Below are positions 1 through 64,000 of a stretch of DNA of 64,000 bases, piece after piece. Origin of the DNA: Bradyrhizobium liaoningense (lineage in GTDB: Bacteria; Pseudomonadota; Alphaproteobacteria; Rhizobiales; Xanthobacteraceae); contig NZ_JAFCJM010000020.1 in NCBI RefSeq assembly GCF_018130955.1, positions 1-64,000 of the forward strand, given 5' to 3'. A program made the translations under genes and the position numbers. How positions within the stretch are numbered: the first letter of the stretch is position 1; the number at the start of each line of letters is the position of its first letter. The notes below the pieces were generated by a model that saw only the letters and a program-made list of their open reading frames with translations, was not told where the DNA came from and did no database searches.

Positions 1-80
1 GCGCTTTGCTAATCCTTCGCCGCCATCAGGCTGGATAGAAGACTTCCACCTCCAAGCTGTCGATCATGCTCGGCACACAC

Positions 81-113
81 AAAAAAAGCGGACCGGCTTG
101 CGCCGGTCCGCTT
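81..113 (-). terminator. rho-independent terminator
   Basis: A perfect 12-bp inverted repeat (AAGCGGACCGGC and its complement) encloses a 3-nt loop. Read on the minus strand it is followed by a run of seven T. It lies just 3' of the minus-strand gene ending at 136. The first 80 bases of the window show no gene. Confidence 0.85.
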
Positions 114-135
114 CAAAACGCTGAACTGAAAAAGC

Positions 136-441
136 TTAGGTGCCGGTGCGCTTATCGTTGCCGAAGCGGCGTACGACCCGGCGTTCGACCACCACCGAGC
201 GCTGTGCGCCCTGCTCGCCGGCGATCACGCGGGTCGCGGTGATGCGGTTGTTGACCCGCGCCTGCTTCTTGACCTCGGCCTGCACGACGTCGAGCGGCAT
301 CCCCATCAGGGATGCGGCGATCTCGGCCTGCTGCTCCTGGTCATCGGTGATGCCGACAGCGGCGAAAATCGCCTCGTCCAGGGTCGGCGGATCGTGGCGG
401 ACGCGCCGCGTGCCATATTTGGTATTCCAGTCTGCGCTCAT
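136..441 (-). CDS. conserved hypothetical protein (101 aa)
   Basis: Small acidic-to-basic protein with no recognised domain. I chose the start at 441 (MSADWNTKYG) because a GAGG lies just upstream and the longer reading frame adds residues that look non-coding. The middle (about residues 20-60) is predicted helical and rich in E, Q and A; the last 25 residues are strongly basic (VVERRVVRRFGNDKR). There is no signal peptide or membrane segment. It is monocistronic, with a strong terminator right behind it. I recall similar short proteins from Bradyrhizobium but know no function. Confidence 0.75.
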   Translation of the reverse strand: MSADWNTKYGTRRVRHDPPTLDEAIFAAVGITDDQEQQAEIAASLMGMPLDVVQAEVKKQARVNNRITATRVIAGEQGAQRSVVVERRVVRRFGNDKRTGT

Positions 442-525
442 AGGGGCCTCGTTTCGATCCGGGATACCTAGTGCCGACCATGTTGCATTGCAATATGAAT
501 TTGGGGTGGCAATCCAGCCATGCAC

Positions 526-840
526 TCACAATTTCTCAATCCGGCTCGCCTCGTAGAGGTCGATCGTGGTCGGGGCGGCCGCTAGCGACCGCAGCGCATA
601 GACGAATTCACCTGATGCAGGCACCCTGAAATGGGCAGCCAAGGCCGCCTTGTCAGCCCATTGCTCGAAAAATACCAGCCGGAGCGGATTCTCGCAGTCG
701 ATGTGCACGGCGTGCGAGATGCAGCCGGGCTCGGTGCGTGAGCGATGCACATGTTCGAGGCTGAGCCGGCGCACCTCGTCGAACGTCTCTGGCCGGGCCG
801 TCACGCTTCCTGTCACCACGATCATCACGCGCTCCGTCAT
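526..840 (-). CDS. antibiotic biosynthesis monooxygenase (ABM) domain protein
   Basis: A 104-residue single-domain protein of the dimeric alpha/beta-barrel ABM/YgiN type. Seen: an N-terminal strand (VMIVVTGSVTARP), a helix with RRLSLEHVHRSRTEPGC, the strand-turn H-IDCENPLRLVFFEQWAD and a second helix DKAALAAHF, in the order typical of YgiN and quinol monooxygenases. The substrate cannot be told from sequence; members oxidise quinols or degrade haem, or simply bind ligands. The start codon overlaps the stop of the upstream DUF2161 gene by 4 nt (ATGA), so the two are translationally coupled. Confidence 0.85.
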   Translation of the reverse strand: MTERVMIVVTGSVTARPETFDEVRRLSLEHVHRSRTEPGCISHAVHIDCENPLRLVFFEQWADKAALAAHFRVPASGEFVYALRSLAAAPTTIDLYEASRIEKL

Positions 841-1523
841 TTCGCCGCAGCATCCAGCGCCATCTCGACGGCCGGCTGTTGCGGCCAGCGTTTGAGCGCG
901 GCATGCCCCGCGTCCGTCAGCTCGTAGACCCCGCGCTCGGCGCGCGCGAACCAGCCATAGACGTTGTGCAAGAGAATCTTGCCGGCATCCGGGCATTGCA
1001 CGCGCAATTCGCGCACCTTGCGCGGGCCTGCCGCAAGCTGGGATGCGCAGGCCAGCGCCTGCTGGCGATAGGCGGTCATGATCGGCGCGCGCGTGCTGCC
1101 GCCGAGCACGGGATCGCCCTGGCGGCGCTGGTGTTCGGCAACGAGTCGCGAGCGCTTCTTTGGCTCGCGGCGCGGTGCTGATGTCGGCGGCTTGACCAGC
1201 ACCTCGACCTGGCCGCGATCGGTCACGCCGAGCATGCCGAAGCCGAGGCGGCGGCACAAATTGCGATAGCGCGCATCGCTCTCGCGTCCCTTGCCGCGCG
1301 ACGACATCTTTGCGGCGATCCAGATCTCGTCGCCTTTTGGCGCGCGATCGACCGCCTGTAGAATCAGTTCGAGGTTGAAGGCGAGCTTGAGTTCGCCGAT
1401 CACCACGACGGGCGGATCATCGCCGCTGAGGCCCACGAGATCGCAGCCCCCGATTTCGCCCTTCACGGTGAAACCAAGCTTTTCCAGGAAGCATTTGACG
1501 GGCAGATAGAGCGCGGTTTCCAC
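837..1523 (-). CDS. DUF2161 family PD-(D/E)XK-type protein
   Basis: A 228-residue cytosolic protein. The first 130 residues match the DUF2161 fold, regarded as a putative PD-(D/E)XK phosphodiesterase: around residues 27-47 the sequence reads GCDLVGLSGDDPPVVVIGEL followed by KLAF, which gives the D-xn-E-x-K metal-binding pattern. The C-terminal part (about 150-228) looks like a winged-helix unit (REL-RVQCPDAGKILLHNVYGWF-RAERGVYELTDAG). The basic linker between them is low complexity. It is the first gene of a two-gene operon with the ABM protein. The biological substrate is unknown. Confidence 0.85.
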   Translation of the reverse strand: METALYLPVKCFLEKLGFTVKGEIGGCDLVGLSGDDPPVVVIGELKLAFNLELILQAVDRAPKGDEIWIAAKMSSRGKGRESDARYRNLCRRLGFGMLGVTDRGQVEVLVKPPTSAPRREPKKRSRLVAEHQRRQGDPVLGGSTRAPIMTAYRQQALACASQLAAGPRKVRELRVQCPDAGKILLHNVYGWFARAERGVYELTDAGHAALKRWPQQPAVEMALDAAAK

Positions 1524-1606
1524 GGGCGTTCCGGCGACAGAATCAGTGCGGGCAGTCTAGCCCGGATTGATCCCGCGCTGATCGGGCCTTTCGAAGGAGG
1601 GTGAAG

Positions 1607-2302
1607 CTAAACCCGCCCGCTCACCGGGATCAGGGCGCCGGTGACCGCGCTCGCGGCGTCGCTCGCCAGGAACAGGATCACCTCGGCGAGCTCCTGCGGC
1701 GTGACCCATTTGGCGAAATCGGCGTTCGGCATGCTGGCGCGGTTGGCCTGCGTGTCGATGATCGAGGGCAGCACGGCATTCACAGTGACCTTGCCCTTCC
1801 ATTCGTTGGCGAGCGCCTCGGTCAACCGGTGCACGCCGGCCTTCGAGGCCGCATAGGGGCCCATGCCGGAGCCGGCCTGCAACGCGCCCATGGCGCCGAC
1901 ATTGACGATGCGGCCGCTGCCGGAGGCGGCGAGATGCGACAGCGCGGCGCGCGAGGTATTGAGCGCGGTCAGCACGTTGAGCGCATACATGCGCTGCCAT
2001 GTCTTGATGTCGCCGTCGCCGATCGTCTCGAAGGCAAAGCCGCCGGCGATGTTGATGAGCGCATCCAGCCGGCCGAAATGTTTTGCGGCGGCATCGATCG
2101 CCTTCTTTGCCTGCGCCTCGTCAGACAAGTCGACGCCGCCGATCTCGATGCGGTCTGCCGTGGCGGGCACTTGCGACGGCGCATGGTCGATACCGGCCAC
2201 GCGCGCGCCACGGGCTTGCGCGATCTGGGCGACCACTTGGCCCAGGGCGCCGAGCGAGCCGGTTATGACAATGACTTTTCCCTGCACGGTGCTCTCCGTC
2301 AT
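1607..2302 (-). CDS. SDR family NAD(P)-dependent oxidoreductase
   Basis: A 231-residue classical short-chain dehydrogenase. Seen: the nucleotide-binding TGSLGALG at residues 15-22, an acidic residue after beta-2 (GIDHAP) suggesting NAD preference, NIAGG in place of NNAG, a serine-poor active-site strand (VNVGAMGAL, where Ser is normally present) and YAASK (Tyr/Lys). The substitution around the catalytic Ser is worth noting. It is monocistronic and divergent from the SGNH hydrolase gene across 100 bp. The substrate is unknown. Confidence 0.9.
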   Translation of the reverse strand: MTESTVQGKVIVITGSLGALGQVVAQIAQARGARVAGIDHAPSQVPATADRIEIGGVDLSDEAQAKKAIDAAAKHFGRLDALINIAGGFAFETIGDGDIKTWQRMYALNVLTALNTSRAALSHLAASGSGRIVNVGAMGALQAGSGMGPYAASKAGVHRLTEALANEWKGKVTVNAVLPSIIDTQANRASMPNADFAKWVTPQELAEVILFLASDAASAVTGALIPVSGRV

Positions 2303-2402
2303 TTCTGTTCGACCGGACTATTGCTCCGCCCGAATTGGACTTGCAATGGCGATGCCTTGAAGGCTGAATGATGGCTACAACTTTAGATCGCAGGTTGTTC
2401 CC

Positions 2403-3194
2403 ATGACAGATGATTTTCCAACCATCGATTTTCCCGCTGAGATCGTCGACATGAAATACCCGCTCACGCATTTTCAAGAGGCGCTGAGCGGACGCGGCGC
2501 GGTGCAGATCGTGGCGCTGGGGTCGTCCTCGACCGCGGGCCTGTACAACGTCGTGTCTTATCCGGCACGGCTCGAGCTGTATCTGAGGGCGCATTACAAG
2601 GACCACGATCCGCATCAGAACATCCGGATCGACGTGTTCAACCGCGGTAAGGGCGGGGAGGAGGCGCCCGAAGAGCTCGATCGCTTCCAGACCGACATTT
2701 TCCAAGACAATCCAGCGCTGGTGATCTGGCAGGTCGGAACCAATGCGGTGTTTCACAACGACCAATACGACGTCGACGTCGTCGCCGCGAAGATCGAGGA
2801 GGGACTGGGACGCCTGTGCGGCCACAACTTCGACGTTCTGCTGATCGATCCGCAATACACGACGAAAATGCTCTGGGACGACCGCGCCGAGCTGTCAGAC
2901 AGGATGGTGCGTCTGATCCGCGCCGCAGCGGACAAGGCCGAGGTCAATCTGTTCCAGCGCTGGGCCTTGATGCGGCACTGGCACGTTCACAACAAGGTCC
3001 CGCTCGAGCTGATGGTGGACAAGGCCGATCACGACATGCTGCTGCACCAGAGCGACTGGAGCACCATGCAGGTCGCGCGGGCGCTGACGTCGGCTATTCT
3101 CAAGAAAGCCGGCGCGACGAAGAAGTGCGACTGCCTGATTACGACTGGAGATAACGCGCCCGCAGCGCCTCTCGCTCCGCCGGGCCAATCCTGA
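2403..3194 (+). CDS. SGNH/GDSL hydrolase family protein
   Basis: A 263-residue protein with the SGNH blocks in order: block I VALGSSSTAG (residues 37-46, containing the nucleophile Ser), block II NRGKGGEE (Gly) and block III WQVGTNA (Asn, about residue 112). The usual block V DxxH seems to be supplied by VDKADHDMLLH near residue 210. There is no signal peptide, so it is probably cytosolic, acting on an ester or acyl group. The C-terminus runs 56 nt past the 3' end of the convergent phosphatase gene, so both transcripts overlap tail to tail. Confidence 0.85.
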   Translation: MTDDFPTIDFPAEIVDMKYPLTHFQEALSGRGAVQIVALGSSSTAGLYNVVSYPARLELYLRAHYKDHDPHQNIRIDVFNRGKGGEEAPEELDRFQTDIFQDNPALVIWQVGTNAVFHNDQYDVDVVAAKIEEGLGRLCGHNFDVLLIDPQYTTKMLWDDRAELSDRMVRLIRAAADKAEVNLFQRWALMRHWHVHNKVPLELMVDKADHDMLLHQSDWSTMQVARALTSAILKKAGATKKCDCLITTGDNAPAAPLAPPGQS

Positions 3195-3882
3195 GCCCGT
3201 CCCGCAAATAGGTTTCGAGATCACCATACTCGGCACGCACCGCCTCGAAGCCGGCGTTGAGGTAGGAAGCCTCGACGCTCCCGATCGCGTTGCGCACGTC
3301 GTCAGGCAGCTCTGTCGCAGCCGACGCTTCGCGCCGATAGAACTGGTTGGTCAGCAGATAGTCTTCCGCGATGATGTCATCGGACACGCCGAGTGCGTGC
3401 AGGATCAGCGCGCTGGCAAAGCCGGTGCGGTCCTTGCCGGCGGTGCAGTGGATGACGAATGGCGCGTGGTCTTCGAGCAGATGGCCGAACAGCGCGCGAA
3501 AACTGTGCGTGTTGTGGCGGACATAGTTGCGGTAGGATTCGCGCATGATCTCCAGCGCAACGGGCGCCGTCAGCGTGCCGGCTTCGAGCCGCGCGCGCAG
3601 CGCGGCGACCACCGTCGGCTCGATCGGCAGGGAATGTACGGTGATCTCGCGCATGCCGCAGACGCCGGTTGTGCGCTCCTCGACGCCGCGGAAGTCGAAC
3701 GCGCGCGTCACACCGAGGCCGCGGACGATCGCGACGTCGGCCTCGGTGAGTTGACCGAGATGGTTGGAGCGAAAGATCTGCCGCCAGCGCGTCAGGCGGC
3801 CGTCTGCGGCCGGATAGCCGCCGAGGTCGCGAAAATTGCTGGCGCCTTGCAGATTGAGGTGACGGGAAGGGGAGTCTGACAT
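3139..3882 (-). CDS. tyrosine-protein phosphatase (PTP-like, HCxxGKDRTG)
   Basis: A 247-residue protein with the signature P-loop HCTAGKDRTG at residues 145-154 (Cys nucleophile, Arg phosphate binder). The Lys/Asp in the loop is typical of the bacterial family related to lipid phosphatases and MptpB. The N-terminal NFRDLGGYPAADGRL is the conserved start of that family. There is no signal peptide. It may dephosphorylate phosphotyrosine or phosphoinositides; the sequence cannot decide. The 3' end overlaps the convergent SGNH gene. Confidence 0.92.
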   Translation of the reverse strand: MSDSPSRHLNLQGASNFRDLGGYPAADGRLTRWRQIFRSNHLGQLTEADVAIVRGLGVTRAFDFRGVEERTTGVCGMREITVHSLPIEPTVVAALRARLEAGTLTAPVALEIMRESYRNYVRHNTHSFRALFGHLLEDHAPFVIHCTAGKDRTGFASALILHALGVSDDIIAEDYLLTNQFYRREASAATELPDDVRNAIGSVEASYLNAGFEAVRAEYGDLETYLRDGLRIGPAEREALRARYLQS

Positions 3883-3960
3883 CTGGGCAGCTTGAGCTAT
3901 CTTGTTGGCGAAGATCGGCGCGTGGCTGACGCGTCGGGCAGTCCATTACAGGGGGCGAAC

Positions 3961-4278
3961 ATGGGCCGGCACAAGGCCATTATTTTGGCTGTCGCAATTC
4001 TGGCGGGCGGAACTGCGAGCATGCGGCCGGCGGCGGCGCAGACGTTCCAGAATTATCACTGCGCCGATGGTACCAATTTCATCGTCGGTTTTTATGACTA
4101 CGACAAGCGCGCCTTCGTGCAGATCGACGGCACGTCGCTGCCGCTGAAGAAGCGGGTGACGCTGTCGGGTGCGCGCTATTCGGGAGCAGGGATCACGCTG
4201 AAGATCGGCAAGGGCGGCACGACGGTTCAGCATCTCAAGCGGCCGGTCACGGCCTGTGAACCGATCCAGCGATCATGA
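3961..4278 (+). CDS. MliC-like periplasmic lysozyme inhibitor domain protein
   Basis: A 105-residue exported protein. The start at 3961 (MGRHKAIILAV) gives a clean signal peptide cut after about residue 26 (PAAAQ); the longer frame from 3892 would bury it. The mature part matches the MliC/PliC beta-barrel: YHCADGTNFIVGFYDYDKR, then a second strand set with KKRVTLSGARYSGAG, ending TACEP. The two Cys (YHC and TAC) would form the conserved disulfide. The family inhibits C-type lysozyme in the periplasm. A strong terminator follows. Confidence 0.8.
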   Translation: MGRHKAIILAVAILAGGTASMRPAAAQTFQNYHCADGTNFIVGFYDYDKRAFVQIDGTSLPLKKRVTLSGARYSGAGITLKIGKGGTTVQHLKRPVTACEPIQRS

Positions 4279-4281
4279 ATC

Positions 4282-4317
4282 AAAAAGGGTCGAAACGCCG
4301 TTGTTTCGACCCTTTTT
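4282..4317. terminator. bidirectional rho-independent terminator
   Basis: A 15-bp inverted repeat (AAAAAGGGTCGAAAC and its complement) with a 6-nt loop. It has a T run on both strands, so it can end the MliC-like gene (plus) and the gstI-like gene (minus). Confidence 0.9.
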
Positions 4318-4372
4318 CAAACTTCCGCCGGGCGCTTGGCGCAGGGCGGTACTTCCGAAGTCGGTAAAGGCA

Positions 4373-4576
4373 TCAGCGATCCCATTTCGGTTTGGCTTCC
4401 TCGATCGCCTCCTGATGATACCAGCTTCCGCTGCACACCGTTTCGACCACGGGGGTTGAGCCCTGATTGGCCGGCAGCCTGGGCTCGCCGTAGCGGCGAC
4501 CCCCGAGGGCGGCACGGCCCCCGACCGGAAACTGGAAGATCTCAGCAGATCCGACACTCAGACCATTGTTCATCAT
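4373..4576 (-). CDS. gstI: DUF2735 small protein, GstI-like regulator of glutamine synthetase II
   Basis: A 67-residue protein, starting MMNNGLSVGS behind an AAGGAG at 9-nt spacing. It has the DUF2735 pattern: an N-terminal IFQFPVGGRAALGG, a middle VVETVCSGSWYH and the helix QEAIEEAKPKWDR. Known from Rhizobium leguminosarum: a gene of this size and divergent position, gstI, lowers translation of glnII mRNA. Here it sits head to head with glnII, 537 bp apart, so I infer the same role. The longer frame from 4681 and the overlapping frame 4273-4557 are rejected. The symbol is by position and family, not by experiment. Confidence 0.75.
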   Translation of the reverse strand: MMNNGLSVGSAEIFQFPVGGRAALGGRRYGEPRLPANQGSTPVVETVCSGSWYHQEAIEEAKPKWDR

Positions 4577-4853
4577 TGCGGTAGTCTCCTTGAGCCGGAG
4601 CGGTTGACCTCCATCGTGCGCCCGACTCGTTCGCTTGTGGTTACTGGAATCCCCATATCGGCCGCCCCTTTCGAAATTCAAAGTGCTGAAAAGGAAATCA
4701 CTACTGGCCTATTTTTTGAGCAGTGAGAGTTCTGCACCCTCCAAGGCAGCCCTTGACTGACTAACGCGTGGGCCATTCCGAAGGTTGCGGGCAGACGGCC
4801 GTCGGCTTCGCAAATATTGCGGGCGCCTGATGCGCGTTTCATCGGCAGGGCGG

Positions 4854-4871
4854 TGCACAACCCCAGGTGCA
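4854..4871. promoter_or_regulatory. candidate NtrC-type dyad upstream of glnII
   Basis: TGCAC-N8-GTGCA lies about 140 bp upstream of the -24/-12 promoter of glnII, a distance usual for enhancer sites. The NtrC consensus is TGCACC-N5-GGTGCA, one base shorter between the arms, so the match is imperfect. A further TGCACC half-site starts at 4733. The assignment is tentative. Confidence 0.45.
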
Positions 4872-5013
4872 TCAGAATCGGGCGTTTTCCGCGGGATTTT
4901 TGCGGTGCGGGGTAACGCAGTCGTGCGCTGCTATGACGCACTCGCCTGTGAATTGCCGCGCGCCGGCGGGACCGGGTTCCCCGCAGTGGAAAACCGCCAG
5001 TTCTGCGGCGTTT

Positions 5014-5028
5014 TGGCACGTTAAATGC
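5014..5028 (+). promoter_or_regulatory. sigma-54 (-24/-12) promoter of glnII
   Basis: TGGCACGTTAAATGC has the invariant GG (5015-5016) and GC (5027-5028) at the exact sigma-54 spacing, with TGGCACG fully matching the -24 box. It is the only such site in the gstI-glnII intergenic region that I found. Transcription from about 5040 would give a leader of roughly 75 nt. glnII of Bradyrhizobium is known to be NtrC/sigma-54 dependent. Confidence 0.85.
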
Positions 5029-5067
5029 TTGTAAGCGGGCGGCCGATGGTGGCCGGGTACAACGTGC

Positions 5068-5084
5068 GGGGGCCTGAGGTCCCC
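5068..5084 (+). promoter_or_regulatory. hairpin in the glnII 5' leader
   Basis: GGGGGCC-TGA-GGTCCCC can fold into a 7-bp stem (one G-T wobble) with a 3-nt loop, 29 nt before the glnII start codon. It lies in the leader between the predicted start of transcription and the GAGAGG ribosome-binding site. It is a candidate target for the translational control attributed to GstI; this is inference. Confidence 0.4.
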
Positions 5085-5113
5085 ACCTTTCGCATCATCT
5101 ACAGAGAGGCTCA

Positions 5114-6148
5114 ATGACCAAGTACAAGCTCGAGTACATTTGGCTCGACGGATATACGCCGACTCCGAATTTGCGCGGCAAAACTCAGATCAAGGAATTT
5201 TCGTCGTTCCCCACGCTCGAGCAGCTTCCGCTCTGGGGTTTTGACGGCTCCTCCACCCAGCAGGCCGAAGGCCACAGCTCCGATTGCGTGCTGAAGCCGG
5301 TCGCTGTCTTCCCGGACGCTGCGCGCACCAACGGCGTGCTGGTGATGTGCGAAGTCATGATGCCCGATGGCAAGACCCCGCACGCGTCCAACAAGCGCGC
5401 GACCATCCTGGACGACGCTGGCGCCTGGTTCGGCTTCGAGCAGGAATACTTCTTCTACAAGGACGGCCGTCCGCTCGGCTTCCCGTCGTCCGGCTATCCG
5501 GCCCCGCAGGGCCCGTACTACACCGGCGTCGGCTACTCGAACGTCGGCGACGTCGCCCGCAAGATCGTCGAAGAGCATCTCGACCTCTGCCTCGCGGCCG
5601 GCATCAACCATGAAGGCATCAACGCGGAAGTCGCGAAGGGCCAGTGGGAATTCCAGATCTTCGGCAAGGGCTCCAAGACCGCTGCCGACCAGATGTGGAT
5701 GGCCCGCTACCTGATGCTGCGCCTGACCGAGAAGTACGGCATCGACATCGAGTTCCACTGCAAGCCGCTCGGCGACACCGACTGGAACGGCTCCGGCATG
5801 CACGCCAACTTCTCGACCGAGTATATGCGCACGGTCGGCGGCAAGGAGTACTTCGAGGCGCTGATGGCGGCCTTCGACAAGAACCTCATGGACCACATCG
5901 CCGTCTACGGCCCGGACAACGACAAGCGTCTGACCGGCAAGCACGAGACCGCGCCCTGGAACAAGTTCAGCTACGGCGTGGCCGACCGCGGTGCTTCGAT
6001 CCGCGTTCCGCACTCCTTCGTCAACAACGGTTACAAGGGCTATCTGGAAGACCGTCGTCCGAACTCGCAGGGCGACCCATACCAGATCGCTTCGCAGATC
6101 CTGAAGACGATCTCGTCCGTGCCGACCGACAAGAAGGCGGCCGCCTAA
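5114..6148 (+). CDS. glnII: glutamine synthetase type II (GSII)
   Basis: A 344-residue eukaryote-like glutamine synthetase that condenses glutamate and ammonia with ATP; it works as a cytosolic octamer. Seen: the beta-grasp N-terminal part with PLWGFDGSSTQQAEG (residues 39-53), the metal/ATP site WFGFEQEYFFYK, the GMHANFSTEYM motif, the loop NDKRLTGKHETAPWNKFSYG and the arginine site DRGASIRVPHSF. Length and order are normal for GSII and all these motifs look intact. GSII is characteristic of rhizobia beside the bacterial GSI. It starts behind GAGAGG, is transcribed from a sigma-54 promoter and is followed by a terminator, so it is monocistronic. Confidence 0.97.
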   Translation: MTKYKLEYIWLDGYTPTPNLRGKTQIKEFSSFPTLEQLPLWGFDGSSTQQAEGHSSDCVLKPVAVFPDAARTNGVLVMCEVMMPDGKTPHASNKRATILDDAGAWFGFEQEYFFYKDGRPLGFPSSGYPAPQGPYYTGVGYSNVGDVARKIVEEHLDLCLAAGINHEGINAEVAKGQWEFQIFGKGSKTAADQMWMARYLMLRLTEKYGIDIEFHCKPLGDTDWNGSGMHANFSTEYMRTVGGKEYFEALMAAFDKNLMDHIAVYGPDNDKRLTGKHETAPWNKFSYGVADRGASIRVPHSFVNNGYKGYLEDRRPNSQGDPYQIASQILKTISSVPTDKKAAA

Positions 6149-6191
6149 GATCCTCCGGCCCGGGCTGGGGGGCTTGCCCGGGCTGGCAATC

Positions 6192-6227
6192 AAATCCGCC
6201 GAGGCCGAAAGGCCTTGGCGGATTTTT
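6192..6227 (+). terminator. rho-independent terminator of glnII
   Basis: AAATCCGCCGAGGCC-GAAA-GGCCTTGGCGGATTTTT: a 15-bp stem with a single G-T pair, a GAAA tetraloop and a T run, 44 nt behind the glnII stop codon. Confidence 0.9.
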
Positions 6228-6350
6228 GCATTTTCATGACAACTCGCCCGCGCGGCGAAATTGGTGCGGCATTCTCGGTGCGCGCTATATCCAGCCTGGG
6301 CGAAAGCGGGATAAACTGCGTGCCGGATGCGCGCAGGCCGGGGACGGCTG

Positions 6351-7055
6351 GTGTTTGAAGGTTTCTACAAGGTTCAGTATGGCCTCGCCGGCGCCGTCGG
6401 CCGGAGCGTGATGCATGTCGGCAACGGCAAGATGCTGGGCGGCAACTCGGCCTTTGCGCATATCGGCACTTACGAGAAGACCGCCGAAGGTCTCACGATT
6501 GAGATCAAGACCTTTCGTCACAATCCCGATCCCCACTATCGCGCGATGGCGGGGACCGACAATGCGACCCTGATCGCCAAGGGTTGGGCGGACGGCGATC
6601 TCGTTCGCTTCAAGGGCGAGATGAAAGAACTGCCCGGCGTGCCCTTCCAATCCGTGATGACGCCGCTGAGGGAGGACGAGGCGCCGATCGCCGGCGGCGT
6701 CGGCGAGGGCGGCATCGTCGACGGGCTCTACTCCATCCATTTGCGGATGCTCGACGGTGTGGACGGCGGCTTGACCGGCGTGATGCTGCTCAACCAGGGC
6801 CGCATTCTCGGCGGCGATGCCTCCTTCTACTATCTCGGCAGCTACACGGCCGCGAATGGCCGCTGGAAGGGGCAGATCCTCAACCAGGAGCATACGCCGG
6901 CGCGCGACGAGAACCCGGTGTTCGGCGGCCATGAGGTCGGCATCGGCTTCTCCGGCACCTATGACGACGATCACGCGGTGCTGGAAGCAACCGCGCTGGC
7001 GGGCAAGCGCAGCCTGCGCCTGACCGCCACGCTGCGGCTGATGCACCGCCTCTGA
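6351..7055 (+). CDS. GrlR-family protein with two GrlR-like repeats
   Basis: A 234-residue cytosolic protein. I chose the GTG at 6351 because GGGGA lies 6 nt before it; an ATG at 6327 (242 aa) has no clear ribosome-binding site. The protein is two copies of a GrlR-like beta-barrel unit: GFYKVQYGLAGAVGRSVM with LGGNSAFAHIGTY (residues about 3-40), then GLYSIHLRMLDGVDGGLTG with LGGDASFYYLGSY (about 123-160). GrlR of enteropathogenic E. coli is a dimeric repressor of one such unit that binds GrlA. No GrlA or type III secretion gene is nearby, so the role here is unknown. A paralogue lies at 9587. Confidence 0.8.
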   Translation: MFEGFYKVQYGLAGAVGRSVMHVGNGKMLGGNSAFAHIGTYEKTAEGLTIEIKTFRHNPDPHYRAMAGTDNATLIAKGWADGDLVRFKGEMKELPGVPFQSVMTPLREDEAPIAGGVGEGGIVDGLYSIHLRMLDGVDGGLTGVMLLNQGRILGGDASFYYLGSYTAANGRWKGQILNQEHTPARDENPVFGGHEVGIGFSGTYDDDHAVLEATALAGKRSLRLTATLRLMHRL

Positions 7056-7080
7056 TCGGGCAATCTAAGCAGGGCTGTCC

Positions 7081-7767
7081 ATGGACGACACGATCCGCAT
7101 GCTCTCCACGCTTGGGCTAATGGGCGCGATGCGCAGCCTGTCGTCGGTCTGCGAAGCCGCAATTGGTATGCGCATCGACGCCGACTACGCGCCGACCATG
7201 GCGCTGCTGAAGCGGCTGCGCGCGGGCGAGACAGCCGATCTCGTGATCCTCACCCGCGAAGGACTCGACGAGGTCATTGCCGAGGGCCGCGTGGCCGCCG
7301 AAAGCGCGGTCGACCTGGCGCGCTCCTACGTCGGCATCGCGGTCAGGGCAGGGGCTGCGTATTCCGACATCACAACCGAAAGCGCGCTGCGCAAGACGCT
7401 GCTTGCGGCGCGCGCGGTTGCCTATTCGCGGCTGGGGGCGAGCGGCATCTATTTCGCGCAACTGATCGAGCGCCTCGGGATTGCCGATAAGATCAACGAC
7501 CGCGCCGTCATCGTGCAGCAGGGCTTTACGGCCGAGCGGCTGGTGAGCGGCGAGGCCGATCTCGCCATACAGCAGGTCAGCGAATTGAAGCAGGTTGCCG
7601 GCATCGAGGTCGTGGGTCCGATTCCGCGCGAATTGCAGACGCCGGCGCTGTTTTCCGCCGGCCGGATGGTTGCCGCGAAAGACGCTGTGGCCGCCGACCG
7701 GTTGCTGCGTTATCTCGCATCCGCCGAGGCCGCGCCGGCCTTGCGGGCGTCGGGACTCGAGCCTTGA
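7081..7767 (+). CDS. ModA-like substrate-binding domain protein without signal peptide
   Basis: A 228-residue protein of the type II periplasmic-binding fold (SBP_bac_11, ModA-like): an N-terminal strand-helix MLSTLGLMGAM, then DADYAPTMALLKRLRAGETADLVILT (usual anion-binding lobe), a hinge around YSRLGASGIYFAQLIERLG and the final AADRLLRYLASAEAAPALRASGLEP helix. ModA proteins are exported, but this one begins directly with the mature fold and has no leader, so it is predicted to be cytosolic. It may be a ligand sensor rather than a transporter part. It follows the GrlR-like gene by 25 bp and probably shares its transcript. Confidence 0.8.
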   Translation: MDDTIRMLSTLGLMGAMRSLSSVCEAAIGMRIDADYAPTMALLKRLRAGETADLVILTREGLDEVIAEGRVAAESAVDLARSYVGIAVRAGAAYSDITTESALRKTLLAARAVAYSRLGASGIYFAQLIERLGIADKINDRAVIVQQGFTAERLVSGEADLAIQQVSELKQVAGIEVVGPIPRELQTPALFSAGRMVAAKDAVAADRLLRYLASAEAAPALRASGLEP

Positions 7768-7799
7768 ATTTGCCGATTGCCGGACGCAACCTGCGCGCC

Positions 7800-8618
7800 A
7801 TGCGAAAGATCGCCTTCGTTCTCTTGCTCGCTCTCGCGTCGCCCTTTCAGGCGCACGCGCAATCGGCCGACCTCGTGCTGTGCGACAGGCTGGCAGCCGA
7901 TCCCAGCGATCCCGACAAGCCGGCCGATGTCCGGGGCGTGGCTGACGTTGCGTCCGCGGACATTCCGACCGCGATCAAGTTCTGCAAGACGGCGTCGGGC
8001 GCCTCGCGGCGCGCGATGTTCCAGCTCGGTCGCGCCTATGCCGCCAACCGGCAGATGCCGGAAGCGATGGCGGCCTGGCGCAAGGCCGCCGACAAGGGCT
8101 CGACCTCGGCGATGGTCGAGCTCGGCGTGCTCTACGGCACGGGCGCGGGCGTCGCGAAGGACGAGGCGCAGGCACGAAAACTGTTCGAGAAGGCGGCGGA
8201 AGCCGGCAATCCCCGCGGCGTCAGCAATCTCGCGGCCATTGGCGGCGGTACGGCCGCGCCAGCCGATCCGGCGCGCTCGCGCGAGCTGCTCGGCAGGGCC
8301 GCCGAGACCAATGCGGAGGCGCAGTATCAGCTCGGCCTGATGCTGTCGAACGGCAGCGGCGGCCAGCAGGACGACGTTGCGGCGCGTGCGATGTTCGAAA
8401 AGGCGGCGGCGAAAAACCATCCCGGCGCACTGGAGCGGATGGGCGCTTTCGCGCAGGAAGGCCGCGGCGGTCCGAAGGACAAGGACGCCGCAAAGGCCTA
8501 TTACGAGCGCGCCGCGGCGCTCGGCGACGAAGATGCCAAGAAGGCGCTGGAGCGGATTCGCTGTCCCTACGCGATCAAGAACAAGCAGGGCCAGCTCGTC
8601 ACCACCCTGTGTTTCTGA
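7800..8618 (+). CDS. Sel1-repeat exported protein
   Basis: A 272-residue protein. The ATG at 7800 gives a signal peptide MRKIAFVLLLALASPFQAHAQ; the frame is open from a TTG at 7764 that overlaps the upstream stop, but that would bury the leader. The rest is made of Sel1/TPR-like helical repeats (AMFQLGRAYAANRQMPEAMA, AMVELGVLYGTGAGVAKDEA, AQYQLGLMLSNGSGGQQDD, ALERMGAFAQEGRGGPKD), each about 36 residues. Such proteins scaffold protein contacts in the periplasm. Two Cys occur in the mature N-terminal third and two near the C-terminus. Confidence 0.88.
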   Translation: MRKIAFVLLLALASPFQAHAQSADLVLCDRLAADPSDPDKPADVRGVADVASADIPTAIKFCKTASGASRRAMFQLGRAYAANRQMPEAMAAWRKAADKGSTSAMVELGVLYGTGAGVAKDEAQARKLFEKAAEAGNPRGVSNLAAIGGGTAAPADPARSRELLGRAAETNAEAQYQLGLMLSNGSGGQQDDVAARAMFEKAAAKNHPGALERMGAFAQEGRGGPKDKDAAKAYYERAAALGDEDAKKALERIRCPYAIKNKQGQLVTTLCF

Positions 8619-8715
8619 TCGCATCCACCAGATTCGGAAGGCATTGATCGAGCGCAACACCCTGCGCCGCCGCGGCACGATAGATTGCATCGCAAGAACA
8701 ACAACGGAGCTTGCG

Positions 8716-9186
8716 ATGAAACTTCGATGCGGGATGGTGGTGCTGGCCTGGCTGGCATCCTCCACGGTGGTTGCGATGGCCCAGGATCTCAAATCACCGA
8801 CCGCGAGCGACTATGTGCCGAAGCTCGGCGATATCATGAGCGCGGCGCAGGCGCGTCACCAAAAGCTCTGGCTCGCCGGCAAGGCCCAAAACTGGGAGCT
8901 CGCGGCCTACGAGCTGCATCAGCTCAAGGCAAGCCTCGTCGAAGCGGCCTTGCTCTACTCCGGCATTCCCGTCAGCAACGTCACGACGCTGGAGCCGTCA
9001 TTGCAGTCTGTCTCGGATGCGATCGGGGCCAAGGACGGTCGCAAGTTCGCGAAGGCGCTGGGCGAACTCACTGAGGGCTGCAATGCCTGTCACCGGTCGA
9101 TGGGGCGGAGTTTCGTCGTGATGCGGGTTCCTGTCGACCAGCAGCCGTTCGGCAATCAAGCGTTTCAGCCGCAGGGCAAGCCGTGA
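8716..9186 (+). CDS. class II-like c-type cytochrome
   Basis: A 156-residue protein with a signal peptide cut near VAMAQ (residue 23), a helix-rich middle and a single haem motif CNACH at residues 122-126, close to the C-terminus. This position is that of cytochrome c' (class II), not of ordinary class I cytochromes. The start at 8716 has GGAG at 6 nt; the reading frame is open much further upstream but that part is a shadow of the Sel1 gene. The redox partner is unknown. Confidence 0.8.
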   Translation: MKLRCGMVVLAWLASSTVVAMAQDLKSPTASDYVPKLGDIMSAAQARHQKLWLAGKAQNWELAAYELHQLKASLVEAALLYSGIPVSNVTTLEPSLQSVSDAIGAKDGRKFAKALGELTEGCNACHRSMGRSFVVMRVPVDQQPFGNQAFQPQGKP

Positions 9187-9246
9187 AGGAACTTCCATCT
9201 TGCGGTCGCGCTTGAGGGGAAGGGGGCGCCAAGAGGAGGAGCGATC

Positions 9247-9396
9247 ATGATCCGCAAGCTGCGATCCGGCGAATACCGGCTCTATTCGCGCAAGGTCAAT
9301 CCGAAGACCGGCCGACGCCGCAACCTCGGCACCTTCAAGAGCCGCGCGGCGGCCGAGAAGCACGAGCGCGAGGTGCAGTATTTCAAGCGTCACTAA
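9247..9396 (+). CDS. small basic conserved protein (49 aa)
   Basis: A 49-residue, strongly basic protein starting MIRKLRSGEYRLYSRK and ending EREVQYFKRH, behind an excellent AGGAGG about 8 nt upstream. The sequence KSGEYRLYSRKV-like core followed by NLGTFKSRAAAEKHEREV resembles the strand-strand-helix N-terminal part of integrase arm-binding domains and is also similar to short proteins I recall from Bradyrhizobium. There is no signal peptide. It may bind nucleic acid; this is inference from charge and shape only. Confidence 0.75.
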   Translation: MIRKLRSGEYRLYSRKVNPKTGRRRNLGTFKSRAAAEKHEREVQYFKRH

Positions 9397-9504
9397 GGCG
9401 TGATGAGCGTCCTGCCGGTGCCAAAAAACAAAACGTCGAAAACAACCCCATGCACAGTAGAAAAGGAGAGCGTTACGAGCGATTGCTGATTTTACGAAAA
9501 TCGC

Positions 9505-9534
9505 TTGACCCGTCGGGCAAATCAGGTGTATATT
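9505..9534 (+). promoter_or_regulatory. sigma-70-like promoter before the second GrlR-like gene
   Basis: TTGACC, an 18-bp spacer and TATATT match the housekeeping -35/-10 boxes. The alternative TTG start at 9533 would lie inside the -10 box, which supports the downstream start at 9587. The surrounding 40 bp (CGCTTGACCCGTCGGGCAAA) resemble a sequence I recall as repeated in Bradyrhizobium genomes; no second copy was seen in this window. Confidence 0.6.
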
Positions 9535-9586
9535 GCCATCATCGCGAGGGATGGGCCCACCAACGGCGGGACCGCGGAAAAGCCTG

Positions 9587-10369
9587 ATGGATCCCGATGG
9601 ATTCGGTGCGGCGGCGGTGCTAGGTAGCGCGCAACTCGCAAATGGTTTTCCGGGATTTTTTTCGTTGCCGAACGGGCTCTACAAGGTCGAATGCGGCGTC
9701 AACGACGCCTTCGGCCGCAGCATCATGTGCATGCACAACGGCAGGCTGCTCGGCGGCAATTCGGCGTTTGCCCATCTCGGCACCTACGAGGAGCGCGATA
9801 GCGGGATCATCGCAGAAGTGATCACCCAACGTCACAACCACGACCCCTATTACAAATCGCTGTTGGGGAGCGACGCGATGTCCGTCAGCCTGCTCGGCCG
9901 GCCCCACGAAAAGGGCATCCGCTTCGAAGGCGAGGCCGCGCCGGCTCCGGGTTCGCTGTTCTGGGCCGAACTCACGCGGCTCGAGGACGATGCATTGCCG
10001 CCGCGGGGCACAGTCGGAGCAGCCGGCATCGCGAACGGGCTCTACTCCATCCACCTGAACGCGCTTGACGGTGTCGATGGCGGGCTGTCCGGCGTGATGC
10101 TGCTGATGGACGGCCGCATCCTCGGTGGTGACGCGTTCTTCTACTATCTCGGCTCATATTCGTCGGAGAACGGCCGCTGGAAGGGCGAGATCCTCAATCA
10201 GGAGCATACGCCGGCGCGCGGCGAGAACCCGGTATTCGGTGGCCATGAGGTCGGGATCGGCTTTTCCGGCAGCTGCAACGACGAGGGTGGCGAGCTGGAA
10301 GGCATCGCGCTCGCGGGCAAGCGCAGCCTGCGGCTGGCGGCGTCGCTCAAGCTGATGCGCCGCGCGTAG
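9587..10369 (+). CDS. GrlR-family protein with two GrlR-like repeats (paralogue)
   Basis: A 260-residue paralogue of the protein at 6351. I use the ATG at 9587 because it lies downstream of the predicted promoter and has GGAAAAG before it; TTG 9533 and ATG 9551 are possible but unlikely. It adds a 32-residue N-terminal extension, then repeat 1 (GLYKVECGVNDAFGRSIM with LGGNSAFAHLGTYEE) and repeat 2 (GLYSIHLNALDGVDGGLSG with LGGDAFFYYLGSYSS). By eye the C-terminal repeat is nearly identical to that of the first copy, while the N-terminal repeat has diverged. Function unknown. Confidence 0.8.
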   Translation: MDPDGFGAAAVLGSAQLANGFPGFFSLPNGLYKVECGVNDAFGRSIMCMHNGRLLGGNSAFAHLGTYEERDSGIIAEVITQRHNHDPYYKSLLGSDAMSVSLLGRPHEKGIRFEGEAAPAPGSLFWAELTRLEDDALPPRGTVGAAGIANGLYSIHLNALDGVDGGLSGVMLLMDGRILGGDAFFYYLGSYSSENGRWKGEILNQEHTPARGENPVFGGHEVGIGFSGSCNDEGGELEGIALAGKRSLRLAASLKLMRRA

Positions 10370-10443
10370 AACGTTAGGACGTCTATTGGCTCAACCACGG
10401 AAGCGTCGACTGCGGCATTTGTCGGGTGCCGTCGACTGCGTCG

Positions 10444-10890
10444 CTAGCGCTTTGGCTTGGACAACGAGCGCTTTTGAGCGGCTTCTTGAGCATCTTGCAG
10501 GGACTTCGGCAGCAATTTGACAGCGTTAATATCGACGGTCTTCTGCTTGTCTCCACTTCCGTCGATCGAGAATTCATGCGGCTTTATTTGCATGATGCCT
10601 GGCTGCATTTTCAAGGTTTCGAATCGACTATCCTTTGCGCGAGAGTCTGATTCCGGGCACGTCCCACCTGGAGAGCTCTCACAAAAGCACCAGCCCACAC
10701 CTGTGACAGTGTCGGTCTCGTCTAGGCTGTCAAGGATGGTTTGACCGTTAATTCTGCAAGCTGCCGGCGTCGAGAACTCCATGGTGGTGCTGCTCTTGAG
10801 CGTCCATACAGACTTGGCTTTACGTGTTGCCGTATCCACGTGTTGAGCCGGCGGAGTGGAGAACAACAAGAGGAATAGGACGTATTTCAT
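10444..10890 (-). CDS. exported hypothetical protein (148 aa)
   Basis: A protein of unknown family with a short leader (MKYVLFLLLFSTPPAQ), so probably exported. The mature part has four Cys (AACRING, GWCFCESSPGGTC) that could form two disulfides, and a C-terminal Lys/Gln-rich helix (KSLQDAQEAAQKRSLSKPKR). It overlaps the upstream lipoprotein gene by 4 nt (ATGA), so the two are co-translated. The coding region looks richer in A and T than its neighbours, which hints at acquisition from elsewhere. Confidence 0.7.
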   Translation of the reverse strand: MKYVLFLLLFSTPPAQHVDTATRKAKSVWTLKSSTTMEFSTPAACRINGQTILDSLDETDTVTGVGWCFCESSPGGTCPESDSRAKDSRFETLKMQPGIMQIKPHEFSIDGSGDKQKTVDINAVKLLPKSLQDAQEAAQKRSLSKPKR

Positions 10891-11708
10891 TGAACGGCCT
10901 TCAGGCTGCGGAGCGTGTTTTGCAGTTGCTGAAGATCAAGACGCTGGTTGGCAACGGTAGCGGAGATCGCGGCCGCATTGCGGACATTCGAATTGATATC
11001 TGCAACTGGCAGAGTTCTGACAGTGTACGGCTTTGGCGGTGGATCAATGGGCGTCATGCTAATCTGCAACTGTTCGTCGATGGAATAACTTCCCGATGCA
11101 GCAACAAATGCGCCGCCAAACGGAAACGCGTAGCTATAACTTCCGTCGCCGTTGAACCTGATCGTTATTTGAGTGTTATAGCTTGGACTGTCTGCGTTGG
11201 CGGACGGATTGACATTCAGTGCGGAAGCACTCCGAACGAGCCAATCATACAAGCCTAGGTTATTCGTAAGTGCGTTGAATGTCGGGCTGGTGTCGCTGCA
11301 ATCGAGTCGGATTTCCTTGATCAAATCGCCCGAGTTGATCTTGAAAGTGATCGCACTGTTGCGCTCACCCGTCGCGTTGACGGCTAGACCCGGTGGAGAT
11401 CCGATGACCCACGAAGTGGAATAGGGCGCCCCGATCGAGGAGCTTCTTCCATTGTAACCTGCGCCGGCCGTGATCGCGGAGTCGACCTTCGGCAGGAGTG
11501 CGATGCTGATCAGCCAATATCGCGGCTTGAACCGGGCGAAAGTAGGCTGGTCCAGATATCTAAGCGCTGTCTGCAGCCCACAGCTTGCGTTCAAAAGAAT
11601 TTCCGCAACTGGAAGCTGCGTTTCTCGCGGAATATCCGGGACTAGGCTGCAACCTGCAACAAGGGCTGTTGCCCCTGCGGATAAGAACGCTCGACATAGT
11701 CTCCACAT
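10887..11708 (-). CDS. putative lipoprotein (273 aa)
   Basis: The start at 11708 gives MWRLCRAFLSAGATALVAGC, a signal peptide with the lipobox VAGC at residues 17-20; a GGGGGG ribosome-binding site lies upstream. The longer frame to 11990 runs antisense through a methyltransferase remnant and is rejected. The mature protein contains beta-rich stretches (AITFKINSGDLIKEIRLDC, TQITIRFNGDGSYSYAFPFG) and a C-terminal coil-like helix (VANQRLDLQQLQNTLRSL). No family is recognised. Base composition is less GC-rich than the flanks. It is first in a two-gene operon. Confidence 0.72.
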   Translation of the reverse strand: MWRLCRAFLSAGATALVAGCSLVPDIPRETQLPVAEILLNASCGLQTALRYLDQPTFARFKPRYWLISIALLPKVDSAITAGAGYNGRSSSIGAPYSTSWVIGSPPGLAVNATGERNSAITFKINSGDLIKEIRLDCSDTSPTFNALTNNLGLYDWLVRSASALNVNPSANADSPSYNTQITIRFNGDGSYSYAFPFGGAFVAASGSYSIDEQLQISMTPIDPPPKPYTVRTLPVADINSNVRNAAAISATVANQRLDLQQLQNTLRSLKAVQ

Positions 11709-11710
11709 GA

Positions 11711-12262
11711 TTGCCGCCCCCCAATGCGACCACCACGCGCTGATTGAAATAGGCGCTGTAACCAAAGGTAGAATATCCGAGGATACGGCTTTGGCAAGTG
11801 CGCTCGCGGCCGGCGTGGACGCATCCCTCGGGCAGATCGTGCGCGCCCGGCGGAATGTTCCGGAGGCGAATTTCGTCCACGCGGATATGACGAGCATCCA
11901 GCTCCCTACCGGGTCGTTTGACGCCATATCTGCTTTCTGTTCGATGACGCATGTGTCGGGGAACGAGCATGCAGCCCTCATTCGGCGCATCGCGTCGTGG
12001 CTTCGGCCGGATGGGATCTTCGTGGCGAGCTTTGGATCGGCGGAAGGCGACTGGCTGAGATTGGCTCGGCACTCCGATGTTCTTCAGCCATCTTGATCCC
12101 GATGAGACGAAGCGACTCGTCGTCGACGCTGGTTTCGACATCGAGCAAGCAGAGTTGCTCAAGCAGGACAACGAAGATGCAGTATTCCTTTGGATCTCGG
12201 CGCGCCTGAGCATGAGGGCACGTACCGACAAGGGGCGGTCAATGTCCGCTTCGCCCCGATAG
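11711..12262 (+). pseudogene. decayed class I SAM-dependent methyltransferase
   Basis: Two frames together give the second half of a Ubiquinone/menaquinone-type methyltransferase. Frame 1 (to about 12060) has GVDASLGQIVRARRNVP, the motif II NFVHADMTSIQLPTGSFDAI and the ASWLRPDGIFVASFG strand. Frame 2 continues with WLGTPMFFSHLDPDETKRLV and VFLWISARL (to about 12208). The Gly-rich SAM motif I is missing: the N-terminal part begins only with degraded sequence (ISEDTALASALAAGVDAS). A missing N-terminus plus an internal frameshift mean the gene is dead. It lies divergent from the lipoprotein gene. Confidence 0.75.
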
Positions 12263-12280
12263 CGATGCTCGCACCGCGTC

Positions 12281-12963
12281 CTAGACCTGCGCTTGCGCCC
12301 TCGTCTCCGGGCTGCCTTGACCGAGGCGCGGCTCCATTCCCGCCAACAGTCGTTGCATGTTGGCACGATGGCGAAGATGATGTAGAGGCCTGCGATCACC
12401 ATCAGCCGATAGGGCAAGGGGTGGTCGAGAGCCCAGACGAGAACGATCGCGGTCAACGCTGCGAGCATCGAGCCGAGGGATACGATCCGGCTTATCGCCA
12501 GCACGATGCCAAAGGCCGTCGCAGTGCCTAATCCCACGGGCCATGACATCGCCAGCAACACGCCGAGCCCGGCGGCTGCGGATTTGCCGCCCGTTAAGTT
12601 CAACCAGATCGAACGGCCATGCCCGAGCAGCACGGCAATTCCGGCCAGGCAAACGGCCCACGGCACCCAGACTTGCAAATCAGACGCCGTCTGCGGCGTT
12701 GGAGATAGCACTGTATAGAGCCAGGGACAGAACGAGCGGGCCACCATGATAGCGGCCACGCCTTTCAGCACATCTGTCATCAGCACCACCAGGGCCGGCC
12801 ATTTTCCAAGCGTCCGCAGGACATTCGTGGCGCCGGTGGATTTGGAGCCATGCTCCCTGATATCGATGCCTCTCAGGAGCTTTCCCGCCAGATAGCCCGT
12901 GGGGGTCGAGCCCAGGAGATAGGCGATCACCAATCCAACCGCGCTCGCTGTCCAGAAACCCAT
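12281..12963 (-). pseudogene. plsY: glycerol-3-phosphate acyltransferase PlsY, frameshifted
   Basis: PlsY transfers acyl groups from acyl phosphate to glycerol 3-phosphate at the inner membrane. Seen: several membrane helices, motif 1 (RGIDIREHGSKSTGATNVLR) and motif 2 (GHGRSIWLNLTGGKSAAAGL). Motif 3 (RANMQRLLAGMEPRL) is in a different frame. One C seems missing near 12372, just after GLYIIF, so the frame runs on into 260 residues of nonsense; restoring the base gives an intact protein ending at 12281. It is either a real inactivation or a sequence error. It is last of a three-gene operon with a secreted laminin-G-like protein and a propeller protein, so it is likely an extra copy. Confidence 0.8.
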
Positions 12964-12972
12964 GATTTCGTC

Positions 12973-13644
12973 TCAAGGAAGCGGTGTGATCGTCATCAAA
13001 TCGAAGCGCGTCACGCTGTCGGACTTGGTCCAAAGCGCAACGCCACCGGCCTCCGTGAACGTAGTGTCGGTTACCTCGAACAGCATGGCGCCGTCATAGA
13101 CCACGGTGAAGCGCTGACCTTGCGCTTCCAGTGTCAGCGTGTGCCAATCGCCCGAGGTGACGCGAAGGTTCGCCGTGCCGAGTTGTTGCCGCTTGCCGGC
13201 GACGACGCGATAGAAGCGCACATTGTCCTCCAACGCATTGGCGCGCGCGATGTAATAATTGTCCGGGCCGTGCATCCGAACGGCGATGCCGGCAGCTCGA
13301 TCCACCTTACCGCTCACCGCCTTGAATCTGATCTCGGCTTTGACATTCTTCCCTGAAATCGTGGTGGGGATGGCGAGCGGAAAGCGGTAATCGGTTGTAT
13401 CAGTGCTGGATTGCTCGATCGCAAAGCCCGTTTTGGCGGTGGGATCGGCAACGACGGTCCATTGCCCCTGGGTGCCCCGGCCGGTGCGCGCAAACGAGAA
13501 ACCCGGCGGCGGCTTCCCTGCTGTCATTTGGTCAATCTGGATCATGTTGATTTCTCCCTCAGCAAATGCCGGAGCGCTGACGTGTGCGACAATCAACGCA
13601 ATGGCTGCAGTGATCGCCCTCAAAGACCAAGAAGACCTGTGCAT
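12973..13644 (-). CDS. exported laminin-G-like (DUF1080/concanavalin fold) protein
   Basis: A 223-residue protein with a signal peptide (cut about residue 28, APAFA). The mature part resembles the DUF1080 or family 16-like concanavalin fold: GKPPPGFSFARTGRGTQG, then ISGKNVKAEIRFKAVSGKVD, RAAGIAVRMHGPDNYYIARA and VVYDGAMLFEVTDTTF. These are the usual strands of that sandwich, without clear catalytic residues. It stops 9 bp before plsY and follows the propeller gene by 15 bp, so all three are one transcript. It may bind a carbohydrate in the periplasm. Confidence 0.8.
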   Translation of the reverse strand: MHRSSWSLRAITAAIALIVAHVSAPAFAEGEINMIQIDQMTAGKPPPGFSFARTGRGTQGQWTVVADPTAKTGFAIEQSSTDTTDYRFPLAIPTTISGKNVKAEIRFKAVSGKVDRAAGIAVRMHGPDNYYIARANALEDNVRFYRVVAGKRQQLGTANLRVTSGDWHTLTLEAQGQRFTVVYDGAMLFEVTDTTFTEAGGVALWTKSDSVTRFDLMTITPLP

Positions 13645-13659
13645 GTGCGCCCTCCCGAT

Positions 13660-14607
13660 CTAGGAATCCGCGAGCACGAGCACCCCGCCATGGACCGCCG
13701 AGATCACATAGAGCCGGTCCGGCGGCACCAGCACCGTCGTGTGCGCGTCGGCAGCCGTGACGGTCTGCAGTCTGCGGCCGCTGACGGGGTTGATGGTCTC
13801 GACCACCCCTGGTTCGCCAATCGCGACATGGACATTGCCGGTTACCGGATTGAAGAACGTGACATCCGGGGGGCCGGCGATCGGCCAGACGTTGGTGACC
13901 TTGCCGGATTGGCTGTCGACTTCGACAAGCTCTGCGTCATCGCAGGCCGCGTAGAGGCGTCCCCGCGCATGGTCGATGTCGAGGCCGTGCGCCCCACCGG
14001 ACGGAAGCCGCCATTGGGCGAGCGGACTCAGGTCAGGCAAGCTTGCGACCAGGATCATCGAAGGCTCGCGGATGCAGAGAAACAGCCGCTCGGCGACCGC
14101 ATCCGTCACGCACCAGCGCGGGCGACCGGGCAGGTCGAGGCTCGTGGTCCTGCCGCCGCCGAGACGAAAGGCCTGCAGTGTCGGCTGCTCCCGCTCGTCG
14201 CCGATGCAGGCGACGATGCCGAGCGCGAGCCGCTTGACGATTGCGGCGCCGTTCGGCCGGGCGCCGGTTTCGTACACCGCCCTGGTCGCGAGCGTTTCAG
14301 CATCGAGCCAGGCAACGCTCGCCGCGCCACGATTGGTGACGAGTATGTCTCCGTCATCGGCGACGGCGCCGGCGCAGCCGGGAAATCCCGACAGCGTTAT
14401 GGTATGGGAGCCGGCGAGGGGATCGATGACCTCGACCGTGCTGCGCGCGGTGTGGGCGATGAAGACGCGGCGGCTCTTCGGATCGAAGATGCCGTGATCG
14501 AAGGAACTCCCCGCGGCATCGGGTATGTCGATCACGCCAATGCGTCGCAGCGAAGCGGTGCTGTCGTCTCGTTGCGCGGTTGCGGTCTTGTCGCGGAATC
14601 CGTCCAT
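13660..14607 (-). CDS. YncE-like beta-propeller protein
   Basis: A 315-residue protein built of repeated blades with the pattern of YVTN/NHL-type seven-bladed propellers (SRRVFIAHTARSTVEVIDPL, ILVTNRGAASVAWLDAETL, RGRLYAACDDAELVEVDSQS, TGNVHVAIGEPGVVETINPV). I used the ATG at 14607, with GGGAG at 7 nt; no signal peptide is seen, so a cytosolic place is predicted, unlike YncE. First gene of the operon with the laminin-G-like protein and plsY. Ligand unknown. Confidence 0.82.
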   Translation of the reverse strand: MDGFRDKTATAQRDDSTASLRRIGVIDIPDAAGSSFDHGIFDPKSRRVFIAHTARSTVEVIDPLAGSHTITLSGFPGCAGAVADDGDILVTNRGAASVAWLDAETLATRAVYETGARPNGAAIVKRLALGIVACIGDEREQPTLQAFRLGGGRTTSLDLPGRPRWCVTDAVAERLFLCIREPSMILVASLPDLSPLAQWRLPSGGAHGLDIDHARGRLYAACDDAELVEVDSQSGKVTNVWPIAGPPDVTFFNPVTGNVHVAIGEPGVVETINPVSGRRLQTVTAADAHTTVLVPPDRLYVISAVHGGVLVLADS

Positions 14608-14735
14608 GTGCAATCTCCCGGAAGAAGCCGAGCGTTGCACAGGCTTGGACGGCGGAGCCGTCTGGCGGGGAGCCTGTGGTGTCCCCGTGCGCGAAACCTA
14701 GCGGCGGAGCGTCTCCGCGGCAAGAAACTTCGCGG

Positions 14736-15425
14736 TCAATATTTCGGCCGGTGCGAGTTAGCCCATTCGCGGGCGTGCCCGATGGGTAGCCGTTGCACCG
14801 CCGCGCGGACCTTTTGCGTCGCCGGCAGATTGTCCATGCGCTCCCGCCAGCGGCAGAACGCCGGGAACTTTGGATACATTGCCTGTCCTTCCGCCGTCAG
14901 GCTGAACGCAAAAGTGCTCGGCAGCAGATAGAAATCCGCGATCGAAAGCTGGTCGCCCAGCAGAAAGTCCTTGCCGTGAGCCAACTCGCGTTCGACGACG
15001 CGAAGCGCTGTGTCGACCTTGGGGAGCGCATGTGCGACGACCTTCTCATCGGATGCGATGCCGAGCTCGGGGAACACCAGGCGTTCGTGCGTCACATGGT
15101 AGATCATGTACGGGTAGTAGTAGGAATTGACCGCGCCGATCCACTGGTTCATGCGCGCCCGCGCGCGAACGTCCTGCGGTGTCAGGCGCGGCCCGTTGAA
15201 AGCTTCGTCGACGTAGGTTGCGATTGCGCTCGTCTCGTAAACGGTGAAATCGCCGTGCTTGAGGATCGGCACGCGGTTGAACGGGTGCAACGCCAGGTGA
15301 TCCGGCTTTCCCATGACGGACTCGAGGTCATGGAAGCCGTAGCTGACCCCCTTGTGAGTCAGGAGGAGGCGGACGATGTTGACGAATGTGCTGCGCGGAA
15401 AGCCGTAGACGATTGGATCGAACAT
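14736..15425 (-). CDS. glutathione S-transferase family protein
   Basis: A 229-residue cytosolic GST. The N-terminal thioredoxin fold shows YGFPRSTFVNIVRLLLTHKG, the cis-Pro RVPILKHGDF and the glutathione-binding YETSAIATYVDEAF; Ser or Tyr near residue 12 is the likely catalytic residue. The C-terminal helical domain contains LLGDQLSIADFYLLPS. It probably detoxifies an electrophile with glutathione. Its start lies 25 bp after the stop of a DUF1127 gene on the same strand, so the two may be co-transcribed. Confidence 0.92.
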   Translation of the reverse strand: MFDPIVYGFPRSTFVNIVRLLLTHKGVSYGFHDLESVMGKPDHLALHPFNRVPILKHGDFTVYETSAIATYVDEAFNGPRLTPQDVRARARMNQWIGAVNSYYYPYMIYHVTHERLVFPELGIASDEKVVAHALPKVDTALRVVERELAHGKDFLLGDQLSIADFYLLPSTFAFSLTAEGQAMYPKFPAFCRWRERMDNLPATQKVRAAVQRLPIGHAREWANSHRPKY

Positions 15426-15450
15426 CCGTTTTCCCCTTTTTGCTTGTCGA

Positions 15451-15714
15451 TCAGAGCGCGAACCAGATCCAGAACGACTTTGCGGCCTCGCGCAGCGCCT
15501 GTTCTTGGGTTAGGCCGATGTCGTTGAGCAGATGCGGGTCATCCGCAATCTCGCGGAGCACGGCACGTTCATAGGGCTGGTCGAGCCAGCTCCACCAGCC
15601 GCGCCGTCGCGCGGGTCGGGGCCCTCGTCCTGAGCTGGATTGAGGAACTGGCGCGGCCGGCTCGACGGCCTGCACCGGCGGGATCGACAAGGTGTCGGTT
15701 AAAAGGAGGGACAT
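15451..15714 (-). CDS. DUF1127 domain protein
   Basis: An 87-residue protein whose C-terminal half is the YjiS-like DUF1127 domain: WWSWLDQPYERAVLREIADD, then PHLLNDIGLTQEQALREAAKSFW. The Trp pair and the DPHLLxDIGL core are diagnostic. The N-terminal half is Pro/Ala-rich and probably unfolded. Small DUF1127 proteins have been tied to RNA binding and carbon/phosphate metabolism in other alphaproteobacteria. I used the ATG at 15714. It is divergent from the LysR gene by 118 bp, so it may be under LysR control. Confidence 0.88.
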   Translation of the reverse strand: MSLLLTDTLSIPPVQAVEPAAPVPQSSSGRGPRPARRRGWWSWLDQPYERAVLREIADDPHLLNDIGLTQEQALREAAKSFWIWFAL

Positions 15715-15832
15715 CGACAAGCTCCAAATCTCGTGAAATGCTTCGCTGGAGCTTCCCAATAATGGTGCGGGGCGCCGCCCCGCAAAGCATCGTTTCTCTT
15801 GCCTGCCCTAGTTTTTCTCATGAAGTCGTGTG

Positions 15833-16756
15833 ATGCGCCCACGCCTGCCGCCGCTGAATGCCCTGAAAGCCTTTGAAGCCGCTGCGCGGCATGAGAGTTT
15901 TACGCGCGCCGCCGAGGAGCTTTGCGTCACGCAGGGTGCGGTCAGCCATCAGGTCAAGGCGCTCGAGGCCGAGCTTGCGGTCAAACTGTTCAACCGCGAG
16001 CGGCAGCGCCTGATCATCACCGAGGCCGGCCGCGAATATCTCGCCGTCGTGCGCGATGCGCTAGACCGCATTGCGATCGGTACCGAGCGGCTGTTGCAGC
16101 GGCAGAATTCCGGCGTGCTGACGGTCTCGACCTCACCGGACTTTGCCGCCAAATGGCTGGTGCATCGGCTCGGCAATTTCGTCGAGGCGCATGCGGGGAT
16201 CGACCTGCGGGTCTCCGCAACGCTGCATCATGTCGACTTCGCCCGCGAGGAAGTCGACCTTGCCGTGCGTCATGGCGACGGCAACTGGCCGGGGCTTGAC
16301 GCGGTGCGGCTGAGCCCGGAGCAGCTCTTTGCGGTCTGCAGCCCAAAACTTCTGTCCAGCCGCAAGCGCCTCGGCAAGCCGGCCGATCTCCTCAAGTTTC
16401 CGCTGATCCATATGGACAGCCGCGCCGACTGGGATAGCTGGCTGCAGGAGGCAGGGGTCGACCGGGGGGCCGTCACGCATGGTCCGGTGCTCAACCGCGC
16501 CAGCATGGTGATTGATGCGGCGATCAACGGGCAGGGGATTGCGCTCGCGCGCACCACGCTTGCGGCATGGGATCTCCTCAAGGGTCACCTGGTGCGACCG
16601 TTCGCATTGTCGCTGCCGTTGTCGAAGACATATTGGATCGTGTGCCCGAAAGCGACAGCCAGCCTGCCCAAGATCGTCACGTTTCGCGACTGGTTGCTGG
16701 CCGAAGCCACGCGCGATCTCCGGCAGCTTCAGAAGAAGGGAGCCCGGAAAACCTGA
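15833..16756 (+). CDS. LysR family transcriptional regulator, GcvA-like
   Basis: A 307-residue regulator. The N-terminal winged helix-turn-helix (PLNALKAFEAAARHESFTRA, ELCVTQGAVSHQVKALE) has the typical GcvA/AmpR look. The effector domain (about residues 90-295) follows with the VSTSPDFAAKWLVHRLGNF, VDLAVRHGDGNWPGL and GIALARTTLAAWDLLKG elements. The GTG at 15830 is directly followed by ATG 15833; either may start. It is divergent from DUF1127-GST, which are the obvious candidates for its targets. Confidence 0.93.
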   Translation: MRPRLPPLNALKAFEAAARHESFTRAAEELCVTQGAVSHQVKALEAELAVKLFNRERQRLIITEAGREYLAVVRDALDRIAIGTERLLQRQNSGVLTVSTSPDFAAKWLVHRLGNFVEAHAGIDLRVSATLHHVDFAREEVDLAVRHGDGNWPGLDAVRLSPEQLFAVCSPKLLSSRKRLGKPADLLKFPLIHMDSRADWDSWLQEAGVDRGAVTHGPVLNRASMVIDAAINGQGIALARTTLAAWDLLKGHLVRPFALSLPLSKTYWIVCPKATASLPKIVTFRDWLLAEATRDLRQLQKKGARKT

Positions 16757-16950
16757 CGATGTCGTCGAGTTCCCATTCGATGTGCCTCCCTCATACTCCC
16801 TTGTGATCGCGCGGGACGCGCTGGTCCCTCACAATTATTGCATGGCCATCGTGATCGGCGGTACTAATGTCGGCGGGGACAAGCAGACTCCCCTTCAGAC
16901 GCGCGTCGTCCAAGCTCTGCGCAACACTCGATTTGTCGAGGGGATTGCGC

Positions 16951-17154
16951 GTGGACGAGCGAAACCTTCCCAATATTCCTTCCGAGATCGCCGTCGAATC
17001 CGAGCAGAGGATCAAGCGCGGACCTTCCGCGTTTGTCTTTGCCGGCGATCCGGCCCGCGTCAGGGAAGGCTTTGAACTCGCGCTTCACATCATGGGCATC
17101 GGCGCGTCGATGGCGGATGAGATCGGGAACGATCCATCCGAACAAGGAGAATGA
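16951..17154 (+). CDS. small hypothetical protein, GTG start (67 aa)
   Basis: A 67-residue protein beginning VDERNLPNIPSEIAVESEQR from a GTG with GAGGGGA 6 nt upstream. The reading frame is open further upstream, but without a ribosome-binding site. It has a hydrophobic helix-like part (EGFELALHIMGIGASMADEI) but no signal peptide. No family recognised. Its stop overlaps the start of the DUF1259 gene by 3 nt, so it is translationally coupled to it. The 16757-16950 stretch before it shows nothing. Confidence 0.6.
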   Translation: MDERNLPNIPSEIAVESEQRIKRGPSAFVFAGDPARVREGFELALHIMGIGASMADEIGNDPSEQGE

Positions 17155-18047
17155 CCATGCGAAGCGTGCTCTGGCTGATAGCCTCGATACTCGCGATCTC
17201 CTTCACCACGGTCGCGATGGCCCAAGATATCGAGTGGCAAAAAATCGACGAAGCCTTCGGCAGGAAGGCGGCCGTGTCCGGCGACGCGCACCGCTATGGC
17301 TTTCCCCGCAGCGACCTTTCGGTCACGCTGGATGGCGTGGCCATCAAGCCGGCATTCGCTCTGGGTGGCTGGGTCGTGTTCAAGCCCGCCCATGGCGGCG
17401 TGATGGTCATGGGCGATCTCGTGCTGCTGGAGACCGAGATCAACCCCGTCATGCTGAAGCTGATCGAGGGCGGGTTGGAGGTCACGGCCGTGCACAATCA
17501 TTTGCTGCGCGCGAGCCCCGCAACTTTCTACATGCATGTCGGCGGCCACGGCGATGCCGTGAAGATTGCGAACGTAATTCGGGATGCGCTCGGGGCCAGC
17601 AACACGCCGCTTGCGACGACCGTCGGTGCCGCTCCACCGCCGGCCGTCGATCTCGACACGGCGCAGCTTGACCAGATCATCGGCGTCAAGGGCCAGAGTA
17701 ATGGCGGCGTTTACCAGTTCGCCGTGCCGCGCCGCGACCCCGTCAGCGAGGGAGGCATGCAGCTTGTCCCGGTCGGTCCGATGGGCGTTGCGGAGGCGAT
17801 CAATTTCCAGCCTACCGGAGGCGGCAAGGCGGCGATCACCGGCGACTTCGTTCTGACCGGCGATGAAGTCAACCCGGTCATCAAGGCGTTGCGCAGCAAC
17901 GGCATCGAGGTGACCGCGCTCCACAGCCACATGATCGATGAGCAGCCGCGCCTGTTCTTCTGCCATTTCTGGGCCAACGATGATGCGGTGAAACTTGCCA
18001 GGGGCCTGCGCGCGGCGCTCGACAAGAGCGCGGTGAAGCTACAATGA
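17151..18047 (+). CDS. DUF1259 (LppY/LpqO-like) exported protein
   Basis: A 298-residue protein with a signal peptide ending VAMAQ (residue 25). The mature part is two copies of the same unit: residues about 27-150 (IDEAFGRKAAVSGDAHRYGF, FKPAHGGVMVMGDLVLLETE, EVTAVHNHLLRASPATFYMH) and about 170-298 (LDQIIGVKGQSNGGVYQFAV, GGGKAAITGDFVLTGDEVNP, EVTALHSHMIDEQPRLFFCH). Each repeat keeps the HNH/HSH histidines, a possible metal site. Known members are mycobacterial lipoproteins of unknown function. ATG at 17157 is an alternative start. Coupled to the 67-residue protein upstream. Confidence 0.88.
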   Translation: MTMRSVLWLIASILAISFTTVAMAQDIEWQKIDEAFGRKAAVSGDAHRYGFPRSDLSVTLDGVAIKPAFALGGWVVFKPAHGGVMVMGDLVLLETEINPVMLKLIEGGLEVTAVHNHLLRASPATFYMHVGGHGDAVKIANVIRDALGASNTPLATTVGAAPPPAVDLDTAQLDQIIGVKGQSNGGVYQFAVPRRDPVSEGGMQLVPVGPMGVAEAINFQPTGGGKAAITGDFVLTGDEVNPVIKALRSNGIEVTALHSHMIDEQPRLFFCHFWANDDAVKLARGLRAALDKSAVKLQ

Positions 18048-18104
18048 CCGAGGAGGGCTTGTTGACTCGGCTGCTTGACGTCGCGCGCAACGACGGACCG
18101 GCTT

Positions 18105-19454
18105 TTACTGCCCCTTGGCCCTCTGGTCGAATGCGCTCAGGACGGCGAGCGTCATTGCGGTGACACCGGTCTGGATGGTCGGCTTCGGCACCGGCGCGTA
18201 CAGCGGGGAATGGTTGCCCGGAAGCGGCGGGCCGCCATTGAGCGACGCGGCGACGACTTCAGGATCGTAGACGCCGATATTGAAGAACATCGAAGGCACG
18301 CCAGAATTGATGTACTCGGAATAATCCTCGCTCGCGGTGACCGGCGGCGCGAAGTTGAACCTGTCGCCGAAGGCCACCTTCAGCACCTTCTCGGCGGTTG
18401 CGCCAACAACGGCATCGTTGACCAGCGCCTTGACCCCTTCGGTAATCATGATGTCAGGCGCCGGCGCATCCGCCATGTCGGCGACCGCCTTGGCGGTTCG
18501 CTTGATCCCGTCATGCATTTTGGCGCGCACGTCAGCATCGAAGGTTCTGATGGTGCCCTGTAGAACCGCCTCGTCGGGAATGATGTTGCCGGAGGTGCCG
18601 GCATGGAACGAGCCGATCGAGATAACGCCGAATTTGGTCGGGTCCTTCTCACGGCTGATGACGCTCTGGACATCGACTACGAAACGCGACGCCATCGTCA
18701 CGGGATCGATGGTCGCCTGTGGCGACGCGCCATGGCCGCCACGGCCCTTGAATCTGATGAAGAGGGCGTCGGCGCTGGATGAGCGGACCCCGGGGGTGAA
18801 GACGACGGAGCCGTAGGGGAAAGGCCCGCCGCCGCTATGGAGGGCGAAGCCGACGTCGGGCTTGGGAAAGCGGGTGAACAGGCCGTCCATCAGCATGGCC
18901 ATCGCACCCGCGCCCACCTCTTCGCCGGGCTGGGCGATGAACATCAGCGTGCCCTTCCACCGATCCTTCAGTCCGACCAGCGTTTTTGCCGTTCCGAACC
19001 AGCTCGCCATGTGGATGTCGTGGCCGCAGCTATGGGCCACGAAGGTTTCGCGCCCCTGCCAGGTCGTCTTGTCACGGCTTGCATAGGGCAGGCCGGTCTT
19101 CTCTTCCATCGGCAGCGCGTCAAGCTCGGTGCGCACCATGATGATCGGGCCATCGCCATTCTTGTAGAGCGCAACCAGCCCGGTCCTGCCGACCTTCTCC
19201 GTCACCTCGAAGCCGATCGCGCGCATCTCGGCGGCGAGTTTTGCGGCGGTCTTCTCCTCCTGGAAGGCGAGCTCGGGATGCGCGTGGATGTCCTTGTAGA
19301 GCGCATCGAGCTTTGGATATTCGCGCTCGAAGGAGGTCTCGATCGATTGCTTCAAGCCTGCCGCGTCGATCTCCGCATGCGCCGGCAGCGCAACGATGTT
19401 GCCCAAAGAAAATGCGGTGGCCAGTGCTGTGAGCAGGGGCTTTGCAAACCGCAT
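18105..19454 (-). CDS. M20 family amidohydrolase, exported
   Basis: A 449-residue metallo-hydrolase with a signal peptide (cut about residue 28, LPAHA) that places it in the periplasm. Metal ligands and catalytic residues typical of M20D: HAHPELAFQEEKTA near residue 60, SCGHDIHMASWFG (His), the Glu pair in QPGEEVGAGA, HSGGG and the C-terminal GNHSPLYAP. The lid domain carries GRGGHGASPQ. Likely hydrolyses an N-acyl or amide bond, as in hippurate or indole-acetyl amino acid hydrolases. The start at 19454 has a GGGAGGT ribosome-binding site; the longer frame to 19937 lacks family-like sequence. Confidence 0.92.
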   Translation of the reverse strand: MRFAKPLLTALATAFSLGNIVALPAHAEIDAAGLKQSIETSFEREYPKLDALYKDIHAHPELAFQEEKTAAKLAAEMRAIGFEVTEKVGRTGLVALYKNGDGPIIMVRTELDALPMEEKTGLPYASRDKTTWQGRETFVAHSCGHDIHMASWFGTAKTLVGLKDRWKGTLMFIAQPGEEVGAGAMAMLMDGLFTRFPKPDVGFALHSGGGPFPYGSVVFTPGVRSSSADALFIRFKGRGGHGASPQATIDPVTMASRFVVDVQSVISREKDPTKFGVISIGSFHAGTSGNIIPDEAVLQGTIRTFDADVRAKMHDGIKRTAKAVADMADAPAPDIMITEGVKALVNDAVVGATAEKVLKVAFGDRFNFAPPVTASEDYSEYINSGVPSMFFNIGVYDPEVVAASLNGGPPLPGNHSPLYAPVPKPTIQTGVTAMTLAVLSAFDQRAKGQ

Positions 19455-19683
19455 GGTCAGACCTCCCTTGAGCTTTCTCCTCGGCCTTGCTTCCCCCACC
19501 CAGAATATCGCGATGCAGGAATTTTGACCACCTTCCGCCAAATGCAGGAAGCTCACACAGGCAAGGCCGCGGATGACACGGCTGGCCCGCTCGCTGCACC
19601 GCTTTGGCGCCAAAAAGGCGACATCTCCTCCTCGGTTGAGTAGAGTGGGAGGGGAGCGTCGCAGGCCGGGTGTGAGGGGTAAG

Positions 19684-20118
19684 ATGATGAAGAGCGTCTC
19701 GGCGGACATGATACCCGAGCACTTCTGGCGAGTTAGGTACGACCAAGACCACGATCCGAATACGCCGACGCTACCGAGCATGTCCGACAGCCCGAACTGC
19801 CAGAATTTCGCGTACGCCCTGCTCAAGCACTTCGGATTTGAAATATCCCCGTTTCGGTCCAGCAACCTATGGCAGGACACCAGGGAAACCCATGTGGTGT
19901 CGGACGAGTTGAGACCACTCGACCTTTTGCTTTTCAATCGGACTGAAAATCCCTGGGGAGCGCATGTCGCGCTTTATCTCGGCGAGGACCATGCCATTCA
20001 TCTTAGCAAAAAACAGTCAGGACCGGTGATCTGGCCGCTGGACCAATTCCTCCAGCTTGCTGAGTATCGAACGTTCATCGGGGCAAAGCGGCTCCGAAAT
20101 ATCGGCGTCTGCCCATAG
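19684..20118 (+). CDS. NlpC/P60-like cysteine hydrolase family protein
   Basis: A 144-residue protein without signal peptide. Seen: NCQNFAYALL with Cys39 at the start of a helix, then RPLDLLLFNRTENPWGAHVALYLGEDHAIHLS with His94 on a strand, the Cys-His order of the NlpC/P60 (papain-like) fold. Such proteins cut peptide or amide bonds, often in cell-wall peptides, though without a leader it may act inside the cell. Starts at ATG ATG 19684 behind GAGGGGT. Base composition looks lower in GC than its neighbours. Confidence 0.75.
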   Translation: MMKSVSADMIPEHFWRVRYDQDHDPNTPTLPSMSDSPNCQNFAYALLKHFGFEISPFRSSNLWQDTRETHVVSDELRPLDLLLFNRTENPWGAHVALYLGEDHAIHLSKKQSGPVIWPLDQFLQLAEYRTFIGAKRLRNIGVCP

Positions 20119-20204
20119 TCGAAGGCACATGGAATGAAGACACGTGCCCGCGATTCCCTGGCGATCGTAGATCCGCTGTGAATGCTGGGCGAGTGGAGGG
20201 GGCA

Positions 20205-20666
20205 ATGGAGTGCACGATCCGTCCAGCGCTTGAACATGACGCGGACGAAATAAGCGCGGTCATCTTGCGTGCATTGCGCGAAACGAATGCGAGGGACTAT
20301 ACAGACGAGATCATCCAGAGGGTCGAGCGCAGCTTCAGTCCCAGCGCCGTGCTGGAGCTGATCGGCAAGCGCACGGTCCTTGTTGCCACGATTGACGGCC
20401 GCGTCGCTGGGACAGCAAGCCTCGATGGAAGCGTGGTCCGTTCAGTTTTTGTCGCCCCTGATGTTCAGGCTCGGGGGATAGGCAAGCTGCTGATGGCCGC
20501 GATCGAGCGCACAGCGCGCGAGAGAAACGTCCCCAGATTGGCCGTCCCCTCTTCGGTCACCGCCGAAGCCTTCTACGCGCGGCTTGGATTCAGGGCCGTG
20601 CGCGATAGCTACCATGGTGATGAACGCACGATCATCATGGAGCGATTGCTGGATGAACCACCATAA
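20205..20666 (+). CDS. GNAT family N-acetyltransferase
   Basis: A 153-residue acetyltransferase. Seen: the N-terminal strand CTIRPALEHDADEISAVILR, the beta-4/beta-5 VRSVFVAPDVQARGIGKLLM (acetyl-CoA pyrophosphate loop Q-A-R-G-I-G) and the C-terminal AFYARLGFRAVRD. The start at 20205 has an excellent GGAGGGGG; the GTG at 20178 gives nine extra residues without support. Substrate not deducible. Confidence 0.92.
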   Translation: MECTIRPALEHDADEISAVILRALRETNARDYTDEIIQRVERSFSPSAVLELIGKRTVLVATIDGRVAGTASLDGSVVRSVFVAPDVQARGIGKLLMAAIERTARERNVPRLAVPSSVTAEAFYARLGFRAVRDSYHGDERTIIMERLLDEPP

Positions 20667-20775
20667 CTCTCGTTAGGTCGAAACCGGGCCTCGCGACTGG
20701 TCGCTTCGAAGGTCAGCTGCCTGAAGGTAGCTTCGGCAAAAAGCCGACGCTGGGCCCGCCGCGGCGTTGGAGCGC

Positions 20776-21414
20776 TTAACGCGCCGGGCAGGCCGCGCCA
20801 GTCTTGACCCAGGCTTCGACGAGTGCTCCGGCCTGCTCCTGCGTGCCTGGCGCCGGCGCGCGGCCGAAGCCCGGCTTCCAGGCCCAGCCGACCAGCGTGT
20901 CCTTGCCGATGTGCTCGATCAGGTCTTCCACCTTGCGGCCGCCATTGCGCGCAGAATCTGATATCTGCGCGCAGATTTCGCCGACGGTCTTGCCTTCCCA
21001 GGCCATCTCGCGCGGCGCCAGATGCCATTCGGGATGACCGGGCACGCGGCCGGGCTCGAAATTGGCCTTCTGGTGGCAGGTGTGACAGCGCATCGTCTCT
21101 AAGCCGTGGCCGTCGGCGCCGCGCGTCACCGGCGGCTGATGGATGCGGGGATTGTCACCCTGGCGCGGACTGTCGCCGGCCGGGTGGCAGTTGGTACAGC
21201 GCGGATGGGTCAGGACCTTGCCGAGCTCGGTGAACATCGCGGCCGATCGCTGCGCGGTGTCGCTGATGCCAGCAAAGCTATCGGGGGAGGCCAGCGCATG
21301 GCTTGCCGTCTCCGAGGCCGCGTAGCCCGCGCAAAGGCTGCTCGTGAGTGCCGCGACGGCAACGACCAGTCGAATTCGCGCGCCGGATTGCATGGCTCTC
21401 AACCCCGCGCTCAT
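20776..21414 (-). CDS. dihaem c-type cytochrome of Mo-hydroxylase
   Basis: A 212-residue exported cytochrome with a leader (LVVAVAALTSSLCAGYAAS) and two haem motifs, CTNCH (residues 73-77) and CHTCH (110-114). The stop-start overlap ATGA with the 2Fe-2S gene and the same strand tie it to the molybdenum hydroxylase operon, where it would accept electrons from the 2Fe-2S subunit. ATG at 21393 is an alternative start. Cytochromes of this kind occur with isoquinoline 1-oxidoreductase-like enzymes in proteobacteria. Confidence 0.85.
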   Translation of the reverse strand: MSAGLRAMQSGARIRLVVAVAALTSSLCAGYAASETASHALASPDSFAGISDTAQRSAAMFTELGKVLTHPRCTNCHPAGDSPRQGDNPRIHQPPVTRGADGHGLETMRCHTCHQKANFEPGRVPGHPEWHLAPREMAWEGKTVGEICAQISDSARNGGRKVEDLIEHIGKDTLVGWAWKPGFGRAPAPGTQEQAGALVEAWVKTGAACPAR

Positions 21415-21935
21415 TTGGTGGCGATCAGGTAGCGCTTGGCGTCGGCCAGAATCACGTCGCGCACGGCCTCGTGGTACTTGATGTAGCCGGTGCAGCGGCA
21501 GAGATGGCCGTCGAGCGCCTCGGAGATGGTGGCCTCCAGCGCGTCGCGCGCCACCGGCGTGCGCGAGAGACGTTCGAGCAGCACCTGTCCCTCGTTGAGG
21601 AAGCCCGCAGTGCAATAGCCGCATTGAAAGGCGAAGTGGTCGATGAAGGCCTTTTGCAGGGCGGAGAGCTCGCCGTCCTTGGCGTGACCCTCGACGGTGC
21701 GGATCGACTTGCCGTCAAAGTTCACGGCCGGTGCGATGCAGGTCGGGCTGGTATAGCTCGTGCCGTCGGGGTTATCGACGATGATGGCGCAGCTCAGGCA
21801 TTGCGCGGCGCCGCAGCCGAATTTTGTGCCGGTCATGCCGAGCATCTCGCGCAAAAGATCGTTCATCGAGAGATCGTCGCGCACGTCCATCGGACCGTGC
21901 TTGCGGCCGTTGATGGTGAGGCTAAGTGTCGTCAC
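21411..21935 (-). CDS. (2Fe-2S)-binding small subunit of molybdenum hydroxylase (IorA-like)
   Basis: A 174-residue protein with both iron-sulfur centres of the xanthine oxidase family. The plant-ferredoxin-like N-terminal cluster has Cys at about 41, 46, 49 and 66 (GCGAAQCLSC); the C-terminal cluster has Cys 105, 108, 146 and 148 (QCGYCTAGF and HLCRCTGYIKYHEA). No signal peptide; it would be exported with the Tat-dependent large subunit. It overlaps both neighbours by 4 nt. Confidence 0.93.
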   Translation of the reverse strand: MTTLSLTINGRKHGPMDVRDDLSMNDLLREMLGMTGTKFGCGAAQCLSCAIIVDNPDGTSYTSPTCIAPAVNFDGKSIRTVEGHAKDGELSALQKAFIDHFAFQCGYCTAGFLNEGQVLLERLSRTPVARDALEATISEALDGHLCRCTGYIKYHEAVRDVILADAKRYLIATK

Positions 21936-24703
21936 GCGAGCACTCCCTTGAGCAGGCTTGCGGTGACCGGCAGCGCGCGGAAGCGGTGGCCGGTGGCGTC
22001 GAAGATGGCATTGATGAGGGCCGGCACGATCGGGATCATGACGACCTCCGCCATGCCTTTCGGTGGCTCATCCGGCGTCAATGGCTTCAGCATCTCGATC
22101 TCGAGATCGCGCAAGGGCAGGTCGGAGCCGCGCGCGACCAGATAGCGCCCGAGATTCCATCCGCCGTTGCCGGGGCCGCCCTCGAATGGCGGCAGGCTCT
22201 CAAGCAACGCGTAGCCGACACCCATGGCAAAACCGCCATGCGATTGGCCCATCACCACCTCGGGCACGAGCGCGGTGCCGCATTCGAACACGCTGTAGGC
22301 CTTGGCGATGCGCAGGTTGCCCGAGGCGCGCTCGATCTCGACGCGCACCAGCGTGCCGCACATCGAGGTGTAGGAGGTGCCGATGCGGTTATTGTCGGTC
22401 GGTGGAAATTTGACGCTGGTGCGATTGACCCGCTCGAATTTGCCATTGCCCTTGCGGATCGCCAGCGCGTCGATGTCGGCGCGGTACTGCTCGCCGAACA
22501 GCGGGAAACGCGCCCGTGACCAGGCCCAACGCGAAAAGCTATGCGCGACCGCGCCGGTGACGAAGCCGCGCGCATGGGCAGTTGCGGCCAGCGCCGGTAG
22601 CGCGAGGGGCGCGAGGCCTTCCATTGTGAGCTGGCCGTTCTGCCAGCGCGCATCAGCCCATTGCTTCGCGCGCGGATCGGTTTTCGGGATGCGCCACAGC
22701 TCAAGTGCCGCGGGCCACAGGCCGAAGCTGAAGATGACCCGCGCGGCCTCGGCTGCGGAATGCGTGCCGACATGGGCGCCGATCGAGGCTGATGTCGCCG
22801 AGCTGATCGACGGCACCCAACGCGGGTTCTTCTCGGCGGCGTCCTGAGTCTTCTGATCCATGGTGTAAGGATCGCCCGAGGTGACGAGGCCGAGCACGTC
22901 GTAGCTGTCGACGCGGGCGACCGAGACTTCGTCGGCGATCGCGCCGAGATGCGCGGCGACGCGGTTTGCAAGCGCCGTGCCGATGCCGTTGCCCATCTCG
23001 ACATGATCGCAGAAGATCGCGATCTTGCCGTCGGCACCGAGCTCGACGCGGCCGAGCGAGCAGTCAGCGCCCGCGCCGTAGTCCTTGGTGACGCAGGCAA
23101 CGCCGGTGCCGACCAGCCGATCTCCAGACGTTTGCTTGAGCTGCGCGCGCTGCTGCCAGATCGGATGCCTTTCGAGCTTGTCGAGAATTTCAGGCGTGCG
23201 CACCGAGACGATGTAGGGATTGCCGGTCATGGTCCGGCCGTTCTGCTTCAAGGCATTGCGGCGGCGGAATTCGATCGGATCGAGCTTCAATTCGGCCGCC
23301 GCTTCGTCGATCAGCACCTCCAGCGCCGTCATGGTCTGCAAGGTGCCGTAGCCGCGCATCGAGCCCGCGGTCACGCCGCGAGAATGCAGTGCGACTGTTG
23401 TGACGTCGGCCTTCGGGATGTCGTAGATGCCGATCGCAGCGGTGGCGGCGACGGTGGCGACATTGGCGGAGAAGTTGGCGAGACCGCCGCCGTCGAGGAC
23501 ATGGTCGGCGGCGAACGCCTTGATCTTGCCGGTGGCCCGCTCGATGCCGATGCGCGAGCGCATCTTGATCGGGTGACGCTTGATGCCGCCCTGGAATTGC
23601 TGGTAGCGATCATGCGCCAGCCGCACGGGCTTGCCGGGGAAGCAGACCGCGGCGAGTGCGACATAGAGCACGAATGGCGTATGATCGCGGCCGCCAAAGC
23701 CGCCGCCGACATGGGCGAACTGCGCGTTGATATGCGCGGGCTTGTAGGGCGCGCGGGCCTTGCCGAGCAGGGTCGCGATCGACTCCGCGGCCTCATAGGG
23801 CGACTGCACGCCGAGGACCAGTTCGAGATTGCCGCCCTTGCCGTTGTACCAGGCGAGCCCGCATTCCGGCTCCAGGAACATCGGGTCGACCGACTGTGTT
23901 TCGAACTCGCGATCGAGCACGAGCATGGCGGCGTTGTCCGCAGCAAGCTCGGCGCGAATCTGCTCGCCATAGCGGGCCGCCTTGGCGTAGTCGGGCGGGG
24001 TCTCCCTTGCGAGGGGCGACCACACCGGCAGCGCCGCGGTCTGGACTTTTTTCGGCGAGACCCAGCCCGCCTGGATCGGCGAATACACATCTGGCTGCTC
24101 GGGCGAGGCGCCCGCGACGCGCGTGAAGCGGTAGGCGCCGTAGTCGGGAACGATGACCGGCCCGGTTTCCTCGCCGAACCTGACGAAGGTGCCGTCGCGC
24201 AAGGCGAGCCGCGCCTGGTCGAAGGCGTCGAACCGCTCGAAGATCAGAAGCGCGACCGGCTGGCCCAGATAAATCGGCGTCTTGCCGACCGGACAGAACA
24301 GGTCGCCTTTGTAGAACTCAGGAACCTGCGTGCCGATCCGATCGAGATCGGCTGATGTGACGACCACTGACGGCTTGAGCGCTCCGGAAAGGCGCGCGAG
24401 GTCCATACCGGTGTAGACATGCATGGCGTCGTTGGCGCGCACGAGGATGGCGTGCGAGGTGGTTGCGGGCCAGCCCGGCAGGTCGTTGGCGCGGAAGTCG
24501 GAGGCGTAGAGTTTTGCGCCGGTGACCTTGGCGACACCGTCGACGCGGCCGGCGCCATTTGCCGCGGGATTGAAACGGCCGCGTCCGGGAAGCGTCTCGT
24601 GCGTCGCGAAGGGGGCGTCCTTCGCGAGTGCCAAATGCGACAGGCTGACCGAGATGCCGCCCGCCGATAACCACTTCACGAACTCGCGTCGCGAAGGCCG
24701 CAT
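21932..24703 (-). CDS. molybdopterin-binding large subunit of xanthine dehydrogenase family (IorB-like), Tat-exported
   Basis: A 923-residue molybdenum hydroxylase subunit. The start at 24703 has AAGGA at 7 nt and gives a twin-arginine leader (PSRREFVKWLSAGG), so it acts in the periplasm. Seen: the first domain with FNPAANGAGRVDGVAKVTGA, the Mo-binding GGGFGGRDHTPFVLY, GSMRGYGTLQTMTALEVLID, and near the C-terminus PPKGMAEVVMIP with a Glu at the usual catalytic position. Together with the 2Fe-2S subunit and the cytochrome it forms a complete operon for hydroxylation of an N-heterocycle or aldehyde; substrate unknown. Confidence 0.92.
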   Translation of the reverse strand: MRPSRREFVKWLSAGGISVSLSHLALAKDAPFATHETLPGRGRFNPAANGAGRVDGVAKVTGAKLYASDFRANDLPGWPATTSHAILVRANDAMHVYTGMDLARLSGALKPSVVVTSADLDRIGTQVPEFYKGDLFCPVGKTPIYLGQPVALLIFERFDAFDQARLALRDGTFVRFGEETGPVIVPDYGAYRFTRVAGASPEQPDVYSPIQAGWVSPKKVQTAALPVWSPLARETPPDYAKAARYGEQIRAELAADNAAMLVLDREFETQSVDPMFLEPECGLAWYNGKGGNLELVLGVQSPYEAAESIATLLGKARAPYKPAHINAQFAHVGGGFGGRDHTPFVLYVALAAVCFPGKPVRLAHDRYQQFQGGIKRHPIKMRSRIGIERATGKIKAFAADHVLDGGGLANFSANVATVAATAAIGIYDIPKADVTTVALHSRGVTAGSMRGYGTLQTMTALEVLIDEAAAELKLDPIEFRRRNALKQNGRTMTGNPYIVSVRTPEILDKLERHPIWQQRAQLKQTSGDRLVGTGVACVTKDYGAGADCSLGRVELGADGKIAIFCDHVEMGNGIGTALANRVAAHLGAIADEVSVARVDSYDVLGLVTSGDPYTMDQKTQDAAEKNPRWVPSISSATSASIGAHVGTHSAAEAARVIFSFGLWPAALELWRIPKTDPRAKQWADARWQNGQLTMEGLAPLALPALAATAHARGFVTGAVAHSFSRWAWSRARFPLFGEQYRADIDALAIRKGNGKFERVNRTSVKFPPTDNNRIGTSYTSMCGTLVRVEIERASGNLRIAKAYSVFECGTALVPEVVMGQSHGGFAMGVGYALLESLPPFEGGPGNGGWNLGRYLVARGSDLPLRDLEIEMLKPLTPDEPPKGMAEVVMIPIVPALINAIFDATGHRFRALPVTASLLKGVLA

Positions 24704-24835
24704 GAGCCGATCCTTGCACAAGGTTTTGAGGGGCACGTCGATGCTGACGGCATCGATGCCCGGGGGATCATCGTTGCGACGTCAGGAGTCGTCGCACCAC
24801 AATAGAAGCGGGTCGGGCGTTACCATTCGGTGAAG

Positions 24836-24860
24836 ACGGCGGCGGTGTTGCCGCCGCCGT
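24836..24860 (-). terminator. possible terminator hairpin without T run
   Basis: ACGGCGGCGG-TGTTG-CCGCCGCCGT is a perfect 10-bp GC stem 21 nt behind the stop codon of the minus-strand gene at 24882. It lacks a T run, so it is only a weak terminator candidate. Confidence 0.4.
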
Positions 24861-24881
24861 GTGTTCCGATGTTTCCCGGGC

Positions 24882-25973
24882 CTACTTGAGATCGGCGATC
24901 GTCGCGGGGCCGGGCCCCGGCGTGACCAGCGTCGGCCACTGCTTTGAGCCGAATGGAACCAGCGGCGGCAGGAACGGTGTCATGCCGCGCTTGGCCGTCT
25001 CTGCGATGATGGCGGCGCGCGCGTCGCCTCCCATCAACTCGTAGTCCATCAGGTGATAATTGCCGAAGAACAGCGAGCCGACCGAGCGGTCGGCGATGAT
25101 CCGCGTCAGCGATTCCAGCATGTCGGCCGGCGTCGTCGTGAACGAGACGGTCTCGATCAGAAGGAGGCGGGTGTTGATGGCATCGGGGCCGAAGAATTGC
25201 GCGAGCACGCTGAAGATCACGTTGTTCTGCCGCGCGACATAGATGGTGTTGCTGGCGGCATAGGTCTTTTCCCAGTCGGGACCGAGTTGCGCCTTCCAGT
25301 CCGCGAGCACGCCCATCCAGTGTGCGACCTGGGTTTGCGCGGCCCAGGCGACGTTCCTGGCGAGGGACGGCGCCTGCTTCTTGCCGAACGCCTCCAGTTT
25401 CGCGAAGGGAATGGCGCCGGCGGCGAGGCATTCATCCATGAAGGCGAGATTGTTTTGCAGGATGGTGCGGTTGTTGTCGCGCCAGTCGGCCTGCATCGGG
25501 GTCGCATCCAGGCTGTCGAGCGCCGACTGCATGCGGCTGCGGAAGGCGAGCATCGGGCCGCGCCACGACTTGTTGTCGGGATTGTCGACATAGGGGCCGA
25601 CGACTTCGGCCAGGGCCATGGTGCTGTGGCCGACCGATTTCAGGAGCTGATAGACGATCGGCACCTGCGGCGCGTCAAGAGGCGGCTGGCCCGGCCGGTA
25701 CAGGATCAGGCGGCCGCCGGCGCCGGAGAACAGGCCGAGGATGACCGGGTGCTTGCTCAGGATGTTCTTCTGGAACAGCTTTGCGGCGTCACCATAGAGC
25801 TCGAACATCGCCGTGTTCAGCGCAAGCACGTCCTTGGTCGCGACCTCGCCCGGCGCGGCCGTGCTCTTGCCGGAGATCGGCGCCATGTAATCGGGCAGGG
25901 TTTGGGCGGTTGCGGCCGCGCCGCTGCCCAGCATCAGTGAGGCGGCGACGGCCAGGCGAAAGTGATGTTTCAT
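24882..25973 (-). CDS. exported hypothetical protein (363 aa)
   Basis: A signal-peptide protein (cut after AAATAQ, residue about 24). ATG 25973 has GGGGAG at 5 nt; a GTG two codons upstream has no spacing. Mature protein is mainly helical, with repeated W, Q and N (SWRGPMLAFRSRMQSALDSL, DWRDNNRTILQNNLAFMDEC, AAQTQVAHWMGVLADWKAQL). A single Cys. No motif recognised. The C-terminal part ends in GPGPATIADLK. It may be a periplasmic binding or scaffold protein; unknown. Confidence 0.75.
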   Translation of the reverse strand: MKHHFRLAVAASLMLGSGAAATAQTLPDYMAPISGKSTAAPGEVATKDVLALNTAMFELYGDAAKLFQKNILSKHPVILGLFSGAGGRLILYRPGQPPLDAPQVPIVYQLLKSVGHSTMALAEVVGPYVDNPDNKSWRGPMLAFRSRMQSALDSLDATPMQADWRDNNRTILQNNLAFMDECLAAGAIPFAKLEAFGKKQAPSLARNVAWAAQTQVAHWMGVLADWKAQLGPDWEKTYAASNTIYVARQNNVIFSVLAQFFGPDAINTRLLLIETVSFTTTPADMLESLTRIIADRSVGSLFFGNYHLMDYELMGGDARAAIIAETAKRGMTPFLPPLVPFGSKQWPTLVTPGPGPATIADLK

Positions 25974-26182
25974 CGGCACTCCCCAGGGGCATTTTCAGAA
26001 GGCGTTACATCGCCACACGCCCGTTAAGATTCCGCTGGGCGCGCCCGCGCTTTTGGCGAAAAATTGCTAAGGATTCGTCAGGAACGCCTGAACCCGGGGC
26101 AAGACCAGGAGATTGCCGGGCTTCCCCTTGCCGCCCATATGGACTAAGACGCGGCAACGCAAATTTCCCCCAAAATGACCTC

Positions 26183-27805
26183 ATGATCCGCCTCGACAAC
26201 GTCAGCAAGCAGGCTGGCCACCAGATCCTTTTCATCGAAGCCTCCGCGGCCCTGAACAAGGGCGAGAAGATCGGGCTCGTCGGCCCGAACGGCGCCGGCA
26301 AGACAACGCTGTTCCGGATGATCGCCGGCCAGGAACTGCCCGATGAGGGACAGGTCTCGACCGATCGCGGCATCACCATCGGCTATTTCAGCCAGGACGT
26401 CGGCGAGATGTCTGGCCGCAGCGCCGTGGCCGAGGTCATGGACGGCGCAGGCCCCGTCAGCGAGGTCGCGGCCGAGCTTCGCGAGCTCGAAGCCGCGATG
26501 GCCGACCCCGACAAGGCCGACGAGATGGACGAGATCATTGCGCGCTATGGCGAGGTGCAGCACCGCTTCGAGGAGCTCGATGGCTATGCACTGGACGGCC
26601 GCGCGCGGGAAGCGCTCAACGGCCTCGGTTTCAGCCAGGAGATGATGGAGGGCGATGTCGGCGCACTCTCCGGGGGCTGGAAGATGCGCGTGGCGCTGGC
26701 GCGCATCCTGCTGATGCGCCCCGACGTCATGCTGCTCGACGAGCCGAGCAACCATCTTGATCTGGAAAGCCTGATCTGGCTGGAAAAATTCTTGCACGAT
26801 TACGAAGGCACGCTGCTGATGACCTCGCATGACCGCGAGTTCATCAACCGCGTGATCTCAAAAGTGATCGAGATCGATAGCGGCTCGCTGACGACCTACA
26901 CCGGCGATTACGAGTTCTACGAGCAACAGCGCGCGCAGAACGAGAAGCAGCAGCAGGCGCAGTTCGAGCGCCAGCAGGCGATGCTCGCCAAGGAGATCAA
27001 GTTCATCGAGCGTTTTAAGGCACGCGCGTCTCATGCAGCTCAAGTGCAGAGCCGGGTGAAAAAACTCGACAAGATCGAGCGCGTCGAGCCGCCGCGTCGC
27101 CGCCAGAGCGTCGCGTTCGACTTTCCGCCGGCACCGCGCTCCGGCGAAGACGTCGTGGCCTTGAAGAAGGTCCACAAGGGCTACGGCAGCAAGCGCATCT
27201 ATGACGGGCTCGACTTCATGATCCGCCGGCGCGAGCGCTGGTGCGTGATGGGTGTCAACGGCGCCGGCAAGTCGACGCTGCTCAAGCTGGTGGCCGGTGC
27301 GAGCGAGCCGGACGAGGGCACGGTGGCGTTAGGGGGCAGCGTCAAGATGGGCTATTTCGCCCAGCACGCGATGGACCTGCTCGACGGCGAACGCACCGTG
27401 TTCCAGTCGCTGGAAGACGCGTTCCCGACCGCGGGGCAGGGATCATTGCGCGCGCTTGCCGGCTGCTTCGGCTTCTCCGGCGACGACGTCGAGAAACGCT
27501 GCCGCGTGCTCTCGGGCGGCGAGAAGGCGCGCCTGGTGATGGCAAAGATGCTGTTCGACCCGCCGAACTTTTTGGTGCTGGACGAGCCGACCAACCATCT
27601 CGACCTCGCCACCAAGGAAATGCTGATCACGGCGCTGTCGGATTTCGAGGGCACCATGCTGTTCGTCTCGCACGACCGGCATTTCCTGGCGACGCTGTCG
27701 AACCGCGTGCTGGAGCTGACGCCGGAAGGCATCCATCAATATGGCGGCGGCTACACCGAATACGTCGCCCGCACCGGGCAGGAAGCGCCGGGATTGCGGA
27801 GCTAA
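26183..27805 (+). CDS. ABC-F family ATPase
   Basis: A 540-residue soluble protein with two ABC domains and no membrane part, thus ABC-F (ribosome-associated or translation factor type). Domain 1: Walker A GPNGAGKTT (residues 34-42), signature LSGGWKMRVALA, Walker B DVMLLDEPSNHLD. Domain 2: GVNGAGKST, LSGGEKARLVMAK, FLVLDEPTNHLD. The linker holds a charged coiled coil (YEQQRAQNEKQQQAQFERQQ). Start 26183 gives the family N-terminus MIRLDNVSKQAG; the frame is open further up but that part runs antisense over the secreted hypothetical. A dispersed-repeat hairpin follows at once. Confidence 0.95.
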   Translation: MIRLDNVSKQAGHQILFIEASAALNKGEKIGLVGPNGAGKTTLFRMIAGQELPDEGQVSTDRGITIGYFSQDVGEMSGRSAVAEVMDGAGPVSEVAAELRELEAAMADPDKADEMDEIIARYGEVQHRFEELDGYALDGRAREALNGLGFSQEMMEGDVGALSGGWKMRVALARILLMRPDVMLLDEPSNHLDLESLIWLEKFLHDYEGTLLMTSHDREFINRVISKVIEIDSGSLTTYTGDYEFYEQQRAQNEKQQQAQFERQQAMLAKEIKFIERFKARASHAAQVQSRVKKLDKIERVEPPRRRQSVAFDFPPAPRSGEDVVALKKVHKGYGSKRIYDGLDFMIRRRERWCVMGVNGAGKSTLLKLVAGASEPDEGTVALGGSVKMGYFAQHAMDLLDGERTVFQSLEDAFPTAGQGSLRALAGCFGFSGDDVEKRCRVLSGGEKARLVMAKMLFDPPNFLVLDEPTNHLDLATKEMLITALSDFEGTMLFVSHDRHFLATLSNRVLELTPEGIHQYGGGYTEYVARTGQEAPGLRS

Positions 27806-27807
27806 AG

Positions 27808-27890
27808 CATGATCCGGTTTCCGAAAAGATCATGCTCAAACAAAGACCTAAAGCGCGATGACGAGTCAGCCTAACGCCATCGCGCTTTAG
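27808..27890. repeat. dispersed palindromic repeat / terminator
   Basis: Two inverted repeats in a row: GCATGATC ... GATCATGC (27808-27815 and 27828-27835) and CTAAAGCGCGATG ... CATCGCGCTTTAG (27848-27860 and 27878-27890, perfect 13 bp, 17-nt loop). The sequence resembles an interspersed element I recall between Bradyrhizobium genes. It lies directly behind the ABC-F gene and may also end its transcript. Confidence 0.75.
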
Positions 27891-27943
27891 GGCGCGCCGA
27901 ACTTCGCGCGTCAGAAGCTGTCGTCTAACGCCGCGACGGATGC

Positions 27944-28405
27944 TTACGCGCGCGTCGTCAAGGTCGATAACTGATCGGTGTCGTAGCGGTTTCGAAGATC
28001 GGCAAGCGCTTTTGGATCGGGCGCACCTTGCGCCGCGAGTTTGGCGAGTTCTTCGAAATAGTGCTCGTGGCCGGGCGGAGAGACGGTCATCAGCACGCGG
28101 GCCGGTTTCTCGCTGACATTCGTGATGTTATGCGGCACCCCCGGCGGGATGAACAGATAGGTTCCGGGCGTTGCGCGGACCGTCTCGCCGCCGATCTGCC
28201 ACTCGCACTCGCCCTCGAGCAGGTAGAAGGTCTCCTCCTGCACCCGGTGAACGTGCCGCCCGGTGGCGAACCCCGGCGGGATCGTCCAGTCGAACATGCT
28301 CGTGTGCTTCGTGTGTTCGCCTGTCACGAGAAAAACCATGGGATGACCGCGCAACATGACGCCCTTGTTCTCATCGGGCAGGCGAATGACGGCGTGGGCG
28401 CTCAT
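27944..28405 (-). CDS. cupin domain protein
   Basis: A 153-residue beta-barrel protein. Seen: cupin motif 1 (PPGFATGRHVHRVQEETFYLLEGE with His-x-His and Glu) and motif 2 (GTYLFIPPGVPHNITN with His). These three His and the Glu would bind one metal. Start 28405 has GGAGG at 5 nt. No signal peptide. The family includes dioxygenases and isomerases as well as sensors; the substrate cannot be read from sequence. It is divergent from the winged-helix TPR gene by 107 bp. Confidence 0.9.
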   Translation of the reverse strand: MSAHAVIRLPDENKGVMLRGHPMVFLVTGEHTKHTSMFDWTIPPGFATGRHVHRVQEETFYLLEGECEWQIGGETVRATPGTYLFIPPGVPHNITNVSEKPARVLMTVSPPGHEHYFEELAKLAAQGAPDPKALADLRNRYDTDQLSTLTTRA

Positions 28406-28512
28406 GTGATCCTCCAATGACCAGGTGCTTGCTTCTGCTGGCATTTGTGAACATCCGCCGTTCGGGCCGGGAAGTCGTGAATCCATTCCCAAAAATTTGC
28501 TAAAAGCGTCCA

Positions 28513-30072
28513 ATGACAATGGGCGGTGACCACTACCGGTTCGGTCCGTTTCGCCTGGACCCGGCGGCCGGCATTCTCTACCGCGGGGCCGAGCCGACCA
28601 TGCTTGGCCACCGCGCAGTCGCGCTCTTGCGGCTCCTGCTCGACAAGGCGGGGGCGCCGGTTTCGAAGGACGCGCTGGTCGAGGCTGGCTGGGGCGGATT
28701 GGCGGTTGCCGACAATAATCTGACGGTCCAGATCGCGGCGCTCCGCCGGGTGCTGGCCGAAGGGGCGGATGCCGAGAGCTGGATCGAAACACTGCCGCGC
28801 CGCGGTTATCGCTACGTCGGACCGGCCGTTGCGGCCATTGGCCTTGACGCGGCAGCCGCCCGTGCCGCGTCGGCACCGACACTGCCCGATAAGCCGTCCG
28901 TGGCGGTCCTGCCGTTCTCGAACCTCAGCGACGACCCGGAGCAGCAGTACTTCGCGGATGGAATAGTCGACGACATCATCACCGGCCTTGCACGCATCAA
29001 CTGGCTTTTCGTGATCGCGCGGAACTCGAGCTTCGTCTACAAGGGCCGCGCGGTGGACGTGAAGCAGGTCGGCCGCGAGCTCGGCGTGCGCTATGTACTC
29101 GAAGGCAGCGTGCGCAAGGCTGGCGGCAGCGTGCGCGTGACCGCGCAGATGATCGATGCAACGACTGGCGTTCATGTATGGGCCGAGCGCTACCACCGCA
29201 GCTCCGAGGACATTTTCGCGCTTCAGGACGAGATCGCGCTGTCGGCGGTGGGCGCGATCGCGCCGAGTGTCCGCCGCGCCGAGATCGAGAGGGTAAAGCG
29301 CAAGCGACCCGACAGCCTCGACGCTTACGATCTCGTGCTGCGGGCCCAACCTGACGTCGATTCAGGCATGCCGGAGCAGGTGACGAGAGCGCTGGCGCTT
29401 CTCGAGCGTTCGATTGCGCTCGAGCCGGCCTATGCGCTGGCGCATGGTAATGCCGCAATGTGTCACCATTGCCTGTTCCTGCGTGCCGGCTTTAAGGAGC
29501 TCGACCGCGCCGCTTCGATCCGGCACGCCAGATCCGCCATTGCCCATGGACAAGACGATGCGCTCGCTCTGACATGGGCCGGATTTTCCATCGGTATGGA
29601 TGCGCATGATCGCGCGGCGGCCTTCACCGCACTGGACGCCGCCCTCGCCATCAGCCCATCATCGGCGCTGACCTACATTCTCGGCAGCGTCATGCTCGGT
29701 TGGGGCGGTGAAGCCGATCGCGCGATAGAATGGAGCGAGCAGGGTCTGCGGCTAAGCCCGTTCGATTCGTGGACCTGGGCCGCGTTGGATGCGCAAGCAA
29801 TGAGCCATTTGCTGCGCGGACGTTATGAAGAAGCATGTCGTGCGGCCTACAAATCCGTTCAAGCCAATCCGGCACACAGCATCACTTATGTGCAATTGAC
29901 CGCCGCGCTGGCCAAGCTTGGCCGGTTGGACGAGGCGAGGGCGGCCGCCGCGCGCGTGCTCGAGCTTCAGCCGGCCTTTCGATACGGCCGCCAGTTTGCT
30001 GGCGTGAACTGTGCGCCGGCGCTTGCAGAAGCGCTTGGGGGAGCGTTGCGGTCCGCCGGACTCCCGGAGTAG
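28513..30072 (+). CDS. winged-helix/FlgO-like/TPR regulator (CadC-type)
   Basis: A 519-residue soluble protein. Residues 7-100 are an OmpR/CadC-type winged helix (YRFGPFRLDPAAGILYRG, VQIAALRRVLAEGADAESWI, LPRRGYRYVGP). Residues about 125-260 contain the FlgO/TolB-N-like region common in such proteins (SVAVLPFSNLSDDPEQQYFA, GVRYVLEGSVRKAGGSVRVT). The rest (270-510) is TPR-like helices (ALALLERSIALEPAYALAHG, GRLDEARAAAARVLELQP). No membrane helix, unlike CadC. Likely a DNA-binding regulator sensing protein or metabolite; its target may be the divergent cupin gene. Confidence 0.9.
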   Translation: MTMGGDHYRFGPFRLDPAAGILYRGAEPTMLGHRAVALLRLLLDKAGAPVSKDALVEAGWGGLAVADNNLTVQIAALRRVLAEGADAESWIETLPRRGYRYVGPAVAAIGLDAAAARAASAPTLPDKPSVAVLPFSNLSDDPEQQYFADGIVDDIITGLARINWLFVIARNSSFVYKGRAVDVKQVGRELGVRYVLEGSVRKAGGSVRVTAQMIDATTGVHVWAERYHRSSEDIFALQDEIALSAVGAIAPSVRRAEIERVKRKRPDSLDAYDLVLRAQPDVDSGMPEQVTRALALLERSIALEPAYALAHGNAAMCHHCLFLRAGFKELDRAASIRHARSAIAHGQDDALALTWAGFSIGMDAHDRAAAFTALDAALAISPSSALTYILGSVMLGWGGEADRAIEWSEQGLRLSPFDSWTWAALDAQAMSHLLRGRYEEACRAAYKSVQANPAHSITYVQLTAALAKLGRLDEARAAAARVLELQPAFRYGRQFAGVNCAPALAEALGGALRSAGLPE

Positions 30073-30115
30073 CGCGGGCGTTCGCCGCGGAGCGTATCGC
30101 CATCGACGCCACGCG

Positions 30116-31099
30116 CTAGTTCCTCGGCCCGTTGACGAGACCGGCGACCATGTCGATCTCGTTGGTGAGAATGCCGCCCGAATAATGCCTGGGCAGGCGT
30201 GCAAAAAGTTCGGGCGTGTCGATCCCGGTCGAGAACTCGCCGCCATGATAGGGGCCGAGCACGAACACAACGCTGTTTGCCCCGCGCATCCGGTCCAGGA
30301 AGCGATCCGGCCAGCCCCACAGCCACGGCGCGACGTTAATCGGCACCAGGACCATCGCGTTGTGACACGTCTGCGGCACGAGGCCGGTCCAGCCATAGCC
30401 GATGTAGCGAACCAGGCAGCTCCTGATCGCCGATCGCGAGATCGTCCGGATTTCCGGCGCGCGGGCACGAAGCGCCTCGATCGGCTCGTCGCCGCCATAG
30501 ACCATGATCCGGCTGCGGCGCGTGGCTGGCAGATTGTTCAGCACGGCGGCGAGTTTCTCGCCTTCGCCGGGATCGCGGCTTTTCACATTGATCAGGAGCC
30601 GCCTGTCAGGAAAGGTCTCGAGCACGTCCGCCAGCGACGGCATCATGCCGATTCCCTTGCCGCGAAACGGAAACGTCCTGCCGTTGTCGGCGGTGTAGCC
30701 ATAGCCGACGTCCAGCGTTTTCAAGCTGGCCATGGTCTGCTCCCGCGTCACGCCATGACCATCGGTGCGGCAATCGAGCGTCCAGTCATGAAATACCGCG
30801 AAGGCGCCGTCGGTGGTGGGATGCACATCGAGCTCGACGATATCCGCACCGGCGTCGAAGCCGGCGCGGATCGCCGGGAGCGTGTTCTCGAGATAATCGT
30901 GAGTCGGCGGCAGCATCCGCGCCGCCGTGCAGGTCTCATTCGTCAGGCCCTGTTCGTCGAAACGTTGGGCCTTGCCGCGATGCGCGAGCAGCACGGGTTT
31001 GTCGGCACGATGGGAGGCGAGAAGGCTGGTGTTGTTGGCGTAAATCCCAGCTGTGATCACGAGGGCAGCGGCCGCGGCGTATTTCAGTTTCCTGCCCAA
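30116..31099 (-). CDS. glycerophosphodiester phosphodiesterase family protein
   Basis: A 327-residue exported or membrane-anchored enzyme (leader MGRKLKYAAAAALVITAGIY). It has the GDPD TIM-barrel landmarks: LLAHRGKAQRFDE (His40, Arg41), ENTLPAIRAGFDAGADIVELDVHPTTDG split here into ENTLPAIRAGF and IVELDVHPTTDG (metal-binding Glu and Asp), and VFHDWTLDCRTDG (second catalytic His). It would cut glycerophosphodiesters to glycerol 3-phosphate in the periplasm. Monocistronic. Confidence 0.92.
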   Translation of the reverse strand: MGRKLKYAAAAALVITAGIYANNTSLLASHRADKPVLLAHRGKAQRFDEQGLTNETCTAARMLPPTHDYLENTLPAIRAGFDAGADIVELDVHPTTDGAFAVFHDWTLDCRTDGHGVTREQTMASLKTLDVGYGYTADNGRTFPFRGKGIGMMPSLADVLETFPDRRLLINVKSRDPGEGEKLAAVLNNLPATRRSRIMVYGGDEPIEALRARAPEIRTISRSAIRSCLVRYIGYGWTGLVPQTCHNAMVLVPINVAPWLWGWPDRFLDRMRGANSVVFVLGPYHGGEFSTGIDTPELFARLPRHYSGGILTNEIDMVAGLVNGPRN

Positions 31100-31245
31100 T
31101 GAGTCACCCCGGCTTCGTGCTCAGTGTTGCTGGGCATCAAATTCGGTCGATTTGCGGCGATGACGATGCGCCAAGGTGGAAAAATCGTAACCCGGCGATC
31201 ACGGCGCGCAGCTGTCCGAGGAACGCGCAATCCGGCTATCGTGCC

Positions 31246-31518
31246 CTAGTAGGTGCGGCCTTGTCGCCCGCGGACGCGCCCCGGCGGTGCCTGATGTGTC
31301 TGCGGGCCGTATGGGTTGGCGAAGCACGTCGCTGAGAGTCCCGACGCCGTCGCCCTGCACTGTTCCAGGGATGTATAGCTGCAGTCTATGTAGGTGGAGC
31401 CGCTCTGTCCCCACCGCTGGAGGCAAACCGGAGATTGGGAATCGTATCGTTGGGCCGTGGCCGGGGCGACGGCCAGGATCGTCGTGAACGTCGGGATTAT
31501 CCAGCGAAGCAAGCGCAT
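31246..31518 (-). CDS. DUF3551 exported small protein
   Basis: A 90-residue protein with leader MRLLRWIIPTFTTILAVAPATAQ. Mature part has the DUF3551 pattern: SPVCLQRWGQSGSTYIDCSY, then TSLEQCRATASGLSATCFANPYG, with four Cys at fixed spacing. Families of this kind are abundant in Bradyrhizobium and have no known function. The longer frame to 31662 has no ribosome-binding site. The 278 bp up to the next gene hold nothing else recognisable. Confidence 0.85.
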   Translation of the reverse strand: MRLLRWIIPTFTTILAVAPATAQRYDSQSPVCLQRWGQSGSTYIDCSYTSLEQCRATASGLSATCFANPYGPQTHQAPPGRVRGRQGRTY

Positions 31519-31796
31519 CGCAACCTCGTTCCAACCGGCGCCATGGAATAGGACACCGCCGACCCGCGCAAGGTGCACTTGGCCGCGCTCAAGAAGAAGT
31601 GTGCGATCGGCTTGCATAGACGATCTTCGATCGTCACGGCGAACAAGGATCCGCCAGGACAAAGTGCGTCGATAGCGAACGACGTGACGACCGACGATGC
31701 GTGGACGTTTGAGATGCCATGCGGTGCCGTAGCTTGAAGGTCCGTGGACAGCCCGTTACGCTCGCCTCGCTTTTTGGGAATGCGGGAGTTTTCGGG

Positions 31797-33287
31797 ATGG
31801 GCGGCTTGGTGATCGCGGGTGGCCGGGTGGTCGATCCGGCCAGCGGGATGGATGCCGTCGGCGACGTCGCCATCATGGATGGCCGGATCGTTGCCGTCGG
31901 AACCGGGCTTGGCGGAGCTGAAAGGACGATCGACGCGACCGGGCTGGTGGTGGCGCCCGGCTTCATCGATTTGCACGCGCATGGTCAATCGCTGCCCGCC
32001 GACCGCATGCAGGCGTTCGACGGCGTGACGACGACGCTGGATCTCGAGGCCGGCGTGTTGCCGGTCGCGTCCTGGTACAAGAAGCAGGCGAGCAGGGGGC
32101 GCGTGCTCAACTACGGCGCCGCCGCGAACTGGGCCTTTGCGCGCATCGGTGCGATGACGGGCTCGAACTCCGAGAGCTCGCTGGAGGCGTTTGGCAATGC
32201 CATGCGCGACCGGCGCTGGATCGAGAACGTGGCGAGCGAGACCGAGGTTGCCGGCATCCTCGATCGCCTTGGCGGCGGGCTCAACGAGGGCGGCATCGGC
32301 ATCGGCATCCTCAACGCCTATGCGCCGGGGGCCGGCGTGCAGGAGCTCACGGCTGTGTGCCAACTGGCGGCCAAGCACGACGTGCCGACCTTCACCCATG
32401 TCGCCTTCATGTCCCGCATCGATCCGGAGAGCGCGGCGGAGGCCTATATCCGCCTGATCGGCTACGCCGGTGCCACCGGCGCGCATATGCACATCTGCCA
32501 CTTCAACTCGTCCAGCAAGACCGACATCGAGCGTTGTGTCGCGCTGGTGGCGAAGGCGCAGGCGCAGGGGCTTCCGATCACGGTCGAATCCTATCCCTAC
32601 GGCACCGGGTCGACGGTGCTCGCGGCGGCGTTCTTCAGCGACCCCGAATTCGAGGCGCGCAACGGCACCGGCTACGATTCAGTGCAGCGGGTCACCGACG
32701 GCAGGCGTTTTCGCGATCGCGAGGAGCTGCTGGCGGCGCAGGCCGCCGAACCCTCCACGCTGGTGCTCTGGCACGTCCTCGATATCGAGAACAACGCGCA
32801 TCATCGCGATCTCCTCGACATGGCCGTGCTCTATCCCGGCGGCGCGATTGCCTCCGATGCGATGCCCTGGACGCTGTCTGATGGCAAACCCTATACCGGC
32901 GATGCCTGGCCGTTGCCGAAGGATGCCACGTCGCATCCGCGCTCGGCCGGCTGCTTCACGCGCTTCATCCGCGAGTGGGTGCGCGAGCGGCGAAAAGTGT
33001 CGCTCTCGGAAGGCATCCGCAAATGCTCGCTGATCCCGGCGCAGATTCTGGAGCACAGCACGCCCGCGATGCGCAGCAAGGGACGGCTCGCGGCCGGCGC
33101 GGACGCCGATATCGTGGTGTTCGACTACAACACGCTGACCGATCGGGCCGAGTTCTCGGCGATGAACCGCCCGTCGGAGGGCGTCCGCCATCTCGTGGTC
33201 AGCGGCCATCCGCTGATCGCCGACGGCGTGCTGGATCTGGCGGCCCGGCCGGGCAAGCCGGTGCGCCGGCCTGTTGTCGAGGCCTGA
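31797..33287 (+). CDS. D-aminoacylase-type amidohydrolase
   Basis: A 496-residue zinc-dependent enzyme of the N-acyl-D-amino-acid deacylase / amidohydrolase 3 type. Seen: VIAGGRVVDPASGMDAVGDV at the N-terminus, the metal-binding PGFIDLHAHGQ (His60 and His62), HICHFNSSSK, VESYPYGTGST, SDAMPWTLSDGKP (catalytic Asp) and the C-terminal AAGADADIVVFD. Start 31797 has GGGAG upstream; the frame to 31719 adds non-family residues. Cytosolic. Its stop is 3 bp before the CobW-type gene, which suggests metal supply by the neighbour. Confidence 0.9.
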   Translation: MGGLVIAGGRVVDPASGMDAVGDVAIMDGRIVAVGTGLGGAERTIDATGLVVAPGFIDLHAHGQSLPADRMQAFDGVTTTLDLEAGVLPVASWYKKQASRGRVLNYGAAANWAFARIGAMTGSNSESSLEAFGNAMRDRRWIENVASETEVAGILDRLGGGLNEGGIGIGILNAYAPGAGVQELTAVCQLAAKHDVPTFTHVAFMSRIDPESAAEAYIRLIGYAGATGAHMHICHFNSSSKTDIERCVALVAKAQAQGLPITVESYPYGTGSTVLAAAFFSDPEFEARNGTGYDSVQRVTDGRRFRDREELLAAQAAEPSTLVLWHVLDIENNAHHRDLLDMAVLYPGGAIASDAMPWTLSDGKPYTGDAWPLPKDATSHPRSAGCFTRFIREWVRERRKVSLSEGIRKCSLIPAQILEHSTPAMRSKGRLAAGADADIVVFDYNTLTDRAEFSAMNRPSEGVRHLVVSGHPLIADGVLDLAARPGKPVRRPVVEA

Positions 33288-33290
33288 GGC

Positions 33291-34214
33291 GTGGCCGTCC
33301 CGGTTCTGCTCGTGACGGGCTTCCTCGGGGCGGGCAAGACCACGGTCGTCAACCACCTGTTGAAGCATGCCGAGGGCCGGCGGATCGCCGCCGTCGTCAA
33401 CGATTTTGGCGCTGTTAACATCGACGCCGAGCTGATCGCTGATGCCGCCGACGGTGTGGTGAGCCTCGCCAATGGCTGCATCTGCTGCACGCTGGAAGGC
33501 GACCTTTTGCGCACGCTCGCTGGTCTCCTGCGGCGCGATCCACGACCCGAATTCATCGTGATCGAAACCAGCGGCGTGGCCGATCCGGCCGACATCGTGC
33601 GCAACCTGATGGACCCCGTGATCTTTCGCGAAGCGCCGCTGGAGACGGTGCTGTGCGTGGTGGACGCGTCGATGCCGGTGGCAAAGCTCGATGACGCGCT
33701 GCTGCGGTCCCAGGTGCGCGCAGCCGATCTGGTCGCGCTGAGCAAGGTCGATCTGGCTGACGCGGCGGGCGCCGCGCAGATCCGCGAAGCCGTTCGTGCG
33801 CTGCGCCCGGCGGCGGTGGTGGTCGATGCCATCAACGGTGAAGTGCCCGCGGCGCTGCTTTTTGCACCTGATGTCGATCCCGTCCCAGTGCCGCGCGAGA
33901 CCGGCCCGCGACGGCCGACGGTCGAGCGCTTCGAGACGCTGAGCTGGACGTCGGACAAGCCGGTGTCGTTGCCGCGGTTGCAGGCGGCGATCGGCGGGCT
34001 TGCGCCAAGGCTCGCGCGGGCGAAGGGATTTTTTGAGACGGTCGAGCAGCCCGGCCGCTCGATGGTGTTTCAGCTTGCCGGCGGGCGGGCGACGCTGGCG
34101 CCCGGCGGATCGGCGCCAGCGGGGGTGCCAAGGACGCGGATCGTCTTTATCGCGGAGCTGGGCGTGCTCTCGCACGAAGAGATCGAAACGGCCATGCAGG
34201 GATGCGTCGCATAA
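33291..34214 (+). CDS. CobW/COG0523 family GTP-binding metallochaperone
   Basis: A 307-residue GTPase starting at GTG 33291. Seen: Walker A GFLGAGKT (residues 10-17), the metal-binding CxCC as NGCICC (residues 61-66), switch region VIETSGVADPADIV, the base-recognition SKVD, and the small CobW C-terminal domain (from about 215). COG0523 proteins load zinc or cobalt into target enzymes. It follows a zinc-type amidohydrolase with only 3 bp between, so the amidohydrolase is the likely client. Confidence 0.92.
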   Translation: MAVPVLLVTGFLGAGKTTVVNHLLKHAEGRRIAAVVNDFGAVNIDAELIADAADGVVSLANGCICCTLEGDLLRTLAGLLRRDPRPEFIVIETSGVADPADIVRNLMDPVIFREAPLETVLCVVDASMPVAKLDDALLRSQVRAADLVALSKVDLADAAGAAQIREAVRALRPAAVVVDAINGEVPAALLFAPDVDPVPVPRETGPRRPTVERFETLSWTSDKPVSLPRLQAAIGGLAPRLARAKGFFETVEQPGRSMVFQLAGGRATLAPGGSAPAGVPRTRIVFIAELGVLSHEEIETAMQGCVA

Positions 34215-34260
34215 GGCGCACGCGCGGCATCTGGCGAAGCGGGACTGACTAATCCCTCGC

Positions 34261-34372
34261 CGTCATGGCCGGGCGTAGCCGTGCGAAGGACGGCGTCGCT
34301 CACGCTCGCCTGTGCCCGGCCATCCAGGTCTATCCAAAAACGTGGATGCCCGGGACAAGCCCGGGCATGATG
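34261..34372. repeat. dispersed intergenic repeat
   Basis: Sequence rich in internal inverted repeats, including TGCCCGGGACAAGCCCGGGCA (34347-34367) and a GGCCGGGC ... GCCCGGCC pair that flanks its first half. It resembles an element I recall between genes in Bradyrhizobium genomes. It lies between the CobW and PsiF genes, convergent, and may work as a terminator. Confidence 0.6.
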
Positions 34373-34420
34373 AGTTCGTGGAGTCATTGTTCGCTAAAGA
34401 GGCAGCGAACTTGCGGCGCC

Positions 34421-34669
34421 TTACGCGCTGGTCGCGCACTTCTTCATAAAACTGTTCTTGGCGGCGCCTGCGAGCGGCTTGCCGTCGGAGCCGACGGCCT
34501 TGGGGGTGCAGGCATCTTCCTTGCACTTCTTCAGGAATGACGTCTTGGCGGCGCCTGCCAGCGGCTTGCCGTCCTTGCCGACCGCCTTGCTCTCGCAGGT
34601 CTCTTGCGCGAATGCCGAGCCGGCCGCGAAGGTGGCAACGACCGCAGCCAGGAAAATCCGCTTCATCAT
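34421..34669 (-). CDS. PsiF repeat family exported protein
   Basis: An 82-residue protein with leader MKRIFLAAVVATFAAGSAFAQ and two PsiF repeats (KAVGKDGKPLAGAAKTSFLK and KAVGSDGKPLAGAAKNSFMK), each followed by Lys-Lys-Cys and preceded by a second Cys, giving four Cys. PsiF of E. coli is phosphate-starvation induced; function unknown. Starts at ATG ATG (34669) behind GGGAGA. Confidence 0.88.
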   Translation of the reverse strand: MMKRIFLAAVVATFAAGSAFAQETCESKAVGKDGKPLAGAAKTSFLKKCKEDACTPKAVGSDGKPLAGAAKNSFMKKCATSA

Positions 34670-34759
34670 GGGTGTCTCCCTAAACCAGAATTGGCGCTTC
34701 GAATTGAACGCGGAATCGTGACGCAATCAAGCAGGATCGTGTGAACACGTCGTTCATAT

Positions 34760-35638
34760 TCATTTCTTCCAACGCTCGACGGCGGCTTGCGCCTTGGTCA
34801 GGACATCGCCGAGCGCGGCCTGATTGGCGCCGACGGACTGCCGGCGCGAGGAGGGCTCGTCGAAACCATGCGTCGCGCCCGGATAGAGCGTGATGTCGAT
34901 CGGGGTGCCGGCAGTCCGCGAGCGCCCGGCGATATCCTGGCATTTCGCCGCCGATACTTCCTCGTCACTGGTGCCATGGAAGATCGCAATGGGGGTGCTC
35001 GTGACGACAGTCTGCTGAAGCAGAGCCTTCACGCCGCAGCCGGGGTAGAACGCCAGCGCGCCGCGAAAGCCCGTGCCTGAGCCCTGCCGGATCATCACGT
35101 TGAGGGCCGTGCTACCGCCGTTCGACCAGCCTTGCAGAAAGACCTGCCCGCTACTGACGTCGCTTCGGCTACGCAAATAGGCGAGCGCGCCTTCGGCATC
35201 GAGCGGACGCACCGTCTTTTCATTGACGTCGTCGCGGTCGGGATCGCCGTGGGTGAAGCGGCCAAAGCCGCGCGCCTTGCCGCGCGGCCCAAAGCTGTCG
35301 GGCAGCAACGCCAGGTAGCCGCGATCGGCCCAGTACCGGCCCCACATGACATTGCGCTTCGACAGCGTCGAGGCGTTGCAGGCCGATGGTGTCTTTGGTG
35401 AGACGAGGGTGCAGTCGGCATTGTGGTTGCTCGAATAGGGCCCGCCGCGGCCGTGCAGCATGACCATGGACGGGTAGGGGCCGGCCGTCTTCGGCTTGAA
35501 GACATAACCGACGATGTCTGTCGTGCCGTCACCGCTGCGGAATGACACCGTCTGGGGTTCGGCGGCGGCGGCAGCGCCGGTGACCAGCCACGCCCCGGCG
35601 GAGAGGCCGATGAAAAGTCGGAACAGGCAAATTGGCAT
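34760..35638 (-). CDS. dienelactone hydrolase family protein, exported
   Basis: A 292-residue alpha/beta hydrolase with leader (about residues 1-26). Seen: the oxyanion loop MLHGRGGPYSSNHN, the nucleophile elbow LQGWSNGGST (Ser172), the acid region FHGTSDEEVSAAKC and the His in YPGATHGFDEP. This is the Ser/Asp/His order of DLH-like enzymes, but with Ser instead of Cys in the elbow. It probably acts on a small ester or lactone in the periplasm. The longer frame up to 35872 has no support. Confidence 0.88.
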   Translation of the reverse strand: MPICLFRLFIGLSAGAWLVTGAAAAAEPQTVSFRSGDGTTDIVGYVFKPKTAGPYPSMVMLHGRGGPYSSNHNADCTLVSPKTPSACNASTLSKRNVMWGRYWADRGYLALLPDSFGPRGKARGFGRFTHGDPDRDDVNEKTVRPLDAEGALAYLRSRSDVSSGQVFLQGWSNGGSTALNVMIRQGSGTGFRGALAFYPGCGVKALLQQTVVTSTPIAIFHGTSDEEVSAAKCQDIAGRSRTAGTPIDITLYPGATHGFDEPSSRRQSVGANQAALGDVLTKAQAAVERWKK

Positions 35639-35787
35639 TGACAGCAGAATCTCCTTGGCGCGCAGGAGACACCGCCGGGAGACAACATTCAACTGCACTT
35701 GCTGCACTGCGCGCTGACCGGCCTGCACAAAGCTGTTAGCCTGCCCAAAAATCCAGGTGAGAAAAATCCAGGTGGAGGAGCACCGTG

Positions 35788-36252
35788 ATGGACGCCGTGA
35801 GCCCGACAGGCCCCCAGACCGCCGATCAGCATTCCCATCTCGTGCAGCCGCAAGGCATGGAATGGCAAACAACGCGTTTTCCCGGCTGCGAGGCCAAGAC
35901 GCTGCTGTTCGACCGCTCCACCGGACTGATGACGGCCCTGATGCGCTTTGCGCCGGGTTCGGTGCTGCCCGACCACGAGCATGTCGGCATCGAGCAGAGC
36001 TACGTGATCGAAGGCGCGCTGGTCGACAAGGAGGGCCCGGCCAAGGGCATCGCCTGCAAGGCCGGTGAGTTCATCTGGCGTGAGGCCGGCAGCCGCCACG
36101 CCGCCTGGTGCCCCGACGGCGCGCTGATCCTGGCGATCTTCCAGGTGCCCAACAAGTTTTTTGAGGCCGACGGTCGTGTGGTGGATGCGTCGGGTCAGGA
36201 CTGGGACGAGACCTGGGGCCACACCGACGCGCAGCGGGCGCGACGGGGCTAG
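35788..36252 (+). CDS. cupin domain protein, ChrR-like
   Basis: A 154-residue protein with a ChrR-type cupin: KTLLFDRSTGLMTALMRFAP, PDHEHVGIEQSYVIEGAL (His-x-His ... Glu) and GEFIWREAGSRHAAWCPDG (His). GGAGGAG lies 7 nt before ATG 35788; a GTG one codon upstream is also possible. Anti-sigma ChrR domains of this kind bind zinc, but no sigma factor is beside it. It may be an enzyme or a sensor. Confidence 0.85.
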   Translation: MDAVSPTGPQTADQHSHLVQPQGMEWQTTRFPGCEAKTLLFDRSTGLMTALMRFAPGSVLPDHEHVGIEQSYVIEGALVDKEGPAKGIACKAGEFIWREAGSRHAAWCPDGALILAIFQVPNKFFEADGRVVDASGQDWDETWGHTDAQRARRG

Positions 36253-36260
36253 CCTTCCTC

Positions 36261-37223
36261 TCAGACGCCGCGCGCGAGCAGGGCCTTGAAATCAGAGCGG
36301 GCGCGCTGCGCCTCGGCGCGCGCGACCTCCGACGTCTCGCCCATGCTGAAATAGCCGTGGATCAGGCCGGGGCCTTCGTGATGCTTGACGCGCACGCCGG
36401 CGGCTTCGAGCGCCCGCGCATAGGCCGCGCCTTCATCGCGCAGCGGATCAAACCAGGCTGTCGTGACCACGGCGGGTGCGACACCCGCGAGTGACGCGGC
36501 ACGCAGCGGCGAGACGCGCCAGTCCGTCGCTTGACCAGGATCCGCAAGATAGTGACCGGCAAACCATTCCATCACCGCGCGTGACAGAAAATAGCCTTCG
36601 GCGTTTTCGCTGCGCGAGGGGAAGCGGGCGTTCTCGCGCGCATCGGCGTAATTGCCGACGGTGTCGGTCGCGGGATAGACGAGAAACTGTCCGGCGAGCT
36701 TGATGCCGGCGTCGCGGCAGGCAATGGCCGTTGCAGCCGCGAGGTTGCCGCCGGCGCTGTCGCCGGCCACCCCGAGCCGTTTTGCATCGCCGCCAAATTC
36801 CGCGACACGGTTGAAAATGTCACGTGTCGCCGCAAAGGCGTCCTCGAACGCGCCTGGGAAGCGCGTCTCCGGCGGCCGCCGGTAGTCCACGGACACGACG
36901 ACCGCGCCGGTCTCGATCGCGAGAAACCGCGCCTGCCGGTCATGCGTTTCGAGATCGCCCGCGACCCAGCCGCCGCCATGGAAGAACACCACCGTCGGTG
37001 CCGGTCCCGAGCCGACGCGATAGACGCGCGCGGGAATCGGCCCTGCACCGCCTTTCACTTCGATATCCCCGACGCTGTCGACGGCCGGCGGCGGCACCGC
37101 CGCGCGCGCGGCAGCGAGTGCACGCAAGGAATCGCGGGCGCTCTGCGGTGTCATGGTCGCGGGGTCGCGCAGCGGCAGCAGCGGAATGATCTGGGCGATG
37201 ACGGGATCGAGCGGTGCAGCCAT
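36261..37223 (-). CDS. alpha/beta hydrolase, HSL (GDXG) family esterase
   Basis: A 320-residue hormone-sensitive-lipase-like esterase. Seen: the oxyanion FFHGGGWVAGD (residues 80-90), the nucleophile GDSAGGN (154-160, Ser156), DPLRDEGAAYARALEAAG (Asp) and EGPGLIHGYFSM (His). This is the full catalytic triad of bacterial lipase family IV. No signal peptide. Ends 8 bp from the cupin gene, convergent. Confidence 0.93.
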   Translation of the reverse strand: MAAPLDPVIAQIIPLLPLRDPATMTPQSARDSLRALAAARAAVPPPAVDSVGDIEVKGGAGPIPARVYRVGSGPAPTVVFFHGGGWVAGDLETHDRQARFLAIETGAVVVSVDYRRPPETRFPGAFEDAFAATRDIFNRVAEFGGDAKRLGVAGDSAGGNLAAATAIACRDAGIKLAGQFLVYPATDTVGNYADARENARFPSRSENAEGYFLSRAVMEWFAGHYLADPGQATDWRVSPLRAASLAGVAPAVVTTAWFDPLRDEGAAYARALEAAGVRVKHHEGPGLIHGYFSMGETSEVARAEAQRARSDFKALLARGV

Positions 37224-37381
37224 GGCTATTCCCTGGATTTCCTAAATTGAGGCTTCTTGGTTTCGATTGGCCGTTAGCATAGATTTCGCGCGCCGCGCCG
37301 GCAATCGGCCGGTCCGTCATGCCCGCGTTGCGTCGATGCAAGTGTCGGGCGGGACGCGCGCAAGGGCAGGGAGCAAGAGAC

Positions 37382-38060
37382 GTGGAATTCGAAGAGCTGG
37401 TGCAGTCGCGTCGCAGCGTGCGCGGTTTCAAGAAGCAGGGCGGTGCCGCGGCCGGTGATCGAGGCGATCATCGATGTCGCCAAGCGTGCGCCGTCCTCGA
37501 TGAACACGCAGCCCTGGCACGTCCACGTGCTCACGGGCGCGCCGCTCGAGGACGTTCGTCGCCGCAACATGGAGGAGATGGTCGCCGGCGCCAAGGTCAA
37601 GCGCGACATCGTCAGCCATGGCGAATATCAGGGCATTCATCGCAGCAGGCAGGTCGACATCGCCAAGAAACTGTTCGGCGCGATGGGGATCGCGCGCGAC
37701 GACAAGCCGATGCGGCAGGATTGGGTGCTGCGCGGCTTCCGCCAGTTCGACGCGCCGGTGTCGCTGGTCCTGACCTACGATCGCGTGCTGGACCCCGGCG
37801 CGGTCTGCCACTTCGATCTCGGAGCGCTCTGCTACGGTATCGTGCTGGCGGCGTGGGATCGCGGGCTCGGCTCGGTCATCAACGGGCAGGGCATCATGCG
37901 CTCCGACATCGTGCGCGAGGTCGCGCGCATCCCCGAAGACGAGGTCATCATGACCTGTGTCGCGATGGGATATCCCGACGATACGTTTGCCGCGAACGCG
38001 GTGCGCTCCGATCGCGAAGATAACCGAGAGTTCGTGCGCTACGTCGGGTTTGCCGATTAG
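37382..38060 (+). pseudogene. nitroreductase family protein, frameshifted after residue 19
   Basis: The family start VEFEELVQSRRSVRGFKKQ (FMN-binding Arg-Arg-Ser) is at GTG 37382, with GGGAG upstream. The rest, PRPVIEAIIDVAKRAPSSMNTQPWHVHVLT and onward (205 residues from 37443), is in the next frame. One extra base near 37438-37441 (GGGCGGTG) breaks it. The remaining part is intact to DREDNREFVRYVGF, so the break is recent or a sequence error. A GTG at 37443 could restart translation but would lack part of the FMN site. Confidence 0.8.
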
Positions 38061-38312
38061 CGCCGTCGTTGCGCAACGAATCATGTGCAGGCTTGTTCGA
38101 ACGCAGGAAAGATAATTCCGATTTCGAGATGCGTCGCGTTGCTGACGATGGCTCGCCGTTCGAGCGCCCGCAATTCCACGGCGTTGCCTTAGCCGTTCGG
38201 AGCATTTGATACCGACCAAGGTCGTAGGCCGCACCAATCATAACTGAATGGCAATACCGAGCGCGTAGGCGTCGTGGCCAGAGGCGCAGCAGGCGTCGCT
38301 TGGGGTATTCCG

Positions 38313-40334
38313 ATGCTTTCTTCTCTTTTCAAGGCAAATCATAAGCAGCCGACCGTTTCCATCGTTCCCGACGTTCACGACGAGCCCCCGGCCGTTCGCG
38401 CGGCTTGCGCGATCCGCGTGCTGGAGTGCGACGACCGGCTGAACACGATCTCCCCTGAGGATTTCATCTTCGACGGCGTTCACGCGCCGCTGGCGATCGC
38501 ATTCGTCTCACCGCACACCGACTTTGCGCGCGTGACCTCGTCGCTGCAGCGGCTGGCCGGCACGACGCCGGTCATCACGGTCTCGACGGCCGGCGAGCTG
38601 TGCTCGGCAGGCCAATCCCTCTACAAGCCGACCGGCACGACTTGGTCGTCCGTCGTCGTGCAGGTCTTCCCGCCGGATCTTCTGCAAGCGATCAGCATCC
38701 ACAGCATACCCCTGCACAACTCGGACATTCGCAGCGGGCAGCCCGGCACGGCGCACGAAGCGCGCATCGATGCGATTGCCCGCGACGTCGCCTCGATCAG
38801 GACGCCTTTCGCGATCGACGTGCGTGACACGATTGCGCTCGCCATCGTCGACGGCGTGTCGGCCTCGGAGAGCTATCTGATGGAGGCCGTGTATCGGGCC
38901 GGCAAATTCCCGTGCGCCTTTGTGGGTGGCTCTGCCGGCGGCAAGCTCGATTTCAAGAACACCTACCTGAGCGACGGCCGCAAGATTCTCGAGAATCACG
39001 CCGTCGTCATCTTCATGAAGCTTGCGCCGGGTCGCGCCTACAGCGTGTTCAAGACGCAGAACTTCAAGAAGACGGGCAAATCCTTCGTCGTGATGGGCGC
39101 CGATCCCGACCGGCGCACGGCATCGGGCGTGATGGATGTTTCGGCGAACGAGATCCGGCCGTTCGCCGCCGTGCTCGCGGAGGCGCTGAACACGACGCCC
39201 GCGAACGTGATGTCGAAGATGTCGCGCTACTCGTTCGGCATCGAGGTCGGCGGGGACCTGTTCGTGCGCTCGGTCGCCGGCATCGATGCCGAGACGGGCG
39301 TGATCTCGTTCTTCTGCGACGTCAATTCGGGCGATCGGCTCGAGCTACTGGAAGCAACCGATTTCGTCGATCAGACGCGGCGCGATCTCGAGGCCTTCCT
39401 GCGGGACAAGCCGCCTCCGATCGGAGCGATCCTGAACGACTGCATCCTGCGGCGTCTCAACAACGAGGCACAGTTGCGCAGCATGAGCGGCCTATGGCCG
39501 ATGCCGGTTGCGGGCTTTTCGACCTTCGGCGAGCTGTTCGGCATCAACATCAACCAGACGCTGACGGCGATTGTGTTCTTCGATGTCAGGCAAGAGCCGC
39601 TGTCCGATCCCTTCATCGAGATGTTCCCGATCCACTACGCGCATTTCGTCGAGTATTTTACCCGTGCCTATCTCAACCGCATGGTGATGTTGAACCGCAT
39701 CAAGGACGACATCGTCCGGCGGCTGACGGACTATCTGGGCGCAAGCGCCGCGCTCAGCGGCAAGGTCGAAGGCGCGATCCGGCGGACCGCGTCCATCAGC
39801 ACCATGGTGGAGCAGATTCGCGCGGTCATCACGGCGAACGCGCAGTCGGCAGCGAAGGCCACCGACACCACCGCGCTGTCGCAGGAGTTTGCCGGCCTCA
39901 CGCAGTCCATGAACGGGTTGCGCGATATCTTGAAGATCATCGATACGATCGCAGGCCAGACCAATCTCCTGGCGCTGAACGCGACCATCGAGTCGGCGCG
40001 GGCCGGCGAGGCGGGTCGCGGCTTCTCGGTGGTGGCGACCGAGGTGAAAAAGCTCGCCCAGGACACAAGAAGCAGCCTGACGCGCACGCACACCTCGATT
40101 GGAGGCATGGAGACCTCAATCGAGTCGCTTGGCAGCAACATCACCGCGACCCGCGATCAGCTGATCCGGACCCAGGAAGGCTTCGACGGCATCGTGACTC
40201 AGATCGAGGAGATGTTCAAGAATCTCCAGACGATCAACACGGTGCTCGCGGGTCTCGAGACATTCGTGCGCGACCGCAACGGGGCGTTGACCAGCGCCAT
40301 GCACGATATCGAGACGCTGAAGCGGATCGGGTAG
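38313..40334 (+). CDS. cytosolic FIST-domain methyl-accepting chemotaxis protein
   Basis: A 673-residue receptor without membrane helices. Residues about 35-235 are FIST N ([52 protein letters not shown]), 240-395 FIST C ([37 protein letters not shown]). The C-terminal part (about 470-660) is an MCP signalling hairpin ([36 protein letters not shown]). FIST domains are thought to bind small ligands such as amino acids. Start at 38313 (MLSSLFK); GTG 38274 possible. It begins a block of c-di-GMP and chemotaxis genes. Confidence 0.92.
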
Positions 40335-40458
40335 GCCGGTACGCTCCGCTGTCCGATAAAATTCGGTGACGACGCGTGAGTTGGGTCTTGCAATCTCTTC
40401 GCATCAGCAGGAACAATACAGCTCCCAAGAGGGTTGTTGCTGGCGCGAGGGATTTAAT

Positions 40459-40662
40459 ATGCGGCGGCTGGCTAGCCTGGTTCGATGGTTCTTCGGGCCA
40501 CGTGTGCGGCGTCCGGTAGAGGACGATCCCAGCCTGCCTTTCACACCCGACGAGTTCGGCCGCCTGATCCGCTCTGGCAGACACGAAGACATGAAGCGGT
40601 TGGCGGACGGGCTGGCGTCTCAGTCGATGCTGCGCCGATCCAGATACCGCGCCACGCACTGA
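40459..40662 (+). CDS. small hypothetical basic protein (67 aa)
   Basis: A 67-residue basic protein starting MRRLASLVRWFFGPRVRRP, with GAGGG 7 nt upstream. The N-terminus is amphipathic and might touch the membrane; the rest (DEFGRLIRSGRHEDMKRLAD) is helical. It lies between the FIST-MCP and the HD-GYP gene, convergent with the latter. No family recognised. Confidence 0.55.
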   Translation: MRRLASLVRWFFGPRVRRPVEDDPSLPFTPDEFGRLIRSGRHEDMKRLADGLASQSMLRRSRYRATH

Positions 40663-40677
40663 TCGGCGCGATACCGA

Positions 40678-41736
40678 TCACCGCGTCAGGGCCACTGGCT
40701 TGAACGACGCGACCAGCGCCTTCTCCAGTTTTCCGTTCATCCCGCAGAGAATGTCGTAGGCCTCCTTGCGCGGCATCGTCGGCCTGTAGGGCCGGTGCTC
40801 GATCAGGGCCGCGAAGATGTCGGAGATGGTGAGGATGCGAACGATATCGGTGATGCTCTCGGCGCAGAGCGCATCCGGATAGCCGCTGCCGTCGAGAAAT
40901 TCATGATGATGCCTGACGGCGTCGAGGATCTCGGGCGAGATGTCTTTGTGGTCCTTCAGAAAATCAAATCCCGCGGCGGGATGTGTTTCGATCAGCGCGC
41001 GTTCTTGCGCGTCGAGACGTCCGGGCTTGTCGAGGATCGCCAGCGGAATCCTGGCCTTGCCGATGTCGTGGAACATGGCGGCCGTGCAGAGCCGCTCGAC
41101 GTCGGCTTTCCGTACTCCAAGGCTCAGGCCAAAGTCGATCGCGATACCCGTCACCAGCAGGCAATGCTGATAGGTTCCCTCATGATGGCGCCGCACGGTC
41201 GTGAGCCATTCGGACAAGCCATGCTCGGAAATGCGGGCCGCGATCTTGCGGCCGGCCTCCCTGGTGCCGTCGATATCGATCGCCTCGCCCAGCATGAGCG
41301 AGGTGAACATGGATGCGATGGCGGTAGCCCCGGTTTCGGCGGCGTCGTCCGACCGCGGGGGGTGGCCTGACGATCCGGCTTCCGCCTCGGCCGGATCGCT
41401 CAATGCAGCCAGCAGCCTGATGCGGTCGATCGTTCCAGGAAGCACGAGCGTTGCGCCGAGGGCGTAAGCCTGCGAGATGCTGTGGTGGGAGTATTGCTCG
41501 ACGATGAAGATGCGCTTGGCCGCCTTGGCGAAGCGGGAGGCGCGCCTCTTCAGCGCCGCGATGTTCTCGACCGCACGCAAATCGGCGCGCACCACAACGG
41601 CAAGCGGGGTGTGGGGAAGCTTTGCCTCGGCGTCGAGCCGTTCGCCGGCGACGGTGAATCTGCGTCCCAGGATCGAGCAAACGCCCGTCAGCTTGTCCGA
41701 GCTGTCGGCCAGCACGTGCACAAAGGCGTTCGCCAT
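40678..41736 (-). CDS. HD-GYP domain protein with receiver-like N-terminus
   Basis: A 352-residue signalling protein. Residues 5-115 resemble a receiver domain (FVHVLADSSDKLTGVCSILG, AVVVRADLRAVENIA) but I see no clear phosphorylatable Asp pocket, so it may be a pseudo-receiver. Residues 150-345 are HD-GYP: MFHDIGKARIP (HD at 223-224) and HHHEFLDGSGYP (276-287). HD-GYP enzymes cleave cyclic di-GMP. Start at 41736; 41796 is also open. Followed on the same strand, upstream, by PilZ and DUF2336 genes. Confidence 0.9.
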   Translation of the reverse strand: MANAFVHVLADSSDKLTGVCSILGRRFTVAGERLDAEAKLPHTPLAVVVRADLRAVENIAALKRRASRFAKAAKRIFIVEQYSHHSISQAYALGATLVLPGTIDRIRLLAALSDPAEAEAGSSGHPPRSDDAAETGATAIASMFTSLMLGEAIDIDGTREAGRKIAARISEHGLSEWLTTVRRHHEGTYQHCLLVTGIAIDFGLSLGVRKADVERLCTAAMFHDIGKARIPLAILDKPGRLDAQERALIETHPAAGFDFLKDHKDISPEILDAVRHHHEFLDGSGYPDALCAESITDIVRILTISDIFAALIEHRPYRPTMPRKEAYDILCGMNGKLEKALVASFKPVALTR

Positions 41737-41842
41737 CGCCGCATCCCGGGTGCCGTCGCGATTTTCGGCGTGCCTGACTGGCCTTGCATTCTGCACGAGT
41801 CGTCTAGGTTCTGTTGGAGTTCAAAGTGATCCGGTGTGTGTC

Positions 41843-42178
41843 TTATTTGCTCGCCGCCGGCTTCTGCTGCGCCGTGGCCAACGGTGCGGCTGCCTTCTGG
41901 CCCTTCTTGTTCGCGAGGATGAAGTGAACGCCCGCTGTGGTGCCGTCGATCCAGACCAGCTCGCAGCGCCGGTAGGCCAGTCCTGTCGACGACAGCACCA
42001 GGAAGAACTCTTTGGCCTGGAGCACGTCGAGGGTTCCTTCGACTTCGACCTTGGCGCCGGTGTCCGAGATGTCGAGCAGGACGCAACTACGTCGCCACGT
42101 TCCATCCGAGCCCATCAAATTGACGGGCTGGCGGTGATCCATGCGCACCCGAAGCGCTTTGCGATTATCGAATCTCAT
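41843..42178 (-). CDS. PilZ domain protein
   Basis: A 111-residue protein with a PilZ domain, a c-di-GMP receptor fold. Seen: MRFDNRKALRVRMDHRQP (RxxxR-type motif; here RKALR), VLLDISDTGAKVEVEG (D/NxSxxG) and ELVWIDGTTAGVHFIL. A Lys/Ala-rich tail follows. It overlaps the DUF2336 gene by 4 nt (ATGA). The HD-GYP gene lies 106 bp downstream. Start 42178 is the coupled ATG; the frame is open further upstream without support. Confidence 0.9.
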   Translation of the reverse strand: MRFDNRKALRVRMDHRQPVNLMGSDGTWRRSCVLLDISDTGAKVEVEGTLDVLQAKEFFLVLSSTGLAYRRCELVWIDGTTAGVHFILANKKGQKAAAPLATAQQKPAASK

Positions 42179-43281
42179 CGGCCGCCCTCCGATCTTGCAA
42201 CTTTGCCGTCCTTGGACGCAGCTCCCGCGCCGGCGGCCATTTCGCCCCAGCGGACCGCCCATTGGCTGGTCGAGAGGTACAGCGTCTCGAATAATTGCTG
42301 GGCGCGTTCGCGCTCGTCGAAGGAGAGCCGCGAGCCGCCGCGATTGCTGAGAATGGCAAGTGTGGTCTGCCAGTTCAGGCGGGACGCCCGGCAGGCCATT
42401 ACCAGGCCTTCGCAATCTTTGTCCGCAACGACCGTTTCGATGATGTCGATCGGGGCTCCCGACAGAACTGACAATGCGGTCAGCAAGTTTGCGGTCTCGC
42501 CGCGGATGGCGAAGCGGTTCACGGCGGAGTCGTTCAGCTTGCCGATGCGGTTGAGCGCAACGATCTGGGGGCGCGCATCCGCATAGTCGGCGGCGCACGG
42601 CCGGCCACCAGTCCTTGCCGAGCCGCCAGTCTCGATGGACGTGGCCGCGCTCTGCACGCTCGCTGCCGCCTCCGGCGATGCCGCCGCGAGCAGTTTTCGG
42701 ACCACCATGTCGGGGACGTGCGGTCTCAGCACCAGTTCCTTCGTGAGCTCGCCGTCATGCTCGGCCCGGGCCGCCAGGATCGCAAAGGCGGCGTCGGACA
42801 GTTGGGCGCCCTGGTTCCTGGCGATCGCGAGGCAAACCTTCTTGCCGCCGCGCTTGGCCAGGATATCGGCGAGCGCTTTCTCGATTTTGCGCCGGCCCGA
42901 GATTGCGAGGAGATGCTGCTCGCCGCGCGCCGAGGCGATCGCTTCCAGATCGTCCTGCGTGAGAAGCGGCGAGTTCCGCAGGACGGGGGCAGCGACCGCG
43001 GGATCCTCATGAGCGGCAAGACGTCGCAGCATCTTCTTAGGGCCGATCTTCAGGTCGGCAAGCGAGACGCTGAGTGGAACCAGCGCATCGGGCGCGATGC
43101 GTTCCATCAGGTGGAGGAGGATATCGTCAAGAAGACTGACCTGTCGCTCTTTGAGCCGATCCTGGCTTGCAACGAGCAACGAAGTGGTCTGCTCGAGGAT
43201 GAGGAGGCAGCGTTCGGGCGGGCAGGCCGCGATCGCATCCTCCAGCTCGACGACAATATCCGCAGGCGAAATCGCGCGCAT
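42175..43281 (-). CDS. DUF2336 domain protein
   Basis: A 368-residue helical protein with the DUF2336 pattern (DDILLHLMERIAPDALVPLS, SPLLTQDDLEAIASARGEQH, LLAISGRRKIEKALADILAK). DUF2336 proteins are common next to PilZ and HD-GYP proteins in alphaproteobacteria and are thought to act in signalling. No signal peptide or membrane segment. It is the first gene of the DUF2336-PilZ pair. Confidence 0.88.
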   Translation of the reverse strand: MRAISPADIVVELEDAIAACPPERCLLILEQTTSLLVASQDRLKERQVSLLDDILLHLMERIAPDALVPLSVSLADLKIGPKKMLRRLAAHEDPAVAAPVLRNSPLLTQDDLEAIASARGEQHLLAISGRRKIEKALADILAKRGGKKVCLAIARNQGAQLSDAAFAILAARAEHDGELTKELVLRPHVPDMVVRKLLAAASPEAAASVQSAATSIETGGSARTGGRPCAADYADARPQIVALNRIGKLNDSAVNRFAIRGETANLLTALSVLSGAPIDIIETVVADKDCEGLVMACRASRLNWQTTLAILSNRGGSRLSFDERERAQQLFETLYLSTSQWAVRWGEMAAGAGAASKDGKVARSEGGR

Positions 43282-43571
43282 GGCGGGCCTGGTAAACTCT
43301 GAAAAAGCACTACGTTCTAACGGTTCAATTGCGCGCCAAAGTTGTTAACATGAGTTATAGATTTGAGTCGTTCGGGTATTTCAGCGCCGGAAAAGACTAT
43401 CGAAATTTGGCAGATCACGCCGTCTGCAGTTGTTCTTTCGATTTTATGCATTGCAACGAGCATATGTGAGCCGACGGATTGGCTCACGGGGATCGCCAGC
43501 AGGGAGGGAAATAGCGCCGGCTATTTGTCGGACGCGCGTCATTTAATCACGCGCCATTTTCAAGAAGTTCC

Positions 43572-44519
43572 ATGGGCATTGATGACAGAGCGCCAATGTT
43601 GGCGCCAAGGACGTATCGATTTACCGACGTTGACGAGTTCCGCAGTTCCATACGAGCTCTCAATGTCGAATTCACGCCGCTCGTGCGCAAAATCGCGGCC
43701 GAGCAGGTGATCCTCAATCTCCCCGGCTGCAACGTCAGTTTCACCAAGGCCTTTCCGCGCGTCATCGATGCGCAGCTCGCGCCGAACTGCACCGCGGTCG
43801 GCTTCTTGATGGACGACCACGAGGTTCCCGTTCGCTTCAACGGCGCACAGCGCGACCGTGCGGCGATCGTGATCGGAAGCGGCGGGGGCGCCTACAACAC
43901 ATTTGAAGAGGTGGAGCGACAATTTGCTTTCGTCGTGTTCACACCGGAGGTGAAGGATCGCGGCTGGCCCGAGACGAAGGCGAGCTTCAGGATTGCTGAA
44001 ACGAGCACAGTCGCACTTCATCAGTTGCGACGGCTCATCACGGAAGTGATCGCCGCCGCATCCGAGCCTGCTGACGCGATCGAGGCGCGCCTGAAGGCGG
44101 CGGCGATGCGGCAATCCCTGCTTGGTGCGATCGATGCAGCATTCGCAGCCGTCGTTCCGGCGCGATGGACGGTGCGCCCGAACGATGAGCGGCACCTCAA
44201 GATTTTCCAGAATATCAGGGCGCTGCTGTCGGACGATCTCGGTCAGCCCATTTACAGCGAGCAAGTGGCGAGGAAACTCGGCCTCTCTGTCCGCAGCATC
44301 CACGACGCGGTTCAGCGCTATCGCGGCATGAGCCTGCACCGGTATCTGCGCCTGAGGCGGTTGTGGCTCGTGCGCAAGAGATTGCTGACCGGCCCCGAGA
44401 GTGTGAAGTCCACAGCTCTCGCTTTCGGTTTCTGGCATCTCAGCGATTTTTCCAAGAGCTATCGCGACCGGTTCGGCGAAACGCCGTCGGAAACGCTGGA
44501 GCGCGCCCGCAGGACGTGA
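43572..44519 (+). CDS. AraC family transcriptional regulator
   Basis: A 315-residue regulator. The C-terminal two helix-turn-helices are clear: IYSEQVARKLGLSVRSIHDA and the second STALAFGFWHLSDFSKSYRD, ending RFGETPSETLERAR. The N-terminal domain (residues 1-190) is of the EthR/EutR-like type with AEQVILNLPGCNVSF. Start 43572 is the first ATG in a 290-bp gap that is AT-richer than its surroundings; no operator was identified. Confidence 0.92.
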   Translation: MGIDDRAPMLAPRTYRFTDVDEFRSSIRALNVEFTPLVRKIAAEQVILNLPGCNVSFTKAFPRVIDAQLAPNCTAVGFLMDDHEVPVRFNGAQRDRAAIVIGSGGGAYNTFEEVERQFAFVVFTPEVKDRGWPETKASFRIAETSTVALHQLRRLITEVIAAASEPADAIEARLKAAAMRQSLLGAIDAAFAAVVPARWTVRPNDERHLKIFQNIRALLSDDLGQPIYSEQVARKLGLSVRSIHDAVQRYRGMSLHRYLRLRRLWLVRKRLLTGPESVKSTALAFGFWHLSDFSKSYRDRFGETPSETLERARRT

Positions 44520-44560
44520 GGACTTGCGCGGGCGCGACTCGGCCCGCATCCAGCCATGCG

Positions 44561-44626
44561 CTAGATCCTTGTTGGACGCGTTTTCTTGACGCGAACCGGT
44601 ATCCATTTCGCTTGAAAACGCTTTAG
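44561..44626. repeat. dispersed repeat, copy A
   Basis: Matches copies at 47425 and 62534-62601 with few changes; the shared core is GACGCG-N8-GACGCGAACCGG and ends CGCTTGAAAACGCTTTAG. It ends 9 bp before the start codon of the FMN reductase gene. Confidence 0.85.
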
Positions 44627-44635
44627 TATGCCGTC

Positions 44636-45226
44636 ATGAGCAACCGCATCCTCGTCCTTTACGGCTCCTACCGTTCCGACCGCATGGGCATTCGCCTTGC
44701 GCATTTCGTCATCGAGCGCCTGCGCCGCCGCGGCGAGGACGTCGAGCTGATCGACGCCAAGGCCATCGGCCTGCCGATGCTCGATCGCATGTACAAGGAA
44801 CATCCCAAGGGCCAGGCGCCCGAGGCGCTGGAGAAGCTCGCGACCCGGATCCGGGAAGCCGACGGCTTCATCTTCGTCACCGGCGAATATAATTGGGGCA
44901 TCCAGCCCGGCCTGAAGAACCTCACCGATCATTTCCTCGAGGAGTGGTTCTGGCGGCCCGCGGCGATCGCGAGCTATTCCGCCGGCCGCTTCTCCGGCGC
45001 GCGCGCGGCGACCGCGTGGCACGGAACGCTGTCGGAAATGGGCATGGTGGTGGTGTCGAGCACGATCGCCGTCGGCCCGATCGCGCAGTCCTTGTCGGAG
45101 GCAGGCGAGCCGACCGGCGAGGGCGGTGCCGCGCTGGAACGCGCCTTCCCGCGCTTCGCCGACGACCTCTTGTGGTGGGTCGAGGCCGCGAAAGGCCAGC
45201 GCGCCAGAAAGAAACCGCCTTACTAG
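44636..45226 (+). CDS. NADPH-dependent FMN reductase family protein
   Basis: A 196-residue flavodoxin-like enzyme. Seen: ILVLYGSYRSDRMGIRLAHF (FMN phosphate loop), the FIFVTGEYNWGIQPGLKNLTDHF loop around the isoalloxazine (split as FIFVTGEYNWG and PGLKNLTDHF) and a C-terminal helix. It reduces FMN or quinones with NADPH. Start 44636 directly follows a dispersed repeat, so its own upstream control region is short. Convergent with the MCP gene, 9 bp apart. Confidence 0.92.
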   Translation: MSNRILVLYGSYRSDRMGIRLAHFVIERLRRRGEDVELIDAKAIGLPMLDRMYKEHPKGQAPEALEKLATRIREADGFIFVTGEYNWGIQPGLKNLTDHFLEEWFWRPAAIASYSAGRFSGARAATAWHGTLSEMGMVVVSSTIAVGPIAQSLSEAGEPTGEGGAALERAFPRFADDLLWWVEAAKGQRARKKPPY

Positions 45227-45235
45227 GGGAGAGCG

Positions 45236-47320
45236 TTACGCAGCGCGGACTTCGGACAGGAAGCGGTTCACCTGACCGGCGAGGTCGCGCGACTGGGTCG
45301 AGAGCTGCTCGGCCGCGCCCAGCACCTGGTTGGCGGCGGCTCCGGTGTCGTCGGCGGCACGCTGCACGCCGGTGATGTTGCTGTTGACCTCCTGGGTGCC
45401 GCGGGCGGCCTCCTGGACGCTGCGGGAAATCTCCTTGGTCGCAGAACCCTGCTCCTCGATCGCCGACGCAATCGCAATCCCGATCTGGTCGATCTCGGCG
45501 ATGACGTCGGCGACGTTGCGGATGGCGGCAACCGTCTCGTCGCTGGCAGTCTGGATCGCGGAGATCTGCTCGGAGATTTCGGTGGTGGCCTTCGCGGTCT
45601 GGCCGGCCAGCGATTTGACTTCGGAGGCGACCACGGCAAAGCCGCGGCCGGCATCGCCTGCGCGCGCCGCTTCGATGGTGGCGTTGAGCGCGAGCAGATT
45701 GGTCTGTTCGGCGATGCTCTGAATCAGCGTGACGACGTCGCCGATCTTCTGGGCGCCTTCGGCGAGCGCGCGCGCGGTGTCGCCGGTGCGGCGGGCGTTG
45801 TCGACGGCGCGGGATGCGATCTCGGTGGATTGGGCGACCTGACGGGCGATCTCGGCGATCGAGGAGGTCAGCTCCTCCGTGGCGCTCGCGACTGTCTGCA
45901 CGTTGGTCGAGGTCTGCTCGGACGCCGCAGCGACGACGGCTGCCTGGCTGTTGGTTGTCGATGCGGTCGAGGTCATCGACTGGGCCGTGCTCTCCATCGT
46001 GGCTGACGCCGACGACAGCCCGCCGACGAGCTCGCCGACCTTGGTCTCGAAGGCGCGGGTGAGCTCGTCGAGCACCTGGGCGCGCCGCATCTTGACGTCG
46101 TTCTCGGCCTGCTTCTCGGCGGCGAGCCGGTCGGCCCTGATCATGTTGTCCTTGAAGACCTGGACGGCGGCGGCCATGTCGCCGATCTCGTCTGAGCGCG
46201 CGGCGCCGGGAATTTCACCGGCCATGTCGCCGCCCGCAAGGCCCGACATCCGCGAGGTGAGGCTCACGATCGGCGCGCAGACGCGGCGGCGGACCATCGC
46301 GACGAGGCCGATGCTGGCGACGAGCACGGCGGCGAGGCCGGCAAGCGCGATCATGAAGCTCAACCGCGCGGAGGAATAGGCGGCGCCAAGGACCTGCTCG
46401 GCATTGTCATAAAAGGCCTCGCGCACGCCGATGACGGCGCCCAGGCCGCGCTGCGAGCCCGCATAGAAGGTGTCGATGTCGATCTCGTATTTGCCGCTTG
46501 TCGCGCCGTCCTTGACCAGCTTCAGCTCGCGGCCAAAGCCCTCGACATAGTCGGTGTTCATTTTCTCGAGCGCAGCGGCGACGTTGGCCGGCGTCGCGGG
46601 GTTGCCGCGCAATTCCTGGAGCGACATCAGGATCTGGTCGTTGCGGCCCTGCGTGCGGGCGATGTCGATCTTCTCGGCGTCGGTAGCCGCCTTCCTGGCG
46701 CCGACGAGGTTCTTGTGCAGGCTGGCGTTCAGGCCGCCGACGTCGCGCAGCGCCCAGGCGACGTTGGCGTAGCTTGCCTGCCGGTAGGCGTCGCCGTTGA
46801 GGATCGCCATGCGGCGGACCTGCTCGTTGAGCAGCGCCGTGACGCCGCTGTTGAACACGGCATTATCGGCGACGATCTTCTTCGCCGCGTCCTTGCGCGC
46901 GTCGGCAGGCCCATCGATGGCCTTGTCGATGGACTCGCGCAAGGCGCCAAACTTCGCATTTAGCGCATCAATCTGGCTCGCGATCGTGCCGCCGTCGTCG
47001 AGCGATCCCGGCAATTGCTCCTTGCGCAGATTGTTCATCTTGTCGCGTGCGCCGTCGGTCAGCTTGCGCAGCTTCTCGTGCTCGGCGCGCTGGCTGGGGT
47101 CGACCGTCGCGGGCCCGTAGAGGATGTTGGTGGCAAAACCGCGCTCGGGGTTGAGATAGCGCGGGATGTCGCCGACCGCGCGCACGATTCCGAGCCGGCT
47201 CTGCGCCTCCGCGATCCGGTCCATGGTCTGGTACCGGGAGACGGCGACGTAGACGGCAAGGCCGCCGCCGACGGTCGAGAGCGAGACGATGGCCGCGGTC
47301 AGAAGCGTACCGATTTTCAT
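45236..47320 (-). CDS. methyl-accepting chemotaxis protein
   Basis: A 694-residue membrane receptor. Helix 1 about residues 7-27, periplasmic part about 30-318 (helical, nitrate-sensor or long-4-helix type), helix 2 about 320-343, HAMP about 344-396, signalling domain about 440-690 with the tip [20 protein letters not shown] and [16 protein letters not shown]. Start 47320 gives the family N-terminus ([19 protein letters not shown]). The frame is open to 48235, antisense over tetR; that part includes dispersed-repeat translation and is not coding. Confidence 0.94.
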
Positions 47321-47424
47321 GATGGGGTCCGGGCAATTTGCTGCGGGCGGAAAAGCGCCGCAACGATAGATTGGCCGGATTAATCTCGGGTTTACGATCA
47401 AGGCCGCGATGGGCCGGCGCGGGG

Positions 47425-47491
47425 CTAGATTCTTGTTTTGACGCGCTTCCCTTACGCGAACCGGGATCCATTTCGCTTGAAAACGCTTTAC
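47425..47491. repeat. dispersed repeat, copy B
   Basis: Matches copy A (44561) from CTAGAT through AAAACGCTTTA, with a few substitutions. It lies in the 239-bp gap between the MCP and tetR genes. No other feature was seen in that gap. Confidence 0.85.
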
Positions 47492-47559
47492 GCGTAGGTC
47501 GCCGTCCCGTTCCGAAGGGGCCGAAATCGGCCAGGCTGAGGTCCATCGGCGTCTTCCGT

Positions 47560-48180
47560 TTATTTTGTTGTTTGGCTGAGTGCGTCGGACAGGATCAGCT
47601 CCAGCTCCTGGTCCACCTGATCGAGCGGCAGCGCGCTGCGCGCCGCGCGGCATAGCGCAACCGTCCCCTCGATGGACGCGACGACAAGCGTGGCAAGGCG
47701 TTTTGCGCGCGGCGCCGGCAGGCCCTCGCGCCGCAGCGCCGCGAGCATGATCTTCTGCCAGTCGGCGAATACGCCGTTGGCGAGATCGAGCAGATGGTCC
47801 TGCGCGGCGGCGTCGAGCGCCTCGGCCTTGTCTGAGGGCTCGCCGACATAGTGATCGACGGCAACCGCTAGAACGGGGCAGCCGGCCTCGAACGTCGTCG
47901 TCACCAGTCGACGGCGCCAGGATGCGACGAAGGCCTTTAGCCCTGCGATCGCGCCAAGCTCGTTGAGTGCTTTTTCCAAGGGAATGGAGACCTGCTTTCC
48001 GGCGAACATCACGGCTTCCGCGATCAGTTGCGGCTTGCCGTCGGGGAAGTGGTGACCGATCGAGCCGCGCGGCGTCGCGGTGTAGCGCACGACGTCGCGC
48101 ATGCTGGTGGCATTGACGCCGCGACGGCTCATCAGGTCGGCGGCGCCGGCGATCATCTTGTTTCGTGTGGTGGAATTCAT
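47560..48180 (-). CDS. TetR family transcriptional regulator
   Basis: A 206-residue repressor. N-terminal [23 protein letters not shown] then [19 protein letters not shown]. The C-terminal ligand domain (about 70-200) is all helical, with [20 protein letters not shown]. It is divergent from an enoyl-CoA hydratase gene, and a palindromic operator lies between them, so it likely represses that gene and itself in response to an acyl-CoA or a fatty acid. Confidence 0.94.
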
Positions 48181-48195
48181 CGGGATCCAGAGAAT

Positions 48196-48242
48196 ATGAC
48201 GCTTGACATACTAGCGTCGAAGTGAAGTATGACAAGTGTCAT
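48196..48242. promoter_or_regulatory. inverted-repeat operator between tetR and enoyl-CoA hydratase
   Basis: ATGACGCTTGACATACT (48196-48212) and AGTATGACAAGTGTCAT (48226-48242) are inverted copies, 15 of 17 bases matching, 13 bp apart. The right arm contains a perfect 14-bp palindrome ATGACA-AG-TGTCAT (48229-48242). Size and place fit TetR-type operators. Confidence 0.8.
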
Positions 48243-48294
48243 ATAAATCCAATCGGCGGCCACGCGCCAACGCACGCCAAACAGGGAGCACGAC

Positions 48295-49071
48295 ATGTCC
48301 GAAGGACAGATCCGCAGCGAGGCCCACGGCCACATCTTCAAGATCATCATCGACAATCCCGCGAAGAAGAATGCCTTCAGCCCAGCGATGATGGAGCAGC
48401 TCTCGGATGCGCTGACCGAGCTCCATACCAACGAAACCTATTGGGTCGGCGTGATCTGCGCCGAGGGCAGGGACTTTACCGCCGGCCTCGACATGCCAAA
48501 ATTCTTTGGTCCGACGGCGGAGAAGCGCAACATCAAGGAGGGCAACGTCGATCCCTTCGGCCTCAGCAAGCGCTGCAGGAAGCCTGTCGTCACGGCGGTG
48601 CAGGGCATCGTCTTCACCATCGGCATCGAGCTGATGCTCGCGGGCGACATCGTGGTGGCGGCCGACGATGCGCGCTTCTGCCAGATGGAATCCAAGCGCG
48701 GCATCGCGCCGCTCGGCGGGGCGCATTTCCGCTTCCTGTCGCGCGCCGGCTGGGGCGAAGCGATGTATCACCTGTTTCTGTGCGACGAGTTCTCGGCGCA
48801 GCGTGCCCGCGAGATCGGTCTCGTGCAGGAGGTCGTGCCGGCGGGCCAGCAGATCGACCGCGCCATGGCGCTCGCCGAGATCATTGCGCGCAACGCGCCG
48901 CTCGGCATCCAGGTCACCAAGGAGGCGGCGGCCAAATATATCGAAGGCGGGGAGGCGGCGGCGATCGGCTACATCCCTGACATCAGGGATCGTGTCCTCA
49001 ACAGCGCCGACGCGAAGGAAGGCATCCAGTCCTTTGTCGAGCGCCGGGCGGCCGTGTTTCAGGGCCGCTGA
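48295..49071 (+). CDS. enoyl-CoA hydratase/isomerase (crotonase) family protein
   Basis: A 258-residue crotonase. Seen: NPAKKNAFSPAMMEQLSDAL, the oxyanion region GRDFTAGLDMPKF and VQGIVFTIGIELMLAGDIVV, ARFCQMESKRGIAPLGG. The Glu pair of true hydratases is not obvious (GGAHFRFLSRAGWGEAMYH), so it may be an isomerase or hydrolase. Its stop overlaps the convergent DUF1810 gene by 13 nt. Likely under TetR control. Confidence 0.9.
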   Translation: MSEGQIRSEAHGHIFKIIIDNPAKKNAFSPAMMEQLSDALTELHTNETYWVGVICAEGRDFTAGLDMPKFFGPTAEKRNIKEGNVDPFGLSKRCRKPVVTAVQGIVFTIGIELMLAGDIVVAADDARFCQMESKRGIAPLGGAHFRFLSRAGWGEAMYHLFLCDEFSAQRAREIGLVQEVVPAGQQIDRAMALAEIIARNAPLGIQVTKEAAAKYIEGGEAAAIGYIPDIRDRVLNSADAKEGIQSFVERRAAVFQGR

Positions 49072-49496
49072 TCGAGCCTCGCCAGGATGTCCAGCGTCGC
49101 GCGATCGCGCTCGCCGCCGAAATATTTGGCGAGCGTGCGGTCGAACACCGGATTGTCCGAGACGGCGGCGAACAGCGTCATTGACGAGCGCAGCTTGACG
49201 TCGTCGGGCGAGCCCATGATGCCATTGATGGTGCGGTCCTTCACCGCGAGGACGAGGCCGGTGCATTCGAGCAGCCGCGGGCCGAGCAGGGGGTGCGCCA
49301 GGTAGGCCTCGGCCTCCTCGCGGGAGCCGATGGCATAGCGCTGCGACATCGCGCTGAAGCCGAGGCCGGTGACCTGCGGGAAAATGAACCACATCCAGTG
49401 GCTCCGCTTCCGGCCGCCGGCGAGTTCGGCCAAAACCCCCGGATAAACCCCGTCCTGGGCCTCGACGAAGCGATTCAGGTCGAAAGTTGCGGTCAT
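49059..49496 (-). CDS. DUF1810 family protein
   Basis: A 145-residue protein that covers the whole DUF1810 domain: FDLNRFVEAQDGVYPGVLAE, GGRKRSHWMWFIFPQVTGLG, AYLAHPLLGPRLLECTGLVL and FDRTLAKYFGGERDRATL. It is all-helical; function unknown. The 124 bp to the next gene (divergent) hold its promoter region only. Confidence 0.92.
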   Translation of the reverse strand: MTATFDLNRFVEAQDGVYPGVLAELAGGRKRSHWMWFIFPQVTGLGFSAMSQRYAIGSREEAEAYLAHPLLGPRLLECTGLVLAVKDRTINGIMGSPDDVKLRSSMTLFAAVSDNPVFDRTLAKYFGGERDRATLDILARLDQRP

Positions 49497-49620
49497 TAGC
49501 TACCTGGGGCTGCCTCGACGGTCGCGATTATGCCTCACTTTTGGACGCTGATATGATAGCTGGTATAGAGTCTCGACGGGGTTGGGCACCCCGGGGGTTA
49601 GGGTCGATTTTGGGGATCTG

Positions 49621-50667
49621 ATGGTTTCCGACGCAAGGCATGCCGAAAGGCTGTTGTCGCGCCGCCGCCGTATCGGGCGGGGGGAGACCATTATGCTGTC
49701 GCTCGCTGCGATGGCGCTGTCGCTTGGTGCTGCGGCCTGGATCGCCGACGTAGATTCGGCAGCGCCTTTTGCCTCCGCAGCCCTGACCCCGGGCCCCCAA
49801 GCCTCGTTTGCCGACCGCTTTGCCCCGCCGATGGCGAGCGCGCCGGCCGGCCCCGATTCCAGCATTCGGCCGCTTGAGCGTTCGGCGGTCAGCGCGTTCC
49901 GCCTCAAGCTCCAGGATGCCAAGGCGCTCCTGGCCCAGCAGCTGCTCTACCAGGACTGGCGCGCGGGCCTTTCCGAAGATACCGATGACGACGACGCGCC
50001 GGCCGAGGACGCCAGGCAACCGGTGCAGAAGACCGAAATCCCGATGCCGCGGTCGCGGCCGGCCCAAGCCGATATTGCGGCCCAGATCGCGTCCAGCCAG
50101 GCCTTTGCCAGCACAACGCCCGCGACCGACAACCGCACGATGCTGCAAAAGCTGGGCGATTTGTGGCCCGGGAAGATCCGACTGGCGTCGCTGACGCCGG
50201 GCGACGGTCTATTCCGCAAGGGGCCTGACCTCGCCGCCCTCGGCTATGATTCCCAGACCGCGGTCTACGACATCTCAGCGCGGGCGGTGTACCTGCCGGG
50301 TGGTCTTGTCCTAGAGGCGCATTCGGGCATGGGCAACCTGAAGGACGATCCGGATCACGTGGACAAGCGCATGGTCGGTGCCACACCGCCGGCCACCTAC
50401 GACCTGAAGCCGCGCGAAAAACTGTTCCACGGCGTGCGGGCCCTGCGCATGACTCCGGCCGAGGGCAGCAGCGCGCTCGGGCGCGTCGGCCTGTTGACCC
50501 ACAGCTACATGCTCGGGCCGGGCGGCGATTCCAACGGCTGTGTTTCCATCAAGGACTACGAGCGGTTCCTGAAGGCCTACGACAATGGCGAGTTCAACCG
50601 CCTCGTCGTCGTGCCGAACCTGAGCGGCGCGGCCTCCGCATCACGCCGCACGACCTCCGACTCCTGA
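49621..50667 (+). CDS. L,D-transpeptidase-like DUF2778 protein
   Basis: A 348-residue protein. An N-terminal cytoplasmic stretch (about residues 1-22) is followed by a single membrane helix (MLSLAAMALSLGAAAWIA), so the rest is periplasmic. A long Ala/Pro/Asp-rich linker follows, then the YkuD-like DUF2778 domain: LVLEAHSGMGN, GLLTHSYMLGPGGDSNGCVS, with the catalytic Cys at about 307. It probably cross-links or trims peptidoglycan. Start 49621 has GGGGA nearby; the TTG at 49582 adds no family-like residues. Confidence 0.85.
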   Translation: MVSDARHAERLLSRRRRIGRGETIMLSLAAMALSLGAAAWIADVDSAAPFASAALTPGPQASFADRFAPPMASAPAGPDSSIRPLERSAVSAFRLKLQDAKALLAQQLLYQDWRAGLSEDTDDDDAPAEDARQPVQKTEIPMPRSRPAQADIAAQIASSQAFASTTPATDNRTMLQKLGDLWPGKIRLASLTPGDGLFRKGPDLAALGYDSQTAVYDISARAVYLPGGLVLEAHSGMGNLKDDPDHVDKRMVGATPPATYDLKPREKLFHGVRALRMTPAEGSSALGRVGLLTHSYMLGPGGDSNGCVSIKDYERFLKAYDNGEFNRLVVVPNLSGAASASRRTTSDS

Positions 50668-50733
50668 CACCTGTCGAAACGGCGCGCGCTTGCGTTGTCG
50701 TTTCGTTAAGCCGTCCTCCTCCAGAAGCAGCGT

Positions 50734-50991
50734 ATGAGCGACCCGTCCAATTCCGAAACCCCGCTGCGCACCACGTTCAAGATTCGCCTGAACGGCGATA
50801 CGCTGGCGATTGCGACCGTCGGCCAGGCCTATCAGTTCCTCACCAACTTCAACTCGGTCGAGTGGATGGAATTCCGCACGCTGCATGACGAGGCCGTCGC
50901 GGCGCTCGAAGGCGCGGCCGAGAACGCGATGCTCTCGGTGCAGGCGACGAATGCCGTCCGCGCACTGTTCGTGAGCGCGAAGCTGCTCTGA
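50734..50991 (+). CDS. DUF982 domain protein
   Basis: An 85-residue protein with the DUF982 pattern: a strand pair FKIRLNGDTLAIATVGQAYQ, WMEFRTLHDEAVAALEGAAE and the final helix NAVRALFVSAKLL. DUF982 proteins are small, common in rhizobia, and without known function. Single gene. Confidence 0.85.
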   Translation: MSDPSNSETPLRTTFKIRLNGDTLAIATVGQAYQFLTNFNSVEWMEFRTLHDEAVAALEGAAENAMLSVQATNAVRALFVSAKLL

Positions 50992-51002
50992 GAACTGCGT
51001 CA

Positions 51003-51134
51003 CCGTCACCCTGAGGTGGCCGCTTCTTCAGCGGCCCTCGAAGGGCGACGGCCCGGCTGCATCGGGGCCGTTCATCCTTCGAGGCTCCCCACGCGACGCG
51101 CTGCGTCGCATGGTTCGCACCTCAGGATGACGGG
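51003..51134. repeat. dispersed intergenic repeat
   Basis: GTCACCCTGAGGTG at the start is complementary to GCACCTCAGGATGAC at the end, with GCCCTCGAAGGGC and CCTTCGAGG inverted inside. It fills the gap between DUF982 and the SMI1 gene and resembles an abundant Bradyrhizobium intergenic element I recall; it may fold into a long hairpin. Confidence 0.65.
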
Positions 51135-51205
51135 TCGAGCTCTCGAACCACTTCTCGCACTGCTGCGACGAACACCCGGACCTCATTGGACAGGGAGCAT
51201 GTCGC

Positions 51206-51715
51206 ATGGACCTCGCAAAATTCATCTCCGGGATCGATTGCGGCGATGCGTCGAAGCCGACGGCCGCCGCGCTCGAGGAATTCGAGGCCAAAATCGGCTG
51301 CCGGTTGCCGGACGACTATCGCCTGTTCCTGCTGGCCTGTGCCGGCGGCTATTGTAATGCTGGCGCTGAATTCAACTGGCCGCACGGAGACTGGGCCGGT
51401 GCCGTCCAGATGGTCGGGGGCTTGCGTCAGGACGATCCCGACTCTTCGCTGCTCCACGCGCGCAACGAGCCGCAATGGCCGACCGTCGACGAGTTGCTCT
51501 GGATCATGTGCGACCACGGTGGCAATCCCATCTGCATGACGATCGATCCGGCGCATTTCGGCCAGATCTGGTTCGTCGACCATGAACTCGCCGAATACGA
51601 GAAGCCATGGACCCTGGCCGAGGCGATGTCGGACAATTGGGGCTACGTCCTGCCGCTCGCGCCGTCGTTCAGCGAATTCATCGCTGGACTTTACGAGGAA
51701 GCGCAGGCGGCCTGA
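51206..51715 (+). CDS. SMI1/KNR4 family protein
   Basis: A 169-residue protein with the SMI1/KNR4 fold: PTAAALEEFEAKIGCRLPDD, YRLFLLACAGGYCNAGAEF, then WFVDHELAEYEKPWTLAEAM and FSEFIAGLYEE. In bacteria these often act as immunity proteins against polymorphic toxins. No toxin gene is adjacent here, so it is an orphan; a role other than immunity is possible. Confidence 0.85.
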   Translation: MDLAKFISGIDCGDASKPTAAALEEFEAKIGCRLPDDYRLFLLACAGGYCNAGAEFNWPHGDWAGAVQMVGGLRQDDPDSSLLHARNEPQWPTVDELLWIMCDHGGNPICMTIDPAHFGQIWFVDHELAEYEKPWTLAEAMSDNWGYVLPLAPSFSEFIAGLYEEAQAA

Positions 51716-51828
51716 TTCTCGCGCCTACAGCCGTGTGGACGACGCAGCTGTGGGCCCTCGTTGCGCTCGACGGGCCCCGATCGGGTTGTTAATCCCGCTC
51801 TCCGCTGGGGGAGAGTTTGAGTCGGAAT

Positions 51829-53325
51829 ATGACTGTTGCGATCGAGATGGGGCACACGAGCGCCGGCGCCCCCGCGACTCTCGACCTCGAGGAGTTGCTT
51901 GCGACACGCCTGCTGGTGCAGGGCAATTCAGGTTCCGGCAAATCCCATCTCTTGCGGCGGCTCCTGGAACAGAGCGCCGCCTGGGTGCAGCAGGCCATCA
52001 TCGACCCCGAAGGCGACTTCGTGACGCTGAACGAGGCTTTTGGTCACCTCGTGATCGATGCCGAGGACCATACCGAACGGGGCCTTCAGGTCGCGGGCGA
52101 GCGGGCGCGCATCCACCGCGTCTCGACCGTGCTCAATCTCGAAGGGCTGGACGCCGAAAACCAGATGCGGCGCGCCGCGGCCTTCCTCAGTGGCCTGTTC
52201 GACGTCGAGCGCGACCACTGGTATCCGATGCTCGTCGTGGTGGACGAAGCCCAGCTCTTTGCTCCCGCCGTCGCGGGTGAAGTTTCGGACGAAGCGCGAA
52301 AACTTTCGCTCGGCGCCATGACCAATTTGATGTGCCGCGGCCGCAAGCGCGGGCTCGCCGGCGTGATTGCGACCCAGCGCCTGGCAAAGCTCGCCAAGAA
52401 CGTCGCGGCCGAGGCCTCCAACTTCCTCATGGGCCGGACCTTCCTCGACATCGACATGGCGCGCGCGGCCGATCTGCTCGGCATGGAGCGGCGGCAGGCC
52501 GACGCCTTCAGGGACCTGGAGCGCGGACAATTCATGGCGCTCGGCCCGGCGCTCTCCCGCCGCCCGCTCGGCCTGCGCATCGGTTCGACCGACACGCGCG
52601 CGCGCAATGCCAGCCCAAAACTGATGCCGCTCCCCGAAGCCGCGCTCGAGGATGCGCGCGCCGTGATCTTGGCGGCCCCGCCGCCCGAGGCCGGCCGGCC
52701 CCAGCGCCGGCCGTCACCGGATCTTCTTGACCAGCTCCGGGCGGCAAAGGCGGCGGCGACAGAAATCCGTCCCGAGGCGATCGAAATTCCCCTCAGCGCC
52801 GAGCAGATCGCCGAGCTGCGCGAGCGGGTCGACGGCATCCTCAGCGCGATCCTCGCCGAGCCCGATGCGGGATTTCGCGCTGTCGGCGTGCTCTATCAGG
52901 AGTTCGTGGTTCGCTGCCGCATCGAGGGCCTCGGTTCTGATGTGCCTGACCTCGGCGAATTCCGCCGCATGCTGACGCGCGCTCGCGCAGGCCTCGGCTC
53001 CGATCTCGCTGATGACGAGGCGTGGGAGGACGTCACGCTTCGCGCCGGGATCTTGCCGGAGGATATGCAGGGCGTCTTCATGATGATCGCGCGCGCGGCG
53101 AAGGAGGGCTGGCCGTGCCCGAGCGATATCGCGATCGCGCGCGCCTATGGCTCGCACTCGCTGCGCCGCGCCCAGCGCCTGCTCAGCTACATCGAGGAGC
53201 AGGGGCTGATCGTCTGCCAGCTCGACGGCGCCGGCCGGCGCATCGTGACGCTCGTCGAGCTCGCCTGGGCGACGGCGCCGGGTGATCCCAATGCGGAAGA
53301 GGCGATGCAGAGCCGGGTGGGCTGA
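51829..53325 (+). CDS. HerA/FtsK-like ATP-binding protein
   Basis: A 498-residue protein. Residues 32-39 are Walker A (GNSGSGKS), 134-142 Walker B (MLVVVDEAQ), followed by GRKRGLAGVIATQRLAKLAK (sensor and arginine-type motif of HerA-like ATPases) and GRTFLDIDMARAADLLGM. The C-terminal part (about 330-498) is helical with a winged-helix look (YGSHSLRRAQRLLSYIEEQG). No partner nuclease (NurA) or Sir2 is nearby. TTG 51817 is an alternative start. Confidence 0.85.
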   Translation: MTVAIEMGHTSAGAPATLDLEELLATRLLVQGNSGSGKSHLLRRLLEQSAAWVQQAIIDPEGDFVTLNEAFGHLVIDAEDHTERGLQVAGERARIHRVSTVLNLEGLDAENQMRRAAAFLSGLFDVERDHWYPMLVVVDEAQLFAPAVAGEVSDEARKLSLGAMTNLMCRGRKRGLAGVIATQRLAKLAKNVAAEASNFLMGRTFLDIDMARAADLLGMERRQADAFRDLERGQFMALGPALSRRPLGLRIGSTDTRARNASPKLMPLPEAALEDARAVILAAPPPEAGRPQRRPSPDLLDQLRAAKAAATEIRPEAIEIPLSAEQIAELRERVDGILSAILAEPDAGFRAVGVLYQEFVVRCRIEGLGSDVPDLGEFRRMLTRARAGLGSDLADDEAWEDVTLRAGILPEDMQGVFMMIARAAKEGWPCPSDIAIARAYGSHSLRRAQRLLSYIEEQGLIVCQLDGAGRRIVTLVELAWATAPGDPNAEEAMQSRVG

Positions 53326-53445
53326 GCTTCGCGAAACCCGCGCTCCAGGCTCCTTGCTCGCCTCCTGGGGTGACGGTTTGCGTCAAGTCAAAGGGCGTCT
53401 CCTGAGCGGCGGCTATAGCTGGAATCGGGAGGCAGGGTGACCCCA

Positions 53446-54102
53446 ATGCTACCCTTTGCGCAGGACGAGTTCCTTGCGGTCTTTGTGGCGTATAACAGTG
53501 CCATCTGGCCGGCCCAGATCGCCGCGTACCTGCTCGGCGGTGTAGCGGTTGCGTTGCTGTTTCGAAGAGGCCAGCTCGCGGATCGCGTGATCGCCGGAAT
53601 CCTGGCTGCGATGTGGCTGTGGACGGGGATCGCATATCACGCACTCTGGTTCTCGCAAATCAACAAGGCCGCCTATCTCTTTGCGTCGCTGTTTATCGCC
53701 CAGGGCATTTATCTCCTATATGCCGGCGTGTATCGTTGCCAAATTCGCTTCGGATTGCGATCGGACCTTGCAACCGCGGTCGGCGTCGCATTGGTCGCCT
53801 ATGCTGCGATCATCTACCCACTCATTGGCGTCATCGTTGGCCACAGCTATCCGGAGCTGCCGATGTTCGGCGTGACGCCGTGTCCCGTCACCGTCTTCAC
53901 GCTGGGATTTTTTCTGCTGACGACGGAGCGCCTGCCGCGCTCCCTTCTTGTGGTTCCCTTCGCTTGGTCGTTGATCGGCGGAAGTGCCGCCATTCTCCTT
54001 CACGTGCCGCAGGACTGGTTGCTTCTGGCCAGTGGCTGCATCGTGGTCGTGCTGATTGTCCTCAGGGACCGGCGGGCGGCGGCCGGTGTCGGGACGGCAT
54101 GA
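53446..54102 (+). CDS. DUF6064 family membrane protein
   Basis: A 218-residue inner-membrane protein with about seven hydrophobic helices (AAYLLGGVAVALLF, VIAGILAAMWLWTGIAYHA, LFASLFIAQGIYLLYAGV, AVGVALVAYAAIIYPLIGVI, VTVFTLGFFLLT, and two more). It matches the DUF6064 family by WTGIAYHALWFSQINKAA and FGVTPCPVTVFTLG. Function unknown. GTG 53437 is an alternative start. Confidence 0.82.
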   Translation: MLPFAQDEFLAVFVAYNSAIWPAQIAAYLLGGVAVALLFRRGQLADRVIAGILAAMWLWTGIAYHALWFSQINKAAYLFASLFIAQGIYLLYAGVYRCQIRFGLRSDLATAVGVALVAYAAIIYPLIGVIVGHSYPELPMFGVTPCPVTVFTLGFFLLTTERLPRSLLVVPFAWSLIGGSAAILLHVPQDWLLLASGCIVVVLIVLRDRRAAAGVGTA

Positions 54103-54185
54103 CGGCGTACCTGCGATCGGCCAGGGTTCACGGGCTCGACGTCTGCGAGTCCGAGGCCGCCGTCGGACAGAACATCCGAGTCATT

Positions 54186-54773
54186 TCAGAGGCGCCGCTG
54201 GGGGCGCCGTCGGATGCGATAGACGGATGCCGGGGGGATATTGAGCGCCGTTCGTCCGACCAGGCTGGCCTTCAGTCCAAGACGATCGAGAATCGGCCGT
54301 GGCACCGGACAACGCGGTCCGTATGTGAACTGATAGAGCGTGCCTCCCTCCTGCATGTGGCGAAAGGCTCCGGCCAGGATTGCGATCACTTTGCGCGGCG
54401 ACATCGACAATAGCGGCAGCCCGCTGACAACCGCAGAGGCTGGCGCCATGAACGGCTCGTGTTGCGAGAGTTGGCGCGCATCCATCCAGAGCAAGCGCGC
54501 CCTCGGAAAACGCTGCTGCAAAAGGCGGACGAAATCTGAGCCGTATTCGACGAGCAACAGGTCGCGTTCCGGCACACCGCGCCGTATGAGCGCCTTGGTG
54601 AAGATACCGGTCCCAGGCCCCAGTTCGATCACCGGTCCGGTGCCGGGTACGATCTCCTGCGTCATCAGGCGCGCCAGCGATTGACCTGATGGCGCTACGG
54701 CCGAGACTTGCCAGGGATTGGAAACGTACGAGCGGAAGAACTGAAAGAAGTCTGCTACGGCGCTGGCGTTCAT
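54186..54773 (-). CDS. class I SAM-dependent methyltransferase, PmtA-like
   Basis: A 195-residue enzyme with motif I VIELGPGTGIFTKALI, then LLLVEYGSDFVRLLQQRFPR and ARLLWMDARQLS. The N-terminal FFQFFRSYVSNPWQVSAVAPS and the set of these motifs resemble the rhizobial phospholipid N-methyltransferase (PmtA), which makes phosphatidylcholine. I cannot tell whether it methylates phosphatidylethanolamine or another lipid. GAGAGG lies 6 nt before ATG 54773. It ends the block that starts with SDR 55688. Confidence 0.85.
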   Translation of the reverse strand: MNASAVADFFQFFRSYVSNPWQVSAVAPSGQSLARLMTQEIVPGTGPVIELGPGTGIFTKALIRRGVPERDLLLVEYGSDFVRLLQQRFPRARLLWMDARQLSQHEPFMAPASAVVSGLPLLSMSPRKVIAILAGAFRHMQEGGTLYQFTYGPRCPVPRPILDRLGLKASLVGRTALNIPPASVYRIRRRPQRRL

Positions 54774-54839
54774 CACTGTCCTCTCTTTCCATTCACGACA
54801 AGCAAACGGACGCGTTTCATGAAAGGCGGCAGGGCACGA

Positions 54840-55688
54840 CTACGATGCGATGTTGTGCTGCCTTGCATCGCCTTGCGCTGCGTTGGAAAGAGGCTCCCAC
54901 GCTTCCCACGTCGCGAGCCGCTCGGCGTAGGCAGCGCGGGCTCGCGGCAATCCTTCCGTACCGACAAAGAACCGCAACGGAGGGTTCTTGGCGTCGACGA
55001 TCTTCAGGATCGCATCGGCCGTCGCTTGCGGATCCCCGAATGCGAGCTTGGCGCCCGCCGCAAACATCTCTGCCCTTGTATTGCTGTAGGCGTCAATGAC
55101 GGGCGAGATCCTGAGCGAAGCCATGCTGGCGAACCCTGTCGCGTAGGCGCCCGGCTCGAGCAGCGTGACCTTGATCCCGAAGCTCTTGACCTCCTGCGCC
55201 AGACTCTCATGAAGAGCTTCGAGTGCGAACTTCGAGGCGTTGTAGAACCCGGTGATGGGACCGGCAACGACGCCCGCGACGCTCGATACACCGATGACAT
55301 GGCCGCTGCGCTGCCGTCGCAGCAGGGGGAGGGCGGCCTGAATGACCCGAAGGGAGCCGAAGACGTTCGTGTCGAACTCGGCACGAACATCGGCCTCGCT
55401 TGCCTCCTCGATCGCGCCAACGAGTGCGTAACCCGCGTTGTTGAGGACGACGTCCAATCTTCCGAAGTGCATGTAAGCCCTGGTCACGACGTTCTGGACC
55501 GCGTGAGCATTGGTCACGTCCAGCGTCATTGGCAGCACCGCGTCACCGTAGCTGTCCGCAAGATCAGCGACGTCCGCCATGATGCGGGCGGTGGCCGCTA
55601 CCTTGTCGCCGCGCTTGAGGGCGGCCTCGGCCCAGATGCGGCCAAAGCCGCGCGATGCCCCGGTGATGAACCAGACTTTGCCAGACAT
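54840..55688 (-). CDS. SDR family oxidoreductase
   Basis: A 282-residue short-chain dehydrogenase with TGASRGFGRIW (residues 9-19), NNAGYALVGAIEEA (NNAG), a Ser (VSSVAGVVAGP) and YNASKFALE (Tyr/Lys). It resembles the larger SDR type of uncertain substrate. Start 55688 has AAGGGA at 6 nt. It is separated from the methyltransferase by 66 bp and may share its transcript. Confidence 0.92.
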   Translation of the reverse strand: MSGKVWFITGASRGFGRIWAEAALKRGDKVAATARIMADVADLADSYGDAVLPMTLDVTNAHAVQNVVTRAYMHFGRLDVVLNNAGYALVGAIEEASEADVRAEFDTNVFGSLRVIQAALPLLRRQRSGHVIGVSSVAGVVAGPITGFYNASKFALEALHESLAQEVKSFGIKVTLLEPGAYATGFASMASLRISPVIDAYSNTRAEMFAAGAKLAFGDPQATADAILKIVDAKNPPLRFFVGTEGLPRARAAYAERLATWEAWEPLSNAAQGDARQHNIAS

Positions 55689-55868
55689 GCGATATCCCTT
55701 TGTGAGTTGAGTTGGTCTGCAGGTTTTCTCGTAGCGCCGGGAGGGTCGATCGGCAGTGGCGAACCGCGCCAACGAAGTTGCCACAGGCGCCAAAGAAGAT
55801 GCAGGACATGCGGAGGGCAAGGCGCTCTCAGTATCGCCTCAATGTTGGCTGCGTTCGGCTCCGAACGG

Positions 55869-56885
55869 TCAGTGAACCTTGTTGCCGTGCAGCTCGCGCC
55901 AGCGGCTTGGCGTCACGCCTTCCCAGTATCGGAAAGCGCGATAGAAGGAGCTTGCATCCTGGTAGCCCAGCAGGCACGCGACCTCATCGATTTCAGCCGT
56001 TGGATCCGACAGAAGTTGCCGCCCGAGTTCTTGACGCGCCTCAACGAGTAACTCACGGAAGCTCGCACCTTCCTCGGTTATGCGCCGTTGGAGGGTCCGC
56101 TCGCTAGTCCCAAGGTCACGCGCCACGTCCGACAGTTCCGGCCGTCCGCTCGCAAGGCTTCTCTTGAGTACGACCTTCACTTGCTCCTTGATCGAGCTGC
56201 GCGCTTGCAGCTCGCCTAGTGCCGACGCCAGTGCTGGCGTCAGAATTTCGAGCAGTGCTTGGTTGTGCCCCGGAAAAGGACGATCCAGGTCAGCGGTTTT
56301 CAGGATCAGCAGGTTTCGTGCCGAGCCATAACGGATCGGACATTCAAAATACTTCTGGTAGACATCGCTGCTGGGGCGGGAACGGACCAGCTCCACGCGT
56401 TTCGGCGTCAAGTGTTGCCAGGTGCCCCGACGCCCGAGTTCGACCAGGGTTGCGAAGGTCACGTCCGTCGAAATCGAGGGCTCAGGTTCGCTTGCGTACG
56501 GCCACTCTGCCGTGATCGTGCATTCGTCTTTGCTCTCCTTAACCTGCAATTGCTCGGGCGAGCAAAGCCGCTTGAAACGTGCAATGCGGAGCAGTCCGTC
56601 GCGATAATCCCTTGCGTAGAACGCAGCCAGGCTCGACGGGGGATGAACGGCCGATTCGGTACTCTGGACCAGCCTGAGACCGAGACCGGGCTCGGGCTTC
56701 AACTCCTCAAGGGCCTTCCAGAGAGCAAAGAACTGCGCAGTGGTGACCTGCCCCTGTTCGTTCAGGTGCAAGGTTGCGGGCAACTTGGCCTGTCGCAGCA
56801 GTGCCGCCGGCGGGACCCCGATCTGCTCCACGGTCTGCCAGAAGGCCCGTGGCACCTTGCATCTGTCTGCTGCCATCCCACTCAT
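55869..56885 (-). CDS. AraC family transcriptional regulator (ArgR/OruR-like)
   Basis: A 338-residue regulator. N-terminal arabinose-binding-like domain (VPRAFWQTVEQIGVPPAALL to about 210) and the C-terminal HTH pair: LSDVARDLGTSERTLQRRIT and IDEVACLLGYQDASSFYRAF. Start 56885 overlaps the stop of the upstream SDR gene by 4 nt. It probably controls this SDR operon. Confidence 0.92.
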   Translation of the reverse strand: MSGMAADRCKVPRAFWQTVEQIGVPPAALLRQAKLPATLHLNEQGQVTTAQFFALWKALEELKPEPGLGLRLVQSTESAVHPPSSLAAFYARDYRDGLLRIARFKRLCSPEQLQVKESKDECTITAEWPYASEPEPSISTDVTFATLVELGRRGTWQHLTPKRVELVRSRPSSDVYQKYFECPIRYGSARNLLILKTADLDRPFPGHNQALLEILTPALASALGELQARSSIKEQVKVVLKRSLASGRPELSDVARDLGTSERTLQRRITEEGASFRELLVEARQELGRQLLSDPTAEIDEVACLLGYQDASSFYRAFRYWEGVTPSRWRELHGNKVH

Positions 56886-57730
56886 TGCCGGTCCCGATCC
56901 CAGCGCATCTGACTCATGATCACGCGATCGAACATGCGATCGCCGAACCACTCGCGGATCTTGATCATGGGCAAGGCGTACTTGCCAGCGACGTAGCGTG
57001 TACGCGGCTTGGCCTCATTCACGGCCTTGGAGACGACGTCAGCGATGACGGTCGGGTTTGTGCCGCGCCCCTGCCCATAAGCATCCCGGGTCGATTTCGC
57101 GACCGCGTGCGTCAGCCTGGCATAGGGGCCTGTACCTGAGCGCTTGAGCAGTCCATTGGCAACCACGTCACCGAATCCTGTCTCGATCAGGCCAGGCTCG
57201 ACCACAACCACTTTGATGCCGAACGGAGCGAGTTCGAGCCGCAGACAATCGGACCAGCCTTCGAGTGCATGCTTGGTTGCGTGGTACCATGAACCGAGCA
57301 AGGTGTAGATCTTGCCGCCCATCGAGGTGATGTTGATGATCGTCCCGGAGCGCTTCTCCCTCATTTTCGGCAGCAGGAGCTGCGTCAGCCGGGCGGCACC
57401 GAACAAGTTCACTTCGAACTGGTACCTCGCTTCGTCGATGCCGACGTCCTCAACGGGACCGTACAGTCCGAACCCGGCGTTGTTGACGAGCACGTCGATG
57501 CCGTCGACTTCTTCAAGGATGGCGTCAACAGCCGCTTTGATCTCGGTGTCCTTGGACACGTCCATACGCAATGGCTTCGCGCCGAGCTTTGCGAGGTCGC
57601 CCATTTTCTCGATGCTACGTGCAGCAACGTAGACCTGGAAGCCGTCCTTCATCAGGCGCTTTGCGATTTCCTTCCCCATGCCGGAAGAAGCTCCGGTCAC
57701 GAGCGCAGTTCTCTTCGATTTGTCAGACAT
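56882..57730 (-). CDS. SDR family oxidoreductase
   Basis: A 282-residue short-chain dehydrogenase starting MSDKSKRTALVTGASSGMGK at 57730 (GAGAGG at 5 nt). Seen: TGASSGMG, NNAGFGLYGPVED, an NITSMGG serine and YHATKHALE (Tyr/Lys). Typical of 3-beta-hydroxysteroid-like or oxidoreductase-type SDR. Its stop overlaps the AraC start (ATGA), so enzyme and regulator form one operon. Confidence 0.93.
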   Translation of the reverse strand: MSDKSKRTALVTGASSGMGKEIAKRLMKDGFQVYVAARSIEKMGDLAKLGAKPLRMDVSKDTEIKAAVDAILEEVDGIDVLVNNAGFGLYGPVEDVGIDEARYQFEVNLFGAARLTQLLLPKMREKRSGTIINITSMGGKIYTLLGSWYHATKHALEGWSDCLRLELAPFGIKVVVVEPGLIETGFGDVVANGLLKRSGTGPYARLTHAVAKSTRDAYGQGRGTNPTVIADVVSKAVNEAKPRTRYVAGKYALPMIKIREWFGDRMFDRVIMSQMRWDRDRQ

Positions 57731-57929
57731 GCCAACCTCTCTTCGTTCTCGGTTATCTTGTGGGGCCTCCATGAAGCGAATTGACTAACAGAGCGCGCCA
57801 ATAGACTTGCACAACGCGCCAATTCCGACGACTGTTTTAAGTCATTGTACATGCGAGGAAATTCGCGGAGGAAGGCGCGGCACATGGGCCGCGCCTTGGC
57901 AAGGCGGTTCGGAATTGCCGGAAACCTGC

Positions 57930-58400
57930 TCACCCGCGGGCGCGGTGGAAAGTGCGGGTTTGCCCCATGGCTGGAAGGCCGAGATATCCTCTCAGGTGCA
58001 TCTTGCCGTCCTTGACGGTGGCCTTGCAGTTGTAGGTGCGGCCCGACGAGGCATCGTAAATCGAGCCGCCGCTCCACTCGCCGTCTCCCCAGCGCAAGCC
58101 CGTGATGAAGACGATGTTCTTAAGGGTCCGCGAACGCAGCGCGGGGTCAGGGTTCTTGGCGTCCTTCTTGAATGTGACATTGTCCGCTTCCACGATCTCG
58201 TTGCCGTAGAGCATGCGCGCCTGGAATTCCGCTCCGGCCTTGAACATGTCGAGTTTGACGGTGCCGTCGTCCGCTTCCCAGGTCCCGACGATCGTATCGG
58301 AGGCAGACGGCTCGCCGTGAGCCATCGGCATCAATCCGATGTTCAGTGTCGCCATGAGCAGGAAAATTGCGGATCGTCGGGAAAGCAGGGCTGTTTGCAT
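57930..58400 (-). CDS. DUF2147 exported protein
   Basis: A 156-residue protein with leader (about residues 1-29, MPMAHG) and a beta-rich DUF2147 domain: TIVGTWEADDGTVKLDMF, IVFITGLRWGDGEWSGGSIYD split as NIVFITGLRWG and GEWSGGSIYD, and GRTYNCKATVKDGKMHLRGY. Family members are lipocalin-like; function unknown. Start 58400 has AAGGA upstream. The next gene upstream is minC; the 360-bp gap between them holds only a palindromic repeat and the minC promoter region. Confidence 0.9.
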   Translation of the reverse strand: MQTALLSRRSAIFLLMATLNIGLMPMAHGEPSASDTIVGTWEADDGTVKLDMFKAGAEFQARMLYGNEIVEADNVTFKKDAKNPDPALRSRTLKNIVFITGLRWGDGEWSGGSIYDASSGRTYNCKATVKDGKMHLRGYLGLPAMGQTRTFHRARG

Positions 58401-58591
58401 GTTGTGTTCCTTGATTTGCAATTGGGAGGAGCGATCAAGTCGTTCGCTCGGTGGGCTCGCAGGTGTCTGTAGATTTCGGCGCTGGAGCCGGCAGCGGCAG
58501 AAGGCGCCAGCCGAATTGCGCGACGCGCCAATCAAGGGGCATGACGTCTCAAGCGAGGGCTGGACTAATCTCTTGCGCGCTGTCTCCCGAT

Positions 58592-58617
58592 GTCGTCCTG
58601 GCGTTCGCCAGGACGAC
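58592..58617. repeat. perfect palindrome
   Basis: GTCGTCCTGGCG-TT-CGCCAGGACGAC: 12-bp perfect inverted repeat with a 2-nt loop. It resembles the end of a Bradyrhizobium interspersed element that I recall. It lies in the 360-bp gap between DUF2147 and minC. Confidence 0.7.
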
Positions 58618-58694
58618 TCCAGAGCGAGGTGGGGCCATTAGCTCTTAATGGCTGACACGGCTATCCCCCGGTTCCGCGTAACCCCACGGAGAAG

Positions 58695-58709
58695 TTAACC
58701 CGCCATTAA
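58695..58709. promoter_or_regulatory. CtrA-type box upstream of minC
   Basis: TTAA-CCCGCCA-TTAA: a perfect TTAA-N7-TTAA full site, the consensus of the alphaproteobacterial cell-cycle regulator CtrA, followed by CC. A further TTAACC half-site is at 58727. It lies 52 bp before the minC start. Confidence 0.75.
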
Positions 58710-58760
58710 CCATCCCGGGTCGATCATTAACCATTCAATAACAAGGACGAGTCGGCCGCC

Positions 58761-59462
58761 ATGGAGGCAGCAGCAGCAAGACCTCAACGCCAGTTGGTGC
58801 GCCTGCGCGGGCGCTCCTATGTTGCCTTCGTCTTCGTGCCGACGGTGCCAATCGTCGACTGGCTGCAGGAGATCGACGCGACCATCGCGCGCTCGCCGGG
58901 ATTTTTCGTCGGCCGGCCGGTGGTGGTTGACCTGTCGTCGGTGGACCTCAGCCAGTCCGGCATCACCCATCTCCTGGCGAGCCTTCAGGAACGCAACATC
59001 CGCGTACTCGGCGTCGAGGGGGTGGAGGAGGCGCGGCTGACGCCGGCGATGCCGCCGCTGCTCACCGGCGGCCGTGCCTGCGCGATCGAGCAGAACGCGC
59101 CGAAAAAGCCGGCGGCCAAGATCGACCTCAAGCCGACCTCGCTGCTCCTGGAGCACCCGGTGCGCTCCGGCCAGACCGTGATTTTCCCCGAAGGGGACGT
59201 GACCATTCTCGGCTCGGTGGGATCCGGGGCCGAGGTCGTGGCGGGCGGTTCCATCCACGTCTATGGCGCGCTGCGCGGCCGCGCCATGGCCGGTGTCAAC
59301 GGACACTCCTCCGCGCGGATCTATTGTCAGAAGATCGAGGCTGAACTGCTTGCAATTGATGGATTTTACCAGACCGCGGACGACATCGACGCCGCCTTGC
59401 GCGGCAAGCCGGCCCAGGCCTGGCTACAGGGGAATACCATGCGAATTACAGCACTGAACTGA
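58761..59462 (+). CDS. minC: septum site-determining protein MinC
   Basis: A 233-residue inhibitor of FtsZ assembly. N-terminal domain (about 5-105, LVRLRGRSYVAFVFVP, VVVDLSSVDLSQSGITHLLA) targets FtsZ; the C-terminal beta-helix (about 125-225) has the repeated-rung GDVTILGSVGSGAEVVAGGS and IHVYGALRGRAMAG that bind MinD. Both halves are normal. First of minC-minD-minE, 21 bp before minD. Confidence 0.96.
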   Translation: MEAAAARPQRQLVRLRGRSYVAFVFVPTVPIVDWLQEIDATIARSPGFFVGRPVVVDLSSVDLSQSGITHLLASLQERNIRVLGVEGVEEARLTPAMPPLLTGGRACAIEQNAPKKPAAKIDLKPTSLLLEHPVRSGQTVIFPEGDVTILGSVGSGAEVVAGGSIHVYGALRGRAMAGVNGHSSARIYCQKIEAELLAIDGFYQTADDIDAALRGKPAQAWLQGNTMRITALN

Positions 59463-59483
59463 CCAGAAAAGGAGACATTTCAG

Positions 59484-60299
59484 ATGAGTAAGGTACTGGT
59501 CGTGACATCAGGCAAGGGCGGGGTCGGCAAGACCACGACCACAGCCGCCCTTGGCGCGGCGCTGGCGCAACGCGGCGACAAGGTCGTCGTCGTCGATTTC
59601 GACGTCGGCCTGCGCAACCTTGACCTCGTGATGGGCGCCGAACGCCGCGTGGTGTTCGACCTCATCAACGTCGTGCAGGGGGTGGCGAAGTTGCCGCAGG
59701 CGCTGATCCGCGACAAGCGGCTGGAGAACCTCTGGCTGCTGCCGGCCTCGCAAACCCGCGACAAGGACGCGCTGACGGAGGAGGGCGTAGGGAGCGTCAT
59801 CTCCGACCTACGCTCCCGGTTCGACTGGGTGATCTGCGACAGCCCGGCCGGCATCGAGCGCGGCGCCTCGATGGCGATGCGCTTCGCCGACGAGGCTGTG
59901 ATCGTCACCAACCCTGAAGTCTCCTCGGTGCGCGACTCAGATCGCATCATCGGCATGCTCGATTCCAAGACGGTCCGGGCCGAGCGCGGCGAGCGGGTCG
60001 AGAAACACATTCTCATCACCCGCTACGATCCCGCGCGCGCCTCGCGCGGCGAGATGCTGACCATCGACGACATCCTGGAAATTCTGGCGACGCCCTTGCT
60101 GGGCATCATCCCCGAAAGCCAGGACGTGCTGAAAGCCTCCAACGTCGGTACGCCCGTGACGCTGTCCAATGCGGACGGTGCGCCCGCGCGGGCCTACATG
60201 GACGCGGCGAAGCGGTTGTGTGGCGAAAACATCCGGATGTCCGTGCCTTCGGAGAAAAAAGGCTTCATGGATCGCCTCTTGCGACGGAGGGCGGCATGA
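59484..60299 (+). CDS. minD: septum site-determining ATPase MinD
   Basis: A 271-residue ParA-like ATPase. Deviant Walker A GKGGVGKTTT (residues 10-19), VVVDFDVGLRNLDLVMG and DWVICDSPAGIE. The C-terminus KKGFMDRLLRRR is the amphipathic membrane-targeting helix. AAGGAG ribosome-binding site. It recruits MinC to the membrane and is driven by MinE. The start codon of minE overlaps its stop by 4 nt. Confidence 0.98.
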   Translation: MSKVLVVTSGKGGVGKTTTTAALGAALAQRGDKVVVVDFDVGLRNLDLVMGAERRVVFDLINVVQGVAKLPQALIRDKRLENLWLLPASQTRDKDALTEEGVGSVISDLRSRFDWVICDSPAGIERGASMAMRFADEAVIVTNPEVSSVRDSDRIIGMLDSKTVRAERGERVEKHILITRYDPARASRGEMLTIDDILEILATPLLGIIPESQDVLKASNVGTPVTLSNADGAPARAYMDAAKRLCGENIRMSVPSEKKGFMDRLLRRRAA

Positions 60300-60577
60300 G
60301 CATGGGTCTGCTCCGGCTTCTGCGCGGCAAGAAGGCGTCTGCACCGGTCGCTCGCGAGCGGCTGCAGATCCTGCTGGCGCACGAACGCGGAATGCGCGGT
60401 CAGCCCGATCTGCTCGGTGTGCTGCGTGAGGAAATTCTCGCTGTCGTCTCCAAGCATGTGAAGCTCGACCCGACCAAGGTCATCGTGCGGCTCGAACGCG
60501 GCGACGAGGTGTCGACGCTTGAGGTCGACATCGAGGTGCCCAACGATTTTGAACGCAAGCGCGTGGCGGTCGCGTAG
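60296..60577 (+). CDS. minE: cell division topological specificity factor MinE
   Basis: A 93-residue protein. N-terminal amphipathic and anti-MinCD region (LLRLLRGKKASAPVARERLQ, ILLAHERG) and the topological domain (LREEILAVVSKHVKLDPTK, VIVRLERGDEVSTLEVDIEV). It stimulates MinD ATP hydrolysis and sets the division plane. ATGA overlap with minD fixes the start at 60296. Confidence 0.97.
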   Translation: MSMGLLRLLRGKKASAPVARERLQILLAHERGMRGQPDLLGVLREEILAVVSKHVKLDPTKVIVRLERGDEVSTLEVDIEVPNDFERKRVAVA

Positions 60578-60609
60578 GGAACCGGACATCGGCTGAACCG
60601 TTGATCGGT

Positions 60610-60643
60610 AACCGCGGTGGATCTTGCGAGACCCGCCGCGGTT
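60610..60643 (+). terminator. hairpin after minE
   Basis: AACCGCGG ... CCGCGGTT (8 bp perfect arms) 33 nt behind the minE stop, with only a short T run. It could end the minCDE transcript. Confidence 0.45.
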
Positions 60644-60669
60644 TCGACGTGTCAAACGGGAGAGCGCCC

Positions 60670-60855
60670 ATGATGTCCGAGCTCCAGGTCCACACCATCG
60701 CGCGACAGATGCTCGAACGGCACGGTTATGCCGCGATCGCGAAAGCCGCCGAGCAGGCCCAGGCCTGTGAAGGGCGCGGTGAGGCGGAGGATGCCAAGGA
60801 ATGGCGTCACATCGAGGACGCCATGAAGATCATCCGCGGACCGCATCAGAGCTGA
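60670..60855 (+). CDS. small conserved hypothetical protein (61 aa)
   Basis: A 61-residue protein starting MMSELQVHTIARQMLERHGY with GGGAGA upstream. It is helical, acidic-basic mixed, ending WRHIEDAMKIIRGPHQS. The conserved position right behind minE is probably a local arrangement. No known domain; it resembles short proteins I recall in alphaproteobacteria. Confidence 0.7.
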   Translation: MMSELQVHTIARQMLERHGYAAIAKAAEQAQACEGRGEAEDAKEWRHIEDAMKIIRGPHQS

Positions 60856-60895
60856 GTGCGCGTGAAGAGAACGCGTCAAGACTAGGCGCTAAAGC

Positions 60896-60920
60896 TCCGT
60901 TCCGATGTCATCGGAACGGA
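60896..60920. repeat. palindrome shared with dispersed repeat copy C
   Basis: TCCGTTCCGAT-GTC-ATCGGAACGGA, an 11-bp perfect stem with 3-nt loop. The same palindrome (13 bp) is at 62504-62532 in front of repeat copy C. Here it lies between convergent genes and may act as a terminator. Confidence 0.75.
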
Positions 60921-60927
60921 AAATGCC

Positions 60928-61170
60928 TCAGTGTTGCTGCTGGTCGCCGGCCTGTGCGGGCGGCCGATGCGGCGTCTGCGTTTGGCTGTTGCGCTCGCCG
61001 GTCTCCTTGCATGGGAGCTGGATCCACGACCCGTCGTCCGCCTGCTGATAGGCGCTGCAAGCTGTCGATTTATCCTCGCCTTTCTGGATCTCGGAGTTCT
61101 TCGCAAGCACCGGTGTGGTGAGGGCCGCGAGCGCCATGAACGCGGCGGTGGCGGTTGAGGCAATCCGCAT
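60928..61170 (-). CDS. exported small hypothetical protein (80 aa)
   Basis: Leader MRIASTATAAFMALAALTTPVLAK, then a short mature part (about 56 residues) with two Cys (STACSAY and QLPCKE) that can form a disulfide, and a Gln/His-rich tail. GGAGAA ribosome-binding site before 61170. No family recognised. Confidence 0.7.
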   Translation of the reverse strand: MRIASTATAAFMALAALTTPVLAKNSEIQKGEDKSTACSAYQQADDGSWIQLPCKETGERNSQTQTPHRPPAQAGDQQQH

Positions 61171-61283
61171 GGACGTTCTCCGTCTGGAAGCTGCATCCAT
61201 GCTTGTGAGGATTGTGACGATTATTGGCCGCGCGGCGGGTTCCATCGCCGCGTGCTTAACTCGGCGAAAACGAAGGCGAGGTT

Positions 61284-62411
61284 TCACTGCCCGGCGGGCT
61301 CGATCGCGATGCCGTTGCGGCGGGCGCAGGCGCGCAGCCAGCCGATCACGCCGCCATGGACCGAGAATTCGTACTTGTCCTCGACCTTGCTTGCCCTGAG
61401 CTCGAAAACGGAGCGCTTCTCGATCGCGGCCAGGAGCGCGTTGCCGTGCTGCGGAAACAGGCCGATCTCGTCGTGACCCTGCATCTGCGCGGTGACGGCC
61501 GGAAACGGCTCGCCGCCGACTTTCAGCGTCGCCTCAAGGGGCGCGCCTTCCGGCAGATCGAGCTTGGAATCCTTCACCATCATCGAAAAACCCTTCAGCC
61601 GGCTTGCCATCAGGAAGGTGCCGAACCGGCGCGGAGGGGCGTCGCCTGGGATCACGTAATGACGGCGGATGAAGCAGACGATGATGGTGCCGTCGCGGTT
61701 GCGCAGCTCCGAGGCATCCCAGCCCTCGATCTTCTGCTTGTCCTCGATGCCTGGCGGGCCGGCCGGTGTCGGCTGCATGACCGCGATCTTCGGCGAGCGC
61801 GGGCGCGGCGTGGGCATGTCTGGCGCATTGGGATCGGTCGGCCTGTCGATCGCGATGTCAAAGGTCTTGCCGCATTGCTTGAGCCAGCCAAGCGCGTCCT
61901 GCGGAAGGTTGACGGTGATGGCGCCGGAATCGACGCCGGCGCCATCCGACCGCAGCGTGACAGATTGGGCCTTGCCGAGTGCTGCGAGCGCGCCATCGGC
62001 ATCGCCGGGGTGCAGCGCCAGCGCCGTGCCGACGGTGAACCCCACGGCGGGAAAGGTCCGGCCGTCGATGATGACCTCGCCCTGGTCGTCCAGCACCTGT
62101 TCGCTCGGAAGGCGATCGTCCATCATCGTGAAGACGAGGCCGGAGCCGCGGCTGATGTTCAGTGCAAAGCGGGTCTCGACCTTGCCGCTTCCGTTCGCGC
62201 GCGGCCTGAGGGCGACCAGCACGCATTGGCGGACCTGGCCGTCGGGACCGGTCTGGGGCAGGGCGCTCCAGGCACCTTGGGGAAAGCGGACCTGCTGGCC
62301 TGCGACGGGCTTGTCGGCCGGTCCCGCCAGGGCGACCGGCGGCACAGCCGCAGCGAGCAGCGTTACCAGCGCGGCCGCGGCTTTCCCAAAATGTCCAGAG
62401 CTTGCCGGCAT
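61284..62411 (-). CDS. exported hypothetical protein with duplicated domain (375 aa)
   Basis: Signal peptide (about residues 1-29). Two similar halves: residues about 40-195 (QCVLVALRPRANGSGKVETR, FPAVGFTVG, DALGWLKQCGKTFDIAID) and 225-375 (FIRRHYVIPGDAPPRRFGTF, FPAVTAQMQG, GVIGWLRACARRNGIAIE). Each half ends in a GW(L)x(Q/A)C helix and strand. A Pro-rich linker joins them. Resembles in outline IalB-type invasion-associated proteins, but the match is too weak to call. Periplasmic. Confidence 0.75.
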   Translation of the reverse strand: MPASSGHFGKAAAALVTLLAAAVPPVALAGPADKPVAGQQVRFPQGAWSALPQTGPDGQVRQCVLVALRPRANGSGKVETRFALNISRGSGLVFTMMDDRLPSEQVLDDQGEVIIDGRTFPAVGFTVGTALALHPGDADGALAALGKAQSVTLRSDGAGVDSGAITVNLPQDALGWLKQCGKTFDIAIDRPTDPNAPDMPTPRPRSPKIAVMQPTPAGPPGIEDKQKIEGWDASELRNRDGTIIVCFIRRHYVIPGDAPPRRFGTFLMASRLKGFSMMVKDSKLDLPEGAPLEATLKVGGEPFPAVTAQMQGHDEIGLFPQHGNALLAAIEKRSVFELRASKVEDKYEFSVHGGVIGWLRACARRNGIAIEPAGQ

Positions 62412-62503
62412 GGGCCCCTCGCGCGATGTCCTCTGCGGATTGGACGCGGAGGGCCGGGCCGAGGTTCACGGACGGCGCACCGTCCGTGGCCCAGAGGTTA
62501 GAA

Positions 62504-62601
62504 CTTCCGTTCCGATAGAATCGGAACGGAAGCTCTGGATTCCTATTTTGACGCGTTTTCTTGACGCGAACCGGTGTCCACTTCGCTGGAAAACGCTCTA
62601 G
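62504..62601. repeat. dispersed repeat, copy C (palindrome plus core)
   Basis: A 13-bp palindrome CTTCCGTTCCGAT-AGA-ATCGGAACGGAAG followed by the core GACGCGTTTTCTTGACGCG AACCGG and ending GAAAACGCTCTAG. It matches copies A (44561) and B (47425). The last bases (62598-62600) are also the stop codon of the gene on the minus strand. Confidence 0.85.
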
Positions 62602-62975
62602 TTGTTGCGAATGAGGCCGGCGAGGACGGCTTTCTGGGTGTCGCACCAGGTCTTCATGCCGAGGCGGCGCTGATCCATGTCGGTGGCCTGGGTCGCGACC
62701 GCGACCTCGGCCATCAGATCGTCGTCCTGCTTCTCGCCCATCTTGCCGCCGGTATGCATGAAGGCGATCGCCTTGCGGACCTTCTCGGTCGTGCCGTCGG
62801 GCAGGTGCATGTCCTGCGCCCGCTGCACCATGCCTTGGTAGACGACATCCGTGCCGGGGCATTCCACCTTGGCTGCAAACGCCTGCAGCACCATCGTCAC
62901 ATAGACTGACCGCGGCTCAGCCTGAGCGGGTGCAGCAAGCAAGAGCAGGCCGGCGATCAACAAACCGTAGCGCAT
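62598..62975 (-). CDS. exported hypothetical protein (125 aa)
   Basis: Leader MRYGLLIAGLLLLAAPAQAE. The mature part is helical with two Cys (VECPGTD and TWCDTQ) and the stretch VYQGMVQRAQDMHLPDGTTE. Its stop codon TAG lies inside dispersed repeat copy C, so the very C-terminus (GLIRNN) may have changed on insertion. No family recognised. Confidence 0.75.
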   Translation of the reverse strand: MRYGLLIAGLLLLAAPAQAEPRSVYVTMVLQAFAAKVECPGTDVVYQGMVQRAQDMHLPDGTTEKVRKAIAFMHTGGKMGEKQDDDLMAEVAVATQATDMDQRRLGMKTWCDTQKAVLAGLIRNN

Positions 62976-63100
62976 TCCAATGTCCTCCCGTTTTTTGGGA
63001 GGCTAGCGTCCGCTGCGCCGCTCTGCAATGGGCCGTGCGCCGGATTGTCGATGGCCGCGCGGCCGCGCTATCGTGAACGCCTTTGGTCCGGGAGTCCGAC

Positions 63101-63886
63101 ATGAGCCTGTTGAGCACGCCGTTCGATCCCGCGCGCGACACGGCAATCGTGACCGGCGCCGGCAACGGCATCGGCCGCGCCATTGCGCTGGCCCTCGTCG
63201 GCGAGGGCGTGCGGACGGTGTTTGCCGACGTCAGCGAGGAGCGGGTGCGTGCCGCGATCAAGGCGGTGGCCCGGCCCGAGCTTGCGCTGCCCTGGGTCGG
63301 CGATCTCTCCAGTCTCGAAGCCTGTGATGCATTGCTTGCGGCCGCGCACGCAGCTTTCGGCGACGTCACGCATTTCGTGCACAGCGCATCGCCGCCGCGA
63401 CGGGAGGCCGATCACGCGCTCGCGGTCGATCGCCGGACGTGGCAGGAGATGCACGCGGTCAACCTCGATGCGGGCTTTCATCTGTCGCGCGAGATCGCGA
63501 AGCGGCTGATCGCGGCGAAAGAGCCCGGCTCGTTCCTGTTCCTCACCTCGCTGCACGCGGGCACGCCGCGCAACCTGCCGCATTATTCGACCGCAAAGGC
63601 GGCGATGGCGATGCTTGTGAAGGAGCTCGCGAAGACGTATGGCCGCTACAACATCCGCGTCAACGCGCTAGTGCCGGGCGCAATCGCGGCGGGCGGCTTC
63701 GTCGCCGATCCATCGCTTGCGCGGCACATTCCGCTCGGCCGTCTCGGCGAGGCCAGCGACCTCGCACCGATGGCGCTCGCCGTGCTCTCGAACCGAGTGT
63801 CGGCCTATATCACCGGCGCAGCCTTCGTCGTCGACGGCGGACTGTCGCTGACGAACTGGTTCGAGCCGCCGGCGCTCGAGGGTTGA
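63101..63886 (+). CDS. SDR family oxidoreductase
   Basis: A 261-residue short-chain dehydrogenase. Seen: IVTGAGNGIGRAIAL (Gly-rich loop), HSASPPRR at the place of NNAG, FLTSLHAGTPRNL (Ser) and YSTAKAAMA (Tyr/Lys). C-terminal GAAFVVDGGLSLTNWF is typical of FabG-like enzymes. GGGAG before ATG 63101. Its stop is immediately next to the stop of the convergent gene beyond. Confidence 0.93.
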   Translation: MSLLSTPFDPARDTAIVTGAGNGIGRAIALALVGEGVRTVFADVSEERVRAAIKAVARPELALPWVGDLSSLEACDALLAAAHAAFGDVTHFVHSASPPRREADHALAVDRRTWQEMHAVNLDAGFHLSREIAKRLIAAKEPGSFLFLTSLHAGTPRNLPHYSTAKAAMAMLVKELAKTYGRYNIRVNALVPGAIAAGGFVADPSLARHIPLGRLGEASDLAPMALAVLSNRVSAYITGAAFVVDGGLSLTNWFEPPALEG

Positions 63887-64000
63887 TTAGCTCGATCGTC
63901 GCCAACTCGGCACGGGATCGAGCGGCGTGCGATAGAGTTCGTTGTGATCGCGGTCGGTGACGCGCACTGCGCAGCCCTTGCTCTGAAGCTCGGGCTTCAC
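63887..64000 (-). CDS. 3' end of an unidentified gene (partial)
   Basis: The minus strand from 64000 is open with no stop to TAA at 63887 (37 codons), reading VKPELQSKGCAVRVTDRDHN and ending PVPSWRRSS. The start is outside the window. Codon use and G/C at third positions look coding. Function unknown. Confidence 0.55.
   Translation of the reverse strand: MKPELQSKGCAVRVTDRDHNELYRTPLDPVPSWRRSS

Follow-up and report, generated by a model that had tools for sequence, protein, structure and literature searches.

Two genes for double-unit proteins in one locus

The window (the whole stretch of Bradyrhizobium liaoningense DNA that was analysed, 64,000 nucleotides) contains two genes, P1 and P2, each encoding a protein of two units of ~108 residues separated by a linker of ~13 residues. 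The original prediction had placed two paralogous genes here, each with two fused GrlR-fold units, and this description holds: both ORFs are present, each gives two domains with a profile of the family, and the proteins are paralogues. P2 likely starts at the TTG at 9665, because a longer in-frame extension is absent from its orthologues. The features of the locus are as follows.

5114–6148, + strand: GlnII-type glutamine synthetase (passes the Pfam cut-off; scores 394 bits with NCBIfam GlnII, whose cut-off is 500)
6195–6227, + strand: terminator-like hairpin and T run between glnII and P1, found by eye
6351–7055, + strand: P1, protein of 234 aa with two GrlR-fold units, starting at GTG
6357–6674, + strand: P1 N unit
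6720–7049, + strand: P1 C unit
7081–7767, + strand: ModA-like substrate-binding protein, 25 bases after P1
7764–8618, + strand: Sel1-repeat protein
8716–9186, + strand: weak cytochrome c'-like protein, below the Pfam cut-off, with matches in 3/20 Bradyrhizobium regions
9247–9396, + strand: basic protein of 49 aa, no Pfam family, 92–98% identical in 18/20 Bradyrhizobium regions
9427–9545, + strand: dispersed repeat resembling a promoter, this copy lying ahead of P2 (TTGACC 9505–9510, TATATT 9529–9534)
9665–10369, + strand: P2, protein of 234 aa with two GrlR-fold units, probably starting at TTG
9671–9991, + strand: P2 N unit
10034–10363, + strand: P2 C unit

The repeats are genuine and the predicted fold is GrlR-like

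An important question is whether the repeats could be an artefact of alignment by eye. This is not the case: an HMM derived from 13 sequences with one unit each detects a pair of domains in P1 (i-E 9.7e-18 and 2.7e-31) and in P2 (3e-21 and 1.3e-31), far above the best full E value of 0.24 obtained in 2000 shuffles, and aligning the N and C halves of each protein with BLASTP gives significant matches (2e-5 over 40 residues for P1, 4.6e-11 over 107 residues for P2). The linker hardly varies in length, with 13 residues in 141 of 145 double proteins and 14 in the other 4.

Structure prediction could have returned a fold unlike GrlR; judging by the models, the fold of P1 and P2 is GrlR-like. The AlphaFold model of whole P1 (pLDDT 88.2, pTM 0.86) has 16 strands, arranged 8 + 8, and the P2 C unit was modelled alone (pLDDT 87.1); both contain the GrlR-type 8-stranded barrel. 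For the P1 N unit, the best natural match by Z is GrlR 4kt5_A (Z 13.2, 2.6 Å over 104 residues). A Foldseek search of the PDB with the P2 C unit gives three GrlR chains as the only matches at E ≤ 0.001, and GrlR 2ovs (Z 11.6, 2.8 Å over 100 residues) is tied by Z with the natural protein 1jmx (Z 11.9). Other barrels matched are designed ligand-binding barrels, Cap15, streptavidin-type proteins and lipocalins. Since designed barrels, which score above or beside GrlR, and 1jmx rival GrlR by Z, we do not assign a function from the fold alone.

At the sequence level, a 12-unit profile searched against 177,635 PDB sequences has GrlR as its sole match up to E 10, although a weak one (E 0.074 and 0.087), and GrlR is not recovered when P1 and P2 are searched against the PDB with phmmer. 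Neither protein matches the Pfam GrlR family PF16518 at E ≤ 1. That model matches 1 of 12 units (E 0.0019), and its best match in the genome reaches 18.0 bits, under the cut-off of 26.8. Pfam and NCBIfam searches with P1 and P2 gave nothing useful.

The C unit evolves more slowly than the N unit

P1 and P2 are 77% identical in amino acids and 80% in nucleotides over their C halves vs. 44% and 59% over their N halves, confirming that the C repeats are far more alike in both protein and DNA. Gene conversion and selection on one half had both been put forward as explanations, and the data favour the second. The same bias is present among orthologues, at 78% (N) and 85% (C) amino acid identity for P1 and 74% and 86% for P2; the C halves of P1 and P2 form separate clades across 20 regions; and C halves from the same genome have a nucleotide identity of 0.747 vs. 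0.744 for shuffled pairings, an excess of only 0.3 points. For these reasons selection on one half is favoured, and the asymmetry mostly reflects slower evolution of the C unit. Four-fold sites give near-equal values for the two halves in P1 (64/66%) and P2 (66/66%), and 58/70% in a third gene, PA.

That conversion between P1 and P2 keeps their C halves alike is, given the equal bias among orthologues, the separate clades and the small excess, very improbable as the main cause, and none of 62 loci held a tract that qualified under the criterion set. Some signs do point towards it: only 38 of 5000 shuffles give a C identity as high as that within genomes, the C-half third positions of the window pair are 0.664 identical vs. 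0.592 and 0.580 with other genomes, and a stretch of 30 codons stands at 91–96% in the window and its sister L029. A short, local conversion event in the lineage of the window is possible.

Distribution and origin of the double proteins

Double-length matches occur in 56/60 Bradyrhizobium genomes, with single-unit matches only in the remaining 4/60, and doubles are also found in other genera of the family. The doubles are of old standing and conserved in Bradyrhizobium, and sister genera have them too. Among mobile elements, the only plasmid relative is a partial match (32%) in Sphingobium, and viral_contigs gave no confirmed relative. Three single-unit proteins of the genome weakly match phrog_2483, of unknown function, in PHROGs (best E 1.1e-4), and tblastn of one of them against phages gave nothing at E ≤ 0.01. 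A literature search under 'GrlR family' and related phrases, with subscription journals mostly outside its reach, returned nothing on the family, and no description of double GrlR proteins was among the matches listed.

With regard to how the double arose, the genome encodes stand-alone relatives of both types, C46 of the N type and C73 and C71 of the C type. In the tree, the N units and the single-unit gene L006 fall on one side of a branch (support 100/98), while the C units group with the singles L004 and L005 and a single from the PA place (100/99). That the N and C units associate with different singles favours one ancient fusion of two distinct units over tandem duplication, although the test used 112 columns with long branches and a group named after the first tree was seen. 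Had a single-unit gene instead doubled through an internal tandem duplication, the singles beside the N and C types would be later losses. Such an origin seems distinctly unlikely, as a tree holding N and C units together has a p-AU of 0.035 and the two groupings above stand against it; in its favour, C-type singles located at the PA place cluster with PA doubles in one tree, and the alignments are short and long-branched.

Genomic neighbourhood

A glutamine synthetase gene lies upstream of P1 in 20/20 Bradyrhizobium regions, and the ModA-like gene is present in 19/20. By eye, the ModA-like protein has no signal peptide. The hairpin between glnII and P1 is kept in all 16 sequences that were aligned, out of 76, with at least four T in 14 of the 16. 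The repeat upstream of P2 is not the same as Br-REP1 or Br-REP2, as far as these are described in the excerpt of PMC5082802, and Rfam gives only a chance-level match (E 4.3) for the P2 leader.

A search of neighbourhoods had been suggested as a way to a shared partner, and it did not provide one. Both the ModA-like gene and GlnII are rejected as universal partners because tblastn (E ≤ 1e-8) detects neither of them in the 20 regions from other genera. The Sel1-repeat protein has matches in 6/20 regions of other genera too. There is no invariant neighbour in the regions examined, and no constant DNA-binding neighbour in those compared with the window proteins or listed as ORFs.

GrlA and secretion genes

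GrlR is a virulence regulator, and the original prediction had remarked on the lack of GrlA and secretion genes nearby. The first point extends to the whole genome, which has no match to the GrlA family PF07180 at E ≤ 1; of 14 control genomes, E. coli and Corynebacterium glutamicum respond to the same search, and one of these two exceeds the cut-off. The second holds for the stretch from 526 to 11990, where a Pfam scan of 14 ORFs finds no secretion gene. The genome has four secretin-domain matches, all confined to model positions 195–462; the N-terminal part of the model, which we take to be a marker of rhizobial RhcC1, is absent from all four and matched in many congeners. TIGR02516 proved unspecific as a marker of type III secretion: 60/60 genomes match, none over the cut-off, as do 6/14 controls.

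The doubles show no sign of membership in a disease system. Taken literally, the family name would make them negative regulators of type III secretion, a role consistent with the GrlR fold and with an annotated grlR in Sinorhizobium fredii that is described as a predicted regulator of a T3SS (excerpt of PMC9952627). The missing GrlA family and the limited span of the secretin matches make this role highly improbable here.

A proposed role as fused, non-identical barrels

Our main reading, to which we give a probability of about 0.4, is that P1 and P2 belong to a lineage spread over several genera of one family in which distinct N- and C-type GrlR-fold subunits were fused, most simply once, to give an obligate pseudo-heterodimer within a single chain, with a proposed role as a cytosolic adaptor. 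The protein would reside in the cytosol, with the constant C barrel providing a shared contact, i.e. a common partner or ligand, and the faster-evolving N barrel providing what is particular to each paralogue. By analogy with GrlR, the barrel pair may bind and titrate a second protein, probably a regulator whose gene lies elsewhere, and a hydrophobic ligand inside the barrel may perhaps control this. With two fixed and different barrels per chain, which barrel binds what becomes testable.

An alternative, possible but somewhat unlikely, is that the doubles carry small molecules or lipids in the manner of FABPs or lipocalins, without a part in gene control and resembling GrlR in fold only. The fold is compatible with such carriers, as the range of barrels matched illustrates, the C barrel is strongly conserved, and no regulator is a constant neighbour in the regions compared. 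On the other hand, GrlR is the nearest natural match, both of the C unit in Foldseek and of the family's sequence profile, and joining two unlike barrels hints at working as a dimer. As a bolder extension of the pseudo-heterodimer reading, the doubles might descend from a GrlR-type heterodimer, where E. coli has a homodimer, with one barrel of fixed contact and one of changing specificity now locked into a single chain; the Bradyrhizobium P1 would then team up in the cytosol, beside glnII, with the ModA-like protein just downstream, which has the same orientation and apparently no signal peptide, and the two would act as a sensor. We consider this a long shot.

Comparison with known systems

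Elsewhere in the genome, the genes C73, C71, C46, C70 and C18 encode one GrlR-fold unit each and belong to the same family as the doubles. Among defence proteins, PADLOC gives no match for P1 and P2. The barrel of Cap15 (7n34) is a minimal 8-stranded barrel like the units (Z 12.0 and 11.5), at 9–12% identity; Cap15 carries membrane helices, which have no counterpart in the P1 or P2 C-unit models, both of which lack a long helix.

The closest known system is GrlR (L0044) of LEE-bearing E. coli (PDB 2ovs, 3e3c and 4kt5; Pfam PF16518), which shares with the units an 8-stranded barrel of ~110 residues and is 18–19% identical to the C unit. We looked for an EDED-type loop at the position it presumably occupies in the GrlR fold. 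Four acidic residues in a row occur in 0/144 N loops and 0/141 C loops found among the 145 doubles; 112/144 N loops have two or three acidic residues and 139/141 C loops have none or one. The EDED loop is named in the title of a paper cited by PMC9979310, an excerpt of which also covers the GrlR dimer and the GrlR2–GrlA complex. According to the excerpt of PMC4933562, GrlR is a cytosolic lipocalin with a lipid-binding cavity, and two GrlR bind per GrlA HTH. While GrlR is a homodimer of single units, the doubles join two different units in one chain and, unlike GrlR of E. coli, are conserved Bradyrhizobium genes without GrlA and without an EDED-type loop. The occurrence of the GrlR fold as a conserved, multi-copy, fused family in Bradyrhizobium lacking GrlA suggests that GrlR of E. 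coli represents a specialised case within a broader family of adaptors or sensors.

Two paralogous GrlR-like genes, each with two units

The window carries two paralogous genes, each encoding an N unit, a linker and a C unit:

6351–7055, + strand, P1, double gene
9665–10369 (likely coordinates), + strand, P2, double gene

They lie 2.6 kb apart and share 60% identity across almost their full length. A unit profile built from 13 single-unit sequences, which includes no unit of any double although these singles were originally recovered with profiles that did, finds two full-length domains in each of P1 and P2, whereas the best full E-value among 2000 shuffles was 0.24; the original observation of two repeat units per protein is thus borne out. 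The linker is near-constant: 80 loci and the window together yield 145 doubles, of which 141 have 13 residues between their units and four have 14. The same loci hold another 42 ORFs with one unit or a fragment. The window starts contig C72 of an 8.29-Mb genome, in which a genome search identifies eight family genes with 11 units: P1, P2, a third double on C103 and singles on C73, C71, C46, C70 and C18. The third double (locus L216, 8717–9442) adjoins mutS, with glnD ~4 kb off, and a single at 8146–8529 of locus L218 starts 30 bases past an NAD synthase ORF.

The structure prediction called for originally gives, for P1 (26 sequences), an AlphaFold model with pLDDT 88.2, pTM 0.86 and eight plus eight strands. 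For the whole model, the top Foldseek match is a TbpB lobe (E 3.7e-4, TM 0.27), followed by GrlR 2ovs (E 1.7e-3, probability 1.00, TM 0.72 by target). In VIA-align, P1 superposes on 4kt5_A with Z 13.2 (2.6 Å, 104 residues, model 1–111) and on 2ovs with Z 12.8 (model 1–108), while its C part matches designed barrels with Z up to 13.6. With the P2 C unit modelled alone (32 sequences, pLDDT 87.1), only three GrlR chains pass a Foldseek E-value of 0.001; by Z, 2ovs (11.6) and 4kt5_B (11.4) rank below designed barrels (up to 13.5) and level with natural 1jmx (11.9). GrlR is therefore among the best natural matches, and the predicted GrlR fold is well supported by these models, although a fold by itself gives no function. 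Sequence similarity is faint. Single-sequence searches from P1 and P2 did not reach GrlR; a 12-unit profile against the PDB, up to E 10, retrieved two sequences, both GrlR (E 0.074 and 0.087). The GrlR family PF16518 was matched by one of the 12 units (E 0.0019), and the highest-scoring gene genome-wide, the C73 single, reaches 18.0 of the 26.8 bits set as cut-off.

Origin of the doubles and divergence of their halves

A first tree comprised 64 units. A second comprised 53 after 11 rows were dropped: those of two long-branched doubles of PA (a third family gene upstream of P1 and P2 in some Bradyrhizobium), another two doubles, from other genera, and three singles (that on C18, a PA single and a PA-place single from another genus). 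In the 53-unit tree, every N unit falls with the C46 single on one side of a branch (100/98), and every C unit groups with the C73 and C71 singles and a PA single (100/99); C70-type singles and singles from other families of the class lie between. A tree forced to unite N and C units is worse by 37.3 log units (p-AU 0.035); this comparison involves long branches and few columns, and its group was chosen with the first tree already at hand. This split suggests that the doubles derive from one fusion of two distinct subunits.

That the C repeats are closer than the N repeats, as originally noted, is confirmed: within one genome, P1 and P2 share on average 43% amino acid identity in N and 74% in C (17 pairs). 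Between genomes the values are 43% and 73% (272 pairs). The bias recurs among orthologues (N/C identity 78/85% for P1, 74/86% for P2 and 61/85% for PA), and four-fold site identities are 64/66% for P1, 66/66% for P2, 59/65% for P1–P2 and 58/70% for PA (seven sequences). Gene conversion and selection on one half had both been put forward. In a partner-shuffling test on 62 loci having both genes (5000 shuffles), C halves gave 0.747 against a shuffled 0.744 (sd 0.0009; 38/5000 equally high) and C-half third positions 0.589 against 0.585 (257/5000), with no effect for N halves (2551/5000 and 2182/5000). Local conversion may have a small part in the C-half likeness, as the window's own pair is more similar than average and has one short, very similar stretch, but none of the 62 loci was flagged by the conversion tract criterion, and P1 C and P2 C form distinct clades in a tree of halves. 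Taken together, the orthologue bias, the separate clades, the tiny same-genome excess and the lack of tracts indicate that the main cause is purifying selection acting more strongly on the C unit, rather than conversion.

Conservation and genomic context

In 100 genomes, a P1 search matched 60/60 within the genus (own genome included) and 1/40 in other families of the order. Matches were double-length in 56 of the 60, the best match in the others (G013, G031, G040 and G047) being single-unit in length or strength; full-length matches at 72–100% identity occur in 49/60 among the matches listed. The unit profile matched 13/385 genomes of a class sample, in which no doubles were found outside the genus (each fetched locus has one unit or a weak fragment), and 91/248 of a family sample, where doubles also occur in other genera.

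Among 20 Bradyrhizobium regions, the majority picked for having a P1 hit, GlnII is present in 20, a ModA-like gene in 19 and P2 in 18; P1 is intact in 18, interrupted in one and absent from one, which also lacks the ModA-like gene. PA is double in seven and of single length in five; the eight in which it was not seen include the sister L029, and it is missing from the window too. Of 20 regions taken from other genera, 18 belong to the same family and two to other families; six match Sel1 and three an ABM-domain gene, but none matches GlnII or the ModA-like gene. A 49-residue basic protein without a Pfam family (9247–9396) shows 92–98% identity in 18/20 Bradyrhizobium regions, higher than every neighbour except GlnII. 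Across L046, L030, L107, L110 and L142, one species has an interrupted P1, another has P2 in two pieces, and others carry additional C-unit fragments downstream of P2, which suggests ongoing duplication and decay. Locus L159, from a record titled Frankia sp. RB7, matches the P1 locus of Bradyrhizobium with 82% identity, which suggests a mislabelled record or a contaminated assembly.

The glnII–P1 gap contains a hairpin in 16/16 aligned sequences, followed by at least four T in 14, so that P1 is probably not transcribed from glnII. Further elements are:

9427–9545, upstream of P2, dispersed promoter-like element of ~110–120 bases, core AACAACCCCATGCACAGTAG
14639–14687, − strand, chrB-b cis-regulatory RNA, above the Rfam gathering score
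16874–16920, + strand, chrB-b cis-regulatory RNA, above the Rfam gathering score

The 20-base core has 84 genome matches at up to two mismatches (reversed control, 0); of the 16 P2 leaders aligned (from 61), 15 contain it or a near form. TTGAC and then a −10-like box follow it in 6/9 copies among the matches listed, and the element may be a mobile promoter. A second leader motif, TGCTAGNTAGC (9608–9628), is kept in 16/16 aligned leaders (of 61); its longer pattern has one other genome site at one mismatch against two for the reversed control, and is therefore at chance level genome-wide. The two chrB-b RNAs lie on opposite strands ~2.2 kb apart.

Comparison with the GrlR system

Two papers report lipid binding and HTH titration by GrlR (PMC4933562, PMC9979310). 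Because of these properties, the GrlR fold and the fixed N-plus-C plan, our first choice is that the doubles act as a cytosolic adaptor or sensor, in which the C barrel would be the site of constant contact; that they are plain ligand carriers is nearly as likely. A literature search, in part among the matches listed, found no paper on the double proteins.

The absence of GrlA noted originally extends to the whole genome, where its family PF07180 has no match at E ≤ 1 (an E. coli control is positive). The secretin model TIGR02516, which is unspecific, has four matches in this genome, all inside model positions 195–462; many congeners, among the matches listed down to an E-value of about 7e-19, also match at about 2–142, which we take to be rhizobial RhcC1. 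The doubles differ from GrlR in lacking a counterpart of its EDED-type loop: among loops found by a pattern in the 145 doubles, four consecutive acidic residues occur in 0/144 N and 0/141 C loops, and the halves carry two to three acidic residues in 112/144 N loops and none or one in 139/141 C loops.
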